From positions 1-64,000 of the forward strand of contig SLSF01000161.1 of assembly GCA_007130605.1 (NCBI GenBank): a stretch of DNA of 64,000 nt, written 5' to 3'. The notes beneath the pieces are model-generated. The model searched no databases. It saw only the letters and a list, made by a program, of their open reading frames with translations, and was not told the origin of the DNA. Origin of the DNA: Gemmatimonadota bacterium (GTDB taxonomy: Bacteria; Gemmatimonadota; Gemmatimonadetes; Longimicrobiales; Gaopeijiaceae). Shown piece by piece: positions 1-64,000 of this stretch (the first letter of the stretch is position 1; the number at the start of each line of letters is the position of its first letter). A program made the translations under genes and the position numbers.

Positions 1-71
1 CGGTAGTTAAGCCTCGCAGCGCGGATGGTACTGCCGGAGAGATCCGGTGGGAGAGTACGTCGCCGCCGGCC
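1..71 (+). rRNA. rrf: 5S ribosomal RNA, 3' portion (5' end outside the window)
   Basis: The opening bases match the conserved 3' half of bacterial 5S rRNA: GTTAAGCC, then GCGCGGATGGTACTGC, then TGGGAGAGTACGTCG, ending in a GCCGGC helix strand that would pair with the missing 5' end. The molecule is a structural part of the large ribosomal subunit. It is followed at once by a U-tract terminator, as expected for the last gene of an rRNA operon. The exact 3' end is uncertain by a few bases (about 68-73). Confidence 0.93.
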
Positions 72-80
72 TCACATTCG

Positions 81-129
81 ACACCCCCCTGTCCAGGCTC
101 AATGCCCGGTCCGGGGGGTGTCTTTGTTT
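81..129 (+). terminator. Intrinsic terminator of the rRNA operon
   Basis: ACACCCCCC (81-89) pairs perfectly with GGGGGGTGT (113-121) and is followed by a T-rich tract, TCTTTGTTT (121-129). The hairpin sits about 10 bases after the 5S rRNA and just before the 3' end of thiE, which runs the other way. It is one of only two hairpins seen in this window with a convincing U-tract. Confidence 0.9.
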
Positions 130-138
130 GGGGGTGGC

Positions 139-765
139 TCAGACGAAGGGGGCCAGGAGGCGTCGGGTGGCGTCGGCGGGATCGTCGGCGGCCATGATGG
201 CCCCGATGACCGCGCACCCGGCTGCACCGGTGGTGGCGATGGCGCCGGCCCGCTCGGAGGTGATGCCCCCGATGCCCACCACCGGAATGGGGACCGCCTC
301 CACCACCTGCCGGAGCCCCTCGGGGCCGATGGCCTCGCCGGCATCGGCCTTGGTCCCGGTGGGCCAGACCGTCCCGCACCCCAGGTAGTCCGCACCCTCG
401 TCGAGGGCCCGGCGGGCCTCTGCCGGATCGTCGGTGGAGTATCCCACGAGAAAGCCCGGGGGGACGATCCGTCGCGCCGCCGCGACCGGGAGGTCGTCCG
501 GCCCCAGGTGGACCCCGTCGGCCTCGGCGGCCAGTGCCACGTCGAGGCGGTCGTTCACGAAGAAGAGGGCGCCATGTTGGTGACAGAGTCCCCGGAGCCG
601 ACCGGCGGTGGGGAGGAGCTCGGAGGCGCTCGCCTCCTTCTGGCGGAGCTGCACCGCAGGGGCCCCCGCCTTCAGTGCCAGGCGGACCACGCTCTCCACC
701 GACCGAGGCGCTGCCAGCCCCCCGTCGGTGATGACGATGAGGCGGAGCCTGGCCGGGTCGATCAC
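139..765 (-). CDS. thiE: Thiamine-phosphate synthase
   Basis: ThiE joins HMP-pyrophosphate and the thiazole phosphate to give thiamine phosphate in the cytosol. The 208-residue product is a normal-length TIM-barrel. Visible family motifs are AVQLRQKE near the N-terminus, NDRLDVALAAEADGVHLGPDD, GADYLGCGTVWPTGTK (phosphate/pyrophosphate loop) and PVVGIGGI near the C-terminus. A GTG start at 765 is preferred over an in-frame ATG at 801 because it gives a 4-bp GTGA overlap with the mltG stop, so the gene is probably translationally coupled as the last gene of V4R-ruvX-mltG-thiE. No other thiamine gene is in the window. Confidence 0.93.
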   Translation of the reverse strand: MIDPARLRLIVITDGGLAAPRSVESVVRLALKAGAPAVQLRQKEASASELLPTAGRLRGLCHQHGALFFVNDRLDVALAAEADGVHLGPDDLPVAAARRIVPPGFLVGYSTDDPAEARRALDEGADYLGCGTVWPTGTKADAGEAIGPEGLRQVVEAVPIPVVGIGGITSERAGAIATTGAAGCAVIGAIMAADDPADATRRLLAPFV

Positions 766-1760
766 TGGTCCCGTGAGAGGGCGTCGGGGAGTCGGTCCCA
801 CTCCCTGCGCGCCTGGACCCGGGCCCGGTTGTGCTCGTCCAGCGTCCGGGTGAAGATGTGGCTTCCGTCGGGGCGGGCGACGAAGTAGAGGTAGTCCACG
901 TCGGCGGGGAAGAGCGCCGCCTCCACCGCATCCTCTCCGGGGGCCCCGATGGGACCCGGGGGTAGACCGGGCTGGGTGTAGGTGTTGTAGGGGTGGTCGG
1001 CCACCGAGTCGATGTCGGCGTAGAGCAGCCGTGAGCGCCGCTCCCCCAGGGCATACTGGACCGTGGGATCGGCCTGCAGGAGGTACCCGATGCGGAGCCG
1101 GTTGTGGAAGACCGCCGCAATGATGGGCATCTCCTCGGTACGTCGGGCTTCCGCCTGGACGATGGAGGCCAGGGTCATGAGCTCACCTTCGCTCCAGCCC
1201 AGCGCCTCGAGCCGCGCCCTCCGTTCGGGTGTCCAGACACTCCGGTAGCGGTCGATCATGACCCGAACCACCGAATCGAGGGGGGTTCCGGGGGCGAACT
1301 GGTAGGTGTCGGGGAAGAGGTACCCCTCGAGCCCGGGGCCCGGGAGGTCCCATCGCTCCTCGGCCTCGAGGTCCCATCCCTGGAGGGCCGCATGGACCTC
1401 GGCGTCTTCCATCTCGGTGACCTGGGCGAGTCGGACGGCGATCTGCTGCAGCGTCCATCCTTCGGGGATCGTCATGGCCTCGGAGATCATGCGCCCGGCC
1501 ACCATCTGGTCCAGGATCTCGAACCAGCCGGCTTCCGCCGGAATGGCGTACCGACCCGACCGGACCCGCCGGTCGTCACCCCGCACTCGGGCCAGGGCTC
1601 GGAAGAGGATGGGGACGCGGACGAGGTCGTGCTCCACCAGGGAGTCGGTCACATGGTGGAAGCTGGCGCCACGGGGCACGGTGATCTCCACCGTCTCACC
1701 CGAAGGCTCGCCACCGCACGCGACCAGGAGAAGGAGGAAGAGGAGGAGGGCGCGCTTCAT
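762..1760 (-). CDS. mltG: Endolytic murein transglycosylase MltG (YceG family)
   Basis: MltG cleaves nascent glycan strands at the periplasmic face of the inner membrane and is thought to set glycan length. The product has 332 residues. Residues 1-15 form a short hydrophobic leader ending in a lipobox-like LLVAC, so it is probably a lipoprotein; most homologues have an uncleaved membrane anchor instead. Family motifs are LEGYLFPDTY (144-153), LASIVQAEA (197-205, active-site helix), FHNRL (218-222) and LQADPTVQYALG (228-239). The first Glu of the usual IVEKE motif is Gln here while the second is kept; some actinobacterial members look similar. The ATG overlaps the ruvX stop (ATGA) and its own stop overlaps thiE. 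Confidence 0.92.
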   Translation of the reverse strand: MKRALLLFLLLLVACGGEPSGETVEITVPRGASFHHVTDSLVEHDLVRVPILFRALARVRGDDRRVRSGRYAIPAEAGWFEILDQMVAGRMISEAMTIPEGWTLQQIAVRLAQVTEMEDAEVHAALQGWDLEAEERWDLPGPGLEGYLFPDTYQFAPGTPLDSVVRVMIDRYRSVWTPERRARLEALGWSEGELMTLASIVQAEARRTEEMPIIAAVFHNRLRIGYLLQADPTVQYALGERRSRLLYADIDSVADHPYNTYTQPGLPPGPIGAPGEDAVEAALFPADVDYLYFVARPDGSHIFTRTLDEHNRARVQARREWDRLPDALSRDQ

Positions 1761-2188
1761 CCTTCCGACCCCTCCTCCTGGTCGAGCCAGCGCTGGAGGA
1801 TGAGTGCCGCCGCACCCTGGTCGATGCGCGCCTTCTCCTCGCGCTTCCCCCTGGGGAGGCCACTGGAGCGCACCAGCGCCTCGGCCTCAACCGAGGTGAA
1901 GCGCTCGTCCACGTAGTGGATGGGGAGACCGGTCCGTCGCCCCAGGGCATCTCCGGCGCGCCGGACTTCGCGGGTCCAGTCGGACTCGCTCCCGTCGAGT
2001 TCGAGGGGAAGGCCGAGGACGAGGGCCTCCACCTGGTGGGCGTGGACCAGCTCCTCGATGGCCCGGAATGGAGGGCGCTTTCCGCGACGCCGCCGAAGGG
2101 TCGCCACCGGCGAAGCGAGGGTTCCGGTGGGGTCGCTCACGGCAATACCAATCCGTACCTCTCCGAAGTCGATCCCCATGGCCCGCAC
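1757..2188 (-). CDS. ruvX: Putative pre-16S rRNA nuclease / Holliday-junction resolvase-like protein RuvX (YqgF)
   Basis: YqgF/RuvX has an RNase H fold and is linked to 5' maturation of 16S rRNA. The 143-residue product shows the expected blocks: GIDFGEVRIGIAVSD at the N-terminus (first acidic residue), VLGLPLELDGSES, VDERFTSVEAEA, and DQGAAALILQRWL at the C-terminus. The GTG at 2188 (VRAMGIDFG) is chosen because homologues start with a similar MRxLGID and it lies 13 bases after the upstream stop; the ATG at 2179 is the alternative. The ruvX-mltG pairing is common in bacteria. The stop overlaps the mltG ATG. Confidence 0.92.
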   Translation of the reverse strand: MRAMGIDFGEVRIGIAVSDPTGTLASPVATLRRRRGKRPPFRAIEELVHAHQVEALVLGLPLELDGSESDWTREVRRAGDALGRRTGLPIHYVDERFTSVEAEALVRSSGLPRGKREEKARIDQGAAALILQRWLDQEEGSEG

Positions 2189-2201
2189 GCGATGCCCGGG
2201 G

Positions 2202-2744
2202 TCAGGTCTGTGCCAGGGCGGTCTCGAGGGAGGCTCCCTCGAGGAGGTGCCCATAGACCTCGTGGACGGCTTCCTCGGCACCGAAGAGGAATCGGCACGC
2301 CTCGTCGCCACGGCTTCGGCACGCCACCTCGAGGACCGCCACCGGTCCCCCGGCAAGGCGGCTGAAGAGAGAGGCGAGCACCCCCGACGAGAAGGCGCAT
2401 CCGGGCTGGGTCTCGCGCCCCTCATCGTCCGCTTCCACCCAGTTGGACGAGGTGAGGATCGCCATCCCCGGGTGTACCCGTTCATGGCGGATTCCGCCCC
2501 AGCCCCGGCGGACGAAGAAGTCGTTCAGGAGGGACCAGAAGTCCGCGTCGGCCAGCGTCTCCGGCCGGGTGGCCCCGGCGAATGCGGCGAAGTCTTCCGC
2601 CACCCCCTCGCCGGCCGCGTAACCCGCCGCGTGGAGGGCGTGGGTGGCCTTGAGGGCGCCGGCCTCCTTCCGGAGGGCTCTCCGGAGGATCGTCAGCGTG
2701 GCGGCCGGAAGAACGAACTCTCCCTGTCTGGATGGTGCCTTCAT
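2202..2744 (-). CDS. Stand-alone V4R (4-vinyl reductase) domain protein
   Basis: The 180-residue cytosolic protein has no signal peptide or membrane segment. Its C-terminal half carries the V4R pattern: a tryptophan-rich strand around SSNWVEAD, a GCAFSSGVLASLFS helix, then VAVLEVACRSRGDEACRFLFG, with two cysteines in the C-x(6)-C spacing typical of the family's small-molecule or metal-binding pocket. V4R domains usually act as sensors, often fused to DNA-binding domains; here the domain is alone. The ATG at 2744 has AGGGAG eight bases upstream, whereas a GTG at 2753 abuts that same site. It leads the ruvX-mltG-thiE operon. Ligand and role cannot be told from sequence. Confidence 0.75.
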   Translation of the reverse strand: MKAPSRQGEFVLPAATLTILRRALRKEAGALKATHALHAAGYAAGEGVAEDFAAFAGATRPETLADADFWSLLNDFFVRRGWGGIRHERVHPGMAILTSSNWVEADDEGRETQPGCAFSSGVLASLFSRLAGGPVAVLEVACRSRGDEACRFLFGAEEAVHEVYGHLLEGASLETALAQT

Positions 2745-2891
2745 TCGGGACACTCCCTGAGGTTCAATCGACGCACCGGATAATATAGCCGATTGACCGA
2801 ATGGGCCACAGGTCGGGATCTTCGACCGGGTCCAGTGGTACCGTATCTCTCAAGCGGAGTACGCACCCACAGACCGAAACCGAGGTGACTC

Positions 2892-3134
2892 ATGGAATAC
2901 GATGACGATGCACGGCTCTTCAACTTCCTTTCCGGCCTGGTCTGCGGGGCGGCCATCGGCGCCGGAGTCGCCCTGGTCCTCGCCCCCGACTCCGGCAAGA
3001 AGACACGCCGGAAGATCCACCGGGCTGCCGAGGACCTGAAGGACAATGCCTCCGACCGGTGGGAAGAGGTCGCCGACGAGGTGCGCGACCGGGTCGAGGA
3101 CGCGCTGAGCCAGGCGAAGAAGCGGATTTCCTGA
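2892..3134 (+). CDS. YtxH-like small membrane protein
   Basis: The 80-residue protein has one N-terminal membrane segment (about residues 11-30, rich in Gly and Ala: GLVCGAAIGAGVALVLAP), followed by the charged GKKTRRK turn and a long amphipathic, probably coiled-coil helix. That is the YtxH architecture, seen in many general-stress proteins whose function is unknown. GAGGTGA lies about six bases before the ATG. It is the first gene of a two-gene rightward unit with the nucleoside phosphorylase, whose GTG start follows eight bases after this stop. Confidence 0.8.
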   Translation: MEYDDDARLFNFLSGLVCGAAIGAGVALVLAPDSGKKTRRKIHRAAEDLKDNASDRWEEVADEVRDRVEDALSQAKKRIS

Positions 3135-3142
3135 AGCGACCG

Positions 3143-4435
3143 GTGAACCCCGTCCGCCTCATCGAGGCGAAACGGGACGGTGAGACCCTCGCGCCCGACG
3201 AGATCTCCGCCTTCTTCGCGGGGTACCTGGAGGGTGTCGTGGAGGAGTACCAGATGGCCGCCTTCCTCATGGCGGTCGTCCTGCAGGGCCTGGGGCCGGA
3301 CGAGCTCCAGGCCCTGGTTCGTTCCATGCTCCACTCCGGTGCGGTCCTCAACCTGGCCGAGCTGGGAGGCCCCCGGGTGGACAAGCACTCCACCGGGGGA
3401 GTGGGCGACAAGGTCTCTCTCGTCCTGGCACCCCTGGTGGCCGAAGCGGGCGTCCATGTGCCCATGATGTCGGGCCGGGGGCTGGGCCACACCGGGGGCA
3501 CCCTCGACAAGCTGGAGGCGATTCCGGGTTTTCGCACCGACCTTTCGCTGAAGCGCTTCCGGGAGCTCCTGGGCGCCCACCGGGTGGCCATGATCGGGCA
3601 GACCGACGAGATCGCGCCCCTGGATCGTCGCCTCTACGCCCTCCGGAGTGTCACCGGTACGGTGGCGTCGCTCCCCCTGATTTCGGCGAGCATCATGTCG
3701 AAGAAGCTCGCCGAGGGGCTCACCGGGCTCGTCCTCGACGTGAAAGTGGGGAGTGGCGCCTTCCTTTCCGACGAGACCGACGCTCGGACCCTTGCGCGCA
3801 CCATGGTGGAGATCGGCGAGGGGTACGGGGTCCCGACCCGGGCGCGGCTCACCGCCATGGATCGTCCCCTGGGTCGAACCGCAGGGAACGCCCTGGAGGT
3901 GCGCGAGGCCCTCGAGTGCCTCCGGGGGGAGGGGCCGGATGACCTCCGGAGGGTTACGGTGACCCTCGCCGCCGAGATGTTCGTCCTGGCCGACCTGGAC
4001 GCGACCCCGGAAGCGGGCGTGGCCCGAGCCGAGGCCCTTCTGGACTCGGGTGTAGCCCTCGAGCGGTTCCGGACCATGGTCCGTGCCCAGGGAGGGGCCC
4101 CGGAGGTGGTGGACGATCCCGGGCGCCTCCCCCGTGCACCGGTGGTGCGCGAGGTGCGGGTGGACCGAGGCCTCACCCTCCATCGGCTGGAGCCCCGAGC
4201 GGTGGGAGAGGCGGTGGTGGAGCTGGGAGGGGGGCGACTCCGGCTCTCCGATGCGGTGGATCCGGCGGTGGGCTTCGACGAGCTGGCTCCACCGGGAACA
4301 CGGCTTGCCTCCGGCGACCTCCTGGGGCGGGTCCATGCCCGGAACGAGGCGGACGCCCGGCGGGGAGAGGGGGCGCTGCGGGATGCGGTGGAGGAGGAGG
4401 GGGAGGCCCTCCATCCCCTCATCCTGCCGGACTGA
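3143..4435 (+). CDS. pdp: Pyrimidine-nucleoside (thymidine) phosphorylase
   Basis: The enzyme splits uridine or thymidine with phosphate to the base plus (deoxy)ribose 1-phosphate for nucleoside salvage. The product has 430 residues, the usual length. It shows VDKHSTGGVGDK (phosphate/metal loop), the family signature SGRGLGHTGGTLDKLE, YALRSVTGTV and SIMSKKLAEG with the substrate-binding Arg, Ser and Lys, and a C-terminal barrel-sandwich-hybrid region. The GTG at 3143 gives the family-typical N-terminus (NPVRLIEAKRDG). The 3' end overlaps the opposing DUF3343 gene by 17 bp. Whether it prefers uridine or thymidine cannot be decided, so pdp is used rather than deoA. Confidence 0.93.
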   Translation: MNPVRLIEAKRDGETLAPDEISAFFAGYLEGVVEEYQMAAFLMAVVLQGLGPDELQALVRSMLHSGAVLNLAELGGPRVDKHSTGGVGDKVSLVLAPLVAEAGVHVPMMSGRGLGHTGGTLDKLEAIPGFRTDLSLKRFRELLGAHRVAMIGQTDEIAPLDRRLYALRSVTGTVASLPLISASIMSKKLAEGLTGLVLDVKVGSGAFLSDETDARTLARTMVEIGEGYGVPTRARLTAMDRPLGRTAGNALEVREALECLRGEGPDDLRRVTVTLAAEMFVLADLDATPEAGVARAEALLDSGVALERFRTMVRAQGGAPEVVDDPGRLPRAPVVREVRVDRGLTLHRLEPRAVGEAVVELGGGRLRLSDAVDPAVGFDELAPPGTRLASGDLLGRVHARNEADARRGEGALRDAVEEEGEALHPLILPD

Positions 4436-4643
4436 CCCAGCGCTCGAATTCGATCCCTTCGGACTCGAAGGCTCCGGCGAGGCGCTCGGCCTCTCCTTCA
4501 CCCACCCGGAGCGCCAGCCCGCACTTTGCCCTGCTCTCGGCCGGTGCGGAGCCGACTTCCACTCCGATCCCGAGCTCGTGGGCCACATCCTCGGCCCAGA
4601 GGGCGTGATGGGAGGAAGGGAAGGTGAAGGTGATCAGTCCCAT
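4419..4643 (-). CDS. DUF3343 (putative Se/S carrier-like) protein
   Basis: The 74-residue protein starts MGLITF and has the DUF3343 pattern: an N-terminal strand, a HALWAEDVAHELGI helix, and a conserved Cys-Gly (KCGLAL, Cys41) followed by a second helix and strand. Family members are suspected sulfur or selenium carriers because of this cysteine; this is not proven. The ATG at 4643 lies inside the last codons of the PBP1A gene (10-bp overlap), so it is probably translated by coupling. Its 3' end overlaps the convergent pdp gene by 17 bp. No selenium genes are nearby. Confidence 0.72.
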   Translation of the reverse strand: MGLITFTFPSSHHALWAEDVAHELGIGVEVGSAPAESRAKCGLALRVGEGEAERLAGAFESEGIEFERWVSPAG

Positions 4644-6841
4644 GGCCAGCGCGGGGTTGTCCGGGAGGGCGCCGAGTCGTCGCACGGCTCGGTAGGCTCG
4701 GTTCCCGGAATGTAGTACTCGGTGTAGCGTCGATTCGCCGGGCACCACTGCGAGGCCAGGAGACCCGTCAGGTCGTCGACCTCTCGGGTGGTGAGTCCCT
4801 CGAGGGACCACCGCTCCGGAATGGGGACGATCCCCCCGGAATTCCCTCCATTCTCCTCGCCATGGCCCAGGTAGATCCGGCGCATGAACTCGCCCCAGAC
4901 CGGGGCGGCATCGGAGCCACCGGTGGCCCCGGTATAGATCCGCTGCGGCTGGTCCATCCCGAACCAGACTGCCGCCTGAAGGTTGGGGGTGAAGCCCACG
5001 AACCAGATGTCGGTGAAGTTGTTGGTGGTTCCCGTCTTTCCCGCTGCGGGGATGTCGTAGGGCAGGTTCCCCCGCTCGGCGCCCCGGATCCCCGAGTTGG
5101 CCGTGCCCCGATCCACCACATCTTCCAGGAGATGGACCATGAGGCGGGCGGTGACCGGGTCCATCACCTCCTGGCGCTCGGGCTCCGGAGCCCAGAGGGT
5201 GTCTCCCGCCGCATTCTCCACCCGGAGGATGGGGAAGGGGCGGACCTTGGTCCCCAGTGTCGCGAAGGTCGAGTACGCCTCGGCGATCTCGATGGGGAGG
5301 ACGTCGGGGGAGCCGATGGCCATGGAGGGCACCCGGTCGATCCGGGTGGTGATCCCCAGCCGTCGGGCCGTCTGCGCCACCGTCTCCAGTCCCACCTCCT
5401 CGTCGGCGAGCTGGATCGCCACCGTGTTGATGGAGCGGCGGAAGGCGTAGCGGAGGGTCATGTCGCCCTCGAAGGTGCCGTCGAAGTTGGAGGGCCTCCA
5501 CTCGCTCCCGTCGGCCTCCCGACGGACCACCGGCTGGTCGGTGATGATGTGCGATGCCGGAATCCCGCTCTCGAGGGCCGCGGCGTAGACGAAGGTCTTG
5601 AAGGAGGAGCCGGGCTGACGGCGGGCCTGGGTCACCCGGTTGAACTCCGACTGCTGGAAGTCCCGTCCGCCCACCAGGGCGAGCACCGCACCGGTGTGGG
5701 GATCGGTGACCACGAAGAGACCCTGCAGGTACGGGGCGTTCCCGGGCTCGAAGTCCACATCTTCGCCCTGGTAGTCCTCATGGAGGGGGTGGGAATAGCC
5801 CGGCCGCGCCTCGATGTTGGCGAAGCCCTCCCGCATGACATCTTCGGCAATGGCCTGCATTTCCACATCGAGGGAGGTGTAGATGTTCAACCCCCCGGTG
5901 TAGAGCTGGCTCCCGAACCGCGACTGTGCGATCTGTCGGACCCACTCGGTGAAGAAGGGCGCGGTGGTGGGCGAGGTCTGTGCCCGCTGGGTGGGGAGGG
6001 GGACCGCCTGGTACTGCCGAACCTCCTCGTCGGTGAGAAAGCGTTCCACCGCCATCCGCCGGAGGACATGGTCGCGCCGGTTCTTGGAGCGCTCCGGATG
6101 GTTGAAGGGGGAGTACCCACCGGGGTTGTTGGCGATGGCCGCCAGGAGGGCCGCCTCGTCGGGGGCGAGGTCGACGGCGTTCTTCCCGAAGTAGTGCCTG
6201 GAAGCGGTCTGGATGCCCCAGATCCCGTAACCGAGATTGATCTGGTTCATGTACGCTTCGATGATCTGGTCCTTCGAGTACGCCCGTTCGAGCTCCAGGG
6301 CCACCTGGAGTTCCCGGAGCTTCCGGTCCACCGTCACCTCGTAGCCGATGGCCTCGAACATGTTGCGTGCGAGCTGCTGCGTGATGGTGCTCCCGCCCCC
6401 GGAGCGCATGGTGGCGCGGCCGACGGCAGAGAGGACGGGGCGGGGGATGGCCCGGGCGAGGAGCGCCCGGGAAATGCCCCGCATGTCGAAGCCCGGATGG
6501 CTGTAGAAGCGGCGATCCTCGATGGCGATGAAGGCCTGGGGGACATGGTCGGGGAGCGCATCGATGGAGATGGGGGTCCGACGCTGGATTCCCAGCTCGG
6601 TGATGAGGCGTCCCTCGCGGTCCAGGACCTTGGAGGTCTGCTGCGGCTCCCAGGTGTGGATCTGTGCGATGGAAGGGCAGTCGACGCAGAGGTTGGTCCA
6701 GGCGCCCCAGCCGAAGCCGAGTCCCGCCGCCACGACGAAGAGCAGGGGGACCCAGACGGCGGGAAGTCGGAGCGCCTTCCGGGTACCCTTCCACCCCTTT
6801 CGCGCCCCTCCCCGAAGCTTCTGTCCGAAACTGCTGGCCAT
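4634..6841 (-). CDS. mrcA: Bifunctional class A penicillin-binding protein 1A (glycosyltransferase-transpeptidase)
   Basis: The 735-residue protein polymerises lipid II and cross-links peptidoglycan at the inner membrane. It has a basic N-terminus, one membrane segment (about 28-48), then a GT51 domain with EDRRFYSHPGFD (catalytic Glu108) and GGSTITQQLARNMF (about 148-161). The transpeptidase domain has SSFK (about 411, SxxK), SIN (SxN) and KTGT (about 600). C-terminal residues after TEPCDDSA are short and disordered. Cysteines at about 52 and 55 flank the start of the periplasmic part. The gene is probably co-transcribed with the downstream DUF3343 gene. It could equally be called PBP1-type without subclass. 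Confidence 0.93.
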   Translation of the reverse strand: MASSFGQKLRGGARKGWKGTRKALRLPAVWVPLLFVVAAGLGFGWGAWTNLCVDCPSIAQIHTWEPQQTSKVLDREGRLITELGIQRRTPISIDALPDHVPQAFIAIEDRRFYSHPGFDMRGISRALLARAIPRPVLSAVGRATMRSGGGSTITQQLARNMFEAIGYEVTVDRKLRELQVALELERAYSKDQIIEAYMNQINLGYGIWGIQTASRHYFGKNAVDLAPDEAALLAAIANNPGGYSPFNHPERSKNRRDHVLRRMAVERFLTDEEVRQYQAVPLPTQRAQTSPTTAPFFTEWVRQIAQSRFGSQLYTGGLNIYTSLDVEMQAIAEDVMREGFANIEARPGYSHPLHEDYQGEDVDFEPGNAPYLQGLFVVTDPHTGAVLALVGGRDFQQSEFNRVTQARRQPGSSFKTFVYAAALESGIPASHIITDQPVVRREADGSEWRPSNFDGTFEGDMTLRYAFRRSINTVAIQLADEEVGLETVAQTARRLGITTRIDRVPSMAIGSPDVLPIEIAEAYSTFATLGTKVRPFPILRVENAAGDTLWAPEPERQEVMDPVTARLMVHLLEDVVDRGTANSGIRGAERGNLPYDIPAAGKTGTTNNFTDIWFVGFTPNLQAAVWFGMDQPQRIYTGATGGSDAAPVWGEFMRRIYLGHGEENGGNSGGIVPIPERWSLEGLTTREVDDLTGLLASQWCPANRRYTEYYIPGTEPTEPCDDSAPSRTTPRWPWD

Positions 6842-6966
6842 CCGGTCGGTCCTCTATGCGTGCCACTGATGATCGGTTACGGGATCCATGAACCCCATCC
6901 GGAAGGGATACACCGGGGAGACGGGGCGGGTCCGACAATGGATGGTGGTCTGCTTTCGGTTCCCCG

Positions 6967-7776
6967 TCAACGGGTCCAGAGGGCGATGACACCGCAGCCG
7001 GCCTCCGGCATCCGGAACTCGGGAGGGATCGACGCCGGGTCGGTGTACACCTCGACACCCACGAGGGCCGAGGGGTGGGCCAGGTGGTCCACCCGGACTC
7101 CATCCACCGGAGACAGGCCGCCGATTCCGCGCAACTGGTCATGGGGTCGGATCGGCGCGCCGTTCAGGAAGAGCTGGATCGGACACCGCCCTCCCGCGTG
7201 CCCCGGGAGGGACCATGCCATCGTCACCAGTCGATCGGTCCGTCCGAGCCCCGGTCCATCGACCACCCGGAGGCCGGGGATCCCCTGGAGGAGGTCGGTG
7301 ACCCGACCCGGGGCGCGGGCCCGGATCTCCTCCTCGGTGAGAAGGTGCCCTCCCACCGAGAGGGCCGCGCGATCCCGGAACCCCGAGATCCCGGCGCGCG
7401 GGCGGAGGGTCGCGCCACCCACTTCGAAGGGCGCCAGGACCACCGCCTGCGGTCGGATGCGCAGGGTGAGCACCAGGGTCTCGTCGGCGACGATCCGCTG
7501 CGGTTCCGACGTGGTCTCCCGGTATCCGATCCGCTCCAGGTGGAGGAGAATGGTCCCTGCCGGGATTCCGGAGATGGCGAAACGGCCCTCTGCATCGGTG
7601 GAGGTGGCAGTGACCGGACGCCCCTCCCGGTCCCGGACCTCCACTCGAACCGCGGGCACCGGTTCACCGGTGATTTCGTCGACGACCCGACCCTCCACGG
7701 CGCTCGACCTCTCCTGGGCCACCAGGCCGGAAAGGGGGAACATAAGGGCGCAGAGGAGAAGGGCAACGCGGTGCAT
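6967..7776 (-). CDS. Carboxypeptidase-regulatory-like domain plus TonB plug domain protein (no barrel)
   Basis: The 269-residue product has a signal peptide (MHRVALLLC to VAQ), a carboxypeptidase regulatory-like beta-sandwich (VEGRVVDEITGEPVPAVRVEV to RIGY, about residues 30-95), then a plug-like region (SVGGHLLTEEEIRARAPGRVTDLLQ to IQLFLNGAPI, about 140-225). Two cysteines occur near the C-terminal half. A full TonB receptor would need a 22-strand barrel, which is absent, so it is probably a periplasmic plug-only protein. Such proteins are frequent in Gemmatimonadota. The ATG at 7776 is chosen because it begins the signal peptide; a longer in-frame version adds 30 non-conserved residues. Confidence 0.78.
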   Translation of the reverse strand: MHRVALLLCALMFPLSGLVAQERSSAVEGRVVDEITGEPVPAVRVEVRDREGRPVTATSTDAEGRFAISGIPAGTILLHLERIGYRETTSEPQRIVADETLVLTLRIRPQAVVLAPFEVGGATLRPRAGISGFRDRAALSVGGHLLTEEEIRARAPGRVTDLLQGIPGLRVVDGPGLGRTDRLVTMAWSLPGHAGGRCPIQLFLNGAPIRPHDQLRGIGGLSPVDGVRVDHLAHPSALVGVEVYTDPASIPPEFRMPEAGCGVIALWTR

Positions 7777-8002
7777 GAGGCCTGTGTGCGGGTGAGCGAC
7801 CGATGGGAGAAGTTCACCCCGGAGTCGGGAGGCTGGCAAGTCGGACCCTGTCCCAACGACCTGCATCCATTCGTCTCTACACTACAGAGATGCGGGGTAT
7901 CTTCTTCAAGTGAACCGAAATCTGTACCTTGGAGTAGAGTCCCGTGCTGGAGGTGGTCCCGTGCCGACCTCCCAACCGATCTCCCGACCCAAGGACGGTG
8001 TC

Positions 8003-8638
8003 ATGCTCACCAGAACCCCTCTGCGGCTCCTCTCGGCCCCCCTCGTGGGTGGGCTCGTGGTCGCCATGCTCCTCGCCGCCCCCGCTCCGGCGGAAGCCCA
8101 GATGGAGAACGACTTCTTCTCCGGAATGCAGACCGGCTTCGGATATGCCGGGGCCTTCCCCGATCTGCTCTTCGGTGGCGGAGTCTTCCACATTTTCCGC
8201 CCCGGTGGCTTTGGAGCGATGCTCGACTTCAAGATGAATCACGAGACGATGAAGGGGGACCGGGCCTTCACCGATGCCTTCACGGCGCGCGATGTGCCCG
8301 AGGAGCTGGGATTCGATTACGCCCTCACCGCCCGCTTCAACGAGTGGATGATCACCAATGTGGGGATCATGCGTCCCCTGACGGAGGACTTTGCGATCTT
8401 CGCCGGGGTCGCCGTCGCCTACATGGAGCGGATCGACGAGTACCAGATGTTCGGTGACGACGAAGAGGGGGGCGCCGGCGATGTGGTCATGGTGGTGAAC
8501 GAGGAAAATTCCCGCTGGACCAGCGGGTACTTCGGGGGCGCCTTCCTCCGCCTGGGCCAGAATGTGGTGGTTCGCTTCGGTTACGAGGAACGCCCGAGCC
8601 AGGTGGGCATCGGCGCGTACTGGGTGCTCTCCCGGTGA
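8003..8638 (+). CDS. Secreted outer-membrane beta-barrel-like protein of unknown role
   Basis: The 211-residue protein has a signal peptide ending in AEAQ (about residues 1-33), then alternating amphipathic strands rich in Gly and aromatic residues (GFGYAGAFPDLLFGGGVFHIF, YALTARFNEW, FAIFAGVAVAY, SGYFGGAFLRLG) and ends in a strand with a terminal basic residue. This fits a small outer-membrane barrel. The ATG at 8003 opens the signal peptide; upstream in-frame codons are not needed. The stop overlaps the next GTG (GTGA), so it is coupled to the cupin gene, although no functional link is obvious. Confidence 0.65.
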   Translation: MLTRTPLRLLSAPLVGGLVVAMLLAAPAPAEAQMENDFFSGMQTGFGYAGAFPDLLFGGGVFHIFRPGGFGAMLDFKMNHETMKGDRAFTDAFTARDVPEELGFDYALTARFNEWMITNVGIMRPLTEDFAIFAGVAVAYMERIDEYQMFGDDEEGGAGDVVMVVNEENSRWTSGYFGGAFLRLGQNVVVRFGYEERPSQVGIGAYWVLSR

Positions 8639-9087
8639 GTGACGGGGGTCGACTCTCGGTACCGGAGGACCGCCTGGGAGACGGGGGCCGCGAGCCGGTC
8701 CCCTCTCCCGCGCCCGCCCGCAGGGTGGAGAAGCCGTGGGGGTACGAGGTCATCTGGGCCCACACCGACCTCTACGTGGGGAAGTCGATCCATGTGCGGG
8801 CGGGGGAATCCCTCTCCCTCCAGTTCCACGAGGAGAAGGACGAGACCCTCTTCCTCCTCTCGGGACAGCTCCGGATGCGGGTGGGGCGGGGACTCGACGC
8901 CATGGAGGAGGTGGAGCTCCAGGAGGGAGAAGCGCTCCGCATCGAGCCGGGGCTCTACCACTGGATGGAGGCCGAGACCGACGTGGTGGTCCTGGAGGCG
9001 TCGACTCCCGAGCTGGATGATGTGATCCGCGTCCGGGACCGGTACGGGCGTGCTCCCGCTCCCGATGGAGGCGACGACGGCGGATGA
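8635..9087 (+). CDS. Cupin-domain protein, mannose-6-phosphate isomerase type II-like
   Basis: The 150-residue protein carries one cupin core: KPWGYEVIWAHTD, KSIHVRAGESLSLQFHEEKDETLFLLSG (metal-binding His-x5-Glu pattern) and EGEALRIEPGLYHWMEAETD (second His). The KPWG opening is typical of the phosphomannose isomerase/GDP-mannose pyrophosphorylase cupin branch, but no nucleotidyltransferase domain is present, so the substrate is unknown. It starts with a GTG overlapping the upstream stop and its own stop overlaps the ATG of folK-aroB (ATGA), so the three genes are probably one transcript. Confidence 0.78.
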   Translation: MSDGGRLSVPEDRLGDGGREPVPSPAPARRVEKPWGYEVIWAHTDLYVGKSIHVRAGESLSLQFHEEKDETLFLLSGQLRMRVGRGLDAMEEVELQEGEALRIEPGLYHWMEAETDVVVLEASTPELDDVIRVRDRYGRAPAPDGGDDGG

Positions 9088-10724
9088 CCTCCACGCACGG
9101 CGTCGTCCTTGCCGCCGGATCGAATCTGGGAGATCGGAAGGCGGAGCTGGCGGCGGCCATCGACGCCCTCGAGGAATTCGTCGAGATCGAGGCGATCTCC
9201 GAAGTCGTGGAGTCGGCGCCGGAGGGAGGCGCGCCCCAGGGGGACTACCTGAACCTGGTTCTCGCCGGTCGGACGGCCCTCGCCCCGGACGCTCTCCTGG
9301 GGCGAATGCTCGAGATCGAGCGGGCACGGGGACGGGTGCGAGGAGAGGTGCGGGGCGAGTCGCGGACCCTCGACCTGGACCTGATCCTTCATGGTGACCG
9401 GCTCCTGGACCGTCCGGAACTCACCCTGCCGCACCCCCGCTGGGCCACCCGCTCCTTCGTGGCGCGGCCCCTCCTCTCCATCCTCCCGGGGGGAGAGGAT
9501 CCCGCCAGTGGGTCGGCTCTTGCCGACCGGGTTCCGGACGACGTCCTGGCCGATCCCGGGCTTCGATCGAAGGGGTGGATCGACCACCCGGCCAGTGGCA
9601 GTGTCCTCGTTCGCACCGGGAGCGGAGACCGGTATCCGGTCATCGTCCGGCGGGGTGCCCTCGACGACCTCCCCGGGTGGCTCGACCGTCGCCTTCCCGG
9701 GCGGGCGCACCTGGCCCTCATCGCCGACGACCAGGTCTTCGGCCATCACGGAGAGCGGGTGCGGTCACTCCTGGAGCGGGAGGGGCGGGCGGTGTCGGTC
9801 CATCCCTTTCCCCACGGCGAATCCCACAAGAATCGGGAGGAGTGGGCCCGCCTCACCGATGCCCTCCTGGGAGAGGGCGTGGCCCGGGACGGCGCGGTGG
9901 TGGCGCTGGGAGGCGGGGTCACCGGGGACCTCGCCGGCTTCGTGGCGGCCACCTACATGCGTGGGATTCCGGTGGTGCAGATCCCCACCTCGCTGGTGGC
10001 CATGATCGACGCCTCGGTCGGTGGGAAGACCGGGGTGGATGTGCCGGCGGGAAAGAATCTCGCCGGAGCCTTCCACCCTCCGGCCTTCGTTCTTGCCGAT
10101 CCGGATCTCACCGGGACCCTCCCCCGCCGGGAGCGGGCGCAGGGGCTCGTGGAGGCCCTGAAGCATGGGGCGATCCTCGACAGCGCCTACTTCGAGGCCC
10201 TCCTGGCCGATGCCGGGGCGCTCCTCGACGGCGATCCCGGGGCGACCGAGGGTGCGGTTCGACGTTCGGTGGAGATCAAGGCCGGGGTGGTGAGCCGCGA
10301 CGAGCGGGAGGGAGGACTCCGGCAGGTCCTCAACTTCGGCCACACCCTGGGCCACGCCCTGGAGGCGGACTCCCACTACCGGATGCCCCATGGAACCGCG
10401 GTGGCCCGGGGGATGGTGCTGGAGGCGCGGCTGGGCGAGCGCCTGGGGGTCACCGAGGCGGGAAGCGCCCACCGGATCGCCGAAGGGGTTCGAGCCCTCG
10501 AGATCGATCCGGACACCCCTCCCGTCGATGGCGCGACCCTCGAGCGGCTCCTGGGCCTCATGCGTCGCGACAAGAAGGTGCGCGGGGGCGAGATCCGCAC
10601 CGTCCTCCTCTCGGAGGTGGGCCAGGCGAGCCCGGAGGACGGATGGAGCCGGGCGGTCCCCGAGACCACCCTCCGCTCCCTTCTCCAGGAGGAAACGGCG
10701 GCACCAAGGGGTGAGCGGGTTTGA
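9084..10724 (+). CDS. folK-aroB: Fusion of HPPK (FolK) and 3-dehydroquinate synthase (AroB)
   Basis: One 546-residue reading frame holds two enzymes. Residues 5-160 are HPPK, which pyrophosphorylates 6-hydroxymethyl-dihydropterin: LAAGSNLGDR (9-18), RGESRTLDLDLILHGD (90-105, Mg/ATP site) and LTLPHPR. Residues about 172-540 are dehydroquinate synthase, the second step of the shikimate pathway: GGGVTGDLAGF (276-286), VGGKTGVD, KNLAGAFHPP, and the zinc ligands Glu357 (VEALKHG), His420 (NFGHTLGHALE) and His436 (PHGTA), spaced as in known AroB. All catalytic motifs of both halves look intact, and no stop or frameshift separates them. Both pathways feed folate through chorismate and p-aminobenzoate. 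The ATG overlaps the cupin stop. Confidence 0.93.
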   Translation: MTSTHGVVLAAGSNLGDRKAELAAAIDALEEFVEIEAISEVVESAPEGGAPQGDYLNLVLAGRTALAPDALLGRMLEIERARGRVRGEVRGESRTLDLDLILHGDRLLDRPELTLPHPRWATRSFVARPLLSILPGGEDPASGSALADRVPDDVLADPGLRSKGWIDHPASGSVLVRTGSGDRYPVIVRRGALDDLPGWLDRRLPGRAHLALIADDQVFGHHGERVRSLLEREGRAVSVHPFPHGESHKNREEWARLTDALLGEGVARDGAVVALGGGVTGDLAGFVAATYMRGIPVVQIPTSLVAMIDASVGGKTGVDVPAGKNLAGAFHPPAFVLADPDLTGTLPRRERAQGLVEALKHGAILDSAYFEALLADAGALLDGDPGATEGAVRRSVEIKAGVVSRDEREGGLRQVLNFGHTLGHALEADSHYRMPHGTAVARGMVLEARLGERLGVTEAGSAHRIAEGVRALEIDPDTPPVDGATLERLLGLMRRDKKVRGGEIRTVLLSEVGQASPEDGWSRAVPETTLRSLLQEETAAPRGERV

Positions 10725-10749
10725 CCTTATCCCCCTGCCTTTCTATCCT
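10721..10749 (+). promoter_or_regulatory. Candidate sigma70-type promoter of the acyl-CoA ligase gene
   Basis: TTGACC (10721-10726), a 17-bp spacer and TATCCT (10744-10749) lie 73 bases before the ligase ATG. The -35 hexamer overlaps the TGA stop of folK-aroB (10722-10724). The match is by eye; there are no transcription data. Confidence 0.5.
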
Positions 10750-10821
10750 TCCGGCGCTCCTCAACACACCGGCCCGAACACCGCGGTGAGGTCCGTCCAC
10801 CCATCGACCGAGGGAGGTCAC

Positions 10822-12420
10822 ATGGCGCTCATGGAGCGCTCTGCGGGGCTTTCCGTCTCTCAGGTACTGGCGCTTTCCGCCGCCGATTCCCCCCAACGGG
10901 ACTTCCTCGTTGCCGGGGGTGAGGGACACTCGTATACCCGGATCCGCGAGGAGTCCGACGCTCTCGCCGCCTCCCTGGCGAATCTCGGCATCGAGGCGGG
11001 GGACCGGATGGCGATCCTCCTTCCCGGCTGCCAGGAGTTCGTCGTCGCCCTCTTCGCCCTGGCGCGCCTCGGGGTGGTGGCGGTGCCCATCAACCCCAGG
11101 CTCGCCGAGTCCGAGATCCGCTACCTCCTCCGCCACTCCCAGGCGGTGGGCGCCGTCACGGTGGAGCGCTTCCATGGGGTCGACTACCTGGAGGTCTTCG
11201 AGGAGCTCCTTCCCCGCCTCCCCGAACTCCAGTACCTGGTCACCGTGGGTGAGGAGGACCTCTGGTACGACGACCGGATCTTCCAGTTCGAGGACCTGGT
11301 CTCCGCGGGACGGGGGCGGGAGCTTCCCGAGGTGGCCATCGACCCCGGCGAGTCGATCCTGGCCATCCTCTACACCTCGGGTACGACGGGAAAGCCCAAG
11401 GGGGTGGAGCTGACCCACCGGAACCTGATCCACGCCGCCGCGGCCACCGCCGACGGCATCGGACTGGAGCGGACGGACCGGGTCTTCGGGGTCACCGCCC
11501 TCTTCCATGTCTTCGGAATCGGGCCGGGGATCCTGGGGTGCGCCCTCACCGGGAGCACCCTGATCCTCCAGGAGGAGTTCGAGGCCGAGGAGGCCCTCGA
11601 CCTCATCGCGGAGCATCGGGCCACGGTGCACTACGGCGTGCCCACCGTCTTTGCCGAGGAGCTACGGGTGCAGCGGCGTGCGCCCCGGGACCTCTCTTCC
11701 CTTCGGGTCGGGCTGGTAGCCGGTGCTCCCATGCCGGAGGAGCTGGCCCGCGAGGTGGTGGAGACCCTCTGTCCCGAACTCCTGGTGGCGTACTCCCTCA
11801 CCGAGACCGCCTCGGTCCTGGCCCTGACCCGGGCCGGCGATCCCAGGGAGAAGCGCCGACTCACCGCCGGTCGGCCGGTTCGGGGGATGGAGGCGCGGGT
11901 GCTGGAGTCCGATGGGACCGTCCTCCCGGTGGAGAGCCTGGGAGAGATCGCCGCCCGGGGGCCCCAGGTGATGAAGGGTTACTACCGGCAGCCGGGCGAG
12001 ACGGCCCGGGCCTTCGACGCCGATGGCTTTTTCCGCACGGGTGACCTGGGGATCGTCGACGAGGAGGGATTCGTCCATTTGGTGGGACGCCGCAAAGAGG
12101 TTATCATTCGAGGCGGTTACAATGTCTATCCCAGAGAAGTGGAAGATCGCATCCATGCCCACCCGGCGGTTCGTGAGGCTGCGGTGGTCGGGGTGAAGGA
12201 CGCCGTTCTGGGCGAGGCCATCTGTGCTGCAGTGATCCCCGTCGAGGGGGCCATCGTGACGGATTCCGAGATTCGGGACTGGTGTGGAGAAATCCTCGCC
12301 GAGTACAAGGTCCCGGATCGGGTCCATTTCATGGAGGCCTTCCCCATGACCGGGACAGGAAAAATTCGAAGGGTCGAACTGGTCCGGCTGTTGGAGTCGG
12401 AAGACACGACCCGGGAGTGA
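10822..12420 (+). CDS. Class I acyl-CoA synthetase (long-chain fatty acid--CoA ligase family)
   Basis: The 532-residue enzyme activates a carboxylic acid through an acyl-adenylate and loads it on CoA. It shows the P-loop [18 protein letters not shown] (about 190-207), YSLTETASV, FFRTGDLG, the hinge GRRKEVIIRGGYNVYPREVE and the C-terminal catalytic lysine in MTGTGKIRR. No signal peptide is present, so it acts in the cytosol or at the membrane. The ATG at 10822 has GGGAGG about six bases upstream; the open frame extends into folK-aroB but without family similarity. Chain length specificity cannot be predicted. The position next to etfBA further downstream would fit fatty-acid use, which is inference. 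Confidence 0.88.
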   Translation: MALMERSAGLSVSQVLALSAADSPQRDFLVAGGEGHSYTRIREESDALAASLANLGIEAGDRMAILLPGCQEFVVALFALARLGVVAVPINPRLAESEIRYLLRHSQAVGAVTVERFHGVDYLEVFEELLPRLPELQYLVTVGEEDLWYDDRIFQFEDLVSAGRGRELPEVAIDPGESILAILYTSGTTGKPKGVELTHRNLIHAAAATADGIGLERTDRVFGVTALFHVFGIGPGILGCALTGSTLILQEEFEAEEALDLIAEHRATVHYGVPTVFAEELRVQRRAPRDLSSLRVGLVAGAPMPEELAREVVETLCPELLVAYSLTETASVLALTRAGDPREKRRLTAGRPVRGMEARVLESDGTVLPVESLGEIAARGPQVMKGYYRQPGETARAFDADGFFRTGDLGIVDEEGFVHLVGRRKEVIIRGGYNVYPREVEDRIHAHPAVREAAVVGVKDAVLGEAICAAVIPVEGAIVTDSEIRDWCGEILAEYKVPDRVHFMEAFPMTGTGKIRRVELVRLLESEDTTRE

Positions 12421-12442
12421 TGGGTTCGGAGGCTTCCCATGA

Positions 12443-12492
12443 CCCTCCCCTCGGCGCTGCGCCGGTTCTTTTTGGCCGGGCGAAGCGAGGGG
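12443..12492. repeat. Nested inverted repeat between the ligase and NYN genes
   Basis: CCCCTCG (12447-12453) pairs with CGAGGGG (12486-12492), and the enclosed bases contain a smaller GGCGC/GCGCC-type pairing and a CCGG...CCGG pair flanking a TTCTTTTTGG tract. It lies just after the ligase stop and could be a terminator with its U-tract in the loop or a leader structure of the NYN gene. Nothing else is recognised in the 133-base gap. Confidence 0.35.
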
Positions 12493-12553
12493 GGCGGGAG
12501 GGGAGGTTTCGCGGCCACGCATCCCTCCGGTTGCGAATCTCAATCAGGAAAAC

Positions 12554-14326
12554 ATGAATATCCCGTACATCCGTGCGCCCCACAGTGAGGGCGCGCCCAA
12601 CGCTTCCGTTCAGTCGGCAGCGCCCAACGCCGCACTCCTCATCGACTTCGACAATGTCACCATGGGGATGCGCAGCGACCTCTCGAAGGAACTCAAGAAC
12701 CTCCTCCAGTCCGACATCATCAAGGGGAAGGTCACCGTACAGCGGGCATACGCCGATTGGCGCCGCTACCCCCAGTACATCGTTCCGCTCTCCGAGGCCT
12801 CCATCGACCTGATCTTCGCGCCGGCCTACGGCTCGTCGAAGAAGAACGCCACCGATATCCGGATGGCCATCGATGGGATGGAGCTCGTCTTCATCCGGCC
12901 CGAGATCGGGACCTACATCCTCCTCACCGGGGACTCCGACTTCTCCTCTCTCGTGCTCAAGTTGAAGGAGTACGGCAAGTACGTCATCGGCGTCGGGATC
13001 CAGGAGTCGTCGTCGGACATCCTCGTCCAGAACTGCGACGAGTACTACTCCTACACCTCCCTCACCGGGCTCCGGAAGTCGGGGTCGGGGGGAGACCGCA
13101 CCGGGCTCGACCCCTGGGTCCTGGCCGAGAAGGCGGTGGAGCAGATGAAGCGCCGGAAGGACGTCATGCGCTCCGACCGGCTCAAGCAGGTCATGCTCGA
13201 GCTCGACTCCTCCTTCGACGAGAAGAGCCTCGGCTTCAGCAAGTTCTCCCGCTTCCTCACCGAGGCGGCCCAGAAGGGCGTGCTGAAGCTCAAGAAGATG
13301 GAGAACGGCCAGTACGAGATCGCCACGCCCTCCGGCTCTTCCTCGCGGGCAGGGAGCCCGGAGCGGGAAGCGCCGAGCCGGTCCCGGAGTCGGGAGAGCC
13401 GGTCCCCGAGGAGCGACTCCAGGAGGAGCGATTCCCGGCGCTCGGAGCGGCCCTCCCGCGACGACACGCCCGCCCCGAGCACCTCCGCCGATCCCGCCGA
13501 CCTCAAGGATGGCTACGAACTCCTGGTCGAGGCCATCGGCGACCTCCTGGCGGACCACGATGGCGATGCGGTGCGCGACTCCGATGTGAAGCGCCGGATG
13601 CTCGCGCTCCGGGAGTCCTGGGATGAGGCCGAGCTCGGCTTCCCCAAGTTCTCGCGCTTCCTGCAGCAGGCCCATGACCAGGAGATCATCGACCTGAGAA
13701 AGGGGCCCAACGGGAATTACGAGGTGGCCCTCGGGGCCAAGTCCCCCGGGTCGGCTCCCGAAGAGGTCTCGAAGAAGGGGGACGCTCCGGCGGCGCGCCC
13801 GGCCACCCGGACCCCGGAACCGTCGACGCCTCCCCGCGAGGAGAAGAGCGCTCCCCGGCTCCGGCCCCGCACCTCGGTGCGTCGGCGCGGTGATTCGGAC
13901 GAGCCGCCGCCCCTCTTCGAGGGTCAGGCCGTGGGGGGATCGACCCGCTCCGCTCCCACGAAGCAGGCTCCCTCGACTCCGGCCCCCACTCCCTCCGGCG
14001 ACGACGGGGCCCTCGACCTGGCCGACCTGGGACTTCCCACCGACCGGGACAGCGCCATCAAGTACCTGGCGAATTCGTACAAGGGTGTCGGCAAGAAGAC
14101 CGCCGAGACCCTGGTGGACGAACTGGGGGACGACCTCTTTCCCACCCTGCATTCCGACCCGGACCGGGTTCGGAAGATTCTCCCCCCCTCGCGGGCCGAC
14201 AAGGTCCTGGAACAGTGGGAGGCGGACCATGAGCGCCGGCAGGAGTCCGGGGGCGATGGACGCGCCTCGAAGGGCGGCGGTCGGCGGCGCGGTGGACGCC
14301 GGACCCGCTCCCGCTCCTCGCGCTGA
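12554..14326 (+). CDS. NYN (LabA/DUF88, PIN-like) nuclease-fold protein with two OST-HTH/LOTUS domains and a C-terminal HhH
   Basis: The 590-residue protein is a predicted RNA-binding or RNA-processing factor. Residues about 25-175 are a NYN domain with the acidic residues of the family: LIDFDN (30-34), TDIRMAIDGMEL and LTGDSDF. Two LOTUS-type winged helices follow (about 185-257 and 315-393), each with the pattern LGFSKFSRFL / LGFPKFSRFL and a final NGxYEV strand. They are separated by a Ser-Arg-rich linker (about 260-305). A helix-hairpin-helix region (GVGKKTAETLVDELGDD, about 510-530) and a Gly/Arg/Ser-rich basic tail complete it. AGGA precedes the ATG. The arrangement recalls eukaryotic MARF1-like proteins; the substrate is unknown. 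Confidence 0.85.
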   Translation: MNIPYIRAPHSEGAPNASVQSAAPNAALLIDFDNVTMGMRSDLSKELKNLLQSDIIKGKVTVQRAYADWRRYPQYIVPLSEASIDLIFAPAYGSSKKNATDIRMAIDGMELVFIRPEIGTYILLTGDSDFSSLVLKLKEYGKYVIGVGIQESSSDILVQNCDEYYSYTSLTGLRKSGSGGDRTGLDPWVLAEKAVEQMKRRKDVMRSDRLKQVMLELDSSFDEKSLGFSKFSRFLTEAAQKGVLKLKKMENGQYEIATPSGSSSRAGSPEREAPSRSRSRESRSPRSDSRRSDSRRSERPSRDDTPAPSTSADPADLKDGYELLVEAIGDLLADHDGDAVRDSDVKRRMLALRESWDEAELGFPKFSRFLQQAHDQEIIDLRKGPNGNYEVALGAKSPGSAPEEVSKKGDAPAARPATRTPEPSTPPREEKSAPRLRPRTSVRRRGDSDEPPPLFEGQAVGGSTRSAPTKQAPSTPAPTPSGDDGALDLADLGLPTDRDSAIKYLANSYKGVGKKTAETLVDELGDDLFPTLHSDPDRVRKILPPSRADKVLEQWEADHERRQESGGDGRASKGGGRRRGGRRTRSRSSR

Positions 14327-14332
14327 GGGCCG

Positions 14333-15070
14333 ATGGGTCGGTCTTCTGCCCGTGAAGTGGACGTCACGCCCCCCAGGTCGGGGGCGTGGCGTTCGTCATT
14401 TGGGGGGGGGCCGTCCAGGGAATGGTTTCGGCGCCCGGTGCCCGAGGTGGCCCGAGCCCTTCTCGGGCAGCGCGTGGTGTCGGAGGTGGAGGGGACCCGC
14501 ACCTCCGGACGGATCATCGAGACCGAGGCCTACCTGGGCGAGGAGGACCCGGCATCCCACGCCGCGGTCCGGGCCGGCCGGACCCACCGGAACGCCTCCA
14601 TGTTCGAAGCGGGCGGTCATGCCTACCTCTACTTCACCTACGGGATGCACTGGTGCCTGAATGTGGTCACCGGGGCCCGGGGCGAGGCGGGGGCCGTCCT
14701 CGTGCGTGCGCTCGAGCCGGTGGAGGGCCTCGAGGCAATGCAACGACGCCGGGAGGGACGCGCGCCGCTCACGGCCGGCCCGGCCCGCCTCTGCCAGGCC
14801 CTGGGCCTGGACGGGTCCCTCGACGGCCATCGCCTCGACCGATCCCCCCTCCGGATCGAGTTCGACCGGGCGGTGTCGGACGGCGAAGTGGGGGTCTCGG
14901 TCCGCATCGGGATCCGGAAGGCGACCGAGTGGCCCCTCCGCTGGTTCGTGCGGGGCCATCCCGATCTCTCCCGGCACGGACTCCCCGAGGGTTCCGCCGA
15001 AGCGATGCCTCCTTCGGTCCGTGACGCCCTCCCCACCCTTCCCCGAACCCCGGAGGACCGCCCCGAATGA
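14333..15070 (+). CDS. mpg: 3-methyladenine DNA glycosylase (AAG/MPG family)
   Basis: The enzyme removes alkylated purines to start base-excision repair. The 245-residue product has the family core: WFRRPVPEVARALLGQRVV, GRIIETEAYLGEEDPASHA (catalytic Glu in ETEAY), NASMFEAGGHAYLYFTYGMHWCLNVV, GAVLVRALEP and GPARLCQALGLDG. The ATG at 14333 with GAGGG seven bases before it is used; a GTG at 14357 is possible. The first 30 codons are not family-like and hold a strong hairpin (14365-14388) and a run of nine Gs (14402-14410). The stop overlaps the antiporter ATG (ATGA). Confidence 0.9.
   Translation: MGRSSAREVDVTPPRSGAWRSSFGGGPSREWFRRPVPEVARALLGQRVVSEVEGTRTSGRIIETEAYLGEEDPASHAAVRAGRTHRNASMFEAGGHAYLYFTYGMHWCLNVVTGARGEAGAVLVRALEPVEGLEAMQRRREGRAPLTAGPARLCQALGLDGSLDGHRLDRSPLRIEFDRAVSDGEVGVSVRIGIRKATEWPLRWFVRGHPDLSRHGLPEGSAEAMPPSVRDALPTLPRTPEDRPE
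14365..14388 (+). repeat. Perfect 9-bp hairpin in the 5' coding region of mpg
   Basis: CACGCCCCC (14365-14373) pairs exactly with GGGGGCGTG (14380-14388) around a six-base loop. It falls in codons 11-19 of mpg and 40 bases after the NYN stop, so it could terminate NYN transcription or mask mpg translation. There is no U-tract worth the name; ATTT follows ten bases later. Confidence 0.55.
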
Positions 15071-16482
15071 CTGATCCCACCTGGGTCTCGATCCTGCCCC
15101 CGGTCCTGGCCATCATCCTGGCGATCTGGACCCGACAGGTCTACCTCTCGCTGGCGGCGGGCATCTGGATGGGATGGATGATCGTCGAGGGCTGGAACCC
15201 CATGAGCGGGCTGGGGACGGCCATCGAGGAGACCATCGCGGTCCTGGCCAGTGCCGGGAACGCCAATGTGATCCTCTTCACCCTGGTCATCGGGTCACTC
15301 ATCGCCACCATCGAGACGTCGGGCGGGGTGCGGGGCTTCGTCCACTTCCTGGAGACCCGGGAGTGGGTGAACAATCCCAGGCGGTCGCAGATGCTCGCCT
15401 GGATCACCGGGGTCATCATCTTCATCGAGTCCAACATCACGGTGCTGGTGGCCGGCTCGGTGGCGCGCCCCCTCTTCGACCGCTTCCGGATCTCCCGCGA
15501 GAAGCTCGCCTACATCATCGACACCACCTCGGCGGCAGTCTGCATCCTGATCCCCCTCAATGCGTGGGGGGCCTACAACCTGGGAATCCTCGACTCGCTG
15601 GGGGTGGAGGACCCCCTGGGAGTCTTCGTGGGCGCCATTCCCCTGAACTTCTACGCCCTTGCCGCCCTCTTCCTGGCCCTCGCCGTCATCATCTGGAAGA
15701 TCGACCTGGGGCCCATGCGGAAGGCCGAGAAGCGGACCGCCGACGGCGAGGTCCTCTGGCCCGATGCGCAGCCCATGATCGACGAGTCCATCCTCTCGCC
15801 GGAGCCGGAGGGGCGGATTCCTCCCCGGGCCCGGAACATGATCATTCCCATCGTGGTCATGGTCCTCATGATGCCGGTGGGGCTCTGGATCACCGGCGAG
15901 GGAGACCTCCGGGCCGGGTCGGGTGCGACCTCGGTGCTCTGGGCGGTCATGTCGGCGCTGGCGGTCCTCTGGATCCTCCTCCTGGCGCAGAAGGGGAGCA
16001 CGGTGGACGAACTGACCCGGACGGGGCTCAAGGGAGCCGGCGGGCTGGTGCCCCTGGCGCTGATCCTCCTCCTGGCCCTCGCCCTGGGCGATGTGGCGGG
16101 CGCGCTGGGGACCGGGGCGTATGTGGCGCAGGTGACCGAGGGGCTCCTCCCTCCGGTGATCTTCCTTCCCCTGGTCTTCCTGGTGTCGGCGGGGATCGCC
16201 TTCTCCACCGGAACGAGCTGGGGGACCTTCGCCATCATGCTCCCCATCGCGGTGCCGGCCGCCATGACCATGGGCCTTCCCCTCTCCCCCTTCGTGGCCG
16301 CCGTGCTCTCGGGGGGGATCTTCGGGGACCACTCCTCCCCCATCTCCGACACCACCATCATCTCGTCGATGGCTGCGGCCACCGATCACATCGACCATGT
16401 GCGGACCCAGCTCCCCTACGCCTCGTTGGCGGCGCTGGTGGCCACCGTGGGATTCATGGTGGTGGGATGGGGGATGGGATGA
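15067..16482 (+). CDS. NhaC-family Na+/H+ antiporter-like transporter
   Basis: The 471-residue integral membrane protein has about 11-12 hydrophobic segments, starting with ILPPVLAIILAIWTRQVYLSLAAGIWMG. Conserved polar blocks of the NhaC/ArsB superfamily are visible: GGVRGF near residue 88, TSAAVCILIPLNAWGAY, FSTGTSWGTFAIMLPIAVP and GIFGDHSSPISDTTIISSMAA near the C-terminus. Family members exchange Na+ for H+, or take up organic anions such as malate with Na+/H+; the substrate is not certain here. It starts with the ATGA overlap on mpg. A hairpin ten bases after its stop probably ends the transcript. Confidence 0.83.
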   Translation: MTDPTWVSILPPVLAIILAIWTRQVYLSLAAGIWMGWMIVEGWNPMSGLGTAIEETIAVLASAGNANVILFTLVIGSLIATIETSGGVRGFVHFLETREWVNNPRRSQMLAWITGVIIFIESNITVLVAGSVARPLFDRFRISREKLAYIIDTTSAAVCILIPLNAWGAYNLGILDSLGVEDPLGVFVGAIPLNFYALAALFLALAVIIWKIDLGPMRKAEKRTADGEVLWPDAQPMIDESILSPEPEGRIPPRARNMIIPIVVMVLMMPVGLWITGEGDLRAGSGATSVLWAVMSALAVLWILLLAQKGSTVDELTRTGLKGAGGLVPLALILLLALALGDVAGALGTGAYVAQVTEGLLPPVIFLPLVFLVSAGIAFSTGTSWGTFAIMLPIAVPAAMTMGLPLSPFVAAVLSGGIFGDHSSPISDTTIISSMAAATDHIDHVRTQLPYASLAALVATVGFMVVGWGMG

Positions 16483-16492
16483 GGACCGGGCA

Positions 16493-16519
16493 CCGGCGTT
16501 CGGGGTAGCCCGAAGCCGG
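16493..16519 (+). terminator. Hairpin after the antiporter gene, no U-tract
   Basis: CCGGC-G-TTCGGG (16493-16504) pairs with CCCGAAGCCGG (16509-16519) around a GTAG loop with one bulged G: 11 base pairs. It begins ten bases after the stop codon and is followed by a purine-rich stretch, so termination would have to be Rho-assisted or U-independent. Nothing else is seen in the gap before etfB. Confidence 0.5.
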
Positions 16520-16590
16520 CCGGAAAGGCCCGGAGCAGCAGCTGAAGAACCATCGAAGAAAAGACGAACCTGAACCGCTGGAGTCCTTTC

Positions 16591-17340
16591 GTGAACATCA
16601 TAGTCTGTGTAAAGCGGGTGCCCGACACCGAGACCCGGATCCGGGTGGGCGGCGACGGGCAATCCATCGATCCCTCGGGAGTCAAGTACGTGGTCTCTCC
16701 CTACGATGAGTTCGCCGTGGAGGCTGCGCTTCGCCTTCGCGAGGCCAATGGTGCGGGCGAGGTGACGGTGGTGACCCTGGGCGACGACGCGTCCCAGGAC
16801 GCCCTCCGGAACGCCCTCGCCATGGGAGCCGACAAGGCCCTCCTCCTCCAGGGTGAGGTCACCCAGGACGGCCTGGCCACGGCCCGGGCCCTCGCCGCCG
16901 AGATCGGGGAGCAGGACGCGCCCCTGGTCCTTCTCGGCGTGAAGGCCGCCGACGACGACCAGCAGCAGGTGGGCCCCATGCTCGCCACCCTCCTGGATCG
17001 CCCCTGTGTCACCGGCGTCTCCAACTTCGAGCTGAAGGACGGGGTGGCGGTGTGCCGGCGCGAGGTGGAGGGGGGGCACCAGGAGGTGGAGGTGGACCTT
17101 CCGGCGGTCCTCACCATCACCAAGGGCGAGTTCGAGCCCCGCTACGCCTCCCTGAAGGGGATCATGGCGGCGAAGCGGAAGCCCCTCGACAAGAAGGAGG
17201 CGGCGGTGGCCGAGTCCCGGCTCCGCGTGACGACGATGGAGCTTCCGCCCGAGCGGGAGGGAGGACGGATCGTGGGCGAGGGACCCGACGCGGTTCCCGA
17301 GCTGGTGCGACTCCTCCGCGAAGAGGCCAACGTTCTCTGA
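16591..17340 (+). CDS. etfB: Electron transfer flavoprotein beta subunit
   Basis: EtfB pairs with EtfA to carry electrons from acyl-CoA and other dehydrogenases to the quinone pool. The 249-residue product begins NIIVCVKRVPDTETRIRV, has the AMP/NAD-binding region (SPYDEFAVEAALRLRE, VTLGDDASQDALRNALAMGADKALLL) and ends with the GIMAAKRKPLDKK block typical of EtfB. It uses a GTG start. It lies 67 bases before etfA, so the two are a standard co-transcribed pair. Confidence 0.95.
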   Translation: MNIIVCVKRVPDTETRIRVGGDGQSIDPSGVKYVVSPYDEFAVEAALRLREANGAGEVTVVTLGDDASQDALRNALAMGADKALLLQGEVTQDGLATARALAAEIGEQDAPLVLLGVKAADDDQQQVGPMLATLLDRPCVTGVSNFELKDGVAVCRREVEGGHQEVEVDLPAVLTITKGEFEPRYASLKGIMAAKRKPLDKKEAAVAESRLRVTTMELPPEREGGRIVGEGPDAVPELVRLLREEANVL

Positions 17341-17407
17341 TTCCGTTCCCCCACCAGGGGGACACCCGCAATCGTGATCCACGAATTCGAAGGAAGGAGC
17401 TCCTACG

Positions 17408-18397
17408 ATGTCCGATGTACTCGCAGTCGTTGAACAGAAGGACGGTGCACTCCGGGGGACCGCTCGGGAGGTGGTGACCGCCGCCGCCGCATTGGCGGCC
17501 GAACTCGGAGGCCAGGTCCATGCCCTGGTGCTCGGAGGACCGGGGACCGCCGACGGGGTCGACGGCCTCGGGGCCTTCGGGGCCGAGGTGGTGAAGGTCG
17601 CCGAGCACGCCGCCCTCGCCGAGTACCATCCCGACGGCTATGCGGCCGTCGTCTCCCGCCTGGCCCGTGAGGGTGGCTATGGGGCCGTCCTCTTCGCCGC
17701 CACCGGCGAGGGGAAGGACCTCTCGCCCCGGGTCGCCGCCCACCTCGATGTGCCCCTGGCGGCCGATGTCACCGGTCTGACGGTGGACGACGGCACGGTG
17801 GTGGCGACGCGCCCCATCTATGCCGGCAAGGCCTTCACCCAGGTGGCCGTGGAGGCGTCTCCTGCGCTGGTCTCCATCCGGCCCAATGTCTTCCAGCCGG
17901 CCGAGCGTGCGGCTGCCGGGACGGTGGAGACGGTGGAGGTCACCGAGGACTCCTCCACCTGGCCCACCCGGGTCGTCTCCTTCACCCAGACCGGGGGAGA
18001 CATTCCCGATGTGGCCGAGGCGTCGGTGGTGGTCTCGGGGGGGCGCGGGATGAAAGACCCCGAGAACTGGGCACTCCTGGAGGAACTCCGGGCCGCGCTG
18101 GGAGACGCCGCGGGGCTGGGAGCTTCGAGGGCGGTGGTGGATGCCGGCTGGCGTCCCCATGGAGAGCAGGTGGGCCAGACCGGAAAGACGGTGGCCCCCC
18201 GCCTCTACTTCGCCATCGGGATCTCCGGGGCGATCCAGCACCTGGCCGGAATGCGGACCGCGGGGACCATCGTCGCCGTGAACCGCGACGCCGACGCGCC
18301 CATCTTCAAGGTGGCCGACTACGGGATCGTCGGGGACCTCTTCGAGGTGCTCCCTCGTCTCACCGAGGAAGTCCGGAGCCTGCGCGACGGAGCCTGA
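17408..18397 (+). CDS. etfA: Electron transfer flavoprotein alpha subunit
   Basis: EtfA binds the FAD of the ETF heterodimer. The 329-residue product has an N-terminal alpha/beta domain and the C-terminal FAD domain with GGRGMKDPENW, GASRAVVDAGWRPHGEQVGQTGKTVAPRLYFAIGISGAIQHLAGM and VNRDADAPIFKVADYGIVGD. These are the hallmark EtfA blocks and are intact. GGAAGGAG precedes the ATG. With acetyl-CoA synthetase and the acyl-CoA ligase elsewhere in the window it suggests acyl-CoA oxidation, though no acyl-CoA dehydrogenase is present here. Confidence 0.95.
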   Translation: MSDVLAVVEQKDGALRGTAREVVTAAAALAAELGGQVHALVLGGPGTADGVDGLGAFGAEVVKVAEHAALAEYHPDGYAAVVSRLAREGGYGAVLFAATGEGKDLSPRVAAHLDVPLAADVTGLTVDDGTVVATRPIYAGKAFTQVAVEASPALVSIRPNVFQPAERAAAGTVETVEVTEDSSTWPTRVVSFTQTGGDIPDVAEASVVVSGGRGMKDPENWALLEELRAALGDAAGLGASRAVVDAGWRPHGEQVGQTGKTVAPRLYFAIGISGAIQHLAGMRTAGTIVAVNRDADAPIFKVADYGIVGDLFEVLPRLTEEVRSLRDGA

Positions 18398-18411
18398 GGG
18401 AGAAGTCGGAG

Positions 18412-18448
18412 CTGGGTGGTCGGCCCCATGTCAGGGCCGGCCGCCCAG
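18412..18448. terminator. Bidirectional hairpin between convergent etfA and the M23 gene
   Basis: The two arms (18412-18426 and 18434-18448) form a 15-bp stem of 13 Watson-Crick and two G-T pairs; the loop (18427-18433) contains the stop codon of the M23 gene. It serves the ends of both genes. Neither side has a U-tract. Confidence 0.55.
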
Positions 18449-18904
18449 GAAGTGGACAGGATCCACCGGACGGCCTCCCTTCCAGATCTCGAAATGGAGA
18501 TTGGGGCCGGTCACATTTCCGGTGGCGCCACTGGTACCGATCCGTGCCCGGTGCTCCACCTGTGCGCCGGTGGAGACCTCGATCCGGTCCAGGTGGGCGT
18601 AGACCGAGAGGATCCCCCGGGAGTGCTCGAGCCAGATGACATTCCCGTAGCCCGACATGGTTCCGGCGAAACGGACCCGGCCGGGAAGGACGGCGTGCAC
18701 CGGTGTGCCCACGGGAAGGGGGATGTCGACCCCGTGGTGCACCGAGGGAAGGGTGCCCATGAAGCGCATCCCGAACGGCGAAGAGATCTGCCCCTGCACC
18801 GGCCAGTGGGGGATCGAACATCCCGCCATGAGGAGTGCCGCCAGGAGGGTGCAGCTTCGTCCGGCCCAGCGTCGCCGGGTCGAGCGCGGACGGGGGGAGG
18901 GCAT
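18431..18904 (-). CDS. M23 (LytM-type) peptidase lipoprotein
   Basis: The 157-residue product has an N-terminal leader with a lipobox (LLMAGCS), so it is probably lipid-anchored. Its M23 domain keeps the metal ligands: HHGVDIPLPVGTPVHA (His-x3-Asp), VYAHLDRIEVSTGAQVEH and GPNLHFEIWKGGRPVDP (HxH). It should therefore be an active peptidoglycan endopeptidase, unlike the degenerate EnvC-like protein at 35756-36994. The ATG at 18904 opens the lipoprotein leader. The gene follows the barrel protein gene by two bases. Confidence 0.86.
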   Translation of the reverse strand: MPSPRPRSTRRRWAGRSCTLLAALLMAGCSIPHWPVQGQISSPFGMRFMGTLPSVHHGVDIPLPVGTPVHAVLPGRVRFAGTMSGYGNVIWLEHSRGILSVYAHLDRIEVSTGAQVEHRARIGTSGATGNVTGPNLHFEIWKGGRPVDPVHFLGGRP

Positions 18905-18906
18905 GG

Positions 18907-19608
18907 TCAGCGGCGAAGCGAAAGGCCGAGGCTCAGGGCCGGGACGGCGGCCCACTCCTGGTCGGGTACCGTCTGGCCGATCTGTTCGGAGCCCGCCTGC
19001 ATGAAGGCTTCGGGGGTGCCCAGCTTCCAGTAGTGGACCGAGAGTTCAGCCCGGATCGAGATGCTCTCGGTGGGGATCCAGCGGGTCCCCGCCCCCAGGG
19101 TCCCCAGGAAGGACGGGCCGAAGGAGAAACGGACCGACTCGGGGATCTCCTCCTCCAGCTCATCCCGGCCACGGAAGTCACCCACCACCCCGCCTCCTGC
19201 GGTCAGGAAGGGTGCGAGGCCATGCCAGGTCCGGTCGCCGGTGAGGGTGAAGCGGAGTCGGCCCTCGATTGCCCCGACGAAGGCATCGGCCATGCCCAGG
19301 TCGTCGATGCCCTCCTCTTCGCCGGGCACCCGGATCTTCCGGTCGGTGGGGAAGAGGAAGCCGGAAACCTCCATGCCCAGGGGGCCCGAAAGGTTGTACG
19401 CGAAGCGGGCTCCCATGGCGATCCCGTCTCCCGGACCCAGCTCGAGGGCGCCCCGGTTCTCCTGGATCAACCCCGCGAAGACCCCGAATTCCCGCGGCTG
19501 GTCGATGAAGGCGTAGGGGGAGGTGATGGTCTGGGCTTCGGCCGCCCCCGGGTGGAGGACGAGGAGGAGAGGGAGGAGGAGGAGGGCAGTGGGGAGTCGG
19601 TTGCGCAT
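18907..19608 (-). CDS. Outer-membrane beta-barrel-like protein of unknown role
   Basis: The 233-residue product has a signal peptide (MRNRLPTALLLLPLLLVLHPGAAEAQ, cleaved after AEA) and then amphipathic strands such as GVFAGLIQENRG, GIAMGARFAYNLSGPLGMEVSG, GRLRFTLTG, LAPFLTAGGGVVGDF and SISIRAELSVHYW. It ends in a strand finishing SLRR. This fits an 8-strand OmpA- or Porin-like barrel. The ATG at 19608 is picked because it begins the signal peptide; 24 upstream in-frame residues lack such character. It is upstream of, and two bases from, the M23 gene. Confidence 0.68.
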   Translation of the reverse strand: MRNRLPTALLLLPLLLVLHPGAAEAQTITSPYAFIDQPREFGVFAGLIQENRGALELGPGDGIAMGARFAYNLSGPLGMEVSGFLFPTDRKIRVPGEEEGIDDLGMADAFVGAIEGRLRFTLTGDRTWHGLAPFLTAGGGVVGDFRGRDELEEEIPESVRFSFGPSFLGTLGAGTRWIPTESISIRAELSVHYWKLGTPEAFMQAGSEQIGQTVPDQEWAAVPALSLGLSLRR

Positions 19609-19722
19609 GAGGGGGAGTCGGCCGGTTGATCGGGCGCGTGGCCCGGCTGGGAATCGAGGATCTGGAATGTGGCGTGCCAAGGAAGCTACCCTTCGGGGAT
19701 GGGCCCCATCAAGGCGCCGGGT

Positions 19723-19751
19723 TTGACTCGGGCTGCCCGGGTGAACAGATT
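19723..19751 (+). promoter_or_regulatory. Weak candidate promoter of the SH3-domain gene
   Basis: TTGACT (19723-19728), 17 bases, CAGATT (19746-19751) with an AT-rich GATTTTTA run around the -10 position. The spacer contains a CGGG...CCCG dyad. Only three of six -10 bases match the consensus. Confidence 0.3.
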
Positions 19752-19829
19752 TTTACCGGGGGAGACCCCTTCGCCACGAGGTGGTAACCCGCCTCGTCCG
19801 GTCTGTTTCCCGCCAACCCGGTGTGGACG

Positions 19830-20834
19830 ATGTCCATGAAGACCCTCCCGCTACCACTCGCAGTCGCCCTCTTACTACTCTTCCCTCTCCTGGTGGAGGC
19901 CCAGATGGCGACGGTGGTCGCCGAGGAGAATGTTCGCGCCGATCCCAATGGCATCATCATCGGCCAGCTCCACCAGGGGACCCCGGTTCGGGTGGTGGAG
20001 TCTGCCGACGGATGGAGCCGCATCACTTTCGAGGGGGTGGTCTGGATCCCCTCGCTTCAGACCCGCGACGGAGGAGAGTTCGACCTCATCGTCTCCGCCG
20101 AGGAGGGAGAGAACCTGAGGGCGGAGCCCCAGGGCCGGATCATCGGGCACCTGGGCTCCGGGACCCTCCTGGTGGAACGGGGCCGGACGCCGGGCTGGGT
20201 CGAGGTGGAGCGCACCGCCTGGATCTGGAGCGCCTCCATCGAGTCCACCGGCGAGCCGGCTGCCGCCCCGGAGCCGGCGGCCGAATCCCCGTCGGTCCCC
20301 GACACCCCTGCAGACGACCGCTGGATCCGTGCAGGCGCCGGAGGGAGCGCGGTCCTCACCGCACCCGATGGCGACACCCTGGGGATGGCGAGCGCCGGGC
20401 GGGAGCTCCAGGTGCTCAATCGCGAGGGGAACTGGGCACGGGTCCGGATCGATGGCTGGGTCTGGGCGCCGGAGGAGAGAGAGGAGGACGACGAGGAGGT
20501 GGTGCTCCGTGGCGTCTCTGCCGACGACCTGGCGGCGGAACCCGAACGGTTCCGGGGACGCGTCGTGGAGCTCGAGCTCCAGTTCATCTCGCTGGAGAGG
20601 GCAGAAGCGGTGCGGGCCGACTTCCAGTCGGGCGAACCCTTCCTCCTGACCCGGACTTCGGAACCGAGCCGGACCTTCGTCTATGTGGCGATTCCCGCGT
20701 CGGAACTCGAAGATGCCCAGCGGCTGAGTCCCCTGGCGCGGATCGTCGTGGTGGGACGGGTGCGCACGGGAGCGGCGGCCCTCACCGGAAACCCCGTCCT
20801 CGACCTCCTGGAGATGCGGACGGTCCGGGAATGA
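19830..20834 (+). CDS. Secreted protein with three bacterial SH3-like repeats
   Basis: The 334-residue product starts with a signal peptide (to VEAQ). Three SH3_3-like units follow: TVVAEENVRADPNG to VVWIPSLQ, LIVSAEEGENLRAEPQG to TAWIWSASI, and a diverged one ending DGWVWAPEE. A Pro/Ala/Glu linker separates the second and third. The last 110 residues form a separate beta-rich region (FRGRVVELELQFI to IVVVGRVRTG) that looks OB-like. Such proteins usually bind peptidoglycan or act as periplasmic scaffolds. ATG at 19836 is an alternative start. No partner is evident. Confidence 0.7.
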   Translation: MSMKTLPLPLAVALLLLFPLLVEAQMATVVAEENVRADPNGIIIGQLHQGTPVRVVESADGWSRITFEGVVWIPSLQTRDGGEFDLIVSAEEGENLRAEPQGRIIGHLGSGTLLVERGRTPGWVEVERTAWIWSASIESTGEPAAAPEPAAESPSVPDTPADDRWIRAGAGGSAVLTAPDGDTLGMASAGRELQVLNREGNWARVRIDGWVWAPEEREEDDEEVVLRGVSADDLAAEPERFRGRVVELELQFISLERAEAVRADFQSGEPFLLTRTSEPSRTFVYVAIPASELEDAQRLSPLARIVVVGRVRTGAAALTGNPVLDLLEMRTVRE

Positions 20835-20934
20835 TTCCGGGCTTCCTGAATCTTCCCGCAGGCGAAGACGTAGGGAAGGAAGAGCCGGACCTCGCCATTT
20901 CATCGATGAACTGAATCCTCCCACCCCGGTTTCC

Positions 20935-21798
20935 ATGTACTGCTGGTCGTGTGGCCTCGAACTGGAACGCTCCGAGCGGGTCTGCTCCCGCTGCGGAACG
21001 GCGCGGGCGGGTGCCCCCGAAGGCGCGGCGGTGCCGGCTCGGACCTCCCGCCCCCACCATCCTCCCGCCCAGCTCCGGAGCTGTCCGGCGTGCGGTTTCC
21101 GGGGTGAGGGGATCCCCTACTTTCGTCGAGCGGGAAACCTGGCGCTCCTGACCCTGGCGGCACTTCTCACCTACCTGGTGGGAGGAGCCGTCTACTGGCT
21201 CATCAAGCGGGGGGACCGGGTCTGTCCCTCGTGCGGGCTGAACTGGGAGCGTTCCCGGCCCCTGGGGGGTGGCGGACATGGAGAGCCCTCCGAAGACGCC
21301 TCCCCACCGGCCCCGCGGAACGAAACACCGGCGAAGGTGCCGTCGGCGCCCCCCCACGAGAAGGGGCTCCCGCGGAGCGGAATGCTCCGGCGGATCACCG
21401 GGGCGCTCCTGGGCCTGCCCGCCCTCTTCTTCCTGGGCGTCGCAATCATCGAGGGCCATCCGGTTCCGGCTCTCATCGGTGGGCTCATGGGGCTCACCGG
21501 GGCCGCCAGCTTCGGGTGGGGGTACAACTCGCTCCAGGCACGGCGCGAAGCCCTCCTCCAGCGGCTTCAGCGCCGGGTCCTCCTCCTGGCGAGGGAGCGT
21601 GGGGGACGCCTCACCGCCACCGAGGTGGCCGCCGAACTCGACCTCACCCTCCCGGCGGCCGAACGGGTCCTCCTCTCCCTGGACGATGGCTTCCGGGTTC
21701 GCTCCGATGTGTCGGACGAAGGCCTGCTCTACTTCGAGTTCCCCGAGATCTACCTCACCGAGGGGGGGAATGGCAACGGGCTCGCCGGCAGGTACTGA
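20935..21798 (+). CDS. Zinc-ribbon membrane protein with LITAF-like split ribbon and C-terminal winged helix
   Basis: The 287-residue protein opens with a zinc ribbon (CWSC, CSRC at residues about 3-6 and 18-21). A second CxxC pair (CPAC and CPSC) flanks a hydrophobic segment (NLALLTLAALLTYLVGGAVYWLI), which is the LITAF-like layout in which a membrane-inserted segment sits between zinc-binding knuckles. A disordered Pro-rich stretch, two further hydrophobic segments (GALLGLPALFFLGVAII and ALIGGLMGLTGAASFGWG) and a predicted winged helix (RLTATEVAAELDLTLPAAERVLLSLDD) follow. The function is unknown. Confidence 0.65.
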   Translation: MYCWSCGLELERSERVCSRCGTARAGAPEGAAVPARTSRPHHPPAQLRSCPACGFRGEGIPYFRRAGNLALLTLAALLTYLVGGAVYWLIKRGDRVCPSCGLNWERSRPLGGGGHGEPSEDASPPAPRNETPAKVPSAPPHEKGLPRSGMLRRITGALLGLPALFFLGVAIIEGHPVPALIGGLMGLTGAASFGWGYNSLQARREALLQRLQRRVLLLARERGGRLTATEVAAELDLTLPAAERVLLSLDDGFRVRSDVSDEGLLYFEFPEIYLTEGGNGNGLAGRY

Positions 21799-21902
21799 GA
21801 TCTCCCATCCACCTTCATGCAGGGCGTACGCTTCCCTATCTTTCGGGGACCACTCGCGAGGCGACTTGCGGCGACACGGCCAGCGGAAGGAGGAGAACGG
21901 AG

Positions 21903-22124
21903 ATGCTTCGCGCCTTCACCGATCCCGAGGGAGGGGAGTGGGAGGTGACCCTCGGACGGGAGTCCTGGGGGGCCTTCTTCGCCCTCTTCGTGCCCAGGGG
22001 CAGGGTCGATGGGATCCGACAGACGCTCCTGGAGGCGGACTCGGCCGATGGCGCTTCCCGCGACCTGGCCGGAATGAATGAAGTGGAGCTCCGGAGGCTC
22101 TTCGAGCGCTCGGAACCGAGATGA
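21903..22124 (+). CDS. Small conserved protein, first of a paralogous pair
   Basis: The 73-residue protein has the shape F-x-D-x-EG-x-W-x-V near the start, FFALFVPRG in the middle and MNEVELRRLFER at the end. The downstream 89-residue protein has the same order of motifs, so the two look like a tandem duplication. A strong AGGAGG lies before the ATG. Its stop overlaps the next ATG. No known family is recognised; it looks like a small cytosolic beta-sheet-plus-helix fold. Confidence 0.65.
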   Translation: MLRAFTDPEGGEWEVTLGRESWGAFFALFVPRGRVDGIRQTLLEADSADGASRDLAGMNEVELRRLFERSEPR

Positions 22125-22390
22125 CCACCCGAAACGACGAATCGATGCGAGAGTTCAATGACGAGGAAGGCCGGTCCTGGACGGCGGGGATCGCCGAACG
22201 CGAGGGACTGGACTACAAGGGGCGGTTCCACCTGATCTTCCGGCCCACCGGCCAGGAGGATCCGACGGTGGGGCTCGAGGATGTGCGCTGGAACTCCGAG
22301 AAGACGGCGCTTCGAACCCTCGAGACCATGTCGGGGGTGGAACTGCGACGGCGCCTCCGCTCCGCCCGGGGGCGAGCCGAGGGCGCCTGA
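22121..22390 (+). CDS. Small conserved protein, second of a paralogous pair
   Basis: The 89-residue product resembles its upstream neighbour: MREFNDEEGRSWTA, GRFHLIFRPTG, then a helix with EKTALRTLETMSGVELRRRL. It is coupled to it by an ATGA overlap, which supports joint expression and perhaps a hetero-oligomer. It ends 11 bases before the stop of the convergent dacB. No function is proposed. Confidence 0.65.
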   Translation: MTTRNDESMREFNDEEGRSWTAGIAEREGLDYKGRFHLIFRPTGQEDPTVGLEDVRWNSEKTALRTLETMSGVELRRRLRSARGRAEGA

Positions 22391-22425
22391 CCCCTGCCGG
22401 ACTACCGCACCCCTGCCGGGGTCAG
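22387..22425. terminator. Inverted repeat spanning both stop codons at a convergent gene end
   Basis: CTGACCCC (22387-22394) pairs perfectly with GGGGTCAG (22418-22425). The left arm includes the TGA of the small-protein gene and the 23-base loop includes the TAG of dacB. A direct repeat of CCCCTGCCGG (22391 and 22410) lies inside. No U-tract on either strand. Confidence 0.45.
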
Positions 22426-24084
22426 GGCCGGGGCCGGGGCCGGAAGCGGCCGGTCGAAGTCCGAGAGGGCGATCCCGATCCGGTCCTCGATCCGCTTGGC
22501 CGACCAGGGAGAGGGGACATTGTTGACGATGATGCTGAAGAGGACCGGCTCACCCGTCACCGTTCGCACCACCCCCGAGAGGGCGGAAGTCCGATGGATC
22601 GTTCCGGTCTTGGCCCGGAGGTTCCCGGCCGCGGCGCTCCGGTGCATGCGGTTCAGCTCCCGTGCATTCCCCGCCTCGGGGAGGCTCGCCCAGAAGAGTT
22701 CGCCATGGGGGGTCCGCTCCATCCGCTCCATGGTCGCCACGAGGGCTTCCGGCGTCGAGCGGTTCTCCCTCGAGAGCCCCGATCCATCCACCACATGGAC
22801 TTCCTCTTCGGCGACCCCCACCACCTCGGTGAGGTAGCGGGTCAGCGCCCGCGCCCCGCCCTCGAAGGTCCCGTCTCCCCCCTCCAGCCGTCCGAGGGTG
22901 AAGAGAAGGAGTTCTCCGTAGAGGTTGTGGCTCCGCTTGTTCAGGGTGTCCAGGAGGTCGGGGAGGGGAGGGGAACGGTGGACAGCGAGGGTCCGGGCCG
23001 GGCTCGATCCATTCCGGGCGGGGGCCGCCGAGCCGAGCCCTTCATGTTCGAGGACGGAGCGGGCGATGCCTCCCACCTGGATGCCCTGGCCTTCGAGGGT
23101 TCCCCGAAGGATGGACGCCGCGAAGGCCGGCGGGTCGGAGACGGTGAGACTCCGCCAGACATCGCCTCCACCGGTATGGATCTGACCCCGGATCTCGATG
23201 GGTTCATCGGGGTCGTCGCGCACCAGGAGGAGGGTGGGGGAGGGGCGGGACGCCACCGTCATCCCATCGTTGATGATGGGGAGATCGGCGCCTGCCGGCT
23301 GGGTGAGGATGCGAGGCGGGGCGCCGGCGCGCTCCCCGGGGCGGACCCGGAGGGTGACCACATTCTCGTTGAAGGAGAGCGCCGAGACCGGGGCGGCGAA
23401 CCAGTCGTTCAGGTCGTCGGGATTCCACGATGGGCGGCGCGGATCGCCCGAGAAGAAGCTGCCGTCGCCGATGATGTCTCCCCGGATCTCATGGATCCCC
23501 TCTGCGCGGAGGGCCTCGATGAAGTGGGCGTACGCGCCCGTCGGTGCCCCGGGATTCCGGAGCCCCAGGGTGGGATCGCCGGTGCCGAAGAGGATGAGGT
23601 CACCGTCGAGGACCCCGTCCCGCACCGGGCCCCGCACCAGGAGGTAGGTGGGGAAGCGGAAGTCGGGTCCCAGCCACTCCAGCGCCGCGGCCGAGGTGAG
23701 GAGCTTCTGGTTCGAGGCGGGGGCCATCGAGTTGGAGGCGTTCAGGTCGACGAGCCGCTCACCCGACTCCAGTGAGACCGCGAGGACCGCCCACTCTCCC
23801 GATCCCCCCACCATCCGCTGGATCTCGGTCTGGAGGAGGCCGGCGCGGGCGTCGCCGCGGAGCTCGGGCCACCGGTTGCCGAGGGGCCGGGCCGAGGCGA
23901 GTTCCTCTGCCGTGGCGGAGAGTTCCCCGGGGGCGGACGGGAGCGCCGCACCCCCGTCGGCCAGGATCGCCGAGTGGGCCACCGGGTCCGTCGAGGTGGG
24001 TCCCGTTCCCGCCGGAAGGAGAGCCAGGAGTCCGAAGAGGAGGAGGCCGCTCAGCGCCAGGTATCCCGACGGGGTGCGTGTCAT
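22402..24084 (-). CDS. dacB: D-alanyl-D-alanine carboxypeptidase/endopeptidase (PBP4, peptidase S13)
   Basis: DacB trims or cleaves peptidoglycan peptides in the periplasm. The 560-residue product has an N-terminal hydrophobic segment (about residues 9-26) and the S13 motifs: SMAPASNQKLLTSAAALEWLG (SNQK, catalytic Ser), SHNLYGELLL (SxN) and KTGTIHRTSALSG near the C-terminus. The large insert between SxxK and SxN is as expected. The gene lies 19 bases after the GlcD-type oxidase start of the same strand is not shared; rather it is downstream of that oxidase and probably co-transcribed with it. Confidence 0.92.
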   Translation of the reverse strand: MTRTPSGYLALSGLLLFGLLALLPAGTGPTSTDPVAHSAILADGGAALPSAPGELSATAEELASARPLGNRWPELRGDARAGLLQTEIQRMVGGSGEWAVLAVSLESGERLVDLNASNSMAPASNQKLLTSAAALEWLGPDFRFPTYLLVRGPVRDGVLDGDLILFGTGDPTLGLRNPGAPTGAYAHFIEALRAEGIHEIRGDIIGDGSFFSGDPRRPSWNPDDLNDWFAAPVSALSFNENVVTLRVRPGERAGAPPRILTQPAGADLPIINDGMTVASRPSPTLLLVRDDPDEPIEIRGQIHTGGGDVWRSLTVSDPPAFAASILRGTLEGQGIQVGGIARSVLEHEGLGSAAPARNGSSPARTLAVHRSPPLPDLLDTLNKRSHNLYGELLLFTLGRLEGGDGTFEGGARALTRYLTEVVGVAEEEVHVVDGSGLSRENRSTPEALVATMERMERTPHGELFWASLPEAGNARELNRMHRSAAAGNLRAKTGTIHRTSALSGVVRTVTGEPVLFSIIVNNVPSPWSAKRIEDRIGIALSDFDRPLPAPAPALTPAGVR

Positions 24085-24103
24085 GGTCTCGGAGTCCGGG
24101 GGG

Positions 24104-25645
24104 TCAGATGGGCCAGGAGCGAGGTCGTGGCTCGAAGTCGTTCAGGGGGTCCTGGCCGGGAAGAGGCACGATCACTCCGGGATTGAAACACCCGAGGGGG
24201 TCGAAGTGATCCTTGATCTCGCGAAAGAGCCGGCTCCACTCGGGGCCCCAGATCCGTTCCATGAAGGGGGCCCGGAGACGTCCGTCGCCATGCTCCCCCG
24301 CCAGGGTGCCCCCCAGGTGGGCCACCAGCTCCACCGTTTCGTCGAGGACGCGGCGGACCCGCTGGAGCCAGTCCGGCGCCTCCACCTCGATGAGGGGGTT
24401 CACATGGACATTTCCATCGCCGGCATGGCCGAAGATGACCGCGTCGATCTCGTGTCGCCCGAGGATCTCCTCGAGTCCCGTCAGATACGCGCCCAGCCGT
24501 GACGGGGGGACCACCGAGTCCTCGATGAACTGGGTGGAGATCCGGCCGAATCGGGCCTGGCGGGCGATGATGGGGCTGGCACGATGGCGGAGTGCCCAGA
24601 GCCGGTGGACCTGGTCGGGGTCGCTCGACCCCAGGCGCCCCAGCTCCCCTGGAATCCCCATCCGGCGCCCGAGGCTCCGTGCGGCCTCGAGACCCGATTC
24701 CACCGCGTCGGTGGAGCCTTCGAACTCCACCAGGTAGAGGGCGTAGGGTGGGGCGGGGAGGTCCGCCAGGAGGGGGTCCTCCAGGAGTTCGGCCACCTCG
24801 AGAAAACGACGGCCGAGGAACTCGCACGCCACCGCGCCGATCTCCGCCACCTCGAGGGCCAGCTCCGACGCCTGGTCGGGATCGCCCACGGGCAGGAGCT
24901 GGACCCCCCGGGTCTCGGGTCGCGGCGCCAGCCGGAGGGTCGCCGCGGTGATCAGCGCCAGGGTGCCTTCGCTCCCCACCAGGAGCTGGGCGGGATCGTC
25001 GGTCTTCCGGTAGCGATCCCAGGCGTAGCCCGAGGAGTTCTTCCGGAGGGGGATCCGTTCGGGGAGGGCCCTTTCGAGGGGCGCGAGCTTGCGGGCGAGG
25101 CCCTCGAAGGGACCGGGTGCGGGATCGTTGCGCCGCGCAACAAAATGGTTGCCTGACGCAAGGATTCCCTCCAGTGCCACCACCCGGCTCGAGGTGGGTC
25201 CGTGACCGAAGGAGCGGGCGCCGGCGGCATTGTTCGCCACCATCCCCCCCACCGTGCACCATTGGGCGGAGGAGGGGAGGGCGGGAAGGGTGAGGTCGGC
25301 CGCTTCGGCCGCTTCCTCCACCTGGAGCGCGGTGCATCCGGCTTCGACCCGGATTCGATTCCCCTCCACCGGTCCCACCTGGCGGAGTCCCTCGTTCAGG
25401 GAGACGACGATCCCCGGACCCAGGTTGCCGGCGGGCATTCCGGTTCCCGCTCCCCGGGGGACGATGGAGACCCCCTCGGCCCGGGCGTACTCCACCAGGT
25501 GGCCCACCTCCTCGACGGAGCGGGGGACGGCGTACGCGGTGGGTTCGGCCCGGAAGGGGCCGGAGATCCGGCTGGCTCGGGTGTGGGCCTCCGGTCCGGT
25601 GAGCCATACCCCTCCGAAGCCGGGGGGTGGAGGAAGTGGAGGCAT
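24104..25645 (-). CDS. FAD-linked oxidase, GlcD / D-lactate dehydrogenase type
   Basis: The 513-residue flavoprotein oxidises a 2-hydroxy acid (glycolate or D-lactate are usual). The FAD_binding_4 domain shows VPRGAGTGMPAGNLGPGIVVSLN and GGMVANNAAGARSFGHGPTSS; the C-terminal FAD-oxidase cap shows IFGHAGDGNVHVNPL and [12 protein letters not shown], both diagnostic of this family. No CCG-type iron-sulfur domain is fused. The ATG at 25645 is used; the open frame upstream runs into perR without similarity. It follows perR by seven bases and so may be co-transcribed with it. Substrate is not certain. Confidence 0.86.
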   Translation of the reverse strand: MPPLPPPPGFGGVWLTGPEAHTRASRISGPFRAEPTAYAVPRSVEEVGHLVEYARAEGVSIVPRGAGTGMPAGNLGPGIVVSLNEGLRQVGPVEGNRIRVEAGCTALQVEEAAEAADLTLPALPSSAQWCTVGGMVANNAAGARSFGHGPTSSRVVALEGILASGNHFVARRNDPAPGPFEGLARKLAPLERALPERIPLRKNSSGYAWDRYRKTDDPAQLLVGSEGTLALITAATLRLAPRPETRGVQLLPVGDPDQASELALEVAEIGAVACEFLGRRFLEVAELLEDPLLADLPAPPYALYLVEFEGSTDAVESGLEAARSLGRRMGIPGELGRLGSSDPDQVHRLWALRHRASPIIARQARFGRISTQFIEDSVVPPSRLGAYLTGLEEILGRHEIDAVIFGHAGDGNVHVNPLIEVEAPDWLQRVRRVLDETVELVAHLGGTLAGEHGDGRLRAPFMERIWGPEWSRLFREIKDHFDPLGCFNPGVIVPLPGQDPLNDFEPRPRSWPI

Positions 25646-25652
25646 GGAGGGC

Positions 25653-26126
25653 TCAGCCGTGCGCCATGGCCTCGCTGGCGCCCCTTCGCTCGGCGGCGCA
25701 ATCGGCGCAGTACCCGGTGAACTCGAGGCGGTATCCGGTGACCTGGAAGGACCCGGTGTCCTCGTGGAGTTCCTCGATCTCTTCCGCCGGAACCTGGCCG
25801 GGAAGATCGACGATCCTGGAGCAGGAAAGACAGCGGGCGTGGTGATGGGGATCGGTCCGACCGTCGTAGCGGGCGGAGCCGTCTCCATAGGTGAGCTTCA
25901 CCGCGAGCCCGCAGCCCACCAGGGTCTCGAGGCTCTTGTAGACCGTCGCCAGTGAGATGACGGGGACCGCGCTTCGCACCTGCAGGTAGACCTCGTCCGC
26001 GGTGGGATGGCTCCGTGTGGACGCCAGGAAGTGATAGACGGCGGCACGCTGCTCGGTGAACCGCTGACCATTCGCCTCGAGGGCCTCTCGGAGGATGTCG
26101 TCGGTCGATCGGGGCTGAGTCGCCAT
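25653..26126 (-). CDS. perR: Fur-family repressor, PerR-like
   Basis: The 157-residue DNA-binding metalloregulator has a winged-helix (RFTEQRAAVYHFL, HPTADEVY, ISLATVYKSLETL) and a dimer domain. Metal-site residues match PerR: HPTAD (His37 equivalent), RYD, PHHHARC and SRIVDL with Asp at the position (PerR Asp104) that favours peroxide-sensitive iron binding. A structural zinc site is formed by CLSC and CADC. A peroxide role is inference from these residues; Zur or Fur is the alternative. The ATG at 26126 is used. It heads a leftward unit with the oxidase and dacB, and has a good candidate promoter at 26174-26202. Confidence 0.85.
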   Translation of the reverse strand: MATQPRSTDDILREALEANGQRFTEQRAAVYHFLASTRSHPTADEVYLQVRSAVPVISLATVYKSLETLVGCGLAVKLTYGDGSARYDGRTDPHHHARCLSCSRIVDLPGQVPAEEIEELHEDTGSFQVTGYRLEFTGYCADCAAERRGASEAMAHG

Positions 26127-26173
26127 GGAACTCCCGAATCCCACAGGGGGAGAAGGTGGCTGGAACGCCCGAA

Positions 26174-26202
26174 AGTTAAGAGCGATCGGAAAGCCGTGTC
26201 AA
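26174..26202 (-). promoter_or_regulatory. Candidate promoter of perR
   Basis: On the minus strand a perfect TTGACA (26202-26197) is followed after 17 bp by TTAACT (26179-26174), about 47 bases before the ATG. A Fur-family operator might overlap it, but no clear palindrome is seen. Confidence 0.5.
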
Positions 26203-26274
26203 TCCGGGAAGAGGCGCCGATCCAGAGAGCCGTGCCCGGGGCGGACCCCTTTTTCGCACCCCATTGGAACCGAG

Positions 26275-26841
26275 ATGATGCTCAAGGATCAGGGGCCCAT
26301 CGAGACACTCGAGCCCCTCGTGGAGTCGATCCGGGACGGAGTCGAGTCTTCCGGCTGGACCCTCTCCGGCCTCCAGAAGACGACAAGCCGGGAATTCGAG
26401 GGGCGCTGGTCCGGGGAGTCCACACGGAGCGCCTACCTCTTCTTTCACCGGGTCGACCTCCCCGAGACGATCTCGGTGGAGGCCTTTGTCGACGAGACGT
26501 CGCGGGGACTTCGCGCGAATCTCTCCCTGGTGGTGGAGGGGCCGCCACTCCGGGAGATGGGCGAGATCCCTCCCATCCTTCGGCGGATCTCCAGCGCCGT
26601 GGGAGAAACCCTGCCGGAGGGGTATCGCACCCCTCTGGCGCTCCGGGTGGGGCTCTCCGATTCCGATGCCGAGCCCGAAGACGCCAGCGTCCAGCTCCGG
26701 GTGAAGCTCAATGCACCCCAGGTGGCCATGAAGGCCGGGAAGTCGGCGATCTCCGCTCTCGCCTCGGCCGCCGTCGTCGCCTTCGAACACCTCCTGGAGC
26801 GCCCCGAGATCGCCGAGCTCCTCCCGCCGGTGGTGGACTGA
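26275..26841 (+). CDS. Conserved protein of unknown function
   Basis: The 188-residue product has no signal peptide and no membrane segment. It is rich in charged residues and alternates strands and helices (ESSGWTLSGLQKTTSREFEG, SAYLFFHRVDLPETISVEAFVDE, LALRVGLSD, SVQLRVKLNAPQVAMKAGKSAISALASAAVVAF). The Trp/Arg-rich first half resembles no family I recognise. It is divergent from perR and 75 bases before acsA, so co-transcription with acsA is possible. ATG at 26278 is an alternative start. Confidence 0.55.
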   Translation: MMLKDQGPIETLEPLVESIRDGVESSGWTLSGLQKTTSREFEGRWSGESTRSAYLFFHRVDLPETISVEAFVDETSRGLRANLSLVVEGPPLREMGEIPPILRRISSAVGETLPEGYRTPLALRVGLSDSDAEPEDASVQLRVKLNAPQVAMKAGKSAISALASAAVVAFEHLLERPEIAELLPPVVD

Positions 26842-26916
26842 CCCCCTTGCCCACCGGAGGGCGCACTTCTACTCTCGCCACTCGTCCACCTCCGCCCCCC
26901 AACCGCCGGCCTGCCC

Positions 26917-28865
<1,949 letters not shown>

Positions 28866-28869
<4 letters not shown>

Positions 28870-29684
28870 ACTTCGTCGGCCAGGGGGTCCGGCGGGGAGG
28901 GCCGGCGGGGTGTGCCCGGCTTCGTCTTCACCGCCTTGGCGGGGATGCCCACATGGACCCTGGACGGCTCGGTGTCGCGGGTGGCCAGCGCCATGGCGCC
29001 CACCATGGAGTCGTCGGTCACATGGACCCCGGCCAGGACGGTGGCGTGGTAGGTGATCCGCACCCCGTCGCCCAGGATGGTCCGGGGTGTCGCCACCATG
29101 GCCGGGTCGTCGATGTCGTGGGAATGGGAGTAGATGTTGGCGAAGTCGGAGACCGAGGTCCGGTTCCCGATGCGGATCCCTCCCCGGTCATCCAGGAGGA
29201 CATGGCGATGGATCACCACGTCGTCACCCACCTCCAGGTTGTACCCGAAGGAAAACTTCACATGGTGGAAGGCCTTGAAGTTTCGCCCGCACCGGCGGAA
29301 GATCCGGCGGGCCAGGATCCTCCGGAAGCGGACCCCCAGGTGGACATTCTCACCCAGCGGGCTCTTGTCGAACATCTCCCAGAGCCAGAGGAGGGGCTTC
29401 ACCCGGGCGTACCGCTCCAGGTCGATCTCCTGGTAGTATTCGGGCTCCAGCGTCACATTCCGCGGATCCATCTGGAGAAGGGCGATCCGGGCCTCCTGGG
29501 GGAGCTCGGCCGGGTCCCCATGGGCGAGACCGGGGTAGTAGATTCCGGTGAGGACCTCTCGACAGAGTTCGTTCCGGTCGCAGTCGGGTGCGTCGAGCCG
29601 GGCGTCGAGGTCGTCGAGCCAGGCATCGTACGCTGCGAGGGTCTCCTCGGGAAGTTCAACCGGGCGGAGCGGATAGTGGTTCAT
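28866..29684 (-). CDS. Left-handed beta-helix acyltransferase (hexapeptide family)
   Basis: The 272-residue cytosolic protein has an N-terminal helical region and a C-terminal hexapeptide-repeat helix (about 140-255: [39 protein letters not shown]). The catalytic His is likely in SHSHD, as in maltose/galactoside O-acetyltransferases, and it closes with a [15 protein letters not shown] segment. The long N-terminal domain is unusual for those small enzymes, so the acceptor is unknown; a sugar or phospholipid is possible. The stop codon TAG shares four bases with that of acsA. Confidence 0.78.
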
Positions 29685-29766
29685 GGGCGGGGTGGGGTGG
29701 ATCGGATCACGGAAACTATATACTCATGGGATTCGTCGGTGGAGAAAAGGGGAAAGGTGCCGTACC

Positions 29767-30144
29767 ATGAATGACGTGCTCAGAAATCGCATCCTCCGGA
29801 AGCTCGAGAGCCTTCCGGATGCACAGATCTACCAGGTGCTCGACTACATCGAGTTCCTGGAGTCCCGATACAACCGGGGGGTGCCCGACGACGCCACCGC
29901 GCTGCAGAAGATCGCCGAACGCTTCGAAGACGGCCTCCGGAAGCGGACGATGAATCCGGCGAGCCTCCGGGAAGCCTTCCAGATCATCTCCGCCGCCGAC
30001 CGGGTCCTCTCGTCGGTCTCCACCGCCGGCCGACAGATCCTGGACGATCTGCAGGCCCCCGTGGACCCCGATGCCCGGCCCTCTTCCCGCGAGGATTCCG
30101 GTTCGGGAGACCCCCCTGGCGACCCCCGTCCGCCCCGGGGTTGA
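29767..30144 (+). CDS. Small protein with DUF2281-like N-terminus
   Basis: The 125-residue product starts with a helical stretch LESLPDAQIYQVLDYIEFLESRY, which resembles the DUF2281/antitoxin-like short helical domain. A second helical part follows (AERFEDGLRKRTMNPASLREAFQIISAADRVL) and the C-terminal 30 residues are Pro/Asp/Arg-rich and probably disordered. No toxin gene is adjacent. The guaB promoter overlaps its stop codon. Function unknown. Confidence 0.55.
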   Translation: MNDVLRNRILRKLESLPDAQIYQVLDYIEFLESRYNRGVPDDATALQKIAERFEDGLRKRTMNPASLREAFQIISAADRVLSSVSTAGRQILDDLQAPVDPDARPSSREDSGSGDPPGDPRPPRG

Positions 30145-30170
30145 CACCTCCTGCAGGAGGCCGGTACACT
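30141..30170 (+). promoter_or_regulatory. Promoter of guaB with an internal perfect palindrome
   Basis: TTGACA (30141-30146), 18 bp, TACACT (30165-30170). The spacer holds a perfect 14-bp palindrome, CCTCCTGCAGGAGG (30147-30160), well placed for a repressor. The -35 hexamer overlaps the TGA of the upstream gene (30142-30144). Predicted transcription start is near 30177, leaving a leader of about 130 bases. Confidence 0.6.
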
Positions 30171-30179
30171 TTCCCATGA

Positions 30180-31787
<1,608 letters not shown>

Positions 31788-31842
31788 CGACTCCGACCTA
31801 AATTGAAGGTCTTCTCCCTTTCCGAACGCTGACCTGGAGCCC

Positions 31843-32955
31843 ATGGACGTCGCGAGCCTCGAACCCAGACTTCTCCTCGGCCCCGGCCCGTCTCCCGTCT
31901 CCGAGCGGATCCGGACGGCCATGGCCCAGCCCACGCTGGGTCACCTGGACCCCCAGTTCCTCGCCCTCCTGGACGATGTGAACGCACGGCTCCGGCTCCT
32001 CTTCGGGACCCGGAACCGGACCACCTTCCCCCTCTCCGGCACCGGATCGGCGGGAATGGAGGCGGCCATGGTGAACCTCATCGCGCCCGGCGACCGGGTC
32101 CTGGTGGGGGTGAACGGGGTCTTCGGGACCCGGCTCGCGGAAATGGGCCGCCGGATGGGCGCCGAAGTGGTGACCATCGAGGCCCCCTGGGGGGAGCCGA
32201 TCCCCGAGGAGCAGGTCATCGAGGCCCTCCAGGCGCACCCCGATGCCCGTCTCCTGGCCATCGTCCACGCCGAGACCTCCACCGGGGTGCACCAGCCCCT
32301 GGCCGAGATCGGGCGCTTCATGCGCGACGGCGAGACCCTCCTGGTGGTGGATGCGGTGACCTCGCTGGGGGGGACCCCCGTGGAGGTGGACGCCATCGGG
32401 ATCGACGTCTGCTATTCCGGAACCCAGAAGTGCCTCGGCGTGCCTCCCGGGCTCGCTCCCATTACCTTCTCGGAGCGGGCACTGGAGCGAGTGCGGACCC
32501 GGGGAGGCCCTCCCACGTCGTGGTATCTCGACGTTTCGCTCATCGCCGGGTACCTGGGAGCGGAGCGGCGCTATCACCACACGGCGCCCATCAACCTCAT
32601 CTACGGCCTCCACGAATCGCTGGTGGAGATCGGCGAGGAGGGGCTCGAGGCCCGCTATGACCGACATGCGGAGGCAGGGGCCCTTCTTCGCGACGAACTG
32701 GGGGAGCGGGGCTTCACCCCCTTCACCCGGGAGGGAGCCCGGCTCCCGCAGCTCACCGCCCTCCATCTGCCCGATGGTCGCGACGAGGGGCCGCTCCGGA
32801 AGCGGCTCCTGGAGGAGCACGGGATCGAGGTCGGGGGGGGACTGGGGCCGGTGGCGGGGAAGATCTGGAGGATCGGGCTCATGGGCGAGGGTGCCCGGCC
32901 CGAAACGGTTCGACAACTGGTCGACGCCGTCGATGCAATTCTGGATGGAGGATAG
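31843..32955 (+). CDS. Class V aminotransferase (alanine/serine-glyoxylate aminotransferase type)
   Basis: The 370-residue PLP enzyme shows LLLGPGPSPVSERI near the start, FPLSGTGSAGMEAAMVNL, VHAETSTGVHQPL, LLVVDAVTSLGGTPVEVDAIGIDVCYSGTQKCLGVPPGL with the PLP lysine in GTQKCLG, and YHHTAPINLIYGLHE. This is the AGT/SGAT subgroup, which makes glycine or hydroxypyruvate from glyoxylate, alanine or serine. It follows guaB by 55 bases; a link through glyoxylate made by the GlcD-type oxidase elsewhere in the window is only inference. Confidence 0.86.
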   Translation: MDVASLEPRLLLGPGPSPVSERIRTAMAQPTLGHLDPQFLALLDDVNARLRLLFGTRNRTTFPLSGTGSAGMEAAMVNLIAPGDRVLVGVNGVFGTRLAEMGRRMGAEVVTIEAPWGEPIPEEQVIEALQAHPDARLLAIVHAETSTGVHQPLAEIGRFMRDGETLLVVDAVTSLGGTPVEVDAIGIDVCYSGTQKCLGVPPGLAPITFSERALERVRTRGGPPTSWYLDVSLIAGYLGAERRYHHTAPINLIYGLHESLVEIGEEGLEARYDRHAEAGALLRDELGERGFTPFTREGARLPQLTALHLPDGRDEGPLRKRLLEEHGIEVGGGLGPVAGKIWRIGLMGEGARPETVRQLVDAVDAILDGG

Positions 32956-32986
32956 ACATGTCCGACACGATCCGCAGGTGCACAGC

Positions 32987-34573
32987 ATGAGGGGGGCTTC
33001 GGCCCGACTGCTTCTCGGCGGGATGCTGGTGGCGGCGGCGGCGGGATGCAGTCGTGTGGGTTTCGATGGCGGGCCCGAGGCGCCGTCGCCCGACGCCGGA
33101 ACCGAGACCGTCGTGCGGACGCCCAGTGCCGCGGACCGGATCGAACGGACGGTCGCACCCACCCGGGTCCTCGACGAGACCCCCCTGGAGGTGGAGGGGG
33201 CGGATCCCCTCCTCTACTCCATCGTCCGTGACGACACCCGCCTCACCGAGCGGGTCGACTACTGGATCGACTTCTGGACCTCGCGGGGAAGCGGTCATTT
33301 CGGTCGCTACCTGGAACGGATGGCCCGGTATCATCCCATCGTGGACCAGGAGCTGAAGGAACGGGGGCTCCCCCTCTCGCTCCGGTACCTCCCCGTGGTG
33401 GAGAGCGGGTACCACCTGGGCGCAGTGAGCCGGGTCGGTGCCACCGGGCTCTGGCAGATCATGACGCCCACGGCCCGCGACCTGGGCCTCTCGGTCTCGA
33501 CCCTGGTGGATGACCGGCGGGACCCGGTGGCCTCCACCCGTGCGGCCCTCGACTACCTGGAGCAGCTCCACCGGACCTTCGACTCCTGGTTCCTCGCCCT
33601 GGCCGCCTACAACGCCGGGCCGGGCCGGGTCGCCGGGGTGATCCAGAGGCACGCACCGGCCGACACGGAGCTGGCAGGGGACGCGCTCTACCTCTACCTG
33701 CGGCCCCACCTCCCGGCCGAGACCCGCGAGTTCGTGCCCCGCTTCTTCGCGGCGGCCGCCATCGCCGGTGACCCGGAGCGCTACGGTTTCCAGGTCCCCG
33801 CCGACATCCCGCACCTCGCCTTCGAAGAGGTGGAGGTCCCCGACGCCACCTCCTTCGATGTCCTGGCCGAGGCGGCCGGGGTCGACGAGGATGCCATCCG
33901 GGAGCTGAATCCCCACTTCCTCAGCACCTTCACCCCGGTGGGCGAGGCCCGGGTGGTTCGCCTTCCCCCGGGAACCGGTGAGACCTTCGAGACGAACTTC
34001 GCCATGATCCCGCCCGACGAGCGGATCCGCCTCCTGGAGCACCCGGTGGGCCAGGGGGAGACCCTGACCCACATCGCCCGTCGGTACAGTGTCTCGGTGG
34101 CGGACCTCCAGTCGGCCAACGGGAGCCTCGACCCCCGACGGCTCCAGGTGGGACAGCGGCTCATCGTGCCGGTGGCCGGGGTCCAGGCGACCGCCTCCAG
34201 TGGCACCACCCTGGCGGGTGCCGACGACACCTCCGGCCCCGCAGACGCACAGAATGGCGGGGCTGAGATCCAGCCCCATCGGGTCCGGTCGGGCGAGAGC
34301 CTCTGGACCATCGCCCGGGCCTACGGGGTCACGGTGGCCGATCTCCGCCGGTGGAACAACCTCTCGGAGAATGCCGTCCTCCAGCCCGGGGCCGAGCTCA
34401 TCGTGGGCAGCGGGACGGCGAGCCAGGGGGCCCGGGCCTACACGGTCCGGGCCGGGGACACCTGGGGTGGGATCGCACAGCGGTTCGGGGTCCGAAGCGC
34501 CGACCTCGCCCGGGCCAATGGCCGGACCACCGGCGAGGTGATCCGGGTGGGAGAGGAACTCAGGATTCCGTGA
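32987..34573 (+). CDS. mltD: Membrane-bound lytic murein transglycosylase D-like lipoprotein with three LysM repeats
   Basis: The 528-residue lipoprotein (lipobox AAAAGCS near residue 22) has a SLT domain: LRYLPVVESGYHLGAVSRVGATGLWQIM with the catalytic Glu in VES, then YNAGPGRVAG and FVPRFFAAAAIAGDPERYGF. Three LysM units follow (HPVGQGETLTHIARRY, HRVRSGESLWTIARAY, YTVRAGDTWGGIAQRF), separated by short linkers. It cleaves glycan strands to anhydro-muropeptides. The ATG at 32987 opens the leader; it is 31 bases after the aminotransferase stop. It converges on holB, with a hairpin between. Confidence 0.92.
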   Translation: MRGASARLLLGGMLVAAAAGCSRVGFDGGPEAPSPDAGTETVVRTPSAADRIERTVAPTRVLDETPLEVEGADPLLYSIVRDDTRLTERVDYWIDFWTSRGSGHFGRYLERMARYHPIVDQELKERGLPLSLRYLPVVESGYHLGAVSRVGATGLWQIMTPTARDLGLSVSTLVDDRRDPVASTRAALDYLEQLHRTFDSWFLALAAYNAGPGRVAGVIQRHAPADTELAGDALYLYLRPHLPAETREFVPRFFAAAAIAGDPERYGFQVPADIPHLAFEEVEVPDATSFDVLAEAAGVDEDAIRELNPHFLSTFTPVGEARVVRLPPGTGETFETNFAMIPPDERIRLLEHPVGQGETLTHIARRYSVSVADLQSANGSLDPRRLQVGQRLIVPVAGVQATASSGTTLAGADDTSGPADAQNGGAEIQPHRVRSGESLWTIARAYGVTVADLRRWNNLSENAVLQPGAELIVGSGTASQGARAYTVRAGDTWGGIAQRFGVRSADLARANGRTTGEVIRVGEELRIP

Positions 34574-34579
34574 CCCTCC

Positions 34580-34595
34580 CGGAGCGTCAGCTCCG
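34580..34595. terminator. Hairpin between convergent mltD and holB
   Basis: CGGAGC (34580-34585) pairs with GCTCCG (34590-34595) around the loop GTCA, whose TCA is the stop codon of holB on the minus strand. No U-tract. Confidence 0.4.
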
Positions 34596-35759
34596 TGAGT
34601 GAAGGAGCGCGCCGTTGAGGGCGCGCATGAGCCCGGTGAGGAGGAGTTGGGGATTCACATTCCCGGCGGCCTCCTCCCGGGCTTTCTGTACCGCGGCGAC
34701 GGCGCGGGCGGGACCGGCCGGGTCCAGGGGGAGGCGGTCCGGCTGCTTCATGAGCCAGTCGGCGGCGTCGGCGTTCAGGATCGAATCCCGGTGTCCCGAC
34801 GCGGCGGCCCCCAGGTCCCGGAGCCAGATCTCGAGGGCCGAGAAGAGCTCGGTGAGGGTCCGGGCCCCCGAGGGTGAGTAGGTCAGCGCCCGGAGGAAGC
34901 GGGCGCCCGGTTCCGGCTGGAGTGCGGCCCTCAGGAGGTGGAAGGCATCCTGCCGGATCGCCTCCAGAGGGCCCGGATCGCCATCATCCGAGAGGAGGCC
35001 GAGGGCCCGTCCCAGGGAGCCTTCCGCCAGCCGTGCGGCCCGCGCCGCCTCCTCGGCCGGGGCGCCCACTTCGTCGGTGAGCACCTGCTCCAGCCGGCTC
35101 TCATCGAGCCCGGTGAGATGGAGGGCGGTGGAACGGGAGCGGATGGTGTCCAGGAGCCGGCCGGGCTCGCTGGAGGTGAGGACGAACCAGGTCCCCTCCG
35201 GAGGCTCCTCGAGGATCTTCAGGAGGGCGTTGGCCGCCTCCTGGCTCGCCTCCTGGGCCACCAGCTCCTCGGCGTCGGCAAGAATGAAGAGCTGCTTTCC
35301 CCCGGGACCCGCTCCCTTCATGGCGCTCTTGCGGAGGTTCCGAACGGTGCCCAGGTGGAGCCCCCGGACGATGTCGTGGCGCCGTGGACGGTACGGGGTC
35401 CTGCGGGCCTCCTCGATCCACTGGATCCGGGCGTCTTCGAGGGCCTCGGCGTTCCGGTCGCGGCTTCCACGGGACCGGGGGCGCTCGAGGGGCATGTACC
35501 AGTGGATCCCGGAGTGCTCGATTCGGCGCGCCAGCCGGCATTCGCGACAGCGGCCGCAGGGGCCCTCGCTCCCCGGTTCGGTGCAGACCACGAGCTGGCC
35601 GATCCAGTGGGCCAGCCGCTGTTTCCCGATCCCCGGGCGGCCGTGGAGAAGGAGGGTGCGGGGGAGGCGACCCCGTTTCCACGCCGTGGCGAGGGCGTCC
35701 CGGGCGTTCTCATGCCCGTGGAGGGGGGGGAGCCCCGAGTCCGGCGTCGTCTCGCTCAC
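34587..35759 (-). CDS. holB: DNA polymerase III delta-prime subunit
   Basis: HolB is the clamp-loader stator. The 390-residue product shows a DnaX-like AAA+ domain: LHGHENARDALATAW, Walker-A-like GRPGIGKQRLA, a four-cysteine zinc module (C-x8-C-x2-C-x2-C at about residues 60-75), FILADAEELV, AANALLKILEEPPEGTWFVLTS and IRSRST in place of the usual SRC sensor. The presence of a full GxxGxGK motif is more like DnaX than E. coli HolB, but the zinc module, the SRS sensor and the length argue for HolB. GTG start overlaps the envC stop (GTGA). Confidence 0.82.
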   Translation of the reverse strand: MSETTPDSGLPPLHGHENARDALATAWKRGRLPRTLLLHGRPGIGKQRLAHWIGQLVVCTEPGSEGPCGRCRECRLARRIEHSGIHWYMPLERPRSRGSRDRNAEALEDARIQWIEEARRTPYRPRRHDIVRGLHLGTVRNLRKSAMKGAGPGGKQLFILADAEELVAQEASQEAANALLKILEEPPEGTWFVLTSSEPGRLLDTIRSRSTALHLTGLDESRLEQVLTDEVGAPAEEAARAARLAEGSLGRALGLLSDDGDPGPLEAIRQDAFHLLRAALQPEPGARFLRALTYSPSGARTLTELFSALEIWLRDLGAAASGHRDSILNADAADWLMKQPDRLPLDPAGPARAVAAVQKAREEAAGNVNPQLLLTGLMRALNGALLHSRS

Positions 35760-36994
35760 TCCTCCCGCTCCCGGAGCCATTCCAGCGGGTCCACGGCCAC
35801 CGGCATCCCGGTGTCTCCCGGCGCCCGGATCTGGAACTCCAGGTGGGGGCCCTCCGGCGTGCCGCCACCGCCCACGGTGCCCACCACCTGCCCGCCCCGG
35901 ATGGTCCGGCCCTCCACCACGCCCACCTCCTCGAGGTAGAGGTAGAGGGTGTAGAAGCCATTTCCATGGCTCAGGATGACGGTGGGTCCGTAGCCTTCGA
36001 AGGGTCCGGCCAGGACCACCGTCCCGTCGCGCACCGCGTGGACGGGGGTGCCGGTGGCGGCCCGGATCCCGATCCCGTTCCAGCGGAGTACCGTGCCATT
36101 GGGGCGCCGCTCCGGACCGAAGCGGTAGACCAGGTTGCCCTCCACCGGCCAGTCCAGGACGCCACGGTCCACCGCCGTCAGGGTCGCGGAGGGGATCTCG
36201 TCGGCCCTGCCCTCGGCCTCGCGGCGCCGCTCCGCTTCGAGGCGACGGCGCTCCAGGTCGTCGACCATCCCCGAGAGCCGGCCCTCGTCGGCTTCGAGCT
36301 GGTCCATCCGGCTCATGGCCTGACGCTCCTGGCTCCGGAACTGGGTGAGGGTCTGCTGGTGCTCGGTTTCCACCTGGCGGAGTTCGGCGACCTCGCCCAA
36401 CTGCTGTTCCCGGAGTCGCCGGAGCTCGGTGAGGCTCGCCTGGAGGTCCTGGTTCTGGGCCTGGAGCGCCATCTCGAGCTCCTCGATACCACTCATGAGG
36501 GAGCGGTCGTACGAAGCCATCATCTGGAGGTAGCGGTACCGGTTCAGGAGGTCGACGAAGGAGTCGGCGCCCAGGAGGACCCGGACGGTGAGGAGGGGCC
36601 CTCGCTTGTAGATCTCGCGGAGGCGGACATTCAGCACCGCCTGGCGCTCCCGGAGGCGCTCCCGGGTCCGGAGGAGGTCGCCGGTGGTGGCCTCCGTCTG
36701 CTGGGTCATGGCGTCGACCTGGAAGTCGATCTCGGCCAGGACGCTGCGCGAGGCGGAGATCTGACGTTCGATGTTCTGGAGTTGTCCGGAGACACTCTCC
36801 ACCCGGGAGCGGAGGGCCCGCATCTCCTCCTGGAGGCGCTGGCGTTCCGCCCGAATCTCTTCCAGCCGGAGCTGGCTCTCCTGGATCTCTCGCCGGATGT
36901 CCTCCACCTGCTGGGCCTGGCTCGGCGCCGGAGCCCAGAGCACCGAGAGGACCAGGAGTCCCACGATTCCAAGCTGGATCCGGTCCCGTCGCAT
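35756..36994 (-). CDS. envC: EnvC-like murein hydrolase activator with degenerate LytM domain
   Basis: The 412-residue secreted protein (signal peptide to SQAQ) has a long coiled coil (about 28-265) and a C-terminal M23/LytM domain. The metal-binding positions are changed: WNGIGI instead of HxGxDI, YLYL instead of YAHL and HLEF instead of HLHF. It is therefore almost certainly inactive as a peptidase and acts, like EnvC, as an FtsEX-controlled amidase activator. Its place directly after ftsE and ftsX in one operon supports this. No amidase gene is in the window. Confidence 0.88.
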   Translation of the reverse strand: MRRDRIQLGIVGLLVLSVLWAPAPSQAQQVEDIRREIQESQLRLEEIRAERQRLQEEMRALRSRVESVSGQLQNIERQISASRSVLAEIDFQVDAMTQQTEATTGDLLRTRERLRERQAVLNVRLREIYKRGPLLTVRVLLGADSFVDLLNRYRYLQMMASYDRSLMSGIEELEMALQAQNQDLQASLTELRRLREQQLGEVAELRQVETEHQQTLTQFRSQERQAMSRMDQLEADEGRLSGMVDDLERRRLEAERRREAEGRADEIPSATLTAVDRGVLDWPVEGNLVYRFGPERRPNGTVLRWNGIGIRAATGTPVHAVRDGTVVLAGPFEGYGPTVILSHGNGFYTLYLYLEEVGVVEGRTIRGGQVVGTVGGGGTPEGPHLEFQIRAPGDTGMPVAVDPLEWLREREE

Positions 36995-36996
36995 GG

Positions 36997-37851
36997 TCAG
37001 ACCTCCCGGAGGTAGCGGCGAACGGCGAAGGCGGAGGCCAGGACCCCGAAAAAGGCCCCGGAGGCGATGCCCAGGAGGACCCACTCCCACGGGATCCAGT
37101 CGAGGCGGAAGACGGCTCTCGAGACCAGCGCGTGAGAGACGAAGACCAGGACCGAGGCCAGGATCCCACCCATGAGCCCGGTGAGCGCTCCCTCCAGGAG
37201 GAAGGGGCGGCGGATGAAGCCATTGGTCGCTCCCACCAGCCGCATCACATGGATCTCCTCTCGCCGGGCGAAGATGGCGATCCGGATTGCGGTCCCGATG
37301 ATGAGGGCGGCCACCACTGCGAAGGCGCCGCCCAGGATGGTGGTGGCCAGGGCCCCGATCCGCTGGAGGAGGTGGAGGCGGTCGACCCACTCCTCCCCAT
37401 ACCGGACATCCTCGATGAAGGGATAGATGGAGAGCCGGTCGGCGATCCGTGCCGTGACATCGGGGGTTCGGAAGCCGGGCGCCAGGCCGATCTCCAGCGA
37501 CGCCGGAAGGGGGTTCACCTCCATGGCGGCGAAGAGGTCCTCGAATTCGGGGAGGTCCTCGCGGGCCACACGAAGCGCCTCGTCCTTCGAGACATGGTGG
37601 ATGGACTCCACCTCCTCCATCTCCATGAGGTCTTCCCGGGCCAGGTCGATCTCTGCATCGCGAGCATCGTCACGCATGTACGCTACCACCTGCACCCGCT
37701 CCTCCACCCGGGAGAGGGCCTCGTGGAGGTTGAAGGTGACGACGGCGAAGAGACCCACCACGTAGAGAGCCAGCGCCACCATGGCCGCCGAGAGGGCGGT
37801 GAGGAGAGGTGCGCGGCGGACCGCGGCCATCGCTTCGCGCATGGCGTGCAT
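36997..37851 (-). CDS. ftsX: Cell-division ABC transporter permease FtsX
   Basis: FtsX forms a complex with FtsE in the inner membrane and passes ATP-driven signals to EnvC-type activators. The 284-residue protein has four membrane segments (about 21-43, 165-190, 215-240, 255-280) and a periplasmic loop after the first with ARDAEIDLAREDLMEMEEVESIHHVSKDEA. The FtsX permease block is at the C-terminus (MRLVGATNGFIRRPFLLEGALTGLMGG). It starts two bases after ftsE. Confidence 0.93.
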   Translation of the reverse strand: MHAMREAMAAVRRAPLLTALSAAMVALALYVVGLFAVVTFNLHEALSRVEERVQVVAYMRDDARDAEIDLAREDLMEMEEVESIHHVSKDEALRVAREDLPEFEDLFAAMEVNPLPASLEIGLAPGFRTPDVTARIADRLSIYPFIEDVRYGEEWVDRLHLLQRIGALATTILGGAFAVVAALIIGTAIRIAIFARREEIHVMRLVGATNGFIRRPFLLEGALTGLMGGILASVLVFVSHALVSRAVFRLDWIPWEWVLLGIASGAFFGVLASAFAVRRYLREV

Positions 37852-37853
37852 GG

Positions 37854-38552
37854 TCAGCCTCCACTCCGGCCGGCCGGGGCCGGAGCCGCCGCCGAGTCGA
37901 AGACCAGGCGTCCCTCGGAGAGCTCCAGGGTCCGGATCTTCGGATAGGCCCGGATCATCTCCAGGTCGTGGGTCGCCATGAGGATGGCCATGCCCGAGGC
38001 GTTCAGTTCGCGGAAGAGCTCCAGGATTCCCCGGGAGGCCCGTTCGTCGAGATTTCCGGTGGGCTCGTCGGCCAGGAGGACCGGAGGGTCGTTCACGAGC
38101 GCCCGGGCGATCGCGACCCGCTGCTGCTCCCCGCCGGAGAGCTCCTCCACGAAGGCCCCTCCCTTGGCCGAGAGCCCCACCTGGGCCAGGAGCCGGTTCG
38201 CCCTGGGAAGGATCTCGGTCCGGGAGCTTCCGGTGACCTCGAGGGCGAACTCCACATTCTCGCGGGCGGTGCGGCCCGGGAGGAGGCGGAAGTCCTGGAA
38301 GACGCAGCCGACCTTGCGGCGGAGCTTCCAGATCTCCCGATCCGACGTCAGTTCGGAAGAGAAGCCGCAGACGCGCACCTCACCCGAGGTGGGCCGGTCC
38401 GCCATGTGGATGAGGCGGAGGGTGGTCGACTTTCCCGACCCGGAGTGTCCGGTCAGGAAGACGAACTCCCCCTTCCGGACATGGAGGGAGACGCCGTCGA
38501 GCGCACGCCCACGGCGGGAGTAGTCCTTGGTAACCTCGGTGAGCTTGATCAC
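37854..38552 (-). CDS. ftsE: Cell-division ATP-binding protein FtsE
   Basis: The 232-residue ABC ATPase has Walker A GHSGSGKST, signature LSGGEQQR, Walker B VLLADEPTGNLD and the ATHDLEMI switch. It pairs with FtsX. The core is 222 residues; the C-terminus adds a short Ala/Pro-rich tail. It starts the ftsE-ftsX-envC-holB run, 51 bases after pdxA, and could have its own promoter, though none stands out. Confidence 0.95.
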   Translation of the reverse strand: MIKLTEVTKDYSRRGRALDGVSLHVRKGEFVFLTGHSGSGKSTTLRLIHMADRPTSGEVRVCGFSSELTSDREIWKLRRKVGCVFQDFRLLPGRTARENVEFALEVTGSSRTEILPRANRLLAQVGLSAKGGAFVEELSGGEQQRVAIARALVNDPPVLLADEPTGNLDERASRGILELFRELNASGMAILMATHDLEMIRAYPKIRTLELSEGRLVFDSAAAPAPAGRSGG

Positions 38553-38603
38553 GGGCGGCAGAGTCGTCCGTTGGAGGTTGGGGGCGTCCGCAACCGACCC
38601 AAT

Positions 38604-39623
38604 CTACCCGCTGGAGCGGCGGGATGTCAAAGGCTCGACTACATTTGTTTCCCCTTCCGTAGGGGCCGGGACGTGCCGGAGCCCCGGCCCTGCGCGGCGG
38701 GCGAGCCTCAGGGCCTCCAGGGTCGATTCGTGGCGCGCTCGACCGGTTCCCACCAGGTCGAAGGCCGTGCCATGGTCCGGAGAGGTGCGGAGGAAGGGAA
38801 GCCCCAGGGTGACATTGACGCCCTGACCGAAGGCCAGGGTCTTGAAGACCGCCATCCCCACATCATGGTAGGGCACGACGACGCCATCGACCCGTCCTCC
38901 GGTGAGTTCCAGGAAGACGGTGTCGGCGGGCATGGGTCCCTGGAGCCGGAGCCCCTCCTCCCGGAGGGCCTCCACCGCAGGGGTGAGGACGCGGGCCTCC
39001 TCGTCGCCGAAGAGCCCCGAATCGGAGGCGTGTGGATTCAGGGCGCAGAGGGCGAGGGTCGGCACCGCGATCCCCCATCCCCGACGGAGGGCATCGTCGA
39101 GGAGTCGGCACTGCGACACCACCACCTCGTGGGTGAGCCGGTCCGGGACTTCGCGGAGCGGCAGATGGGTGGTGGCCAGGAGGATCCGGATGGGGCGGTC
39201 GAAGACCGAGGACTCCGCCGCCATCAGCATGCCCACCTCGCGGGCCCCGGTGAGGGACTGGAGGAATTCGGTCTGACCCGGAAAACGGGCGCCTGCCCGG
39301 TGGAGCGACGGCTTGTGGACGGGGCCGGTGACGAGGGCGTCGGCGCGACCCTCGAGGCAGAGTCGCGTGCCCTCCCGCAGTGCCTCCACCGAGATCCGGC
39401 CCGGAGACTCCGGGTGGGCGTCGTGGGCGCCCAGGCCGCGATACGCCATCCGTGAAGCGTGGGGGGACCGGGCGACCATCTCCCCATGGGCATCGGCGCC
39501 GAAGAGGGTGACCTCCACCTCGGGGGCCTCGGCCAGGAAGGTCCGGAGGGCCGCCTCGGTGATCTCCGGACCGATCCCCCGGGGATCTCCGAGGGTGACG
39601 GCGATCCGGAGAGGCGGAGTCAT
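38604..39623 (-). CDS. pdxA: 4-hydroxythreonine-4-phosphate dehydrogenase
   Basis: PdxA makes the three-carbon amine unit of pyridoxine 5'-phosphate, together with PdxJ. The 339-residue product shows VTLGDPRGIGPEIT, ATTHLPLREVP (metal-binding His), LNPHASDSGLFGDEE, VVPYHDVGMAVFKTLAFGQGVNVTLGLPFLRTSPDHGTAFDL. These are all PdxA blocks. It follows the SurA-like gene by seven bases, the same order surA-pdxA known in enterobacteria. Confidence 0.94.
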   Translation of the reverse strand: MTPPLRIAVTLGDPRGIGPEITEAALRTFLAEAPEVEVTLFGADAHGEMVARSPHASRMAYRGLGAHDAHPESPGRISVEALREGTRLCLEGRADALVTGPVHKPSLHRAGARFPGQTEFLQSLTGAREVGMLMAAESSVFDRPIRILLATTHLPLREVPDRLTHEVVVSQCRLLDDALRRGWGIAVPTLALCALNPHASDSGLFGDEEARVLTPAVEALREEGLRLQGPMPADTVFLELTGGRVDGVVVPYHDVGMAVFKTLAFGQGVNVTLGLPFLRTSPDHGTAFDLVGTGRARHESTLEALRLARRAGPGLRHVPAPTEGETNVVEPLTSRRSSG

Positions 39624-39630
39624 GAGCGGA

Positions 39631-40983
39631 TCAGATCCGGATGTCGACGTAGGTCCGGGCTCGGAGCCGGTTCATGAGGCGCTCCTGGAACTTGACGCCC
39701 CGGAGATGCTCCCGGATCTGGTCACGGAGGTCGTCCAGAACAAACTCCCCGGCCTCGCGGATGGCGACCACCTCGATGACGGCGATCATCACCCGCACAC
39801 CCGCCTCGTCCAGGGGCAGCTCGATGGGACCGGCCACCGTGCCCGGCTGGGCGTCGCGGAGGGTATTGGCGTACTGGGGCGGAAGTTCGTCGAGCTGGTC
39901 GACGGGGACATCGAGGGAGTCCGGGAATCGATCGATGGAGTGCTCCCGACTGAACTCCCGCATGGAGGTCCCGGCCTCCACCGCGTCGCGGATCTCTGCA
40001 GCGCGCTGACGGGCACCGTCCACATCGAGTTCGGCCCCGATGAGGATGTGGCGGATGAGGCGCTCGGGACCCCGGACCCGGTCCACACGGATCAGGTGTG
40101 CGCCAAAGCTCGATTCCACCGGGCCGATGATCTGTCCCTCCCGGATGGAGAAGGCGGCGTCCTCGAAGTCCTGGTCCAGGTCGGATCCCTGTCGGAACCA
40201 TCCGAGCTCTCCTCCCTGCTCCCGGGATCCGGGGTCTTCGGAGAAGCGCCGGGCGAGTTCCGCGAAGCTCTCGCCCTCCTCGAGCATGCCCCGGATGCGC
40301 TCGATCTCGGCGATCGCCTCCTCCATCGAGCTCTCGCTGGGGCGGGGCTGGACGATGGCGTGCCGGAAGCTGATGGAGGCCGGCCGCTGCTGGAGCATGG
40401 TCCGCTCCTCGTCCCAGAAGGCCTCCACCTCGGATTCATCGACGGCCATCTGTCCCGCTTCCCGACGCCGCGCTTCGATGAACTGCTCGATGAGTGTGGC
40501 CTGTCGGATCCGGTCCCGCTCATTGGCCCGGAAACCGGAGTACGACTCGCCCCGCTCCTCGATGGCGGCCCGGAGGTTGTCCTCGCCCTGGAACTGCGCC
40601 ACCAGGCTCTGCCACCGCTGCTGGAAACGGCGGTCCACCTGATCCTCGGCGAGGATCACCGTGGTGTCCGACAGGGCCGCCTGGAGGAGGAGCTGCTGGT
40701 CGACGAGACTCTCGAGGATCTCGCGCTCGACGGCCCGAAGTTCGTCGGGATCGGAGGGGAGGTCGCGTCCCTGCTGCTGGAGGACCGAACGCTCCTGCTG
40801 GAGGAGGTCCAGGACCTGGCTGTAGAGGACCACCGAGTCACCGACGACGGCGGCGACCCGGTCCACTTCCTCACCCATGAACTCCATGGGGGCGGGCATT
40901 TCCTGGCCCGGGAGGTCCTGCCCGGCGAGCCCGAGGGGAAGGAGGAGGGAGGTGAAGAGTGCGATGCCGAATGGGGCGCGCAT
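39631..40983 (-). CDS. surA: SurA-like periplasmic peptidyl-prolyl isomerase
   Basis: The 450-residue product has a signal peptide (to LAGQ) and a SurA_N-type segment (VDRVAAVVGDSVVLYSQVLDLL). One clear parvulin domain is seen (FRHAIVQPRP to AHLIRVDRV, with GGELGWFRQGSDLDQDFEDAAF) and a second, weaker one (LIRHILIGAE to VMIAVIEV). SurA helps outer-membrane proteins fold. Its neighbour pdxA repeats a known gene order. It is downstream of a second PpiC-type gene at 41084-42556. Confidence 0.88.
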   Translation of the reverse strand: MRAPFGIALFTSLLLPLGLAGQDLPGQEMPAPMEFMGEEVDRVAAVVGDSVVLYSQVLDLLQQERSVLQQQGRDLPSDPDELRAVEREILESLVDQQLLLQAALSDTTVILAEDQVDRRFQQRWQSLVAQFQGEDNLRAAIEERGESYSGFRANERDRIRQATLIEQFIEARRREAGQMAVDESEVEAFWDEERTMLQQRPASISFRHAIVQPRPSESSMEEAIAEIERIRGMLEEGESFAELARRFSEDPGSREQGGELGWFRQGSDLDQDFEDAAFSIREGQIIGPVESSFGAHLIRVDRVRGPERLIRHILIGAELDVDGARQRAAEIRDAVEAGTSMREFSREHSIDRFPDSLDVPVDQLDELPPQYANTLRDAQPGTVAGPIELPLDEAGVRVMIAVIEVVAIREAGEFVLDDLRDQIREHLRGVKFQERLMNRLRARTYVDIRI

Positions 40984-41083
40984 GGGTCGTCCGTGGGTCG
41001 GGGGGTGCGGGTAGATCCGATGTGCAGATAAACCGGACGAGGAGGAGGGGTTCCGGCCCCGCCGGGGGCCGGAACCGCGCACC

Positions 41084-42556
41084 TCAGTCCTCGCTGTCCG
41101 GGACCTCTCCTTCGGGGACCCCCTGCGTGTCCATCATCTCCTGGAGCTGGTCCATGTCGAGGGGAGGCTCCTGCATGGTGTCCGGATCCTCACCGCGGAG
41201 TTCGGCGACCCGGGCCACAACCGCCTCGACTCCGGCTTCGGAGACGGCGGCGCCGAAGTGATCCCGGAGTGGGAGGGCCAGGAGGTCGAGGGGATAGACA
41301 TCGGCCTCGCCTTGGACGATCTCGTCCATGAGGACCAGGAGTTCCTGCCGGATCGTCTCGTTGAGTGACTGACCCTCGGCAGGGGAAAGCCCGCTCAGAC
41401 CCAGGATCTCGGCTAGTTCACGGTACTGGGCCAGGAGCTCCTCGCGAAGTGCCTCCAGCTCGGCGGGATCCACCTCGAAGCCGCGCTGGCGGGCCTCGCT
41501 CACCAGGAGTTCGCGACGGGTGAGATCGCGGAGGAAGGATTCGAGCTGGTCGTCCTCGGCCATCCAGACCTGCTGGCGGAAGTCGGCGGGCTGGTTCATT
41601 ACGTACCGGTGGAACTCACCCCTGGTGTAGCTTCCCCCGTCGTACCGGGCCAGGGGCTGGCCCTCCTGTCGGGAGGAGAGCGATCGGCTCCCGAGCTCGG
41701 CGATCTCCCGCATGCTCTCCACGGCGTCGTCCTCGATCTGGATGTTCGCTCCCTCCTCGATTCCGGCGATGAAGATGGATTCGGCCTGCGCCGTCCGCTC
41801 CATCTGGACATCGAAGCGGAGTTGCTCCCGGATGTCGTCGAGGGGTGGGAACTCCCGGTCGTCGAGCTTGATCACATGGAGCCCGAACTCCGACTCCACC
41901 ACGTCACTCACCTCGCCCACCTCGAGACCGAAGGCCGCCTCTTCGAAGGGGGGGACCATGGTGCCCCGGCTGAACCAGTTCAGGTCGCCGCCCCGCTGGG
42001 CGCTCCCCGGGTCGTCGGAGTAGGTCTCCGCCAGTGCAGAGAAGTCGTCGCCGGCCAGGGCACGGTCCCGGAGCTCCTCGGCGAGGGCTCGGACCGAGTC
42101 CCGCTGGTCCGGGGTCGCCCCGTCGGGATAGAGGAGGAGGACATGGCGAGCGCGTACCTGTTCTCCGGGCCGATCGGCCTGGTAGATGGCTTCGAGCTCG
42201 TCGTCGGTGACCTCGGGGTCCACCTCGATGACCTCGTCGCGGAGTCGCATGACCAGCTCCTGCGTCTCCTCCTGTTCCAGGATTCCGGAGAGGTCGATCT
42301 GCTCGAGCCTGCCCTCTTCGTTCACGGCCAGGGCCAGGAGGGTGTAGTCGACCCAGAAGTCGGCCAGGGCCTCGACCACCGGAGCGTCGTTGGGCAGTCC
42401 CTGCACCGGCGCGAGGATCTCGGCGGCCTCTTCGATCCCCAGCTCGAGATCGCCGGCCCGTGCCAGGGAGTCCGATCCGATCCGGACATCGCCGCGGTCA
42501 CAGGCGACCAGGAAGAGGAGGAGCAGGGTGGAGAGGATGGCGGTCGTGCGACCCAT
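41084..42556 (-). CDS. PpiC-type parvulin lipoprotein
   Basis: The 490-residue product has a lipobox leader ([11 protein letters not shown]), a SurA-like helical N-domain and one full parvulin domain ([13 protein letters not shown] to [12 protein letters not shown] with [22 protein letters not shown]). The long C-terminal helical region includes [20 protein letters not shown], which repeats the pattern of substrate-binding helices. It is probably a periplasmic chaperone/isomerase like PrsA. A Glu/Asp-rich acidic tail ends it. The gene lies between mfd and surA in the same operon. Confidence 0.85.
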
Positions 42557-42618
42557 GACATTCGTCTCGTTCAGTAGGGTGAGGAGATCCCGGGGGGCGT
42601 ACCCACCGGGATCGGGGT

Positions 42619-45600
42619 TCAGGAGGCCTTGGCCCGCGCCTCGATCCACGCCTCCAGGGCGCGGATCAGTGTTCGTGTGAGCGGTTCGGCTCCCATCTGC
42701 TTGAGGCCGAGGGAGAGGGGCACCATCCGGCGCACCGTCACCTCCACCTGTCGTTTTCGGAATGGCTCTTCCAGGAGGGCCATCCGGGGATTCGCGGCGG
42801 GCCGGAAGTTCAACCGACCCTCGCGCCCACGCAGGAAGATCCGCTCGATCCCCAGCTCCCGCCCGAGGATCCGGAGGAGGCGCGCGTCGATGAGCCGCTC
42901 GACCTCGTCGGGCAATGGCCCGTAGCGATCGACGAGCTCCTCGCGGAGCGATTCGGCCTCCTCTCCACCCTCGAGTCTGGAGAGTCGACGGTAAAGATGC
43001 AATTTCTGGCTCGAATCCGAAACATACCCGTCGGGGAGGTAGGCGGATCCGCGGAGGGAGACATCGGGCTCGGGAAAGGCCTCCCCCTCCTGCTCCTTTC
43101 CAAGGCGGAGCCGTCGGACCGCATCCTCCAGGAGCCGGAGGTAGGTGTCCATTCCAACCGCATGGGCGAAACCGGACTGGCTCGCTCCCAGGAGGTTTCC
43201 CGCCCCCCGGATCTCCAGGTCGCGGAGGGCCACCTGGTAGCCGCTCCCCAGCTCGGTATACTGCTCCAGCACCTGGAGCCGCTGCCGGGCATCGTCGGTG
43301 ACCGACTCGGGCACCACCAGGTAACAGTAGGCCCGGCGGTCGGAGCGCCCCACCCGCCCCCGGATCTGGTAGAGCTGCGCAAGCCCGAAGCGATCGGCCC
43401 GATCGACGATGAGGGTATTGGCGTTGGGGACATCGAGGCCGTTCTCCACGATGGAGGTGCAGACCAGGATGTCGGTGGCCCCCTCGATGAAGTCCCGCAT
43501 GACCACATCGAGCTCGTGGGAGCCCATCTGGCCGTGGGCCACACCCACGGTGGCGTCGGGGGCGAGCCCCCCCACCCGCTCGGCGATGGAGTGGATCGTC
43601 TCCACCCGGTTGTGGAGGAAGAAGACCTGGCCTCCCCGATCCAGCTCCCGCCCCATGATCTCGGCCAGGAGACCATCGCTCCACGGGATCGACTGGGTCT
43701 GCACCGCCAGCCGGTCGCGGGGCGGCGTCCGCATGAGTGAGAGATTCCGGACCCCCGAAAGGGAGAGCTGGAGGGTCCGCGGGATGGGAGTGGCGGTGAG
43801 GGTGAGCACATCCACCGAGGCCCGCAGCTTCTTGAGCCGCTCCTTGTGTTTCACCCCGAAGCGCTGTTCCTCGTCGATGATGAGGAGTCCCAGTCCCTTG
43901 AAGCGCACATCGGAGGAGAGGAGCCGGTGGGTTCCGATGACGATGTCCACCTCGCCGGTCTCCAGCCCGATCCGGATCTCCTCCTGCTCCGCCGGTGTCC
44001 GGAAGCGGGAGAGGGCCTCGATGCGGACGGGGAAGTCGGCCAACCGTTCCCCGAAGGTCCGCCGGTGCTGCTCCACCAGGATGGTGGTGGGGGCGAGCAC
44101 CGCCACCTGCCGATCGTCCTGGACCGCCTTGAAGGCCGCCCGGAGCGCCACCTCGGTCTTGCCGAAGCCCACATCTCCGCAGAGAAGCCGGTCCATGGGC
44201 CGGGGCGACTCCATGTCGGCCTTCACCTCGCGGGTGGCGCGGGCCTGGTCCGGGGTGTCGCGGTAGAGGAAGGAGGCCTCCATCTCTCGCTGCCACCGGG
44301 TGTCGGGCGAGAAGGCGAAGCCCTCCATCATCTCCCGTTCGGCGTAGAGCTGGACGAGTTCCTGGGTCATCCGCTCGATGGCTTCCTCGGTCTTCCGCCG
44401 GAGGGTCTTCCAGCGCTTTCCCCCGATCCGGTGGACCGTGGGAGGATCGGCCTCGTCGGTCTCGCCGACCCACCGCTCCACCAGGTCGAGGCGGTAGATG
44501 GGAACCCTCAGGACCTCGCCGCCCGAGTACTCGATGGCCAGCACCTCGAGGGACTCTCCCGCCACCTCGATCCGTTCCAGCTCCCGGAACCGGCCGATGC
44601 CGTGGTCCAGGTGCACCACGTAGTCACCCGGAGTGAGCTGGGCCAGACTCTCCAGGGCGACGGCGCCCCGGAAGCGTCGTCCCCTGCGGACCCGTCTCGA
44701 TCGCCGGAAGATCTCGTGGTCGGTGAGGACATTCAGGGGCGGAGAGGCGCTCGGGATCCGAAAGCCCCCCTCGACAGTCCCCACCCCGATCTGGATCCCC
44801 CGGGGCCGGGGGGAGGACTCCTCGAGGATCTCCTCCAGCCGCTCGGCCTGACCATCGTTGTCGCAGAGGATCACCGTGGCGGCCCCGCGGGACGCCTCCT
44901 CCCGGAGGAAGTCCACCAGGCGGTCCATCTTTCGCTCGATGCGGGGGGGTGGAAGGGTGTCGAGGATCACGTCGCCCGGACCGTCCTCCAGAAGGAGGAG
45001 TTCCGGATGCGCCTCGAGGGTCCGGACCGCCGCTTCCACCGGCTGGAGGATCCGTTCCACCGGAGGGAGCGTCTCGCCCCCCTCGAGGCGGTCATTCCGG
45101 ATCTCGGTGGCCTGGGACCAGGTCCGCTGGAGGGTCGGGTCCCACGAGCCGGATCCGAAACGGACCACCACCGCCTCGTCGGGGAGGACCTCGAGGAGGC
45201 TCCGGACCGCTTCGCCCGATCCCTCCTCCGACGGGGACTGGAGGGTGGGGGGGAGGAGGTTCACCCGCTCCACCTGCGAGGTCGAACGCTGGTCCGATAC
45301 GTCGAAGTAGCGGATGGAAGTGATCTCGTCTCCCCAGAATTCGAGGCGGATGGGATCGGGGGAACCGAGGGAGAAGACATCGATGATCCCTCCCCGGACG
45401 GCGAAGTGGCCCACCTCCTCCACCAGCGCCACCTTCTCGAATCCCATGACTTCCAATTCCTCCACCAGGAGCCCGAAGCCGATCTCCTCGCCGGCTTCCA
45501 GTTCGAGCCGGAGGCGGGCCAGCCGCTCGGGGATCGCGATCCGCTCCTGGAGACCCCGGGGCGTCGTGACGAAGAGGCGCGCCGTGCCCCCCAGGAGGGC

Positions 45601-45936
45601 CTCGATGGCCTCCACCCGGAGACCCCCGATGCGGGGATCGGTCTCCTCGTTGAAGAAGAGGACCTCGCTCTGGGGAAAGAGGGGAGCCCGGTCCTCTCCC
45701 AGGAGGGAGGTGAGATCCGCCTCGAGGCGGACCGCCTCGTCGGGGGAGTCGGCCACCGCCACCCAGAGGTGTCCGGGGAGCGCCTCGTGGAGGGTGGCCA
45801 GAAGTGCGGATCCCGCGGATCCGGTGAGACCGGTCACGGTCCGGCTCCGTCCCGGCTTCGGCGGATCGGAGAGGAGCGACTGGAGGGCGGGGGTGGCGCG
45901 GAGCGCTTCCACCACCGTATGGGGGCTGGGGGTCAC
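42619..45936 (-). CDS. mfd: Transcription-repair coupling factor
   Basis: Mfd removes RNA polymerase stalled at lesions and recruits UvrA. The 1105-residue product has UvrB-homology N-domains, the RNA-polymerase-interaction module ([24 protein letters not shown]), a SF2 helicase with [18 protein letters not shown] (Walker A), IIDEEQRFG (Walker B) and [12 protein letters not shown], and a C-terminal TRCF domain. The GTG at 45936 is chosen as it is the first start codon after the BatA-like stop; an upstream ATG at 46062 would overlap that gene by 77 bp without Mfd-like sequence. Starts further in are not likely. Confidence 0.93.
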
Positions 45937-45985
45937 GTGGGTCGTGCGGGAAGGAGGGGCGAGGGTCCGGGGAGCCGTGGCGATG

Positions 45986-47944
45986 TCAGGACCGTCTCGA
46001 GCCGAGGGTGCCCGGCTCGGACGGCGAGGACAATGATACCGCTGCGGAGCGGTTCGCGGCACCGGTCCGCACCAGGATCCCCTCCACGAGGAGGAGGAGG
46101 AGGGCGCCGAGGAGGAGGGCGGTGGCGACCTCCCGCCCCCTTCGTTCCCCGCCGAAGGGGTCGGTGTGCGCCCCCGGGTCGTCGGCCGCCGTGACCCCGG
46201 AGGGCCAGTGGCCCGCCATCGTCTCGAGGGGGGTCGACGTCAGCTCTCCCACGGCTTCCCGGGGCACCTGGACCGCCTGGGAGGCCTGTCCCCGGCCCCC
46301 GGAATCGAAGATCTCGTAGTGGCCGGGGATTCCGGTATCGTGGAAGCGCCGGAGGCCATCAACGGCGATCCGCTGGCCGTCGGGACGCTGGACGGTGGCG
46401 GCTCCCGGCGGAAGCTCCATGGCGGTGCCGGCCCGGAGGCCCAGCCCCTCGCGGACCTCTCCCGCCCCCCAGGTGGGGGGCGCAAGGAGTCGGTCGAGGA
46501 AGGGGATCATCGCCGCACTGAGGGGGAGGTCGGTGAAGGCCGGGTCCAGAGGCGACCCCAGGAGGCGCACCGGAGAGCCGTCGGGACTGTCCCCCCGGAC
46601 GAGCCAGGGATCTCCCCCCGCGGTCCCGAGCTCGACTCCGGACTCGCCGGGTGGTCCCACCAGGAGAGTCCGATCGGTCACCTCCACCTCGCCCAGGCCG
46701 GCGGGGAAGCCGGGAGCGGGGGCCAGGACCCGCCTCGCATCCCCTCCTCCGGCCTCGACCCGCCACGGGAGCCCCACCGTCTCCAGGCTCCGGTTGAAGG
46801 CCGGAAGGAGGGAGAGGTCGCCGGGGGGGAGGAGGATCCGAAGGACCCCCGGGTCCACCGCGGGGATCTCCGGAGCGGTGTGAAGGACCACCTCGGCCCC
46901 GGTGGTCACCCGGACGATCCGGCCGGCGTCATGGAGGGTCTCGAGGGCGTCCTCCAGGTAGGGGTGGAGGGGATCTGGGGTGGCCACCCGGGGTGCCGAG
47001 CGGAGGTGGACCACGAATGGACGTCGATCGTCGGTGCGGAGGGCATCGGGGTCGATCTCGGCGCTTCCCACCAGGACCCCTTCGCCGAAGGGGGGCAGCT
47101 CGAGGCGCACCCTGCCGGTGTCGTCCGTGCGTCCCGCCCCTGCCAGTTCGTCGTCGATCCGGATTCGGACGGGGATGTCGGCGACCCCGGTCCCGGCCAG
47201 GTGCACGGAAATGACCAGGGGCTCCCCTGCCCGCGGGACGAGGCCGTCTCCCACCTCCACCGAGGCGATGCCCCGGTTCTCGGGGAGGTCCACGCCGGAA
47301 TTCACCAGAAGGACCGACACGCCGGGAGGCTCCGGCGGGCTCGAGTCCAGAAGGGTCTCCGCAACCCCCGTGGTGAGGACGATGATCCGCCGGGGGCCCT
47401 CCGAAGTGCCCTCCAGGAGGGCATCGGCCCGCTCCACCACCTGGGCGAGCCGGGGAAGGACCCCGGTGGACTCCAGGCCACGGAGAGCATCCACCGCTTC
47501 GGTGGGGGAAAGGGGGAGTGCGGGGCGCCATGGCTCCCCGGCTGCGACGATCCGGACCCGGTCGAGGGGTCCCAGGGCGGCAAGCGATTCCTCGCCCCGC
47601 CGCACCAGGTGGTCGAGGAGGGTTTCGGTTCCCACCACGGCGCCCGAGTGGATCCCGTTGTCCACCACCAGCACCACCTGGGCAGGGGGGTGTAAGCCAC
47701 CCCCCACGGGCAGGACCAGGCGGGCGCCCGCCAGGACCAGGAGGAGGATGATGGCGCACCGGACCAGGAGCAGGAGGAGTTCCCGGTACCGGAAGCTCCG
47801 GCGTTCCGCCTCGACCGAGCGCACCAGGTAGCGGATCGCCGGAAAGGCGTGGGTGCCCGGGTCCCGGCTCCGGTGGAGGTGGAGCCAGAGGGGGACGACG
47901 AGGGCGGCCCCGGCCAGGAGGAGGAGGGGAGCCAGAACCGTCAT
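45986..47944 (-). CDS. BatA-like membrane protein with degenerate von Willebrand A domain
   Basis: The 652-residue protein starts with two membrane segments of the BatA N-terminal type (LLLLAGAALVVPLWLHLHRSRDPGTHAFPAIRYL and LLLLLVRCAIILLLVLAGARLVLP). A vWA-like region follows, but its metal site is altered (VVDNGIHSG instead of DxSxS). Beta-rich domains come next, and a final membrane segment (ALLLGALLLLLVEGILV) ends it. With the DUF58 gene one base upstream it forms the core of a Bat/aerotolerance-type locus, usually next to a MoxR ATPase, which is not seen here. Role inferred only. Confidence 0.78.
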   Translation of the reverse strand: MTVLAPLLLLAGAALVVPLWLHLHRSRDPGTHAFPAIRYLVRSVEAERRSFRYRELLLLLVRCAIILLLVLAGARLVLPVGGGLHPPAQVVLVVDNGIHSGAVVGTETLLDHLVRRGEESLAALGPLDRVRIVAAGEPWRPALPLSPTEAVDALRGLESTGVLPRLAQVVERADALLEGTSEGPRRIIVLTTGVAETLLDSSPPEPPGVSVLLVNSGVDLPENRGIASVEVGDGLVPRAGEPLVISVHLAGTGVADIPVRIRIDDELAGAGRTDDTGRVRLELPPFGEGVLVGSAEIDPDALRTDDRRPFVVHLRSAPRVATPDPLHPYLEDALETLHDAGRIVRVTTGAEVVLHTAPEIPAVDPGVLRILLPPGDLSLLPAFNRSLETVGLPWRVEAGGGDARRVLAPAPGFPAGLGEVEVTDRTLLVGPPGESGVELGTAGGDPWLVRGDSPDGSPVRLLGSPLDPAFTDLPLSAAMIPFLDRLLAPPTWGAGEVREGLGLRAGTAMELPPGAATVQRPDGQRIAVDGLRRFHDTGIPGHYEIFDSGGRGQASQAVQVPREAVGELTSTPLETMAGHWPSGVTAADDPGAHTDPFGGERRGREVATALLLGALLLLLVEGILVRTGAANRSAAVSLSSPSEPGTLGSRRS

Positions 47945-47945
47945 G

Positions 47946-48860
47946 TCATCGCCGGCTCCGACTCCGGAGGAGGGCCCGGAGGGCGGGGGCGAAGGGCTCC
48001 GAGGTGTCCACCTGGAGGTAGTCGATCCCCGAGGGGACGAGTGCGCGGCGCCACTCCTCCACGGCTTCGGTCACCGAACGGCGGTAGGCCTCGCGTACCG
48101 CACGGACCTCCACCCGGACCTCGTCGCCGGTCTCTGGGTCACGGAAGCGCCGGAGTCCCGAGCCCTCCAGCTCGCGCTCCCCCGGATCCAGGAGGTGGAC
48201 CGCGATGACCTGGTGCCCCCGGTGGGCCAGGTAGCGGAGTGCCGAGGCGGTCTCCCCGGGGTCCATGAGGAGATCCGAGACGAGGATCACCATCCCGGCG
48301 CGCCGAAGACGGAGGGCGGATTCCCGCAGGGGAAGGCTCGCCCCGCTCCGGCCTCCCGCCTCCACCTCGGCCACCCGACGGAGGAATCGGCTCTCGTGCC
48401 GACCTCCGCCTCGGGCCGGGAGCCACTCGCGGACCTCCTCGTCGAAGGGCCCGAAGCCGACCCGGTCCCCCTGGCGAAAGAGGAGGAGCCCGAAGGCGGC
48501 GGTGAGCAGGCGGCCGTACCAGAGCTTGGTGGGGAGGTCGTCCGGCCTCGAACTCCACTCCATGGAGGCACTCACGTCGAGGAGGAGGTAGGCGCCCAGG
48601 TGCGTGTCCTCGTCGAACTGCTTGACGAAGAAGCGGTCGGAGCGTCCCACCATGCGCCAGTCCACCTGACGGAGGTCGTCTCCCGGCCGATAGGGGCGCA
48701 ACTCGGCGAACTCGCCCGAGAGTCCATGCCGAGCGGAGCGGTGCATCCCGAGGAGGAATCCCGAGACGACCCGGCGGGCGAGGAGGTCCAGGGGACCCAG
48801 TGCCGCCAGGACCTCCGGGTCCAGGAGGTCGCCGCGGCGCGAGAGGGGAGAGGTGGCCAT
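47946..48860 (-). CDS. DUF58 domain protein
   Basis: The 304-residue protein has the DUF58 hallmark YRPGDDLRQVDWRMVGRSDRFFVKQFDED and an intact vWA metal site, LLDVSASMEW (DxSxS). No membrane segment is obvious. DUF58 proteins typically accompany MoxR AAA+ ATPases and BatA-like proteins and are thought to help assemble or activate envelope complexes. The ATG at 48860 is eight bases after the DUF6588-like stop; the next gene (BatA-like) begins one base after its own stop. Confidence 0.85.
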   Translation of the reverse strand: MATSPLSRRGDLLDPEVLAALGPLDLLARRVVSGFLLGMHRSARHGLSGEFAELRPYRPGDDLRQVDWRMVGRSDRFFVKQFDEDTHLGAYLLLDVSASMEWSSRPDDLPTKLWYGRLLTAAFGLLLFRQGDRVGFGPFDEEVREWLPARGGGRHESRFLRRVAEVEAGGRSGASLPLRESALRLRRAGMVILVSDLLMDPGETASALRYLAHRGHQVIAVHLLDPGERELEGSGLRRFRDPETGDEVRVEVRAVREAYRRSVTEAVEEWRRALVPSGIDYLQVDTSEPFAPALRALLRSRSRR

Positions 48861-48868
48861 GGGTCGGG

Positions 48869-49921
48869 TCAGGGCATGCCGAACCCGACATGTACCGAGA
48901 AGGTATCGAAGTCTCCCGTCGTGTACCGTCCGCTCAGATTCATGAAGAGGAGCTGGAGCCGGAAACCGGCGCCCAGCGAAGTGGTGGTGTCCAGGTCCGA
49001 ACGGAATTGGACCGGGGTTCCCGACGCGGGCAGCCCCGGCGTGCCATCGGGATTCTCCACCTCGTAGGTGACATCCACCGTGGCGGACCGGAGCCCCGCG
49101 GTGCCGAAGACCGAGAGGGGGCCCACCGTGCGGCCGACGGAGAGCCATCCCTCCGAAGCACGGGCGTCGAGAAAGTCCCCCACTTCGAGGTCCTGCCGAC
49201 CCACACCCACCGAGAGGTCCACCGGTGAGGCGAACCACTGGCTCACCATGTGCTGGACCCCCCATCCGGTGGCGCCCACCCGTCCGATCTCGTCATTGAT
49301 CTCCACCCGGGGGAGGTAGCGCGCCGAGATCTCGGTTCCGAAGCCCACACCGACGGAGAAGCTCAGGATCGCCGTGGGCACCACGCTCAGGTCCAGCCCC
49401 TCGGGAAGGGCGATCCGGTAGTCGTCGGGATTCTCGCCGGCCTGGAGGAGGGCTTCGCGGTATGCCCCGTCGGGCTCCAGGCGGATTCCCGCTCCGGAGC
49501 CGACGGCGGAGGGGGTGCGGAGCGATCCGTCCACCGGGCGGAGGGGGTCGGTGAAGACCTGTTCGGGGACACCGGGGGGAGCCCATCGCAGGGTATCGGG
49601 AAGGACTGCCAGGAAGCTCCGGGCCGATTCCCCGGGTCGGGCTCCATTGACCCGGATCCCCAGATCGAAGGAGAGGAGCCCCCGGACCCGGGCGGCATCG
49701 AAGACCCCTCCCGTAAGGGCGAAGGTCATGCCGTCGGAGAGGGGGCGAAGGTAGCCCTCGGCATTCTCGCCCACCAGGGCACGGATCTGCTCTTCGGCGG
49801 ACTGGCCCAGGGCCGGGACCGCGTCGAATGCCGTGATCGCCACCAGGAGGAGTGTGGCGACCGCGCCTCCGCGGAGCGTCCCATGGACGCGGCCCGGGCT
49901 CGAATCGGAATGTGGCGACAT
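48869..49921 (-). CDS. DUF6588-like secreted beta-barrel protein
   Basis: The 350-residue product has a signal peptide (to ALGQ) and many amphipathic strands ([118 protein letters not shown]). The terminal aromatic strand and the repeated Gly-rich turns fit an outer-membrane barrel such as DUF6588. It begins the leftward block and is divergent from lepA. Confidence 0.65.
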
Positions 49922-50047
49922 GGTCCGAATCTCTCCGTCCCGTTTGCGGAACCGTGCGGGGAGCAGGGTGGAGTGGATGGGCCGCCGTCCAACGGCCTTT
50001 CTGAATTAAAGGTCGCGGGCACCGAAGCGCCATCCCCCGGTCTCCGA

Positions 50048-50076
50048 TTGATCCCCGCTCCCACTCCGGGTTATCT
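50048..50076 (+). promoter_or_regulatory. Candidate promoter of lepA
   Basis: TTGATC (50048-50053), 17 bp, TTATCT (50071-50076), 46 bases before the GTG start of lepA. Confidence 0.5.
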
Positions 50077-50122
50077 TCGGGTTCGAGACCGACAGTCCGC
50101 CGTCTTTCTCCCCCCGGGTCCC

Positions 50123-51922
50123 GTGCGCACCGACTCCATTCGAAATTTCTGTATCGTCGCCCACATCGACCATGGGAAGTCGACCCTCGCCGATCGCCTC
50201 CTGGAGGCTACCGGGGCTCTGGACTCCCGCGCCATGCGTGCGCAGGTTCTGGACTCCAACGAACTGGAACGGGAGCGGGGGATCACCATCAAGCTCCACG
50301 CGGTGCGGATGGACTACCGGGCACCCTCGGGGGAGACCTTCCAGCTCAACCTCATCGACACCCCGGGGCATGTGGACTTCACCTACGAGGTCTCTCGCTC
50401 CCTGGTGGCGTGCGAGGGAGCGCTTCTCATCGTCGACGCGAGCCAGGGGATCCAGGCCCAGACCCTCTCGAACCTCTTCCTGGCCCTCGATGCCGGGCTC
50501 GAGATCATTCCGGTCCTGAACAAGATCGACCTTCCCGGGGCCGAGCCCGAGCGGCGCCGCGACGAGCTCGTCGACCTCCTCGGGGTGGATCCCGACACGA
50601 TCCTGGTGGCAAGTGCGAAGGATGGCGTCGGGATCAAACCGATCCTCGAGGCGGTGGTGGAGCGGGTGCCCCCTCCCACCGGAGACCCGGAGGCGCCCCT
50701 CCGCGCCCTCATCTTTGACTCCCTCTACGACAAGTACCTGGGCGCGGTCCCCTCCATCCGGGTGGTGGACGGGACCCTTCGCCCGGGAATGACGGTGGGG
50801 TTTGGAGCCCATGACGAGGAGTACGAGGTGTCCGAGGTTGGCTTCCAGCGGCTGGAGCGGATTTCCGTCGATGCCCTGGGACCCGGCGAGGTGGGATACC
50901 TGGTGGGGGCCATCAAGGAAGTCTCCCACACCCGGGTGGGAGACACGATCTTCGACGCCGAGAACCGGGCCACCGAGCTCCTCCCGGGCTACCAGGAGGT
51001 CCGGCCCATGGTCTTCGCCGGCCTCTATCCCACCGACTCCGACGAGTACGAGGACCTCAGGGAGGCGCTCGAGCGGCTGAAGCTCAACGACGCCGCCCTC
51101 CAGTACGAGCCCGAGACCTCGGCAGCCCTGGGCTTCGGTTTCCGGTGCGGCTTCCTGGGACTCCTCCACATGGAGATCGTCCAGGAGCGCCTGGACCGGG
51201 AGTTCGGGGTGGAGCTCATCACCACCGTCCCCAACGTGAAGTACGAGGTGAAGCTCACCGACGGGAGCGAACTCACCGTGGAGACGCCCACGAAGCTCCC
51301 CGACCCCGGCCGGATCGAATCGGTGAGCGAGCCGGTGGTGAGCGCCCGGATCATGTGCCCCGCCGAGTACATCGGGAATGTGCAGAAGCTCGGGCACGAG
51401 CGACGGGGCATCTTCAAGGGGATGCAGTACCTGGATCCCCAGCGGGTGGAGATCGAGTTCGAACTCCCCCTGGCCGAGATCGTCCTCGACTTCTACGATC
51501 GGCTGAAGAGCGGGACCCGGGGCTATGCCTCCTTCGACTATGAGTTCAAGGAGTACCGGGTGGACGAGCTGGTCCGACTCGACATCCTCGTGAATGGAGA
51601 CCCCATCGATGCCTTCTCGGTGATCATCCACGTGGACAAGGCCGAAACCCATGGCCGGAGCCTGGTGAAGCGGCTCCGGGAGCTCATCCCTCGCCAGCAG
51701 TTCGAGGTGGCGCTCCAGGCCGCCATCGGAAACCGCATCGTGGCACGGGAGAGCGTGAAGGCGGTGCGGAAGAATGTGACCGCCAAGTGCTACGGGGGTG
51801 ACATCACCCGGAAGCGGAAGCTCCTGGAACGGCAGAAGGAGGGGAAGAAGCGGATGAAACAGGTGGGCTCGGTGGAGATTCCCCAGGAGGCCTTCCTCGC
51901 CGTCCGCTCCCTCGGCGAGTGA
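50123..51922 (+). CDS. lepA: Elongation factor 4 (ribosome back-translocase)
   Basis: LepA/EF4 is a translational GTPase related to EF-G. The 599-residue product has the usual length and motifs: [16 protein letters not shown] (G1), ERERGITIK (G2), DTPGHVDF (G3), NKIDLP (G4), SAKDG (G5), and the LepA-specific C-terminal domain ([26 protein letters not shown]). GTG start at 50123 gives the typical [18 protein letters not shown]-like start. The stop overlaps the next GTG (GTGA), so the kinase gene behind it is coupled to lepA. Confidence 0.96.
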
Positions 51923-52914
51923 CGGTGGGCTGTCGGCTGGGGGTGGTGGGAACCCTCGTCTGGGACACGATCCACCGGCGGGATGTCCGCGAGGCACCGG
52001 TGGAGGAGTGGGGCGGCATCGGTTACGCCCTGGAGTCGCTGGTGGCCTCTCTCCCCGCGGGGTGGGAGATCGTGCCCCTGGTGAAGATCGGGGCCGACCT
52101 GGCGGAGCCGGCCGGGCGCTACCTCTCCACCCTGCCCGGCGTGATCCCCGGTCCCGGGGTGCGAACGGTTCCCGAGGCCAACAACCGGGTGGAGCTGAAC
52201 TACTCGGAGGGGATCCGGCGTTCGGAGCGCCTCTCCGGTGGGGTCCCTCCCTGGGCGCCGGGGGAACTCCCTCCGCTTGTCTCCGGGTGCGACGCCCTCT
52301 ATGTGAACTTCATCTCGGGATTCGAGATGACCCTGGAGTCGGCCCTCGAACTGCGGGACCACTTCCAGGGGCCCATCTGGGCCGACCTCCACTCCCTCTT
52401 CCTGGGGGTCGACGAGGAGGGTCTTCGGATTCCGAAGCCCCTCAACCGGTGGTCGGAGTGGTTCCGGGCCTTCGATGCCGTCCAGGTGAACGAAGATGAG
52501 TTTCGCCTCCTGGGCTCCGGGGGCGGCGACCCCTGGACCCTCGCCGCCCGTGCGGTGGGCCGCGATCTGCGGCTCCTGGCGGTGACTCTGGGGGAGCGGG
52601 GTTCGGCGTGCGTGGTCGAGGAGGCGCTCCCCGCCGATCCCTTCCGGTGGGCGCGCGAACGGCCGGCACTGGCGCCGAACCGTCCGGCCCGTTCCTTTCG
52701 GGTCGAGGCGGAAGCGGTGGAGGAGGCCACCGATTCCACCGGCTGCGGCGACGTCTGGGGGTCGACGACCTTCGCCCGCCTCCTGGCCGGGGACTCCCTC
52801 GAGGAGGCCCTCGCACAGGGAAACCGGATGGCGGCACGCAATGTGACGCACCGCGGCGCCCGGGGCCTCCACCACCATCTGACGGGGGGGATCGCCCCGG
52901 GGAGTGAGCCATGA
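51919..52914 (+). CDS. PfkB (ribokinase)-family carbohydrate kinase-like protein
   Basis: The 331-residue product begins [12 protein letters not shown], has a glycine-rich [14 protein letters not shown] (first PfkB signature), [26 protein letters not shown] and [21 protein letters not shown] with the GCGD catalytic Asp. This is the ribokinase fold, and the active-site motif is intact, but the substrate is unknown. Position between lepA and a STAS-HATPase gene, with GTGA and ATGA overlaps on both sides, is unexpected for a sugar kinase and suggests it acts in the same process. Confidence 0.82.
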
Positions 52915-53804
52915 GGGTGCTCGACCTGCCGCAGAGCCTGGACTACCGAAGTGTCGGGGAGGTCATGGAGCGCGCGGTGGAGTGCCGGGGCGAGAAGGTT
53001 CTCCTCGATGGGCGCCGGCTCCGATTCGTCGATCCGGTGGGGATGCTGGGACTCCTCGGGAATGGACGCTACCTTGGGGAGGGAAGTGGCGCTCCCCCTC
53101 GGCTGGCCCTCGATCCGGACTCCGACGTGCACCGGTACCTGGCCCGGATGAACTTCTTCGAGGCGGCCGAGGGGGTGCTCGCCGTGGAAGGGGTGGCCCG
53201 GCCGCGAAGGGGAGGTGCCTCCGATGTCCTCCTCGAGATCACCCCCATCGCCGAGAACCGCGATGTGCACGCCCTGGTGGAGCACATCCAGGATCGTGCG
53301 GGGACGATCCTCTCGAGAACGCTGGGCTATCCGCCCTCCGCCGTGATCCAGTTCGCGGTGATCCTCTCGGAGGTCTGCCAGAACATCCTGGAGCACGCCG
53401 GCGCGCCGGGGTGGGTGGCGGCCCAGACCTACCAGTGGTCCCGCCGGCTGGGGCGCCAGGTCCTGGTGCTCGCCGTGGGTGACCTGGGACGGGGCTTCCG
53501 GGGTTCGCTGGAGGGGGAGCACGCCGGACGCTTCGGATCCCGCTGGGGCGACGCCACCGCGCTGGAGGCCGCCTTCATCCATGGTCTCACCCGCTTCCCG
53601 GACCAGGGTCGAGGGCAGGGGATCCAGCAGATCCGGAAGCAGGTCCGCCGCTGGGGCGGGGTGATCTCGGTCCGGAGCGGCCGGGCGCGGATCGCCGACT
53701 CGGCCGACTGGGAGGCGCTGCCCCCCATGGAGGACGGCCTCGCCCCCTTCCCCGGCGCATGGATCACCATTCTACTTCCTGCAGCGGAGGGAGCCGGCGA
53801 GTGA
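52911..53804 (+). CDS. STAS-domain plus HATPase (anti-sigma/serine-kinase-like) protein
   Basis: The 297-residue cytosolic protein has an N-terminal STAS-like region (VLLDGRRLRFVDPVGMLGLLG, about 30-52) in which the phosphorylatable Ser position is Val. A GHKL ATPase follows: N box LSEVCQNILEHAG (about 150-162), G1 box VGDLGRGFRG, G2 box GRGQGIQQIRKQV. Such HATPases (SpoIIAB/RsbW-like) phosphorylate STAS partners. The downstream gene, coupled by a GTGA overlap, encodes a STAS protein with Ser, a natural candidate substrate. No sigma factor is adjacent. Confidence 0.78.
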   Translation: MRVLDLPQSLDYRSVGEVMERAVECRGEKVLLDGRRLRFVDPVGMLGLLGNGRYLGEGSGAPPRLALDPDSDVHRYLARMNFFEAAEGVLAVEGVARPRRGGASDVLLEITPIAENRDVHALVEHIQDRAGTILSRTLGYPPSAVIQFAVILSEVCQNILEHAGAPGWVAAQTYQWSRRLGRQVLVLAVGDLGRGFRGSLEGEHAGRFGSRWGDATALEAAFIHGLTRFPDQGRGQGIQQIRKQVRRWGGVISVRSGRARIADSADWEALPPMEDGLAPFPGAWITILLPAAEGAGE

Positions 53805-54406
53805 GTGGAGAGACCCCCGAACACGAGATCCAGCTCGACGCCTTCGCCGTCGATGTGCGGGAGCTTCTCTCGCGCACGGTGGCGAGCCTCTACTCCCACC
53901 TGATCACCCGGCCCACCGGTCGCGCCGTGCGGATGGCCATCGAGGCCCAGCTCGGGGAGCTCGAGGGACCGACCCTCTCGCTGGTGGACTTCTCGTCGGT
54001 GTCGGTCCTCGACTACTCGTGTGCCGACGAGGTGGTGGCCAAGCTCCTCCTGGGGATCCGGGAGGGGGATCCGGTGGAGGGGGAGTTCTTCGTGCTCTTC
54101 CGGGGGCTCCGGGCCTTCCACCGCGACCCGGTCATGGAGGTCCTCGAACGCTACGATCTCCACGCGGTGGTGGAGAGCGAGGGGTCGGCGGTGGAGCTCC
54201 TGGGACCCGCGGCGCCGGCCGAGCGGGCACTCTGGGCCCGGGTGGAGGACCAGGGGCGGATTCCCGCCTCTGACCTCGAGGACACCCTCGACCCCGAGGA
54301 CCGCGACGCGCTCCATCGCCTCCTTCGGTCTCGCAGCCTCTTCCGCGACCCCTACCGGGGCGACCTCTACGCCCTCACCGAACTCGCCCGTCTCCTGGAC
54401 CCCTGA
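53801..54406 (+). CDS. STAS-like domain protein with predicted C-terminal winged helix
   Basis: The 201-residue product has a STAS core with LSLVDFSSVSVLDYSCADEVVAKLLL (about residues 55-80), in which Ser sits where anti-anti-sigma factors are phosphorylated. The C-terminal 55 residues (GRIPASDLEDTLDPEDRDALHRLLRSRSLFRDPYRGDLYALTELARLL) look like a winged helix with a wing around FRDPYRGDLYAL. It could therefore be a DNA-binding output or RNA-binding partner controlled by the upstream HATPase. GTG start overlaps the upstream stop. The wing is a prediction by eye. Confidence 0.68.
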   Translation: MSGETPEHEIQLDAFAVDVRELLSRTVASLYSHLITRPTGRAVRMAIEAQLGELEGPTLSLVDFSSVSVLDYSCADEVVAKLLLGIREGDPVEGEFFVLFRGLRAFHRDPVMEVLERYDLHAVVESEGSAVELLGPAAPAERALWARVEDQGRIPASDLEDTLDPEDRDALHRLLRSRSLFRDPYRGDLYALTELARLLDP

Positions 54407-54419
54407 CGCCGGATCGACC

Positions 54420-55658
54420 ATGGATGCCTTTTCCAAGACCCCCGACTCCACTACGCGCCCGATTCCCGAGCCCGGTGCCGGTAGCCGTCACGTCCAGGAA
54501 TCGCTCGAGACCCGGGCGATCCATGGCGGCGGGGATCCAGGTGGGGAGTCGGGACGTCCGGTCACTCCGCCCATCGTCCAGTCGTCCACCTTTCATGGAG
54601 GGCTTCCGGGAGACGAGACCCCCCTGGCGTACACGCGCTACGGGGTGAACCCCAACCAGGTGGCGGTGGGACGGAAGATGGCCCACCTGGAGGGGATGGA
54701 GGAGGGCCTGGTGACGGCGAGCGGGATGGCGGCCATCTCTCTCACCCTCCTGGCACTGGTCCGGAACGGGGACCACCTGGTCTCTTCGGTCCACCTCTAC
54801 GGGGCCACCCGGAACTTCATGGAGCGGGAACTCCCGCGGCGGGGGGTGGAGGTGACCTTCGTCGATCCGGACAACCCCAGGAGCTGGCGGCACGCCCTCC
54901 GACCCGAGACGCGCGGCCTCTACCTGGAGATGCCGACGAATCCAATGCTCCGGGTCTTCGATCCCCGTCCGGTTTCTCGTCTCGCCCTGGAACGGGGACT
55001 CCCCCTGATCATGGATGCCACCTTCGCCACACCCATGAACTTCCGGGCGGCGGATCACGGGGTCGATGTGGTGGTGCACTCGGCCACCAAGTACCTGGGG
55101 GGACATTCGGATCTCATCGCAGGGGTGATCTGCGGCCCCGCGGCGCTCATCGACGAGGTACGCGGGCTCCTTCGGCTCTATGGTCCCTCGGCCGATCCGC
55201 ACATGGCGTGGCTCCTCGATCGGGGTCTCCGGACCCTCCCGGTCCGGATGGCCCGGCACAACGAGAACGCCCTCGCCCTCGCCCACTGGTTCGCCGGGTC
55301 CGAGGGGGTCGAGCGGGTGATCCATCCCTTCCACGACGACCACCCCGACGCGGAGATCGCCCGGGAGCTCCTCTCGGGCGGGGGGGGAATGCTGGGCGTC
55401 GTGGTGGAGGGAGGCGAGGCGGGGGCCGTGGCCTTCTGCCGTGCCCTGGAACTCGCCGCGGTGGCGCCGAGCCTGGGTGGGGTCGAGACCCTCGTCTCCC
55501 TTCCGGCGTGGACCTCCCACCGCACCCTGACCGGCGCAGAGCGGGAGGCTCGGGGGATCGCGCCGGGTTTCGTACGGATCTCCGTCGGTCTCGAGGGGTT
55601 GGAGGATCTGAAGCGGGACTTCCGCAGGGGTCTCGCGGCGGTGCTCTCCGGACATTGA
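54420..55658 (+). CDS. Trans-sulfuration PLP enzyme (cystathionine gamma-lyase / methionine gamma-lyase / gamma-synthase family)
   Basis: The 412-residue enzyme belongs to the Cys/Met metabolism PLP family: TRAIHGG at the start, YTRYGVNPNQVAVGRKMAHLEGMEEGLVTASGMAAIS, LEMPTNPMLRVFDPRPVS, DATFATPMNFRAADHGVDVVVHSATKYLGGHSDLIAG with the PLP lysine in SATKYL, and LGGVETLVSLPAWTSH. These enzymes make or break cystathionine or degrade methionine; which one cannot be settled by eye. It begins 13 bases after the STAS gene, so may share the transcript from lepA. Confidence 0.88.
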   Translation: MDAFSKTPDSTTRPIPEPGAGSRHVQESLETRAIHGGGDPGGESGRPVTPPIVQSSTFHGGLPGDETPLAYTRYGVNPNQVAVGRKMAHLEGMEEGLVTASGMAAISLTLLALVRNGDHLVSSVHLYGATRNFMERELPRRGVEVTFVDPDNPRSWRHALRPETRGLYLEMPTNPMLRVFDPRPVSRLALERGLPLIMDATFATPMNFRAADHGVDVVVHSATKYLGGHSDLIAGVICGPAALIDEVRGLLRLYGPSADPHMAWLLDRGLRTLPVRMARHNENALALAHWFAGSEGVERVIHPFHDDHPDAEIARELLSGGGGMLGVVVEGGEAGAVAFCRALELAAVAPSLGGVETLVSLPAWTSHRTLTGAEREARGIAPGFVRISVGLEGLEDLKRDFRRGLAAVLSGH

Positions 55659-55742
55659 CCCGCCCACATCTTTCCGACAGCTTGGGTGTACGGGAGGGAG
55701 AGGTTCCGAACCATGACGCAGTCACCCGCGAGGAGCGGATCC

Positions 55743-55973
55743 ATGACGAAGGAAGAACGGATCCAGGAGGTCCTGGAGCAGATCCGACCGGCGCTCCACG
55801 CCGATGGGGGCGATGTGGAGTTCCTCGGCTTCGACGAGTCCGAGGGAATCGTTCATCTTCGCCTCATGGGCGCATGCGAGTCGTGCCCCATCTCGATGTT
55901 CACCCTGAAGGAGGGGATCGAGAAGCGGATCCAGAGTACCCTGCCCGAAGTGACCGAGGTGCTGGCCGTCTGA
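55743..55973 (+). CDS. Nfu-type iron-sulfur cluster scaffold (NifU C-terminal domain)
   Basis: The 76-residue product is a compact Nfu domain: EERIQEVLEQIRPALHADGGDVEFLGFDESEGIVHLRLMGACESCPISMFTLKEGIEKRIQ, with the cluster-binding CESC. It delivers Fe-S clusters to target proteins. The ATG at 55743 has GAGGAG seven bases before it; ATG at 55713 (ten residues longer) also has a purine-rich site. It is followed by a U-tract terminator and then mrp, another Fe-S carrier-type protein. Confidence 0.9.
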   Translation: MTKEERIQEVLEQIRPALHADGGDVEFLGFDESEGIVHLRLMGACESCPISMFTLKEGIEKRIQSTLPEVTEVLAV

Positions 55974-55997
55974 ATGGCCGTCGTTTTCCCGTTGAGC

Positions 55998-56030
55998 CGG
56001 CTCGCCCCTTCGCGGGGGACGAGCCGTTTT
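55998..56030 (+). terminator. Intrinsic terminator after nfu
   Basis: CGGCTCG-CCCC (55998-56008) pairs with GGGG-(GA)-CGAGCCG (ending 56026), followed by TTTTC. This is the second canonical terminator of the window and separates nfu from mrp. Confidence 0.75.
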
Positions 56031-56107
56031 CGGTTGAGGCCGAGGTCCCGATCCATCGAACCAGTGAGGACGGGGGTCGTGAAGGATCCCCGCAGTCGTG
56101 ATATCCT

Positions 56108-57244
56108 ATGAGCAATGAGACCCTGAAGCGATCCGTCATGGAGGCCCTCTCGGCCGTGGTCCACCCCCACACCGGCGACGATGTGGTGGCCAGTGGCCAT
56201 GTCCAGAAACTCGAGGTTGAGGAGGGGGGCAGGGTCCGCTTCTCCTTCCTCCTTCGCACCGAGGACCCCGGCGCCCTCATCAAGCATGCACGGACGGCGG
56301 CCGAGGGGGTGGAGGGTGTGAACGAGGTCAAGGTGAATGTCCGGCTCCCCCAGGCGGGGGCGAGTCCCCAGGCCGAGTCCTCTCCCTCCGGGCGCTCCGG
56401 GGGCGGTGGGCTCAAGCCGGGCTCGGTGCCGGCACCCACCCCCCGTCCCGGCCTCCTGTCGCAGGTGGATCACGTGGTGGCGGTGTCGTCGGGGAAGGGA
56501 GGCGTCGGAAAATCGATGGTCGCCACCAACCTGGCGGCGGCACTGGCGGCGGAGGGACTCCGGGTGGGCCTCCTGGACGCCGACATCTACGGGCCCAACA
56601 TCCCCCGGATGTTCGGAGAGAGCCGACGGCCACGGGTCACGGGAGAGAAGGGGAAGGAGATGATCGAGCCCCTGGAGGCCCATGGGGTGCGCCTCATGAG
56701 CCTCGGTTTCCTCCTGGAAGACGAGCAGCCGGCCATCATGCGGGGACCCCTCATTGCGGGGATCCTCAAGCAGTTCCTGGAGCAGGTGGAGTGGGGGCCC
56801 CTCGACCTCATGGTGGTGGACATGCCGCCGGGAACCGGTGACGCACAGCTCTCCCTGGTACAGACCATCGACCTGGATGGCGCCATCATGGTGAGCACCT
56901 CGCAGGCGGTGGCCACCGGCGATGTCCGGCGGGGTGTGAAGATGTTCGAGAAGGTGAACACCCCGGTGCTGGGGGTGGTGGAGAACATGTCGGGGTACAC
57001 CTGTGGCGAGTGCGGGGCCGAGGTGGACATCTTCGGCAGTGGCGGGGCCGAGCGCCTCGCCCGGGAGATGGGCCTTGAGTTCCTGGGAGCCATCCCCCTC
57101 GATCCGGCCATCCGGAAGGCCGGCGACGCCGGGCGACCCACCGTGATCTCCGCGCCCGACTCTCCTGCCGGCGGGGCACTGAGGACCATGGCCCAGAAGG
57201 TCTTCACCATCCTCCATGCGTCGGACGCCGGAGTGCCGGCATGA
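56108..57244 (+). CDS. mrp: Mrp/ApbC-type P-loop ATPase (iron-sulfur cluster carrier) with N-terminal MIP18 (DUF59) domain
   Basis: The 378-residue product has a DUF59 domain (about 1-85), a Pro-rich linker and a ParA-like ATPase: SSGKGGVGKSMVATNLA (deviant Walker A), DADIYGPNIPRMFG, DMPPGTGDAQLS (Walker B) and ENMSGYTCGECG with the Cys-x2-Cys pair that binds the cluster. It loads Fe-S clusters onto apoproteins. There is no good ribosome-binding site before the ATG (only CGTGATATCCT), which suggests a leaderless or weak start. The stop overlaps the following small gene. Confidence 0.92.
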   Translation: MSNETLKRSVMEALSAVVHPHTGDDVVASGHVQKLEVEEGGRVRFSFLLRTEDPGALIKHARTAAEGVEGVNEVKVNVRLPQAGASPQAESSPSGRSGGGGLKPGSVPAPTPRPGLLSQVDHVVAVSSGKGGVGKSMVATNLAAALAAEGLRVGLLDADIYGPNIPRMFGESRRPRVTGEKGKEMIEPLEAHGVRLMSLGFLLEDEQPAIMRGPLIAGILKQFLEQVEWGPLDLMVVDMPPGTGDAQLSLVQTIDLDGAIMVSTSQAVATGDVRRGVKMFEKVNTPVLGVVENMSGYTCGECGAEVDIFGSGGAERLAREMGLEFLGAIPLDPAIRKAGDAGRPTVISAPDSPAGGALRTMAQKVFTILHASDAGVPA

Positions 57245-57465
57245 GGCTCCCCTTCCGGCCCCGGCCCTCCCGCGAGGAGCTTGCCAACCAGCCCCTGCAC
57301 GTGATCATCCGCGACTTCCCCGAGACCCTCGAGGCCTTCCGCGCCCACGGGGTCCTTCCGGAGGAACTCGGCGATCTCACCATGCGCGACCTCGACGGAC
57401 GCGACGACCTCCTGGACGGCCTCGAGGCCTCCACGGCGTGGCGTCCGGGCCGCGTGCGCGCCTGA
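57241..57465 (+). CDS. Small DUF1858-like protein
   Basis: The 74-residue product has the DUF1858 pattern: LANQPLHVIIRDFPETLEAFRAHGV, similar to the short helical domain usually found next to hybrid-cluster or Fe-S proteins. The second half (LPEELGDLTMRDLDGRDDLLDGLEAS) is helical. It is coupled to mrp by an ATGA overlap, consistent with a role near Fe-S or heme metabolism, which remains inference. Unlike many DUF1858 proteins it has no cysteine. Confidence 0.68.
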   Translation: MRLPFRPRPSREELANQPLHVIIRDFPETLEAFRAHGVLPEELGDLTMRDLDGRDDLLDGLEASTAWRPGRVRA

Positions 57466-57483
57466 CTTCCGCGAGGCTCCACC

Positions 57484-58251
57484 ATGTCACGAATCTCTCT
57501 GCTCACCGACTTCGGGACCCGCGACGGATTCATTGGCGCGGTGAAGGGGGTGATCCAGGAGATCTTTCCCGGCGTGGGGATGGATGACGTGGCCCACGAC
57601 CTTCCCCGTGGGGACATCGACTCCGGTGCCCGGGCGCTGGCGCGGTACTGGCGGCTCTGGCCGGCGGGGACCATTCACCTGGCCGTCGTCGACCCCGGTG
57701 TCGGGTCGGACCGGCGGGCCGTGGTGGTCCGTGCCGACCGGCGCTTCATCGTCGTCCCGGACAATGGGATCGTGACCCCGGTGCTGGAGATGGCGGAGAC
57801 CTGGGAAGCGGTGGAGATCACGAGCTCGCGCTACACCCTGGAGGATCCCAGCCGGACCTTCCATGGACGCGACATCTTCGCTCCGGTGGCGGCGTATCTC
57901 GCCCGTGGCGTCCACTTCCTGCAGTTCGGCGCCCGAATCGAAGACCTGGTGCGCCTTCCGGTGCCCGAACCGGAGATCTCCGACGGGGAGGTGGTGGGCG
58001 AGGTCATCAGCATGGACCGATTCGGGAATCTCATCACCAACATTCCCGACGAGGCCGTGGCCGAGGGGGCCCGGGTCGAACTCCTGGGGGAGTCCATTCC
58101 TGTGGGACGGAGCTACTCCGAGGTCCCGCCCCGCGCCACCGTGGCCCTGGGCAACTCGGAGGGCCGCCTGGAAGTGGCAGCGCGGGACGATTCCGCGGAG
58201 CGTCTCCTCGGTGCGAAGGTGGGCACCCGGGTGAAGGTCATCCTGCCCTGA
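57484..58251 (+). CDS. SAM hydrolase / hydroxide adenosyltransferase (DUF62 family)
   Basis: The family splits S-adenosylmethionine with water to adenosine and methionine. The 255-residue product shows LLTDFGTRDGFIGAVKGV, VDPGVGSDRRAVVV, DNGIVTPVLE and RTFHGRDIFAPVAAYLA, containing the Asp/Arg/His triad of the family (as in PH0463). Halogenase members need a specific chloride site with an extra loop, which I do not see, so hydrolase is more likely. It follows the small gene by 18 bases and ends at a hairpin that spans both convergent stops. Confidence 0.9.
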   Translation: MSRISLLTDFGTRDGFIGAVKGVIQEIFPGVGMDDVAHDLPRGDIDSGARALARYWRLWPAGTIHLAVVDPGVGSDRRAVVVRADRRFIVVPDNGIVTPVLEMAETWEAVEITSSRYTLEDPSRTFHGRDIFAPVAAYLARGVHFLQFGARIEDLVRLPVPEPEISDGEVVGEVISMDRFGNLITNIPDEAVAEGARVELLGESIPVGRSYSEVPPRATVALGNSEGRLEVAARDDSAERLLGAKVGTRVKVILP

Positions 58252-58279
58252 TCCGGCGGGGTCCGCCCCCTGCCGTCAG
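58248..58279. terminator. Hairpin enclosing both stop codons of convergent genes
   Basis: CTGA (58248-58251) and TCAG (58276-58279) close a stem whose core is CGGCGGGG (58254-58261) against CCCC and GCCG, with TC and CT bulges and a TCCG loop. It contains the TGA of the SAM hydrolase gene and the stop of the small membrane protein gene. No U-tract. Confidence 0.45.
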
Positions 58280-58515
58280 CCTCCTTCCAGCCACTGTCGG
58301 TCGGCAGCGCTCAACTCGTCGCGGTTCCTGCGATTGCGACCGAGGAGCCAGAGTACGCCCCAGCCCACCAGGAGGATCGGCGCGACCTTCGTCAGAAGGA
58401 CTCCCGCGATTCCCAGGGTGATGGAGAAGGCCACGCTGAGGATCGTCAGGACGATCCCCACACCGATGACGGTGACGAGGCCCACGGCGAAGAGAGTGAA
58501 GAGTGTGCGAATCAT
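58276..58515 (-). CDS. Small membrane protein
   Basis: The 79-residue product has two membrane segments (MIRTLFTLFAVGLVTVIGVGIVLTILSVAFSI and LGIAGVLLTKVAPILLVGWGVLWLLG) followed by a charged tail (RNRRNRDELSAADRQWLEGG). The arrangement of a short hydrophobic hairpin with a basic tail is seen in small phage-shock- or LiaI-like proteins. ATG at 58515 opens the first membrane segment. It is the last gene of the sigma/anti-sigma/bactofilin/LiaF-like cassette, 13 bases after it. Confidence 0.65.
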   Translation of the reverse strand: MIRTLFTLFAVGLVTVIGVGIVLTILSVAFSITLGIAGVLLTKVAPILLVGWGVLWLLGRNRRNRDELSAADRQWLEGG

Positions 58516-58528
58516 GGGTTTCTCCTGA

Positions 58529-59383
58529 TCAGTGGTCGGTCCGGGCGATCCGGACACTCCCGAGGGCGCTGTCGACCGAGATGCGGACCCTGCGGTCCGC
58601 CGTGTCCCAGTCATCGGAATAGTGCGCGTCGCCCCGCCGCTCCAGGAAGGGGGCGTTCAGCGACGAGAGGAAGCTGGAGCGGGTGAGGCGGATCCCCACC
58701 CCTTCGGGCACCCGGATCTCGAGGGCTCCCATCCCGACCGAGGCCGAGACCTCGGTCTCCTGGCGTTCGAGTCCTTCCAGGCCCAGGCGGACCTCGCCGA
58801 CTCCGCCCTCCACCTGGATCCGACGGGCCCCCAGGTAGCCGAGGCCATCGGCCCGGAGTGACGCCGCCCCCACCGCAAAGCGGAGCTCTTCCATTTCGGC
58901 GGGATTCGGCTCGGTGGCCGAAATCCGGGTGTCCGATGCGCCGGTGGAGAGATGGAGACCGCTCAGGGCGATCCCGCCCAGATCCAGCTGGGCCCGAACC
59001 GCGCCCAGCTCCAGGCGGAGGTCCTGGGGCACCGTTCGGCTCAGACGGAGCTGGAGGCGTGCGTCGGAGGACGACTGCCGGAGGGGCCGGGAGCGGGAGG
59101 TGCCCTCCACCCCCACCACCAGGCGGCCGTCCGCGAAGCGGTGCACCGGCTCGAAGTCCTCCTCGTCGTAGTGGAGGACCGCCCGGTAGAGGAGGCCCGT
59201 GGCGGCGGGAGCGAGGTCGAATTCACCCGCACCGTAGCGCACCTCCACGGCCACCGCCGACTCACCCGAGGCTCGGCGCTCGAACTGGGTGGTAGTGAGC
59301 TCCTGGGCGGAGAGGGCGGCCCCGGTGAGCCCGGAGATGAGCAGGAGGACCGCGGCTCCGGTGGTCCAGCGCAGCGTGGTCAT
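58529..59383 (-). CDS. LiaF-like / toast-rack secreted protein
   Basis: The 284-residue product has a signal peptide (to LSAQ) and then a beta-solenoid-like series of short strands with regular spacing (VRAQLDLGGIALSGLHLSTGASDTRISATEPNPAEMEELRFAVGAASLRADGLG, VGEVRLGLEGLERQETEVSASVGMGALEIRVPEGVGIRLT). The ending resembles the LiaF C-terminal toast-rack fold used in LiaFSR and related envelope-stress regulation. Unlike LiaF it is exported. It overlaps the upstream bactofilin-like gene by four bases (ATGA). Confidence 0.7.
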   Translation of the reverse strand: MTTLRWTTGAAVLLLISGLTGAALSAQELTTTQFERRASGESAVAVEVRYGAGEFDLAPAATGLLYRAVLHYDEEDFEPVHRFADGRLVVGVEGTSRSRPLRQSSSDARLQLRLSRTVPQDLRLELGAVRAQLDLGGIALSGLHLSTGASDTRISATEPNPAEMEELRFAVGAASLRADGLGYLGARRIQVEGGVGEVRLGLEGLERQETEVSASVGMGALEIRVPEGVGIRLTRSSFLSSLNAPFLERRGDAHYSDDWDTADRRVRISVDSALGSVRIARTDH

Positions 59384-61041
59384 TTCGGCTCCTCGTCGGG
59401 GTTCGGACCGGGCTCATCGGCCGGGGGCGCGTCCTGGCCTCCGGGGGTGAAGGGATCGCGGTCCCGGGGAGCAGCCGGCTCCGGCTCCGGGCGGAAGGGG
59501 TCCGGAGAGGGGGCCCACGGATCGAAGTCCGGGTCGGTGGTCCACCGCGCGTCTCCGGCAAAGGAGGGGTCCCTCCCGGCGCGGGAGAGGAGGACCGCAC
59601 CGAGTCCGATGCTCCCGGCCGCCACCGTGAGGACGACGCCGAGGATATTCAGGAGGATGGCGAAGGGGGAGAAGATCATGCCCCCGATCTGGAGGACACT
59701 CGCCACGGCGAAGGCTCCGATGAGGACCAGGAGACCGACCCCGATCTGCACGGCGGGGCGCGAGGTGTCCATCCCCTCGAGGCCCTGCAGGTCACGGTGC
59801 GAGACCCAGTGGCCCACATTCCGGCTCACCGCGATGTACCCCAGGATCATTGCCGCCGCCACCAGAATGGGGAAGGCCGGGATCCAGAGGAGGAGGACCG
59901 GAATGCCGATGACCGAGATGGCCAGGACGATCATTCCGGTGACCCAGATGGGCACCGAGAGGATCCCGCCGGCGATTCCCACCAGGAAGGAGCGTCCCGG
60001 TGCATGCAGCACCGTTCGCGACACGATGTCGATGTGCCGGGGGAAGAAGTGGAGGATGGCGAGTCCCACCGCCAGGAAGATCCCGAAGGTGACGGCGGCC
60101 TGCACCAGGCCGGCGAGCCCGCCGAGGACCCCGCTCCCGAAGCCGAAGGTGCGGCTGGTTCTCCGGGTGGTCCGCTCGCGGTCCGCCGTGGCGGCGCGTA
60201 CCTCGGAGCGGATCCGGTCCTGGAGCTCCGAGGTGGAGAGGCCCAGGACCGGCTCGATGGCGCTCGCCGATCCGGCCACCCCGGAGCGATCGTCGGGGAT
60301 CTCCCCCTCGGCCCAGCGGAGGTCGCCGGTGATCCGGCCGGCCTCTCCGAGGCGGAGGAGACCGCCCAGAAGCACCAGGTCGCCGTCGAGGGTCCCATCC
60401 ACCTGGACCCGGCTGTCGAGGGCGAGCATGGAGCCCACCAGCGACTCACCGGCCTCGATCCGGACATCTTCGTCGATGACGAAGCGGTCCGGCCGGAAGG
60501 AGCCCTCCAGGGCGAGGGCCGTCAGGGAACGGAGGTAGGCCGGTTCCAGGAGGAGGGAGCGGAGGAGGTCCTCGTCTCCCTCGAGTCCCAGGGTGCGGAC
60601 CGGCTCGGGCGTGCCCGGAGCGGCGACCTGCTGCAGTGCAGCGTGGAGGGCCGCCGCCGCCTCGGCGGAGCTCTCGGCGAGTCCCTCCGGAGGCGACCAG
60701 TCGGCCAGGAGCCGCACCACCTCTCCATTGTCACCGGCCACCGCATCGCCCAGGAGGCGACGCCACGACGATTCGAGGGTGCCCCCCGGGGTGTACGCCC
60801 CCACGGTGGAACCGTCGATGCGCACCTGGCCATCGCGGAAGGTCACCGAGAGGGCACTGCCGTCGGCGAACTCGAGGTCGATCCCGGCCTCCTGCGAGGA
60901 GACGGTGACCTGGTTGTAGACGACATCGCGCTCCTGTGCGACTCCTGCCCGGGGCAGGAGGAGGAGAAGGGCGGCCAGTGCCGCCACCACGATTGGGAAT
61001 CCATGGGGGATCAACCCCCGAACGTCACGATGCTTGTACAT
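59380..61041 (-). CDS. Membrane protein with bactofilin-like (polymer-forming) beta-helix
   Basis: The 553-residue protein has a signal-anchor (about residues 16-35), a large soluble region, a short right-handed beta-helix of bactofilin type (ESLVGSMLALDSRVQVDGTLDGDLVLLGGLLRLGEAGRITGDLRWAEGEI, about 187-235), then about five membrane segments (ALVQAAVTFGIFLAVGLAIL through GAVLLSRAG). A Pro/Asp-rich acidic C-terminal tail follows. The start overlaps the anti-sigma gene by 17 bp. Family members of this layout are poorly described. It probably links envelope stress sensing to a cytoskeletal or scaffold element; this is inference. Confidence 0.7.
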   Translation of the reverse strand: MYKHRDVRGLIPHGFPIVVAALAALLLLLPRAGVAQERDVVYNQVTVSSQEAGIDLEFADGSALSVTFRDGQVRIDGSTVGAYTPGGTLESSWRRLLGDAVAGDNGEVVRLLADWSPPEGLAESSAEAAAALHAALQQVAAPGTPEPVRTLGLEGDEDLLRSLLLEPAYLRSLTALALEGSFRPDRFVIDEDVRIEAGESLVGSMLALDSRVQVDGTLDGDLVLLGGLLRLGEAGRITGDLRWAEGEIPDDRSGVAGSASAIEPVLGLSTSELQDRIRSEVRAATADRERTTRRTSRTFGFGSGVLGGLAGLVQAAVTFGIFLAVGLAILHFFPRHIDIVSRTVLHAPGRSFLVGIAGGILSVPIWVTGMIVLAISVIGIPVLLLWIPAFPILVAAAMILGYIAVSRNVGHWVSHRDLQGLEGMDTSRPAVQIGVGLLVLIGAFAVASVLQIGGMIFSPFAILLNILGVVLTVAAGSIGLGAVLLSRAGRDPSFAGDARWTTDPDFDPWAPSPDPFRPEPEPAAPRDRDPFTPGGQDAPPADEPGPNPDEEPK

Positions 61042-61990
61042 GATGCCCCGTCGAAAGCGAGGGTGCGATGATATATCGGTAGAGGATCCACCCCGAGAAG
61101 AGGGTCGCGGCCCAGAGGCCGACGAAACCGAGCGCCAGGACTTCGGGGGCGCGGCTGATCTGGTCCACCAGAACCATGGCCTGATAGATGATCCATGAAT
61201 CGGTCATGAGACCGAGGCCCCAGCTCCATGCGAGACCCACCGCCTCGCCGGCCCAGCCGGATGCGAGGGTGGCGAGTCCCTGGAGGGAGACGAGCGGGTG
61301 AAGGACGATCCCGGCCACCGCCATGGTCAGCCCCATGGCCGGCGCGAGGGCCACGCCGCCCGCCACGAGTCGACCCTTCCGACTCTCGGGGACGAGGCGC
61401 CGGGCGCCCCGGACCAGCCGGGTCGCGAGGCCGGGCGCCGGCTTCGGCATCGCCTGCGCGATGGCGTGAGGAGAGACCTTTGCCATGACCTGATCTGCGA
61501 AAGCGGTGGACGGCGCATGGTGTGGGAGGGTCTCGAGACCTCCGAAGACCGTCTTCCACTGGGCGAGTTCGCCCTGGCATTCCATGCAGCTGGCCAGGTG
61601 CGCCTCGACCCCCCTGCGGGTGCTCCGGTCGAGGAGTCCCTCCAGGTATCCCTGGAGCCCCAGGGGCGACAGGTGTCGGTCGGTGCGCCCCCGGACCCGG
61701 GTCGGAAGGTGTCCCTTCAGTCGGTCCAGGAGAGAGGAGAGGCGGCCCGGCTCGGGCTCGGCGATCTCCACTCCGGCCATGACCCGCTCGGCGAAGTCCT
61801 TCGAGGGCCCGAGATCCTCCAGGGAGCCGAGCTCCCGGAAGAGAAGGCTCCACCCCTCGAGCTCCGACCGACAGCGGGCACACTGGTCCAGGTGCGCACG
61901 GGCGGTCCGCTCGTCCCCGGAGGGGAGCGTTCCTTCCGCGAGCGCCTGGAGCAGCTCGCTCTCGAGGTGCGGTTTCGAAGGGGTGGTCAT
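61025..61990 (-). CDS. Anti-sigma factor with two zinc-finger (ZAS) domains
   Basis: The 321-residue membrane protein has two ZAS-type modules: HLDQCARC (about residues 33-40) and HLASCMEC (about 128-135), each the His-x3-Cys-x2-Cys core that binds a sigma factor. Three membrane segments follow (VALAPAMGLTMAVAGIVLHPL, GEAVGLAWSWGLGLM, VLALGFVGLWAATLFSGWILYRYI). It lies 76 bases after the ECF sigma gene and is expected to hold that sigma inactive at the membrane. Two modules in one protein are unusual. Confidence 0.82.
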   Translation of the reverse strand: MTTPSKPHLESELLQALAEGTLPSGDERTARAHLDQCARCRSELEGWSLLFRELGSLEDLGPSKDFAERVMAGVEIAEPEPGRLSSLLDRLKGHLPTRVRGRTDRHLSPLGLQGYLEGLLDRSTRRGVEAHLASCMECQGELAQWKTVFGGLETLPHHAPSTAFADQVMAKVSPHAIAQAMPKPAPGLATRLVRGARRLVPESRKGRLVAGGVALAPAMGLTMAVAGIVLHPLVSLQGLATLASGWAGEAVGLAWSWGLGLMTDSWIIYQAMVLVDQISRAPEVLALGFVGLWAATLFSGWILYRYIIAPSLSTGHHVQAS

Positions 61991-62066
61991 GGTGCGATCT
62001 CCATGTGTGGGTTATCGGACCCTACGGATTTCGGCCGGTGCAGGTTTCGGATTCGACGGAGGGGGT

Positions 62067-62657
62067 TCATGCCGCAACTCCGGCAAGGAGCCCCTTCAGT
62101 TCACTCCGGCCCCGGTGGATGTAGGTCTTCACCGTGCCCAGGGGCAGATCCATGATGTCGGCGACCTCGTCGTACGAATGCCCCTCCACATGACGGAGGA
62201 GGATGGCGGTGCGGTACTCGGGCCGGAGGCGTGCGATGGCTTCCTCGATCTGTCCGCCGAGCTCCCGGTTCTCGGTGTACTCCTCGGGAGTCTCCCCCGT
62301 GGCCGGAAGATCCAGGCGGGTCCGGTCGATCTCGTCGCCTTCCCGTGCGTGGGGAGAGCCGTCGATGGAGACGGTGTCGAGCTTCTTCTTCCGGATATGG
62401 TCGATGGTCAGGTTGTTGGCGATCTTGAAGAGCCAGCTCGAGAAGCGGTACTCGGGCTTGTAACTTCCCAGGGCGTTGAAGGCCTTGATGAAGGCTTCCT
62501 GGGCCAGATCCTCGGCGAGCTGGCGGTTCCGCACCATACGGAATACGAGTGAGAAGACGGGCTTCTCGTACCGGGACAGCAACTCCCGGAACGCAGACTC
62601 CCGCCCTGAACAGGCGAGTTCCACCACCTCCCGATCTTCGAGTGCGGAATATTCCAC
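62067..62657 (-). CDS. ECF-type RNA polymerase sigma factor
   Basis: The 196-residue protein has sigma region 2 (SRYEKPVFSLVFRMVRNRQLAEDLAQEAFIKAFNALGSYKPEYRFSSWLFKIANNLTIDHIRKKK) and region 4 (IARLRPEYRTAILLRHVEGHSYDEVADIMDLPLGTVKTYIHRGRSELKGL) joined by a short acidic linker. It starts with GTG at 62657. The anti-sigma factor follows directly, as is typical. It resembles the large RpoE-like ECF group. No clear autoregulatory promoter was recognised in the 195-base gap to menG. Confidence 0.93.
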   Translation of the reverse strand: MEYSALEDREVVELACSGRESAFRELLSRYEKPVFSLVFRMVRNRQLAEDLAQEAFIKAFNALGSYKPEYRFSSWLFKIANNLTIDHIRKKKLDTVSIDGSPHAREGDEIDRTRLDLPATGETPEEYTENRELGGQIEEAIARLRPEYRTAILLRHVEGHSYDEVADIMDLPLGTVKTYIHRGRSELKGLLAGVAA

Positions 62658-62852
62658 CGTTCGTGGGCTCCGAATGCTTTCGAGTCAGGGCCGATCCACC
62701 GGCCGGTGTCCGCCCGGATCCTTTCCGGGGCGGGGTCGTATCCCTTCTTCGCTCTTCCCTACGAGGGATCGGGGCACGAGGTTTCAGGACCGGACAAGCC
62801 GCCGACCCCGTCTCCACTCCTCCCACTCCAAACCTACCCCCGGAACCGCTCC

Positions 62853-63590
62853 ATGGCGACCAACCCGAAGGCGCGCCCCGAAAAGGGTGTGGCCCGCGAG
62901 GACCAGGTGCAGACGATCTTCTCGGAGATCGCGCCCCGCTACGACCTCCTGAACCATGTCCTCAGTCTGAACATCGACCGGCGCTGGCGTCGAAAGGCGG
63001 TGGACCGCCTGGGAGTCGAGGGGGAGGGGACACCGGTGGTCCTCGACGCATGTGCCGGGACCTACGACCTGAGCCTGGAGCTCGCCGGCAGGGAGAGCTT
63101 CGAGGGACGGGTCGTCGCCTCGGATTTCGCCCGTCCCATGCTGGTGGCGGGCCTGGGGAAGCTCGACGGTCAGGCGGTCCGTCCCCTCTGCGGCGACACC
63201 CTCGAGCTCCCCTTTTCCGACGGCACCTTCCATGGGGCCATGGTGGGATTCGGGGTCCGGAACCTCTCGGACCTGGATCGGGGCCTCCGGGAGTTTCGTC
63301 GGGTCCTCCGCCCCGGCGCCCGCCTGGTGATCCTGGAATTCACCACGCCTCCGAACCGGGTGGTCCGCGCCGGATACCACTTCTACTTCCACCGGATCCT
63401 CCCCCTGGTGGGACGGGTCGTCTCGGGGCATCCCTGGGCGTATACCTACCTCCCGGAGTCGGTGAAGGACTTTCCCGGACCGGAGGCGCTGGCGGAGCGG
63501 ATGGAGGCGGCGGGCTTCGCCGAGGCCCGCTGGGAGCTGGTCACCGGCGGGATCGCCGCCATCCATGTCGGGACGGTGGAAGGGGGTTGA
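62853..63590 (+). CDS. menG: Demethylmenaquinone methyltransferase
   Basis: MenG/UbiE carries out the last methylation of menaquinone. The 245-residue product shows IFSEIAPRYDLLNHVLSLNIDRRWRRKAV, VLDACAGTYDLSLELA (SAM site), CGDTLELPFSDGTFHGAMVGFGVRNLSDLDRGLREFRRVLRPGARLVILEF and the C-terminal WELVTGGIAAIHVG. The ATG at 62853 gives the family N-terminus; 49 more in-frame residues upstream look non-coding. UbiE for ubiquinone is not excluded by sequence alone, but menaquinone is expected for this lineage. Confidence 0.92.
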   Translation: MATNPKARPEKGVAREDQVQTIFSEIAPRYDLLNHVLSLNIDRRWRRKAVDRLGVEGEGTPVVLDACAGTYDLSLELAGRESFEGRVVASDFARPMLVAGLGKLDGQAVRPLCGDTLELPFSDGTFHGAMVGFGVRNLSDLDRGLREFRRVLRPGARLVILEFTTPPNRVVRAGYHFYFHRILPLVGRVVSGHPWAYTYLPESVKDFPGPEALAERMEAAGFAEARWELVTGGIAAIHVGTVEGG

Positions 63591-63617
63591 AGGTTCGGGG
63601 GACTCGCTCCAACCCCC
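63582..63617. terminator. Hairpin between convergent menG and mutM
   Basis: GGGGGTTG (63582-63589) pairs perfectly with CAACCCCC (63610-63617); the left arm overlaps the TGA of menG. The loop is 20 bases and no U-tract follows. Confidence 0.4.
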
Positions 63618-63632
63618 ATCCTCCCGCATGCC

Positions 63633-64000
63633 TCACGCCCGGTCCAGGCCTTCCGGAGGCTGGCAGGCGGGGCAGAAGAAGGCGGAGCGGTTGGAGAAGA
63701 CGATGCGCTCCACCGTCGCCCGGCACCGGCGGCATCCTTCGCCGTCCCGGCCGTAGACTCGCAGCTTCCCGGCGTACGCTCCCTCCCATCCGTCGGCGGT
63801 GCGGTAGTCACGGAGGGTCGTGCCCCTGGCCTCGATGGCTTCGCGGAGGACTTTTCGCACGCTCCGGTGGAGCCGGCGCGCCTCCTCAGGCTCGATGGTG
63901 TGGACCCGCCGTCGGGGGTGGATCCGGGCCAGGAAGGCTGCCTCGGAGGCGTAGATGTTGCCGACCCCCGCCACCTTCCGCTGGTCCAGGAGCCAGGAGC
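63633..64000 (-). CDS. mutM: Formamidopyrimidine-DNA glycosylase, C-terminal part (runs off the window)
   Basis: MutM/Fpg removes 8-oxoguanine from DNA. The visible part (about 122 codons) includes LLDQRKVAGVGNIYASEA, LREAIEARGTTLRDYRTADG and the FPG zinc finger VYGRDGEGCRRC to FFCPACQ. The N-terminal catalytic domain with the Pro-Glu start lies beyond base 64000. It converges on menG, with a hairpin between them. Confidence 0.9.
   Translation of the reverse strand, partial: SWLLDQRKVAGVGNIYASEAAFLARIHPRRRVHTIEPEEARRLHRSVRKVLREAIEARGTTLRDYRTADGWEGAYAGKLRVYGRDGEGCRRCRATVERIVFSNRSAFFCPACQPPEGLDRA

Follow-up and report, generated by a model that had tools for sequence, protein, structure and literature searches.

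The question raised by this locus is whether one reading frame that joins a folate enzyme, HPPK (FolK), to a shikimate-pathway enzyme, dehydroquinate (DHQ) synthase (AroB), is a real gene, how it could have arisen, and what the joining would do for the cell. The frame lies on the forward strand of the window, that is, the whole stretch of 64,000 nucleotides analyzed here, at positions 9084..10724, and runs from ATG to TGA as a single open frame of 546 codons plus stop without any internal stop codon. We found that it encodes a complete FolK and a complete AroB in one chain. The HPPK domain takes residues 1-165 (9084..9578, +) and is complete to its C-terminal strand, with PF01288 and TIGR01498 above cut-off; a short linker follows at residues 166-170 (9579..9593, +), and the DHQ synthase domain occupies residues 171-546 (9594..10721, +), recognized by PF01761, PF24621 and TIGR01357 above cut-off and by Foldseek. 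The Pfam matches cover residues 8-135 for HPPK (E 3.9e-30), 242-351 for DHQ_synthase (E 6.1e-41) and 354-499 for DHQS_C (E 3.9e-38), while the NCBIfam equivalogs score 116.9 bits against a cut-off of 54.1 for folK (TIGR01498, model positions 1-128 of 128 covered) and 338.1 bits against a cut-off of 305 for aroB (TIGR01357).

The motifs of both enzymes are also in place, so that the continuous 546-codon frame with intact HPPK and DHQ synthase motifs described in the earlier note was located exactly as stated there. The FolK half carries LAAGSNLGDR and, at residues 94-99, RTLDLD; the AroB half carries GGGVTGD at 276-282, the zinc ligands E357, H420 and H436, and also the NFGHTxGH, DxSVGGK and DKK motifs. 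When the protein is aligned with the E. coli enzyme, the positions of its active-site residues Y53, N55, R82, R92, D95, D97, H115 and R121 are all conserved, and the W89 position differs both in the fusion and across its genus. The AlphaFold2 model of the fused protein, built from an alignment with proteins of related loci in which three rows were translated across natural stops purely to keep both domains in register, has a mean pLDDT of 92.6 and a pTM of 0.82. In this model, the HPPK domain is complete, with C-terminal helices at 146-155 and its last strand at 161-164, and the first AroB strand begins at 173, thus leaving a linker of about six residues, where the confidence is lowest (block pLDDT 73). 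By Foldseek, the AroB part matches solved DHQ synthases with a TM score of about 0.9 by target length.

Whether this join is genuine has to be weighed against the alternative that two overlapping genes exist in reality and were turned into one frame by a wrong base or by the loss of a segment from the assembly. The source is, after all, the draft genome of an uncultured bacterium, 3.0 Mb in 342 contigs with 93% completeness, one indel in the gene overlap of most relatives would be enough to yield a fused frame, and both sister species have about 104 nt more between the two domains. Against it, a one-base error in an overlapping pair would have left the folK stop codon in a shifted frame, and all frames between 9395 and 9950 are free of stop codons, so that the one-base frameshift artefact was rejected. 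The linker also looks coding and models confidently, G+C content by codon position follows a similar pattern over HPPK, linker and AroB, equally short spacing occurs in other relatives (72 nt in L147), and the gene order is conserved on both flanks, with the fused gene lying inside a contig that is at least 64 kb long. A larger assembly deletion, or a population variant, may still be present at the junction; taken as a whole, an artefact is unlikely, and the fusion is genuine with high probability.

The genome content agrees with a single joined gene. It contains a single HPPK and a single AroB, which lie together inside the fused ORF, and no second copy of either was found elsewhere in the 93%-complete genome; thus, the separate full-length folK and aroB genes that the earlier note had asked about do not appear in it. 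Free AroB is not expected from the fused gene either, since no in-frame ATG, GTG or TTG is present in the fused ORF sequence between 9459 and 9759, leaving AroB without a normal start of its own; neither is there a Shine-Dalgarno-like sequence upstream of 9459, and an internal restart yielding free AroB was rejected on both grounds.

The fused gene stands in a conserved order of genes that is shared with its relatives. Upstream lies a cupin gene of the mannose-6-phosphate isomerase C-terminal type (8635..9087, +, by Pfam), whose stop codon overlaps the start of the fusion in an ATGA at 9084..9087 (+), and downstream lie an acyl-CoA ligase (AMP-binding) gene (10819..12420, +, by Pfam) and a gene for an NYN nuclease-like protein with an OST-HTH/LOTUS domain (12554-14326, +, by Pfam), the latter kept downstream of the operon in relatives. 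The cupin gene holds the same place in the two other species of the genus compared (L034 in genome G080 and L035 in G079), and the acyl-CoA ligase gene does so in these and in other relatives. The order common to the fusion and both sister loci is a penicillin-binding protein (-), a receptor-like protein (-), a membrane-type protein (+), cupin, folK, aroB, acyl-CoA ligase and NYN/LOTUS. More generally, the separate folK and aroB of the same family (L034, L035, L036, L037, L118 and others) are the same genes in the same order and with the same operon neighbors as in the fusion but, unlike in the fusion, stop and start codons part the two proteins; in both sister species, folK ends with TGA and aroB starts in another frame.

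How near such pairs stand to a fusion can be seen from 18 other pairs in which folK and aroB are adjacent, some of these being closely related to each other. Relative to folK, aroB reads in phase 2 in 14 of the 18, 12 having an ATGA or GTGA overlap and 2 a 7-nt overlap. In 15 of the 18, the open aroB frame reaches back past the folK stop by 16-391 nt, so that a single indel with the right phase would be enough to fuse the two genes. The gap from HPPK to AroB is 70 nt in the fusion versus 173-174 nt in both sister species, and in most of the remaining pairs it ranges over 72-234 nt. With this shorter gap and no stop codon left, an indel that removed the folK stop together with the aroB start is indicated. 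Two other arrangements were observed among the relatives. At L033 6004-7656 (G049), folK and aroB share the same frame, parted by a single TAG and then 6 nt up to the aroB ATG, so that changing this one stop codon would fuse them; it was rejected as a second fusion because that stop codon separates the genes. At L038 4520-5968, an extra gene for an apparently secreted protein lies between folK and aroB, and several relatives show this arrangement with a gap of about 1.4 kb.

We propose that the ancestral state would have been folK and aroB as operon neighbors, usually with a 4-nt overlap as in the family, and that an indel at the junction, of an extent that cannot be reconstructed, would have cost the folK stop and the aroB start and placed both genes in one phase. 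The product would then be a single polypeptide in which HPPK and DHQ synthase are connected by about six residues, both domains presumably being active, with AroB dimerizing as usual and carrying one HPPK at each N-terminus. Translational coupling is known for overlapping gene pairs (PMC10666635), and the sole effect of the fusion would be a strict 1:1 production in place of that coupling, with neither channelling nor cross-regulation predicted. We therefore regard it as likely that these are merged overlapping operon neighbors giving a predicted bifunctional but uncoupled enzyme, and the fusion is probably nearly neutral.

The distribution of the fusion is very narrow. A search for the same architecture in 395 Gemmatimonadota genomes, as proposed in the earlier note, was evaluated on its best ~160 matches, among which weak cases may be hidden, and no genome other than that of the window gave a match spanning both domains among the matches listed; the idea of a fusion common in the lineage was rejected on this result. 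In the Longimicrobiales genomes searched, HPPK and AroB are otherwise separate within the order. HPPK frame lengths were checked separately in two further families, and the long HPPK frames examined in other families were rejected as FolK-AroB, being fusions of another kind or frames that by chance stay open upstream. No plasmid record matched both domains, and within L066-L112 the AroB loci from outside the Gemmatimonadota showed no HPPK next to aroB. To the extent visible here, the fusion is confined to one species. The suggestion that it might be a lineage marker thus shrinks to a mark of at most one species, given that both sister species have separate genes and that the fusion is absent in the other Gemmatimonadota examined.

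FolK has been joined to other proteins as well in this phylum. It is continuous with DHPS in G116, G117, G185, G189 and G246. One frame at L175 (G314), 651-1931 (-), holds FolK and PanB (ketopantoate hydroxymethyltransferase), with both Pfam domains above cut-off; in G272 (L174), FolK is continuous with a DUF2520 protein; and in G215, G313, G345, G434 and G450 (loci L172, L180, L181, L183 and L185), FolK is followed in one frame by an HD-phosphohydrolase-like protein, a partner that was assigned by eye and that for G215 has no Pfam match. These candidate FolK-PanB, FolK-DUF2520 and FolK-HD-like frames resemble the present one in having an N-terminal FolK and another protein in one frame, and differ from it in the partner. 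Partners as diverse as DHPS, HD-like, PanB and DUF2520 proteins are what would be expected if FolK merges with whatever follows it.

Among known multifunctional enzymes, HPPK-DHPS (FolK-FolP) and FolB-FolK-FolP (PDB 2bmb, 3mcm, 4pzv, 7mpy; PMC4224340) also carry HPPK, at the N-terminus or internally, in one chain with another enzyme. The partners there catalyze consecutive folate steps, whereas the partner in FolK-AroB is a shikimate-pathway enzyme that has no metabolite in common with FolK; the fused protein gives no Pfam match to the DHPS domain PF00809, and folP is found elsewhere in the genome. In parallel, DHQ synthase is part of a multifunctional chain in AroK-AroB (NCBIfam NF010627, NF010556) and in fungal AROM (PDB 6hqv, 7u5s), just as in FolK-AroB, with the difference that its partners in those chains are other shikimate-pathway enzymes and here the partner is HPPK. 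Both AroK-AroB models score far under cut-off on the fused ORF, which reaches 228 bits against 565 for NF010627 and has no shikimate kinase match. No report of a FolK-AroB pairing was found in the open-access literature, in line with the earlier note, which knew of none, and the pairing may already be listed in subscription journals or domain-architecture databases. Neither AroB nor dehydroquinate synthase is mentioned in the searched text of a survey on folate genes in bacteria (PMC1971073) or of an article on folB-folK-folP fusions (PMC4224340), and a census of archaeal fusions lists other shikimate-pathway fusions, HPPK being absent from it (PMC11237513).

The folate context of the organism bears on whether the HPPK half still matters. 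The genome with the fusion has folP, and FolB (dihydroneopterin aldolase) was found neither in it nor in 10 of the 11 relatives with HPPK that were tested, for which reason the absence of FolB is not linked to the fusion; a non-homologous aldolase may stand in its place. HPPK-bearing genomes in which no FolB was found include G000 (the window genome), G079, G080, G073, G081, G086, G065, G082, G149, G138 and G155. About half of the genomes in this order and in family f5 lack an HPPK match (G033, G034, G038, G042, G170, G187, G211, G247 and others). In 12 HPPK-lacking relatives, several of them single-contig, the pterin-binding domain occurs only inside a frame of ~1235-1457 codons, as expected of MetH, with no separate folP. 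Such relatives appear to have lost de novo folate synthesis repeatedly, or may have replacements for the missing enzymes, and, since they lack folP, HPPK seems to be retained in genomes that still build folate de novo.

This apparent loss in many relatives, together with a faster evolution of HPPK (61-63% identity to the sister species versus 68% for AroB), could suggest that the HPPK half is carried along as a passenger in decay, with AroB alone still working. We hold this to be very unlikely, given that the positions corresponding to the E. coli active site are conserved, that this is the sole HPPK in a genome retaining folP, and that pairwise dN/dS versus the sisters is well below 1 (~0.35 for HPPK and ~0.25 for AroB), although this average includes time before the fusion and is no proof that both halves are still maintained.

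The other reading that gives the fusion more meaning than merged neighbors is that of a selected functional coupling, proposed in the earlier note as a coordination of the two supply branches of folate, pterin on one side and chorismate/p-aminobenzoate on the other. Both pathways do feed folate, and folK and aroB are neighbors across the family. AroB and FolK share no metabolite, however, so that channelling is not expected, and AroB acts many steps before p-aminobenzoate and mainly serves the aromatic amino acids, far from the folate branch point. Besides, the partner was already next in the operon of the relatives, folK and aroB can be parted by a gene that has no role in folate (L038), FolK fuses to unrelated neighbors in the same phylum, and the fusion is private to one species among the matches listed from the 395 Gemmatimonadota genomes. 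This coordination is not supported, and we judge it highly improbable. Its strongest form, in which the HPPK and DHQ synthase sites would act on each other under selection and link pterin to chorismate supply in an organism that, unlike many relatives, still makes folate, is likewise highly improbable.

In summary, FolK-AroB is a domain pairing not found in the open-access literature searched, and most likely a clear case of how, at high G+C, operon neighbors with a 4-nt overlap come to encode one protein: the frame of the second gene already extends into the first, so that one indel is enough if its phase is right. It is also a warning for this phylum, where FolK joins several unrelated partners, that such a fusion may reflect only the order of the genes and not a link between their pathways.
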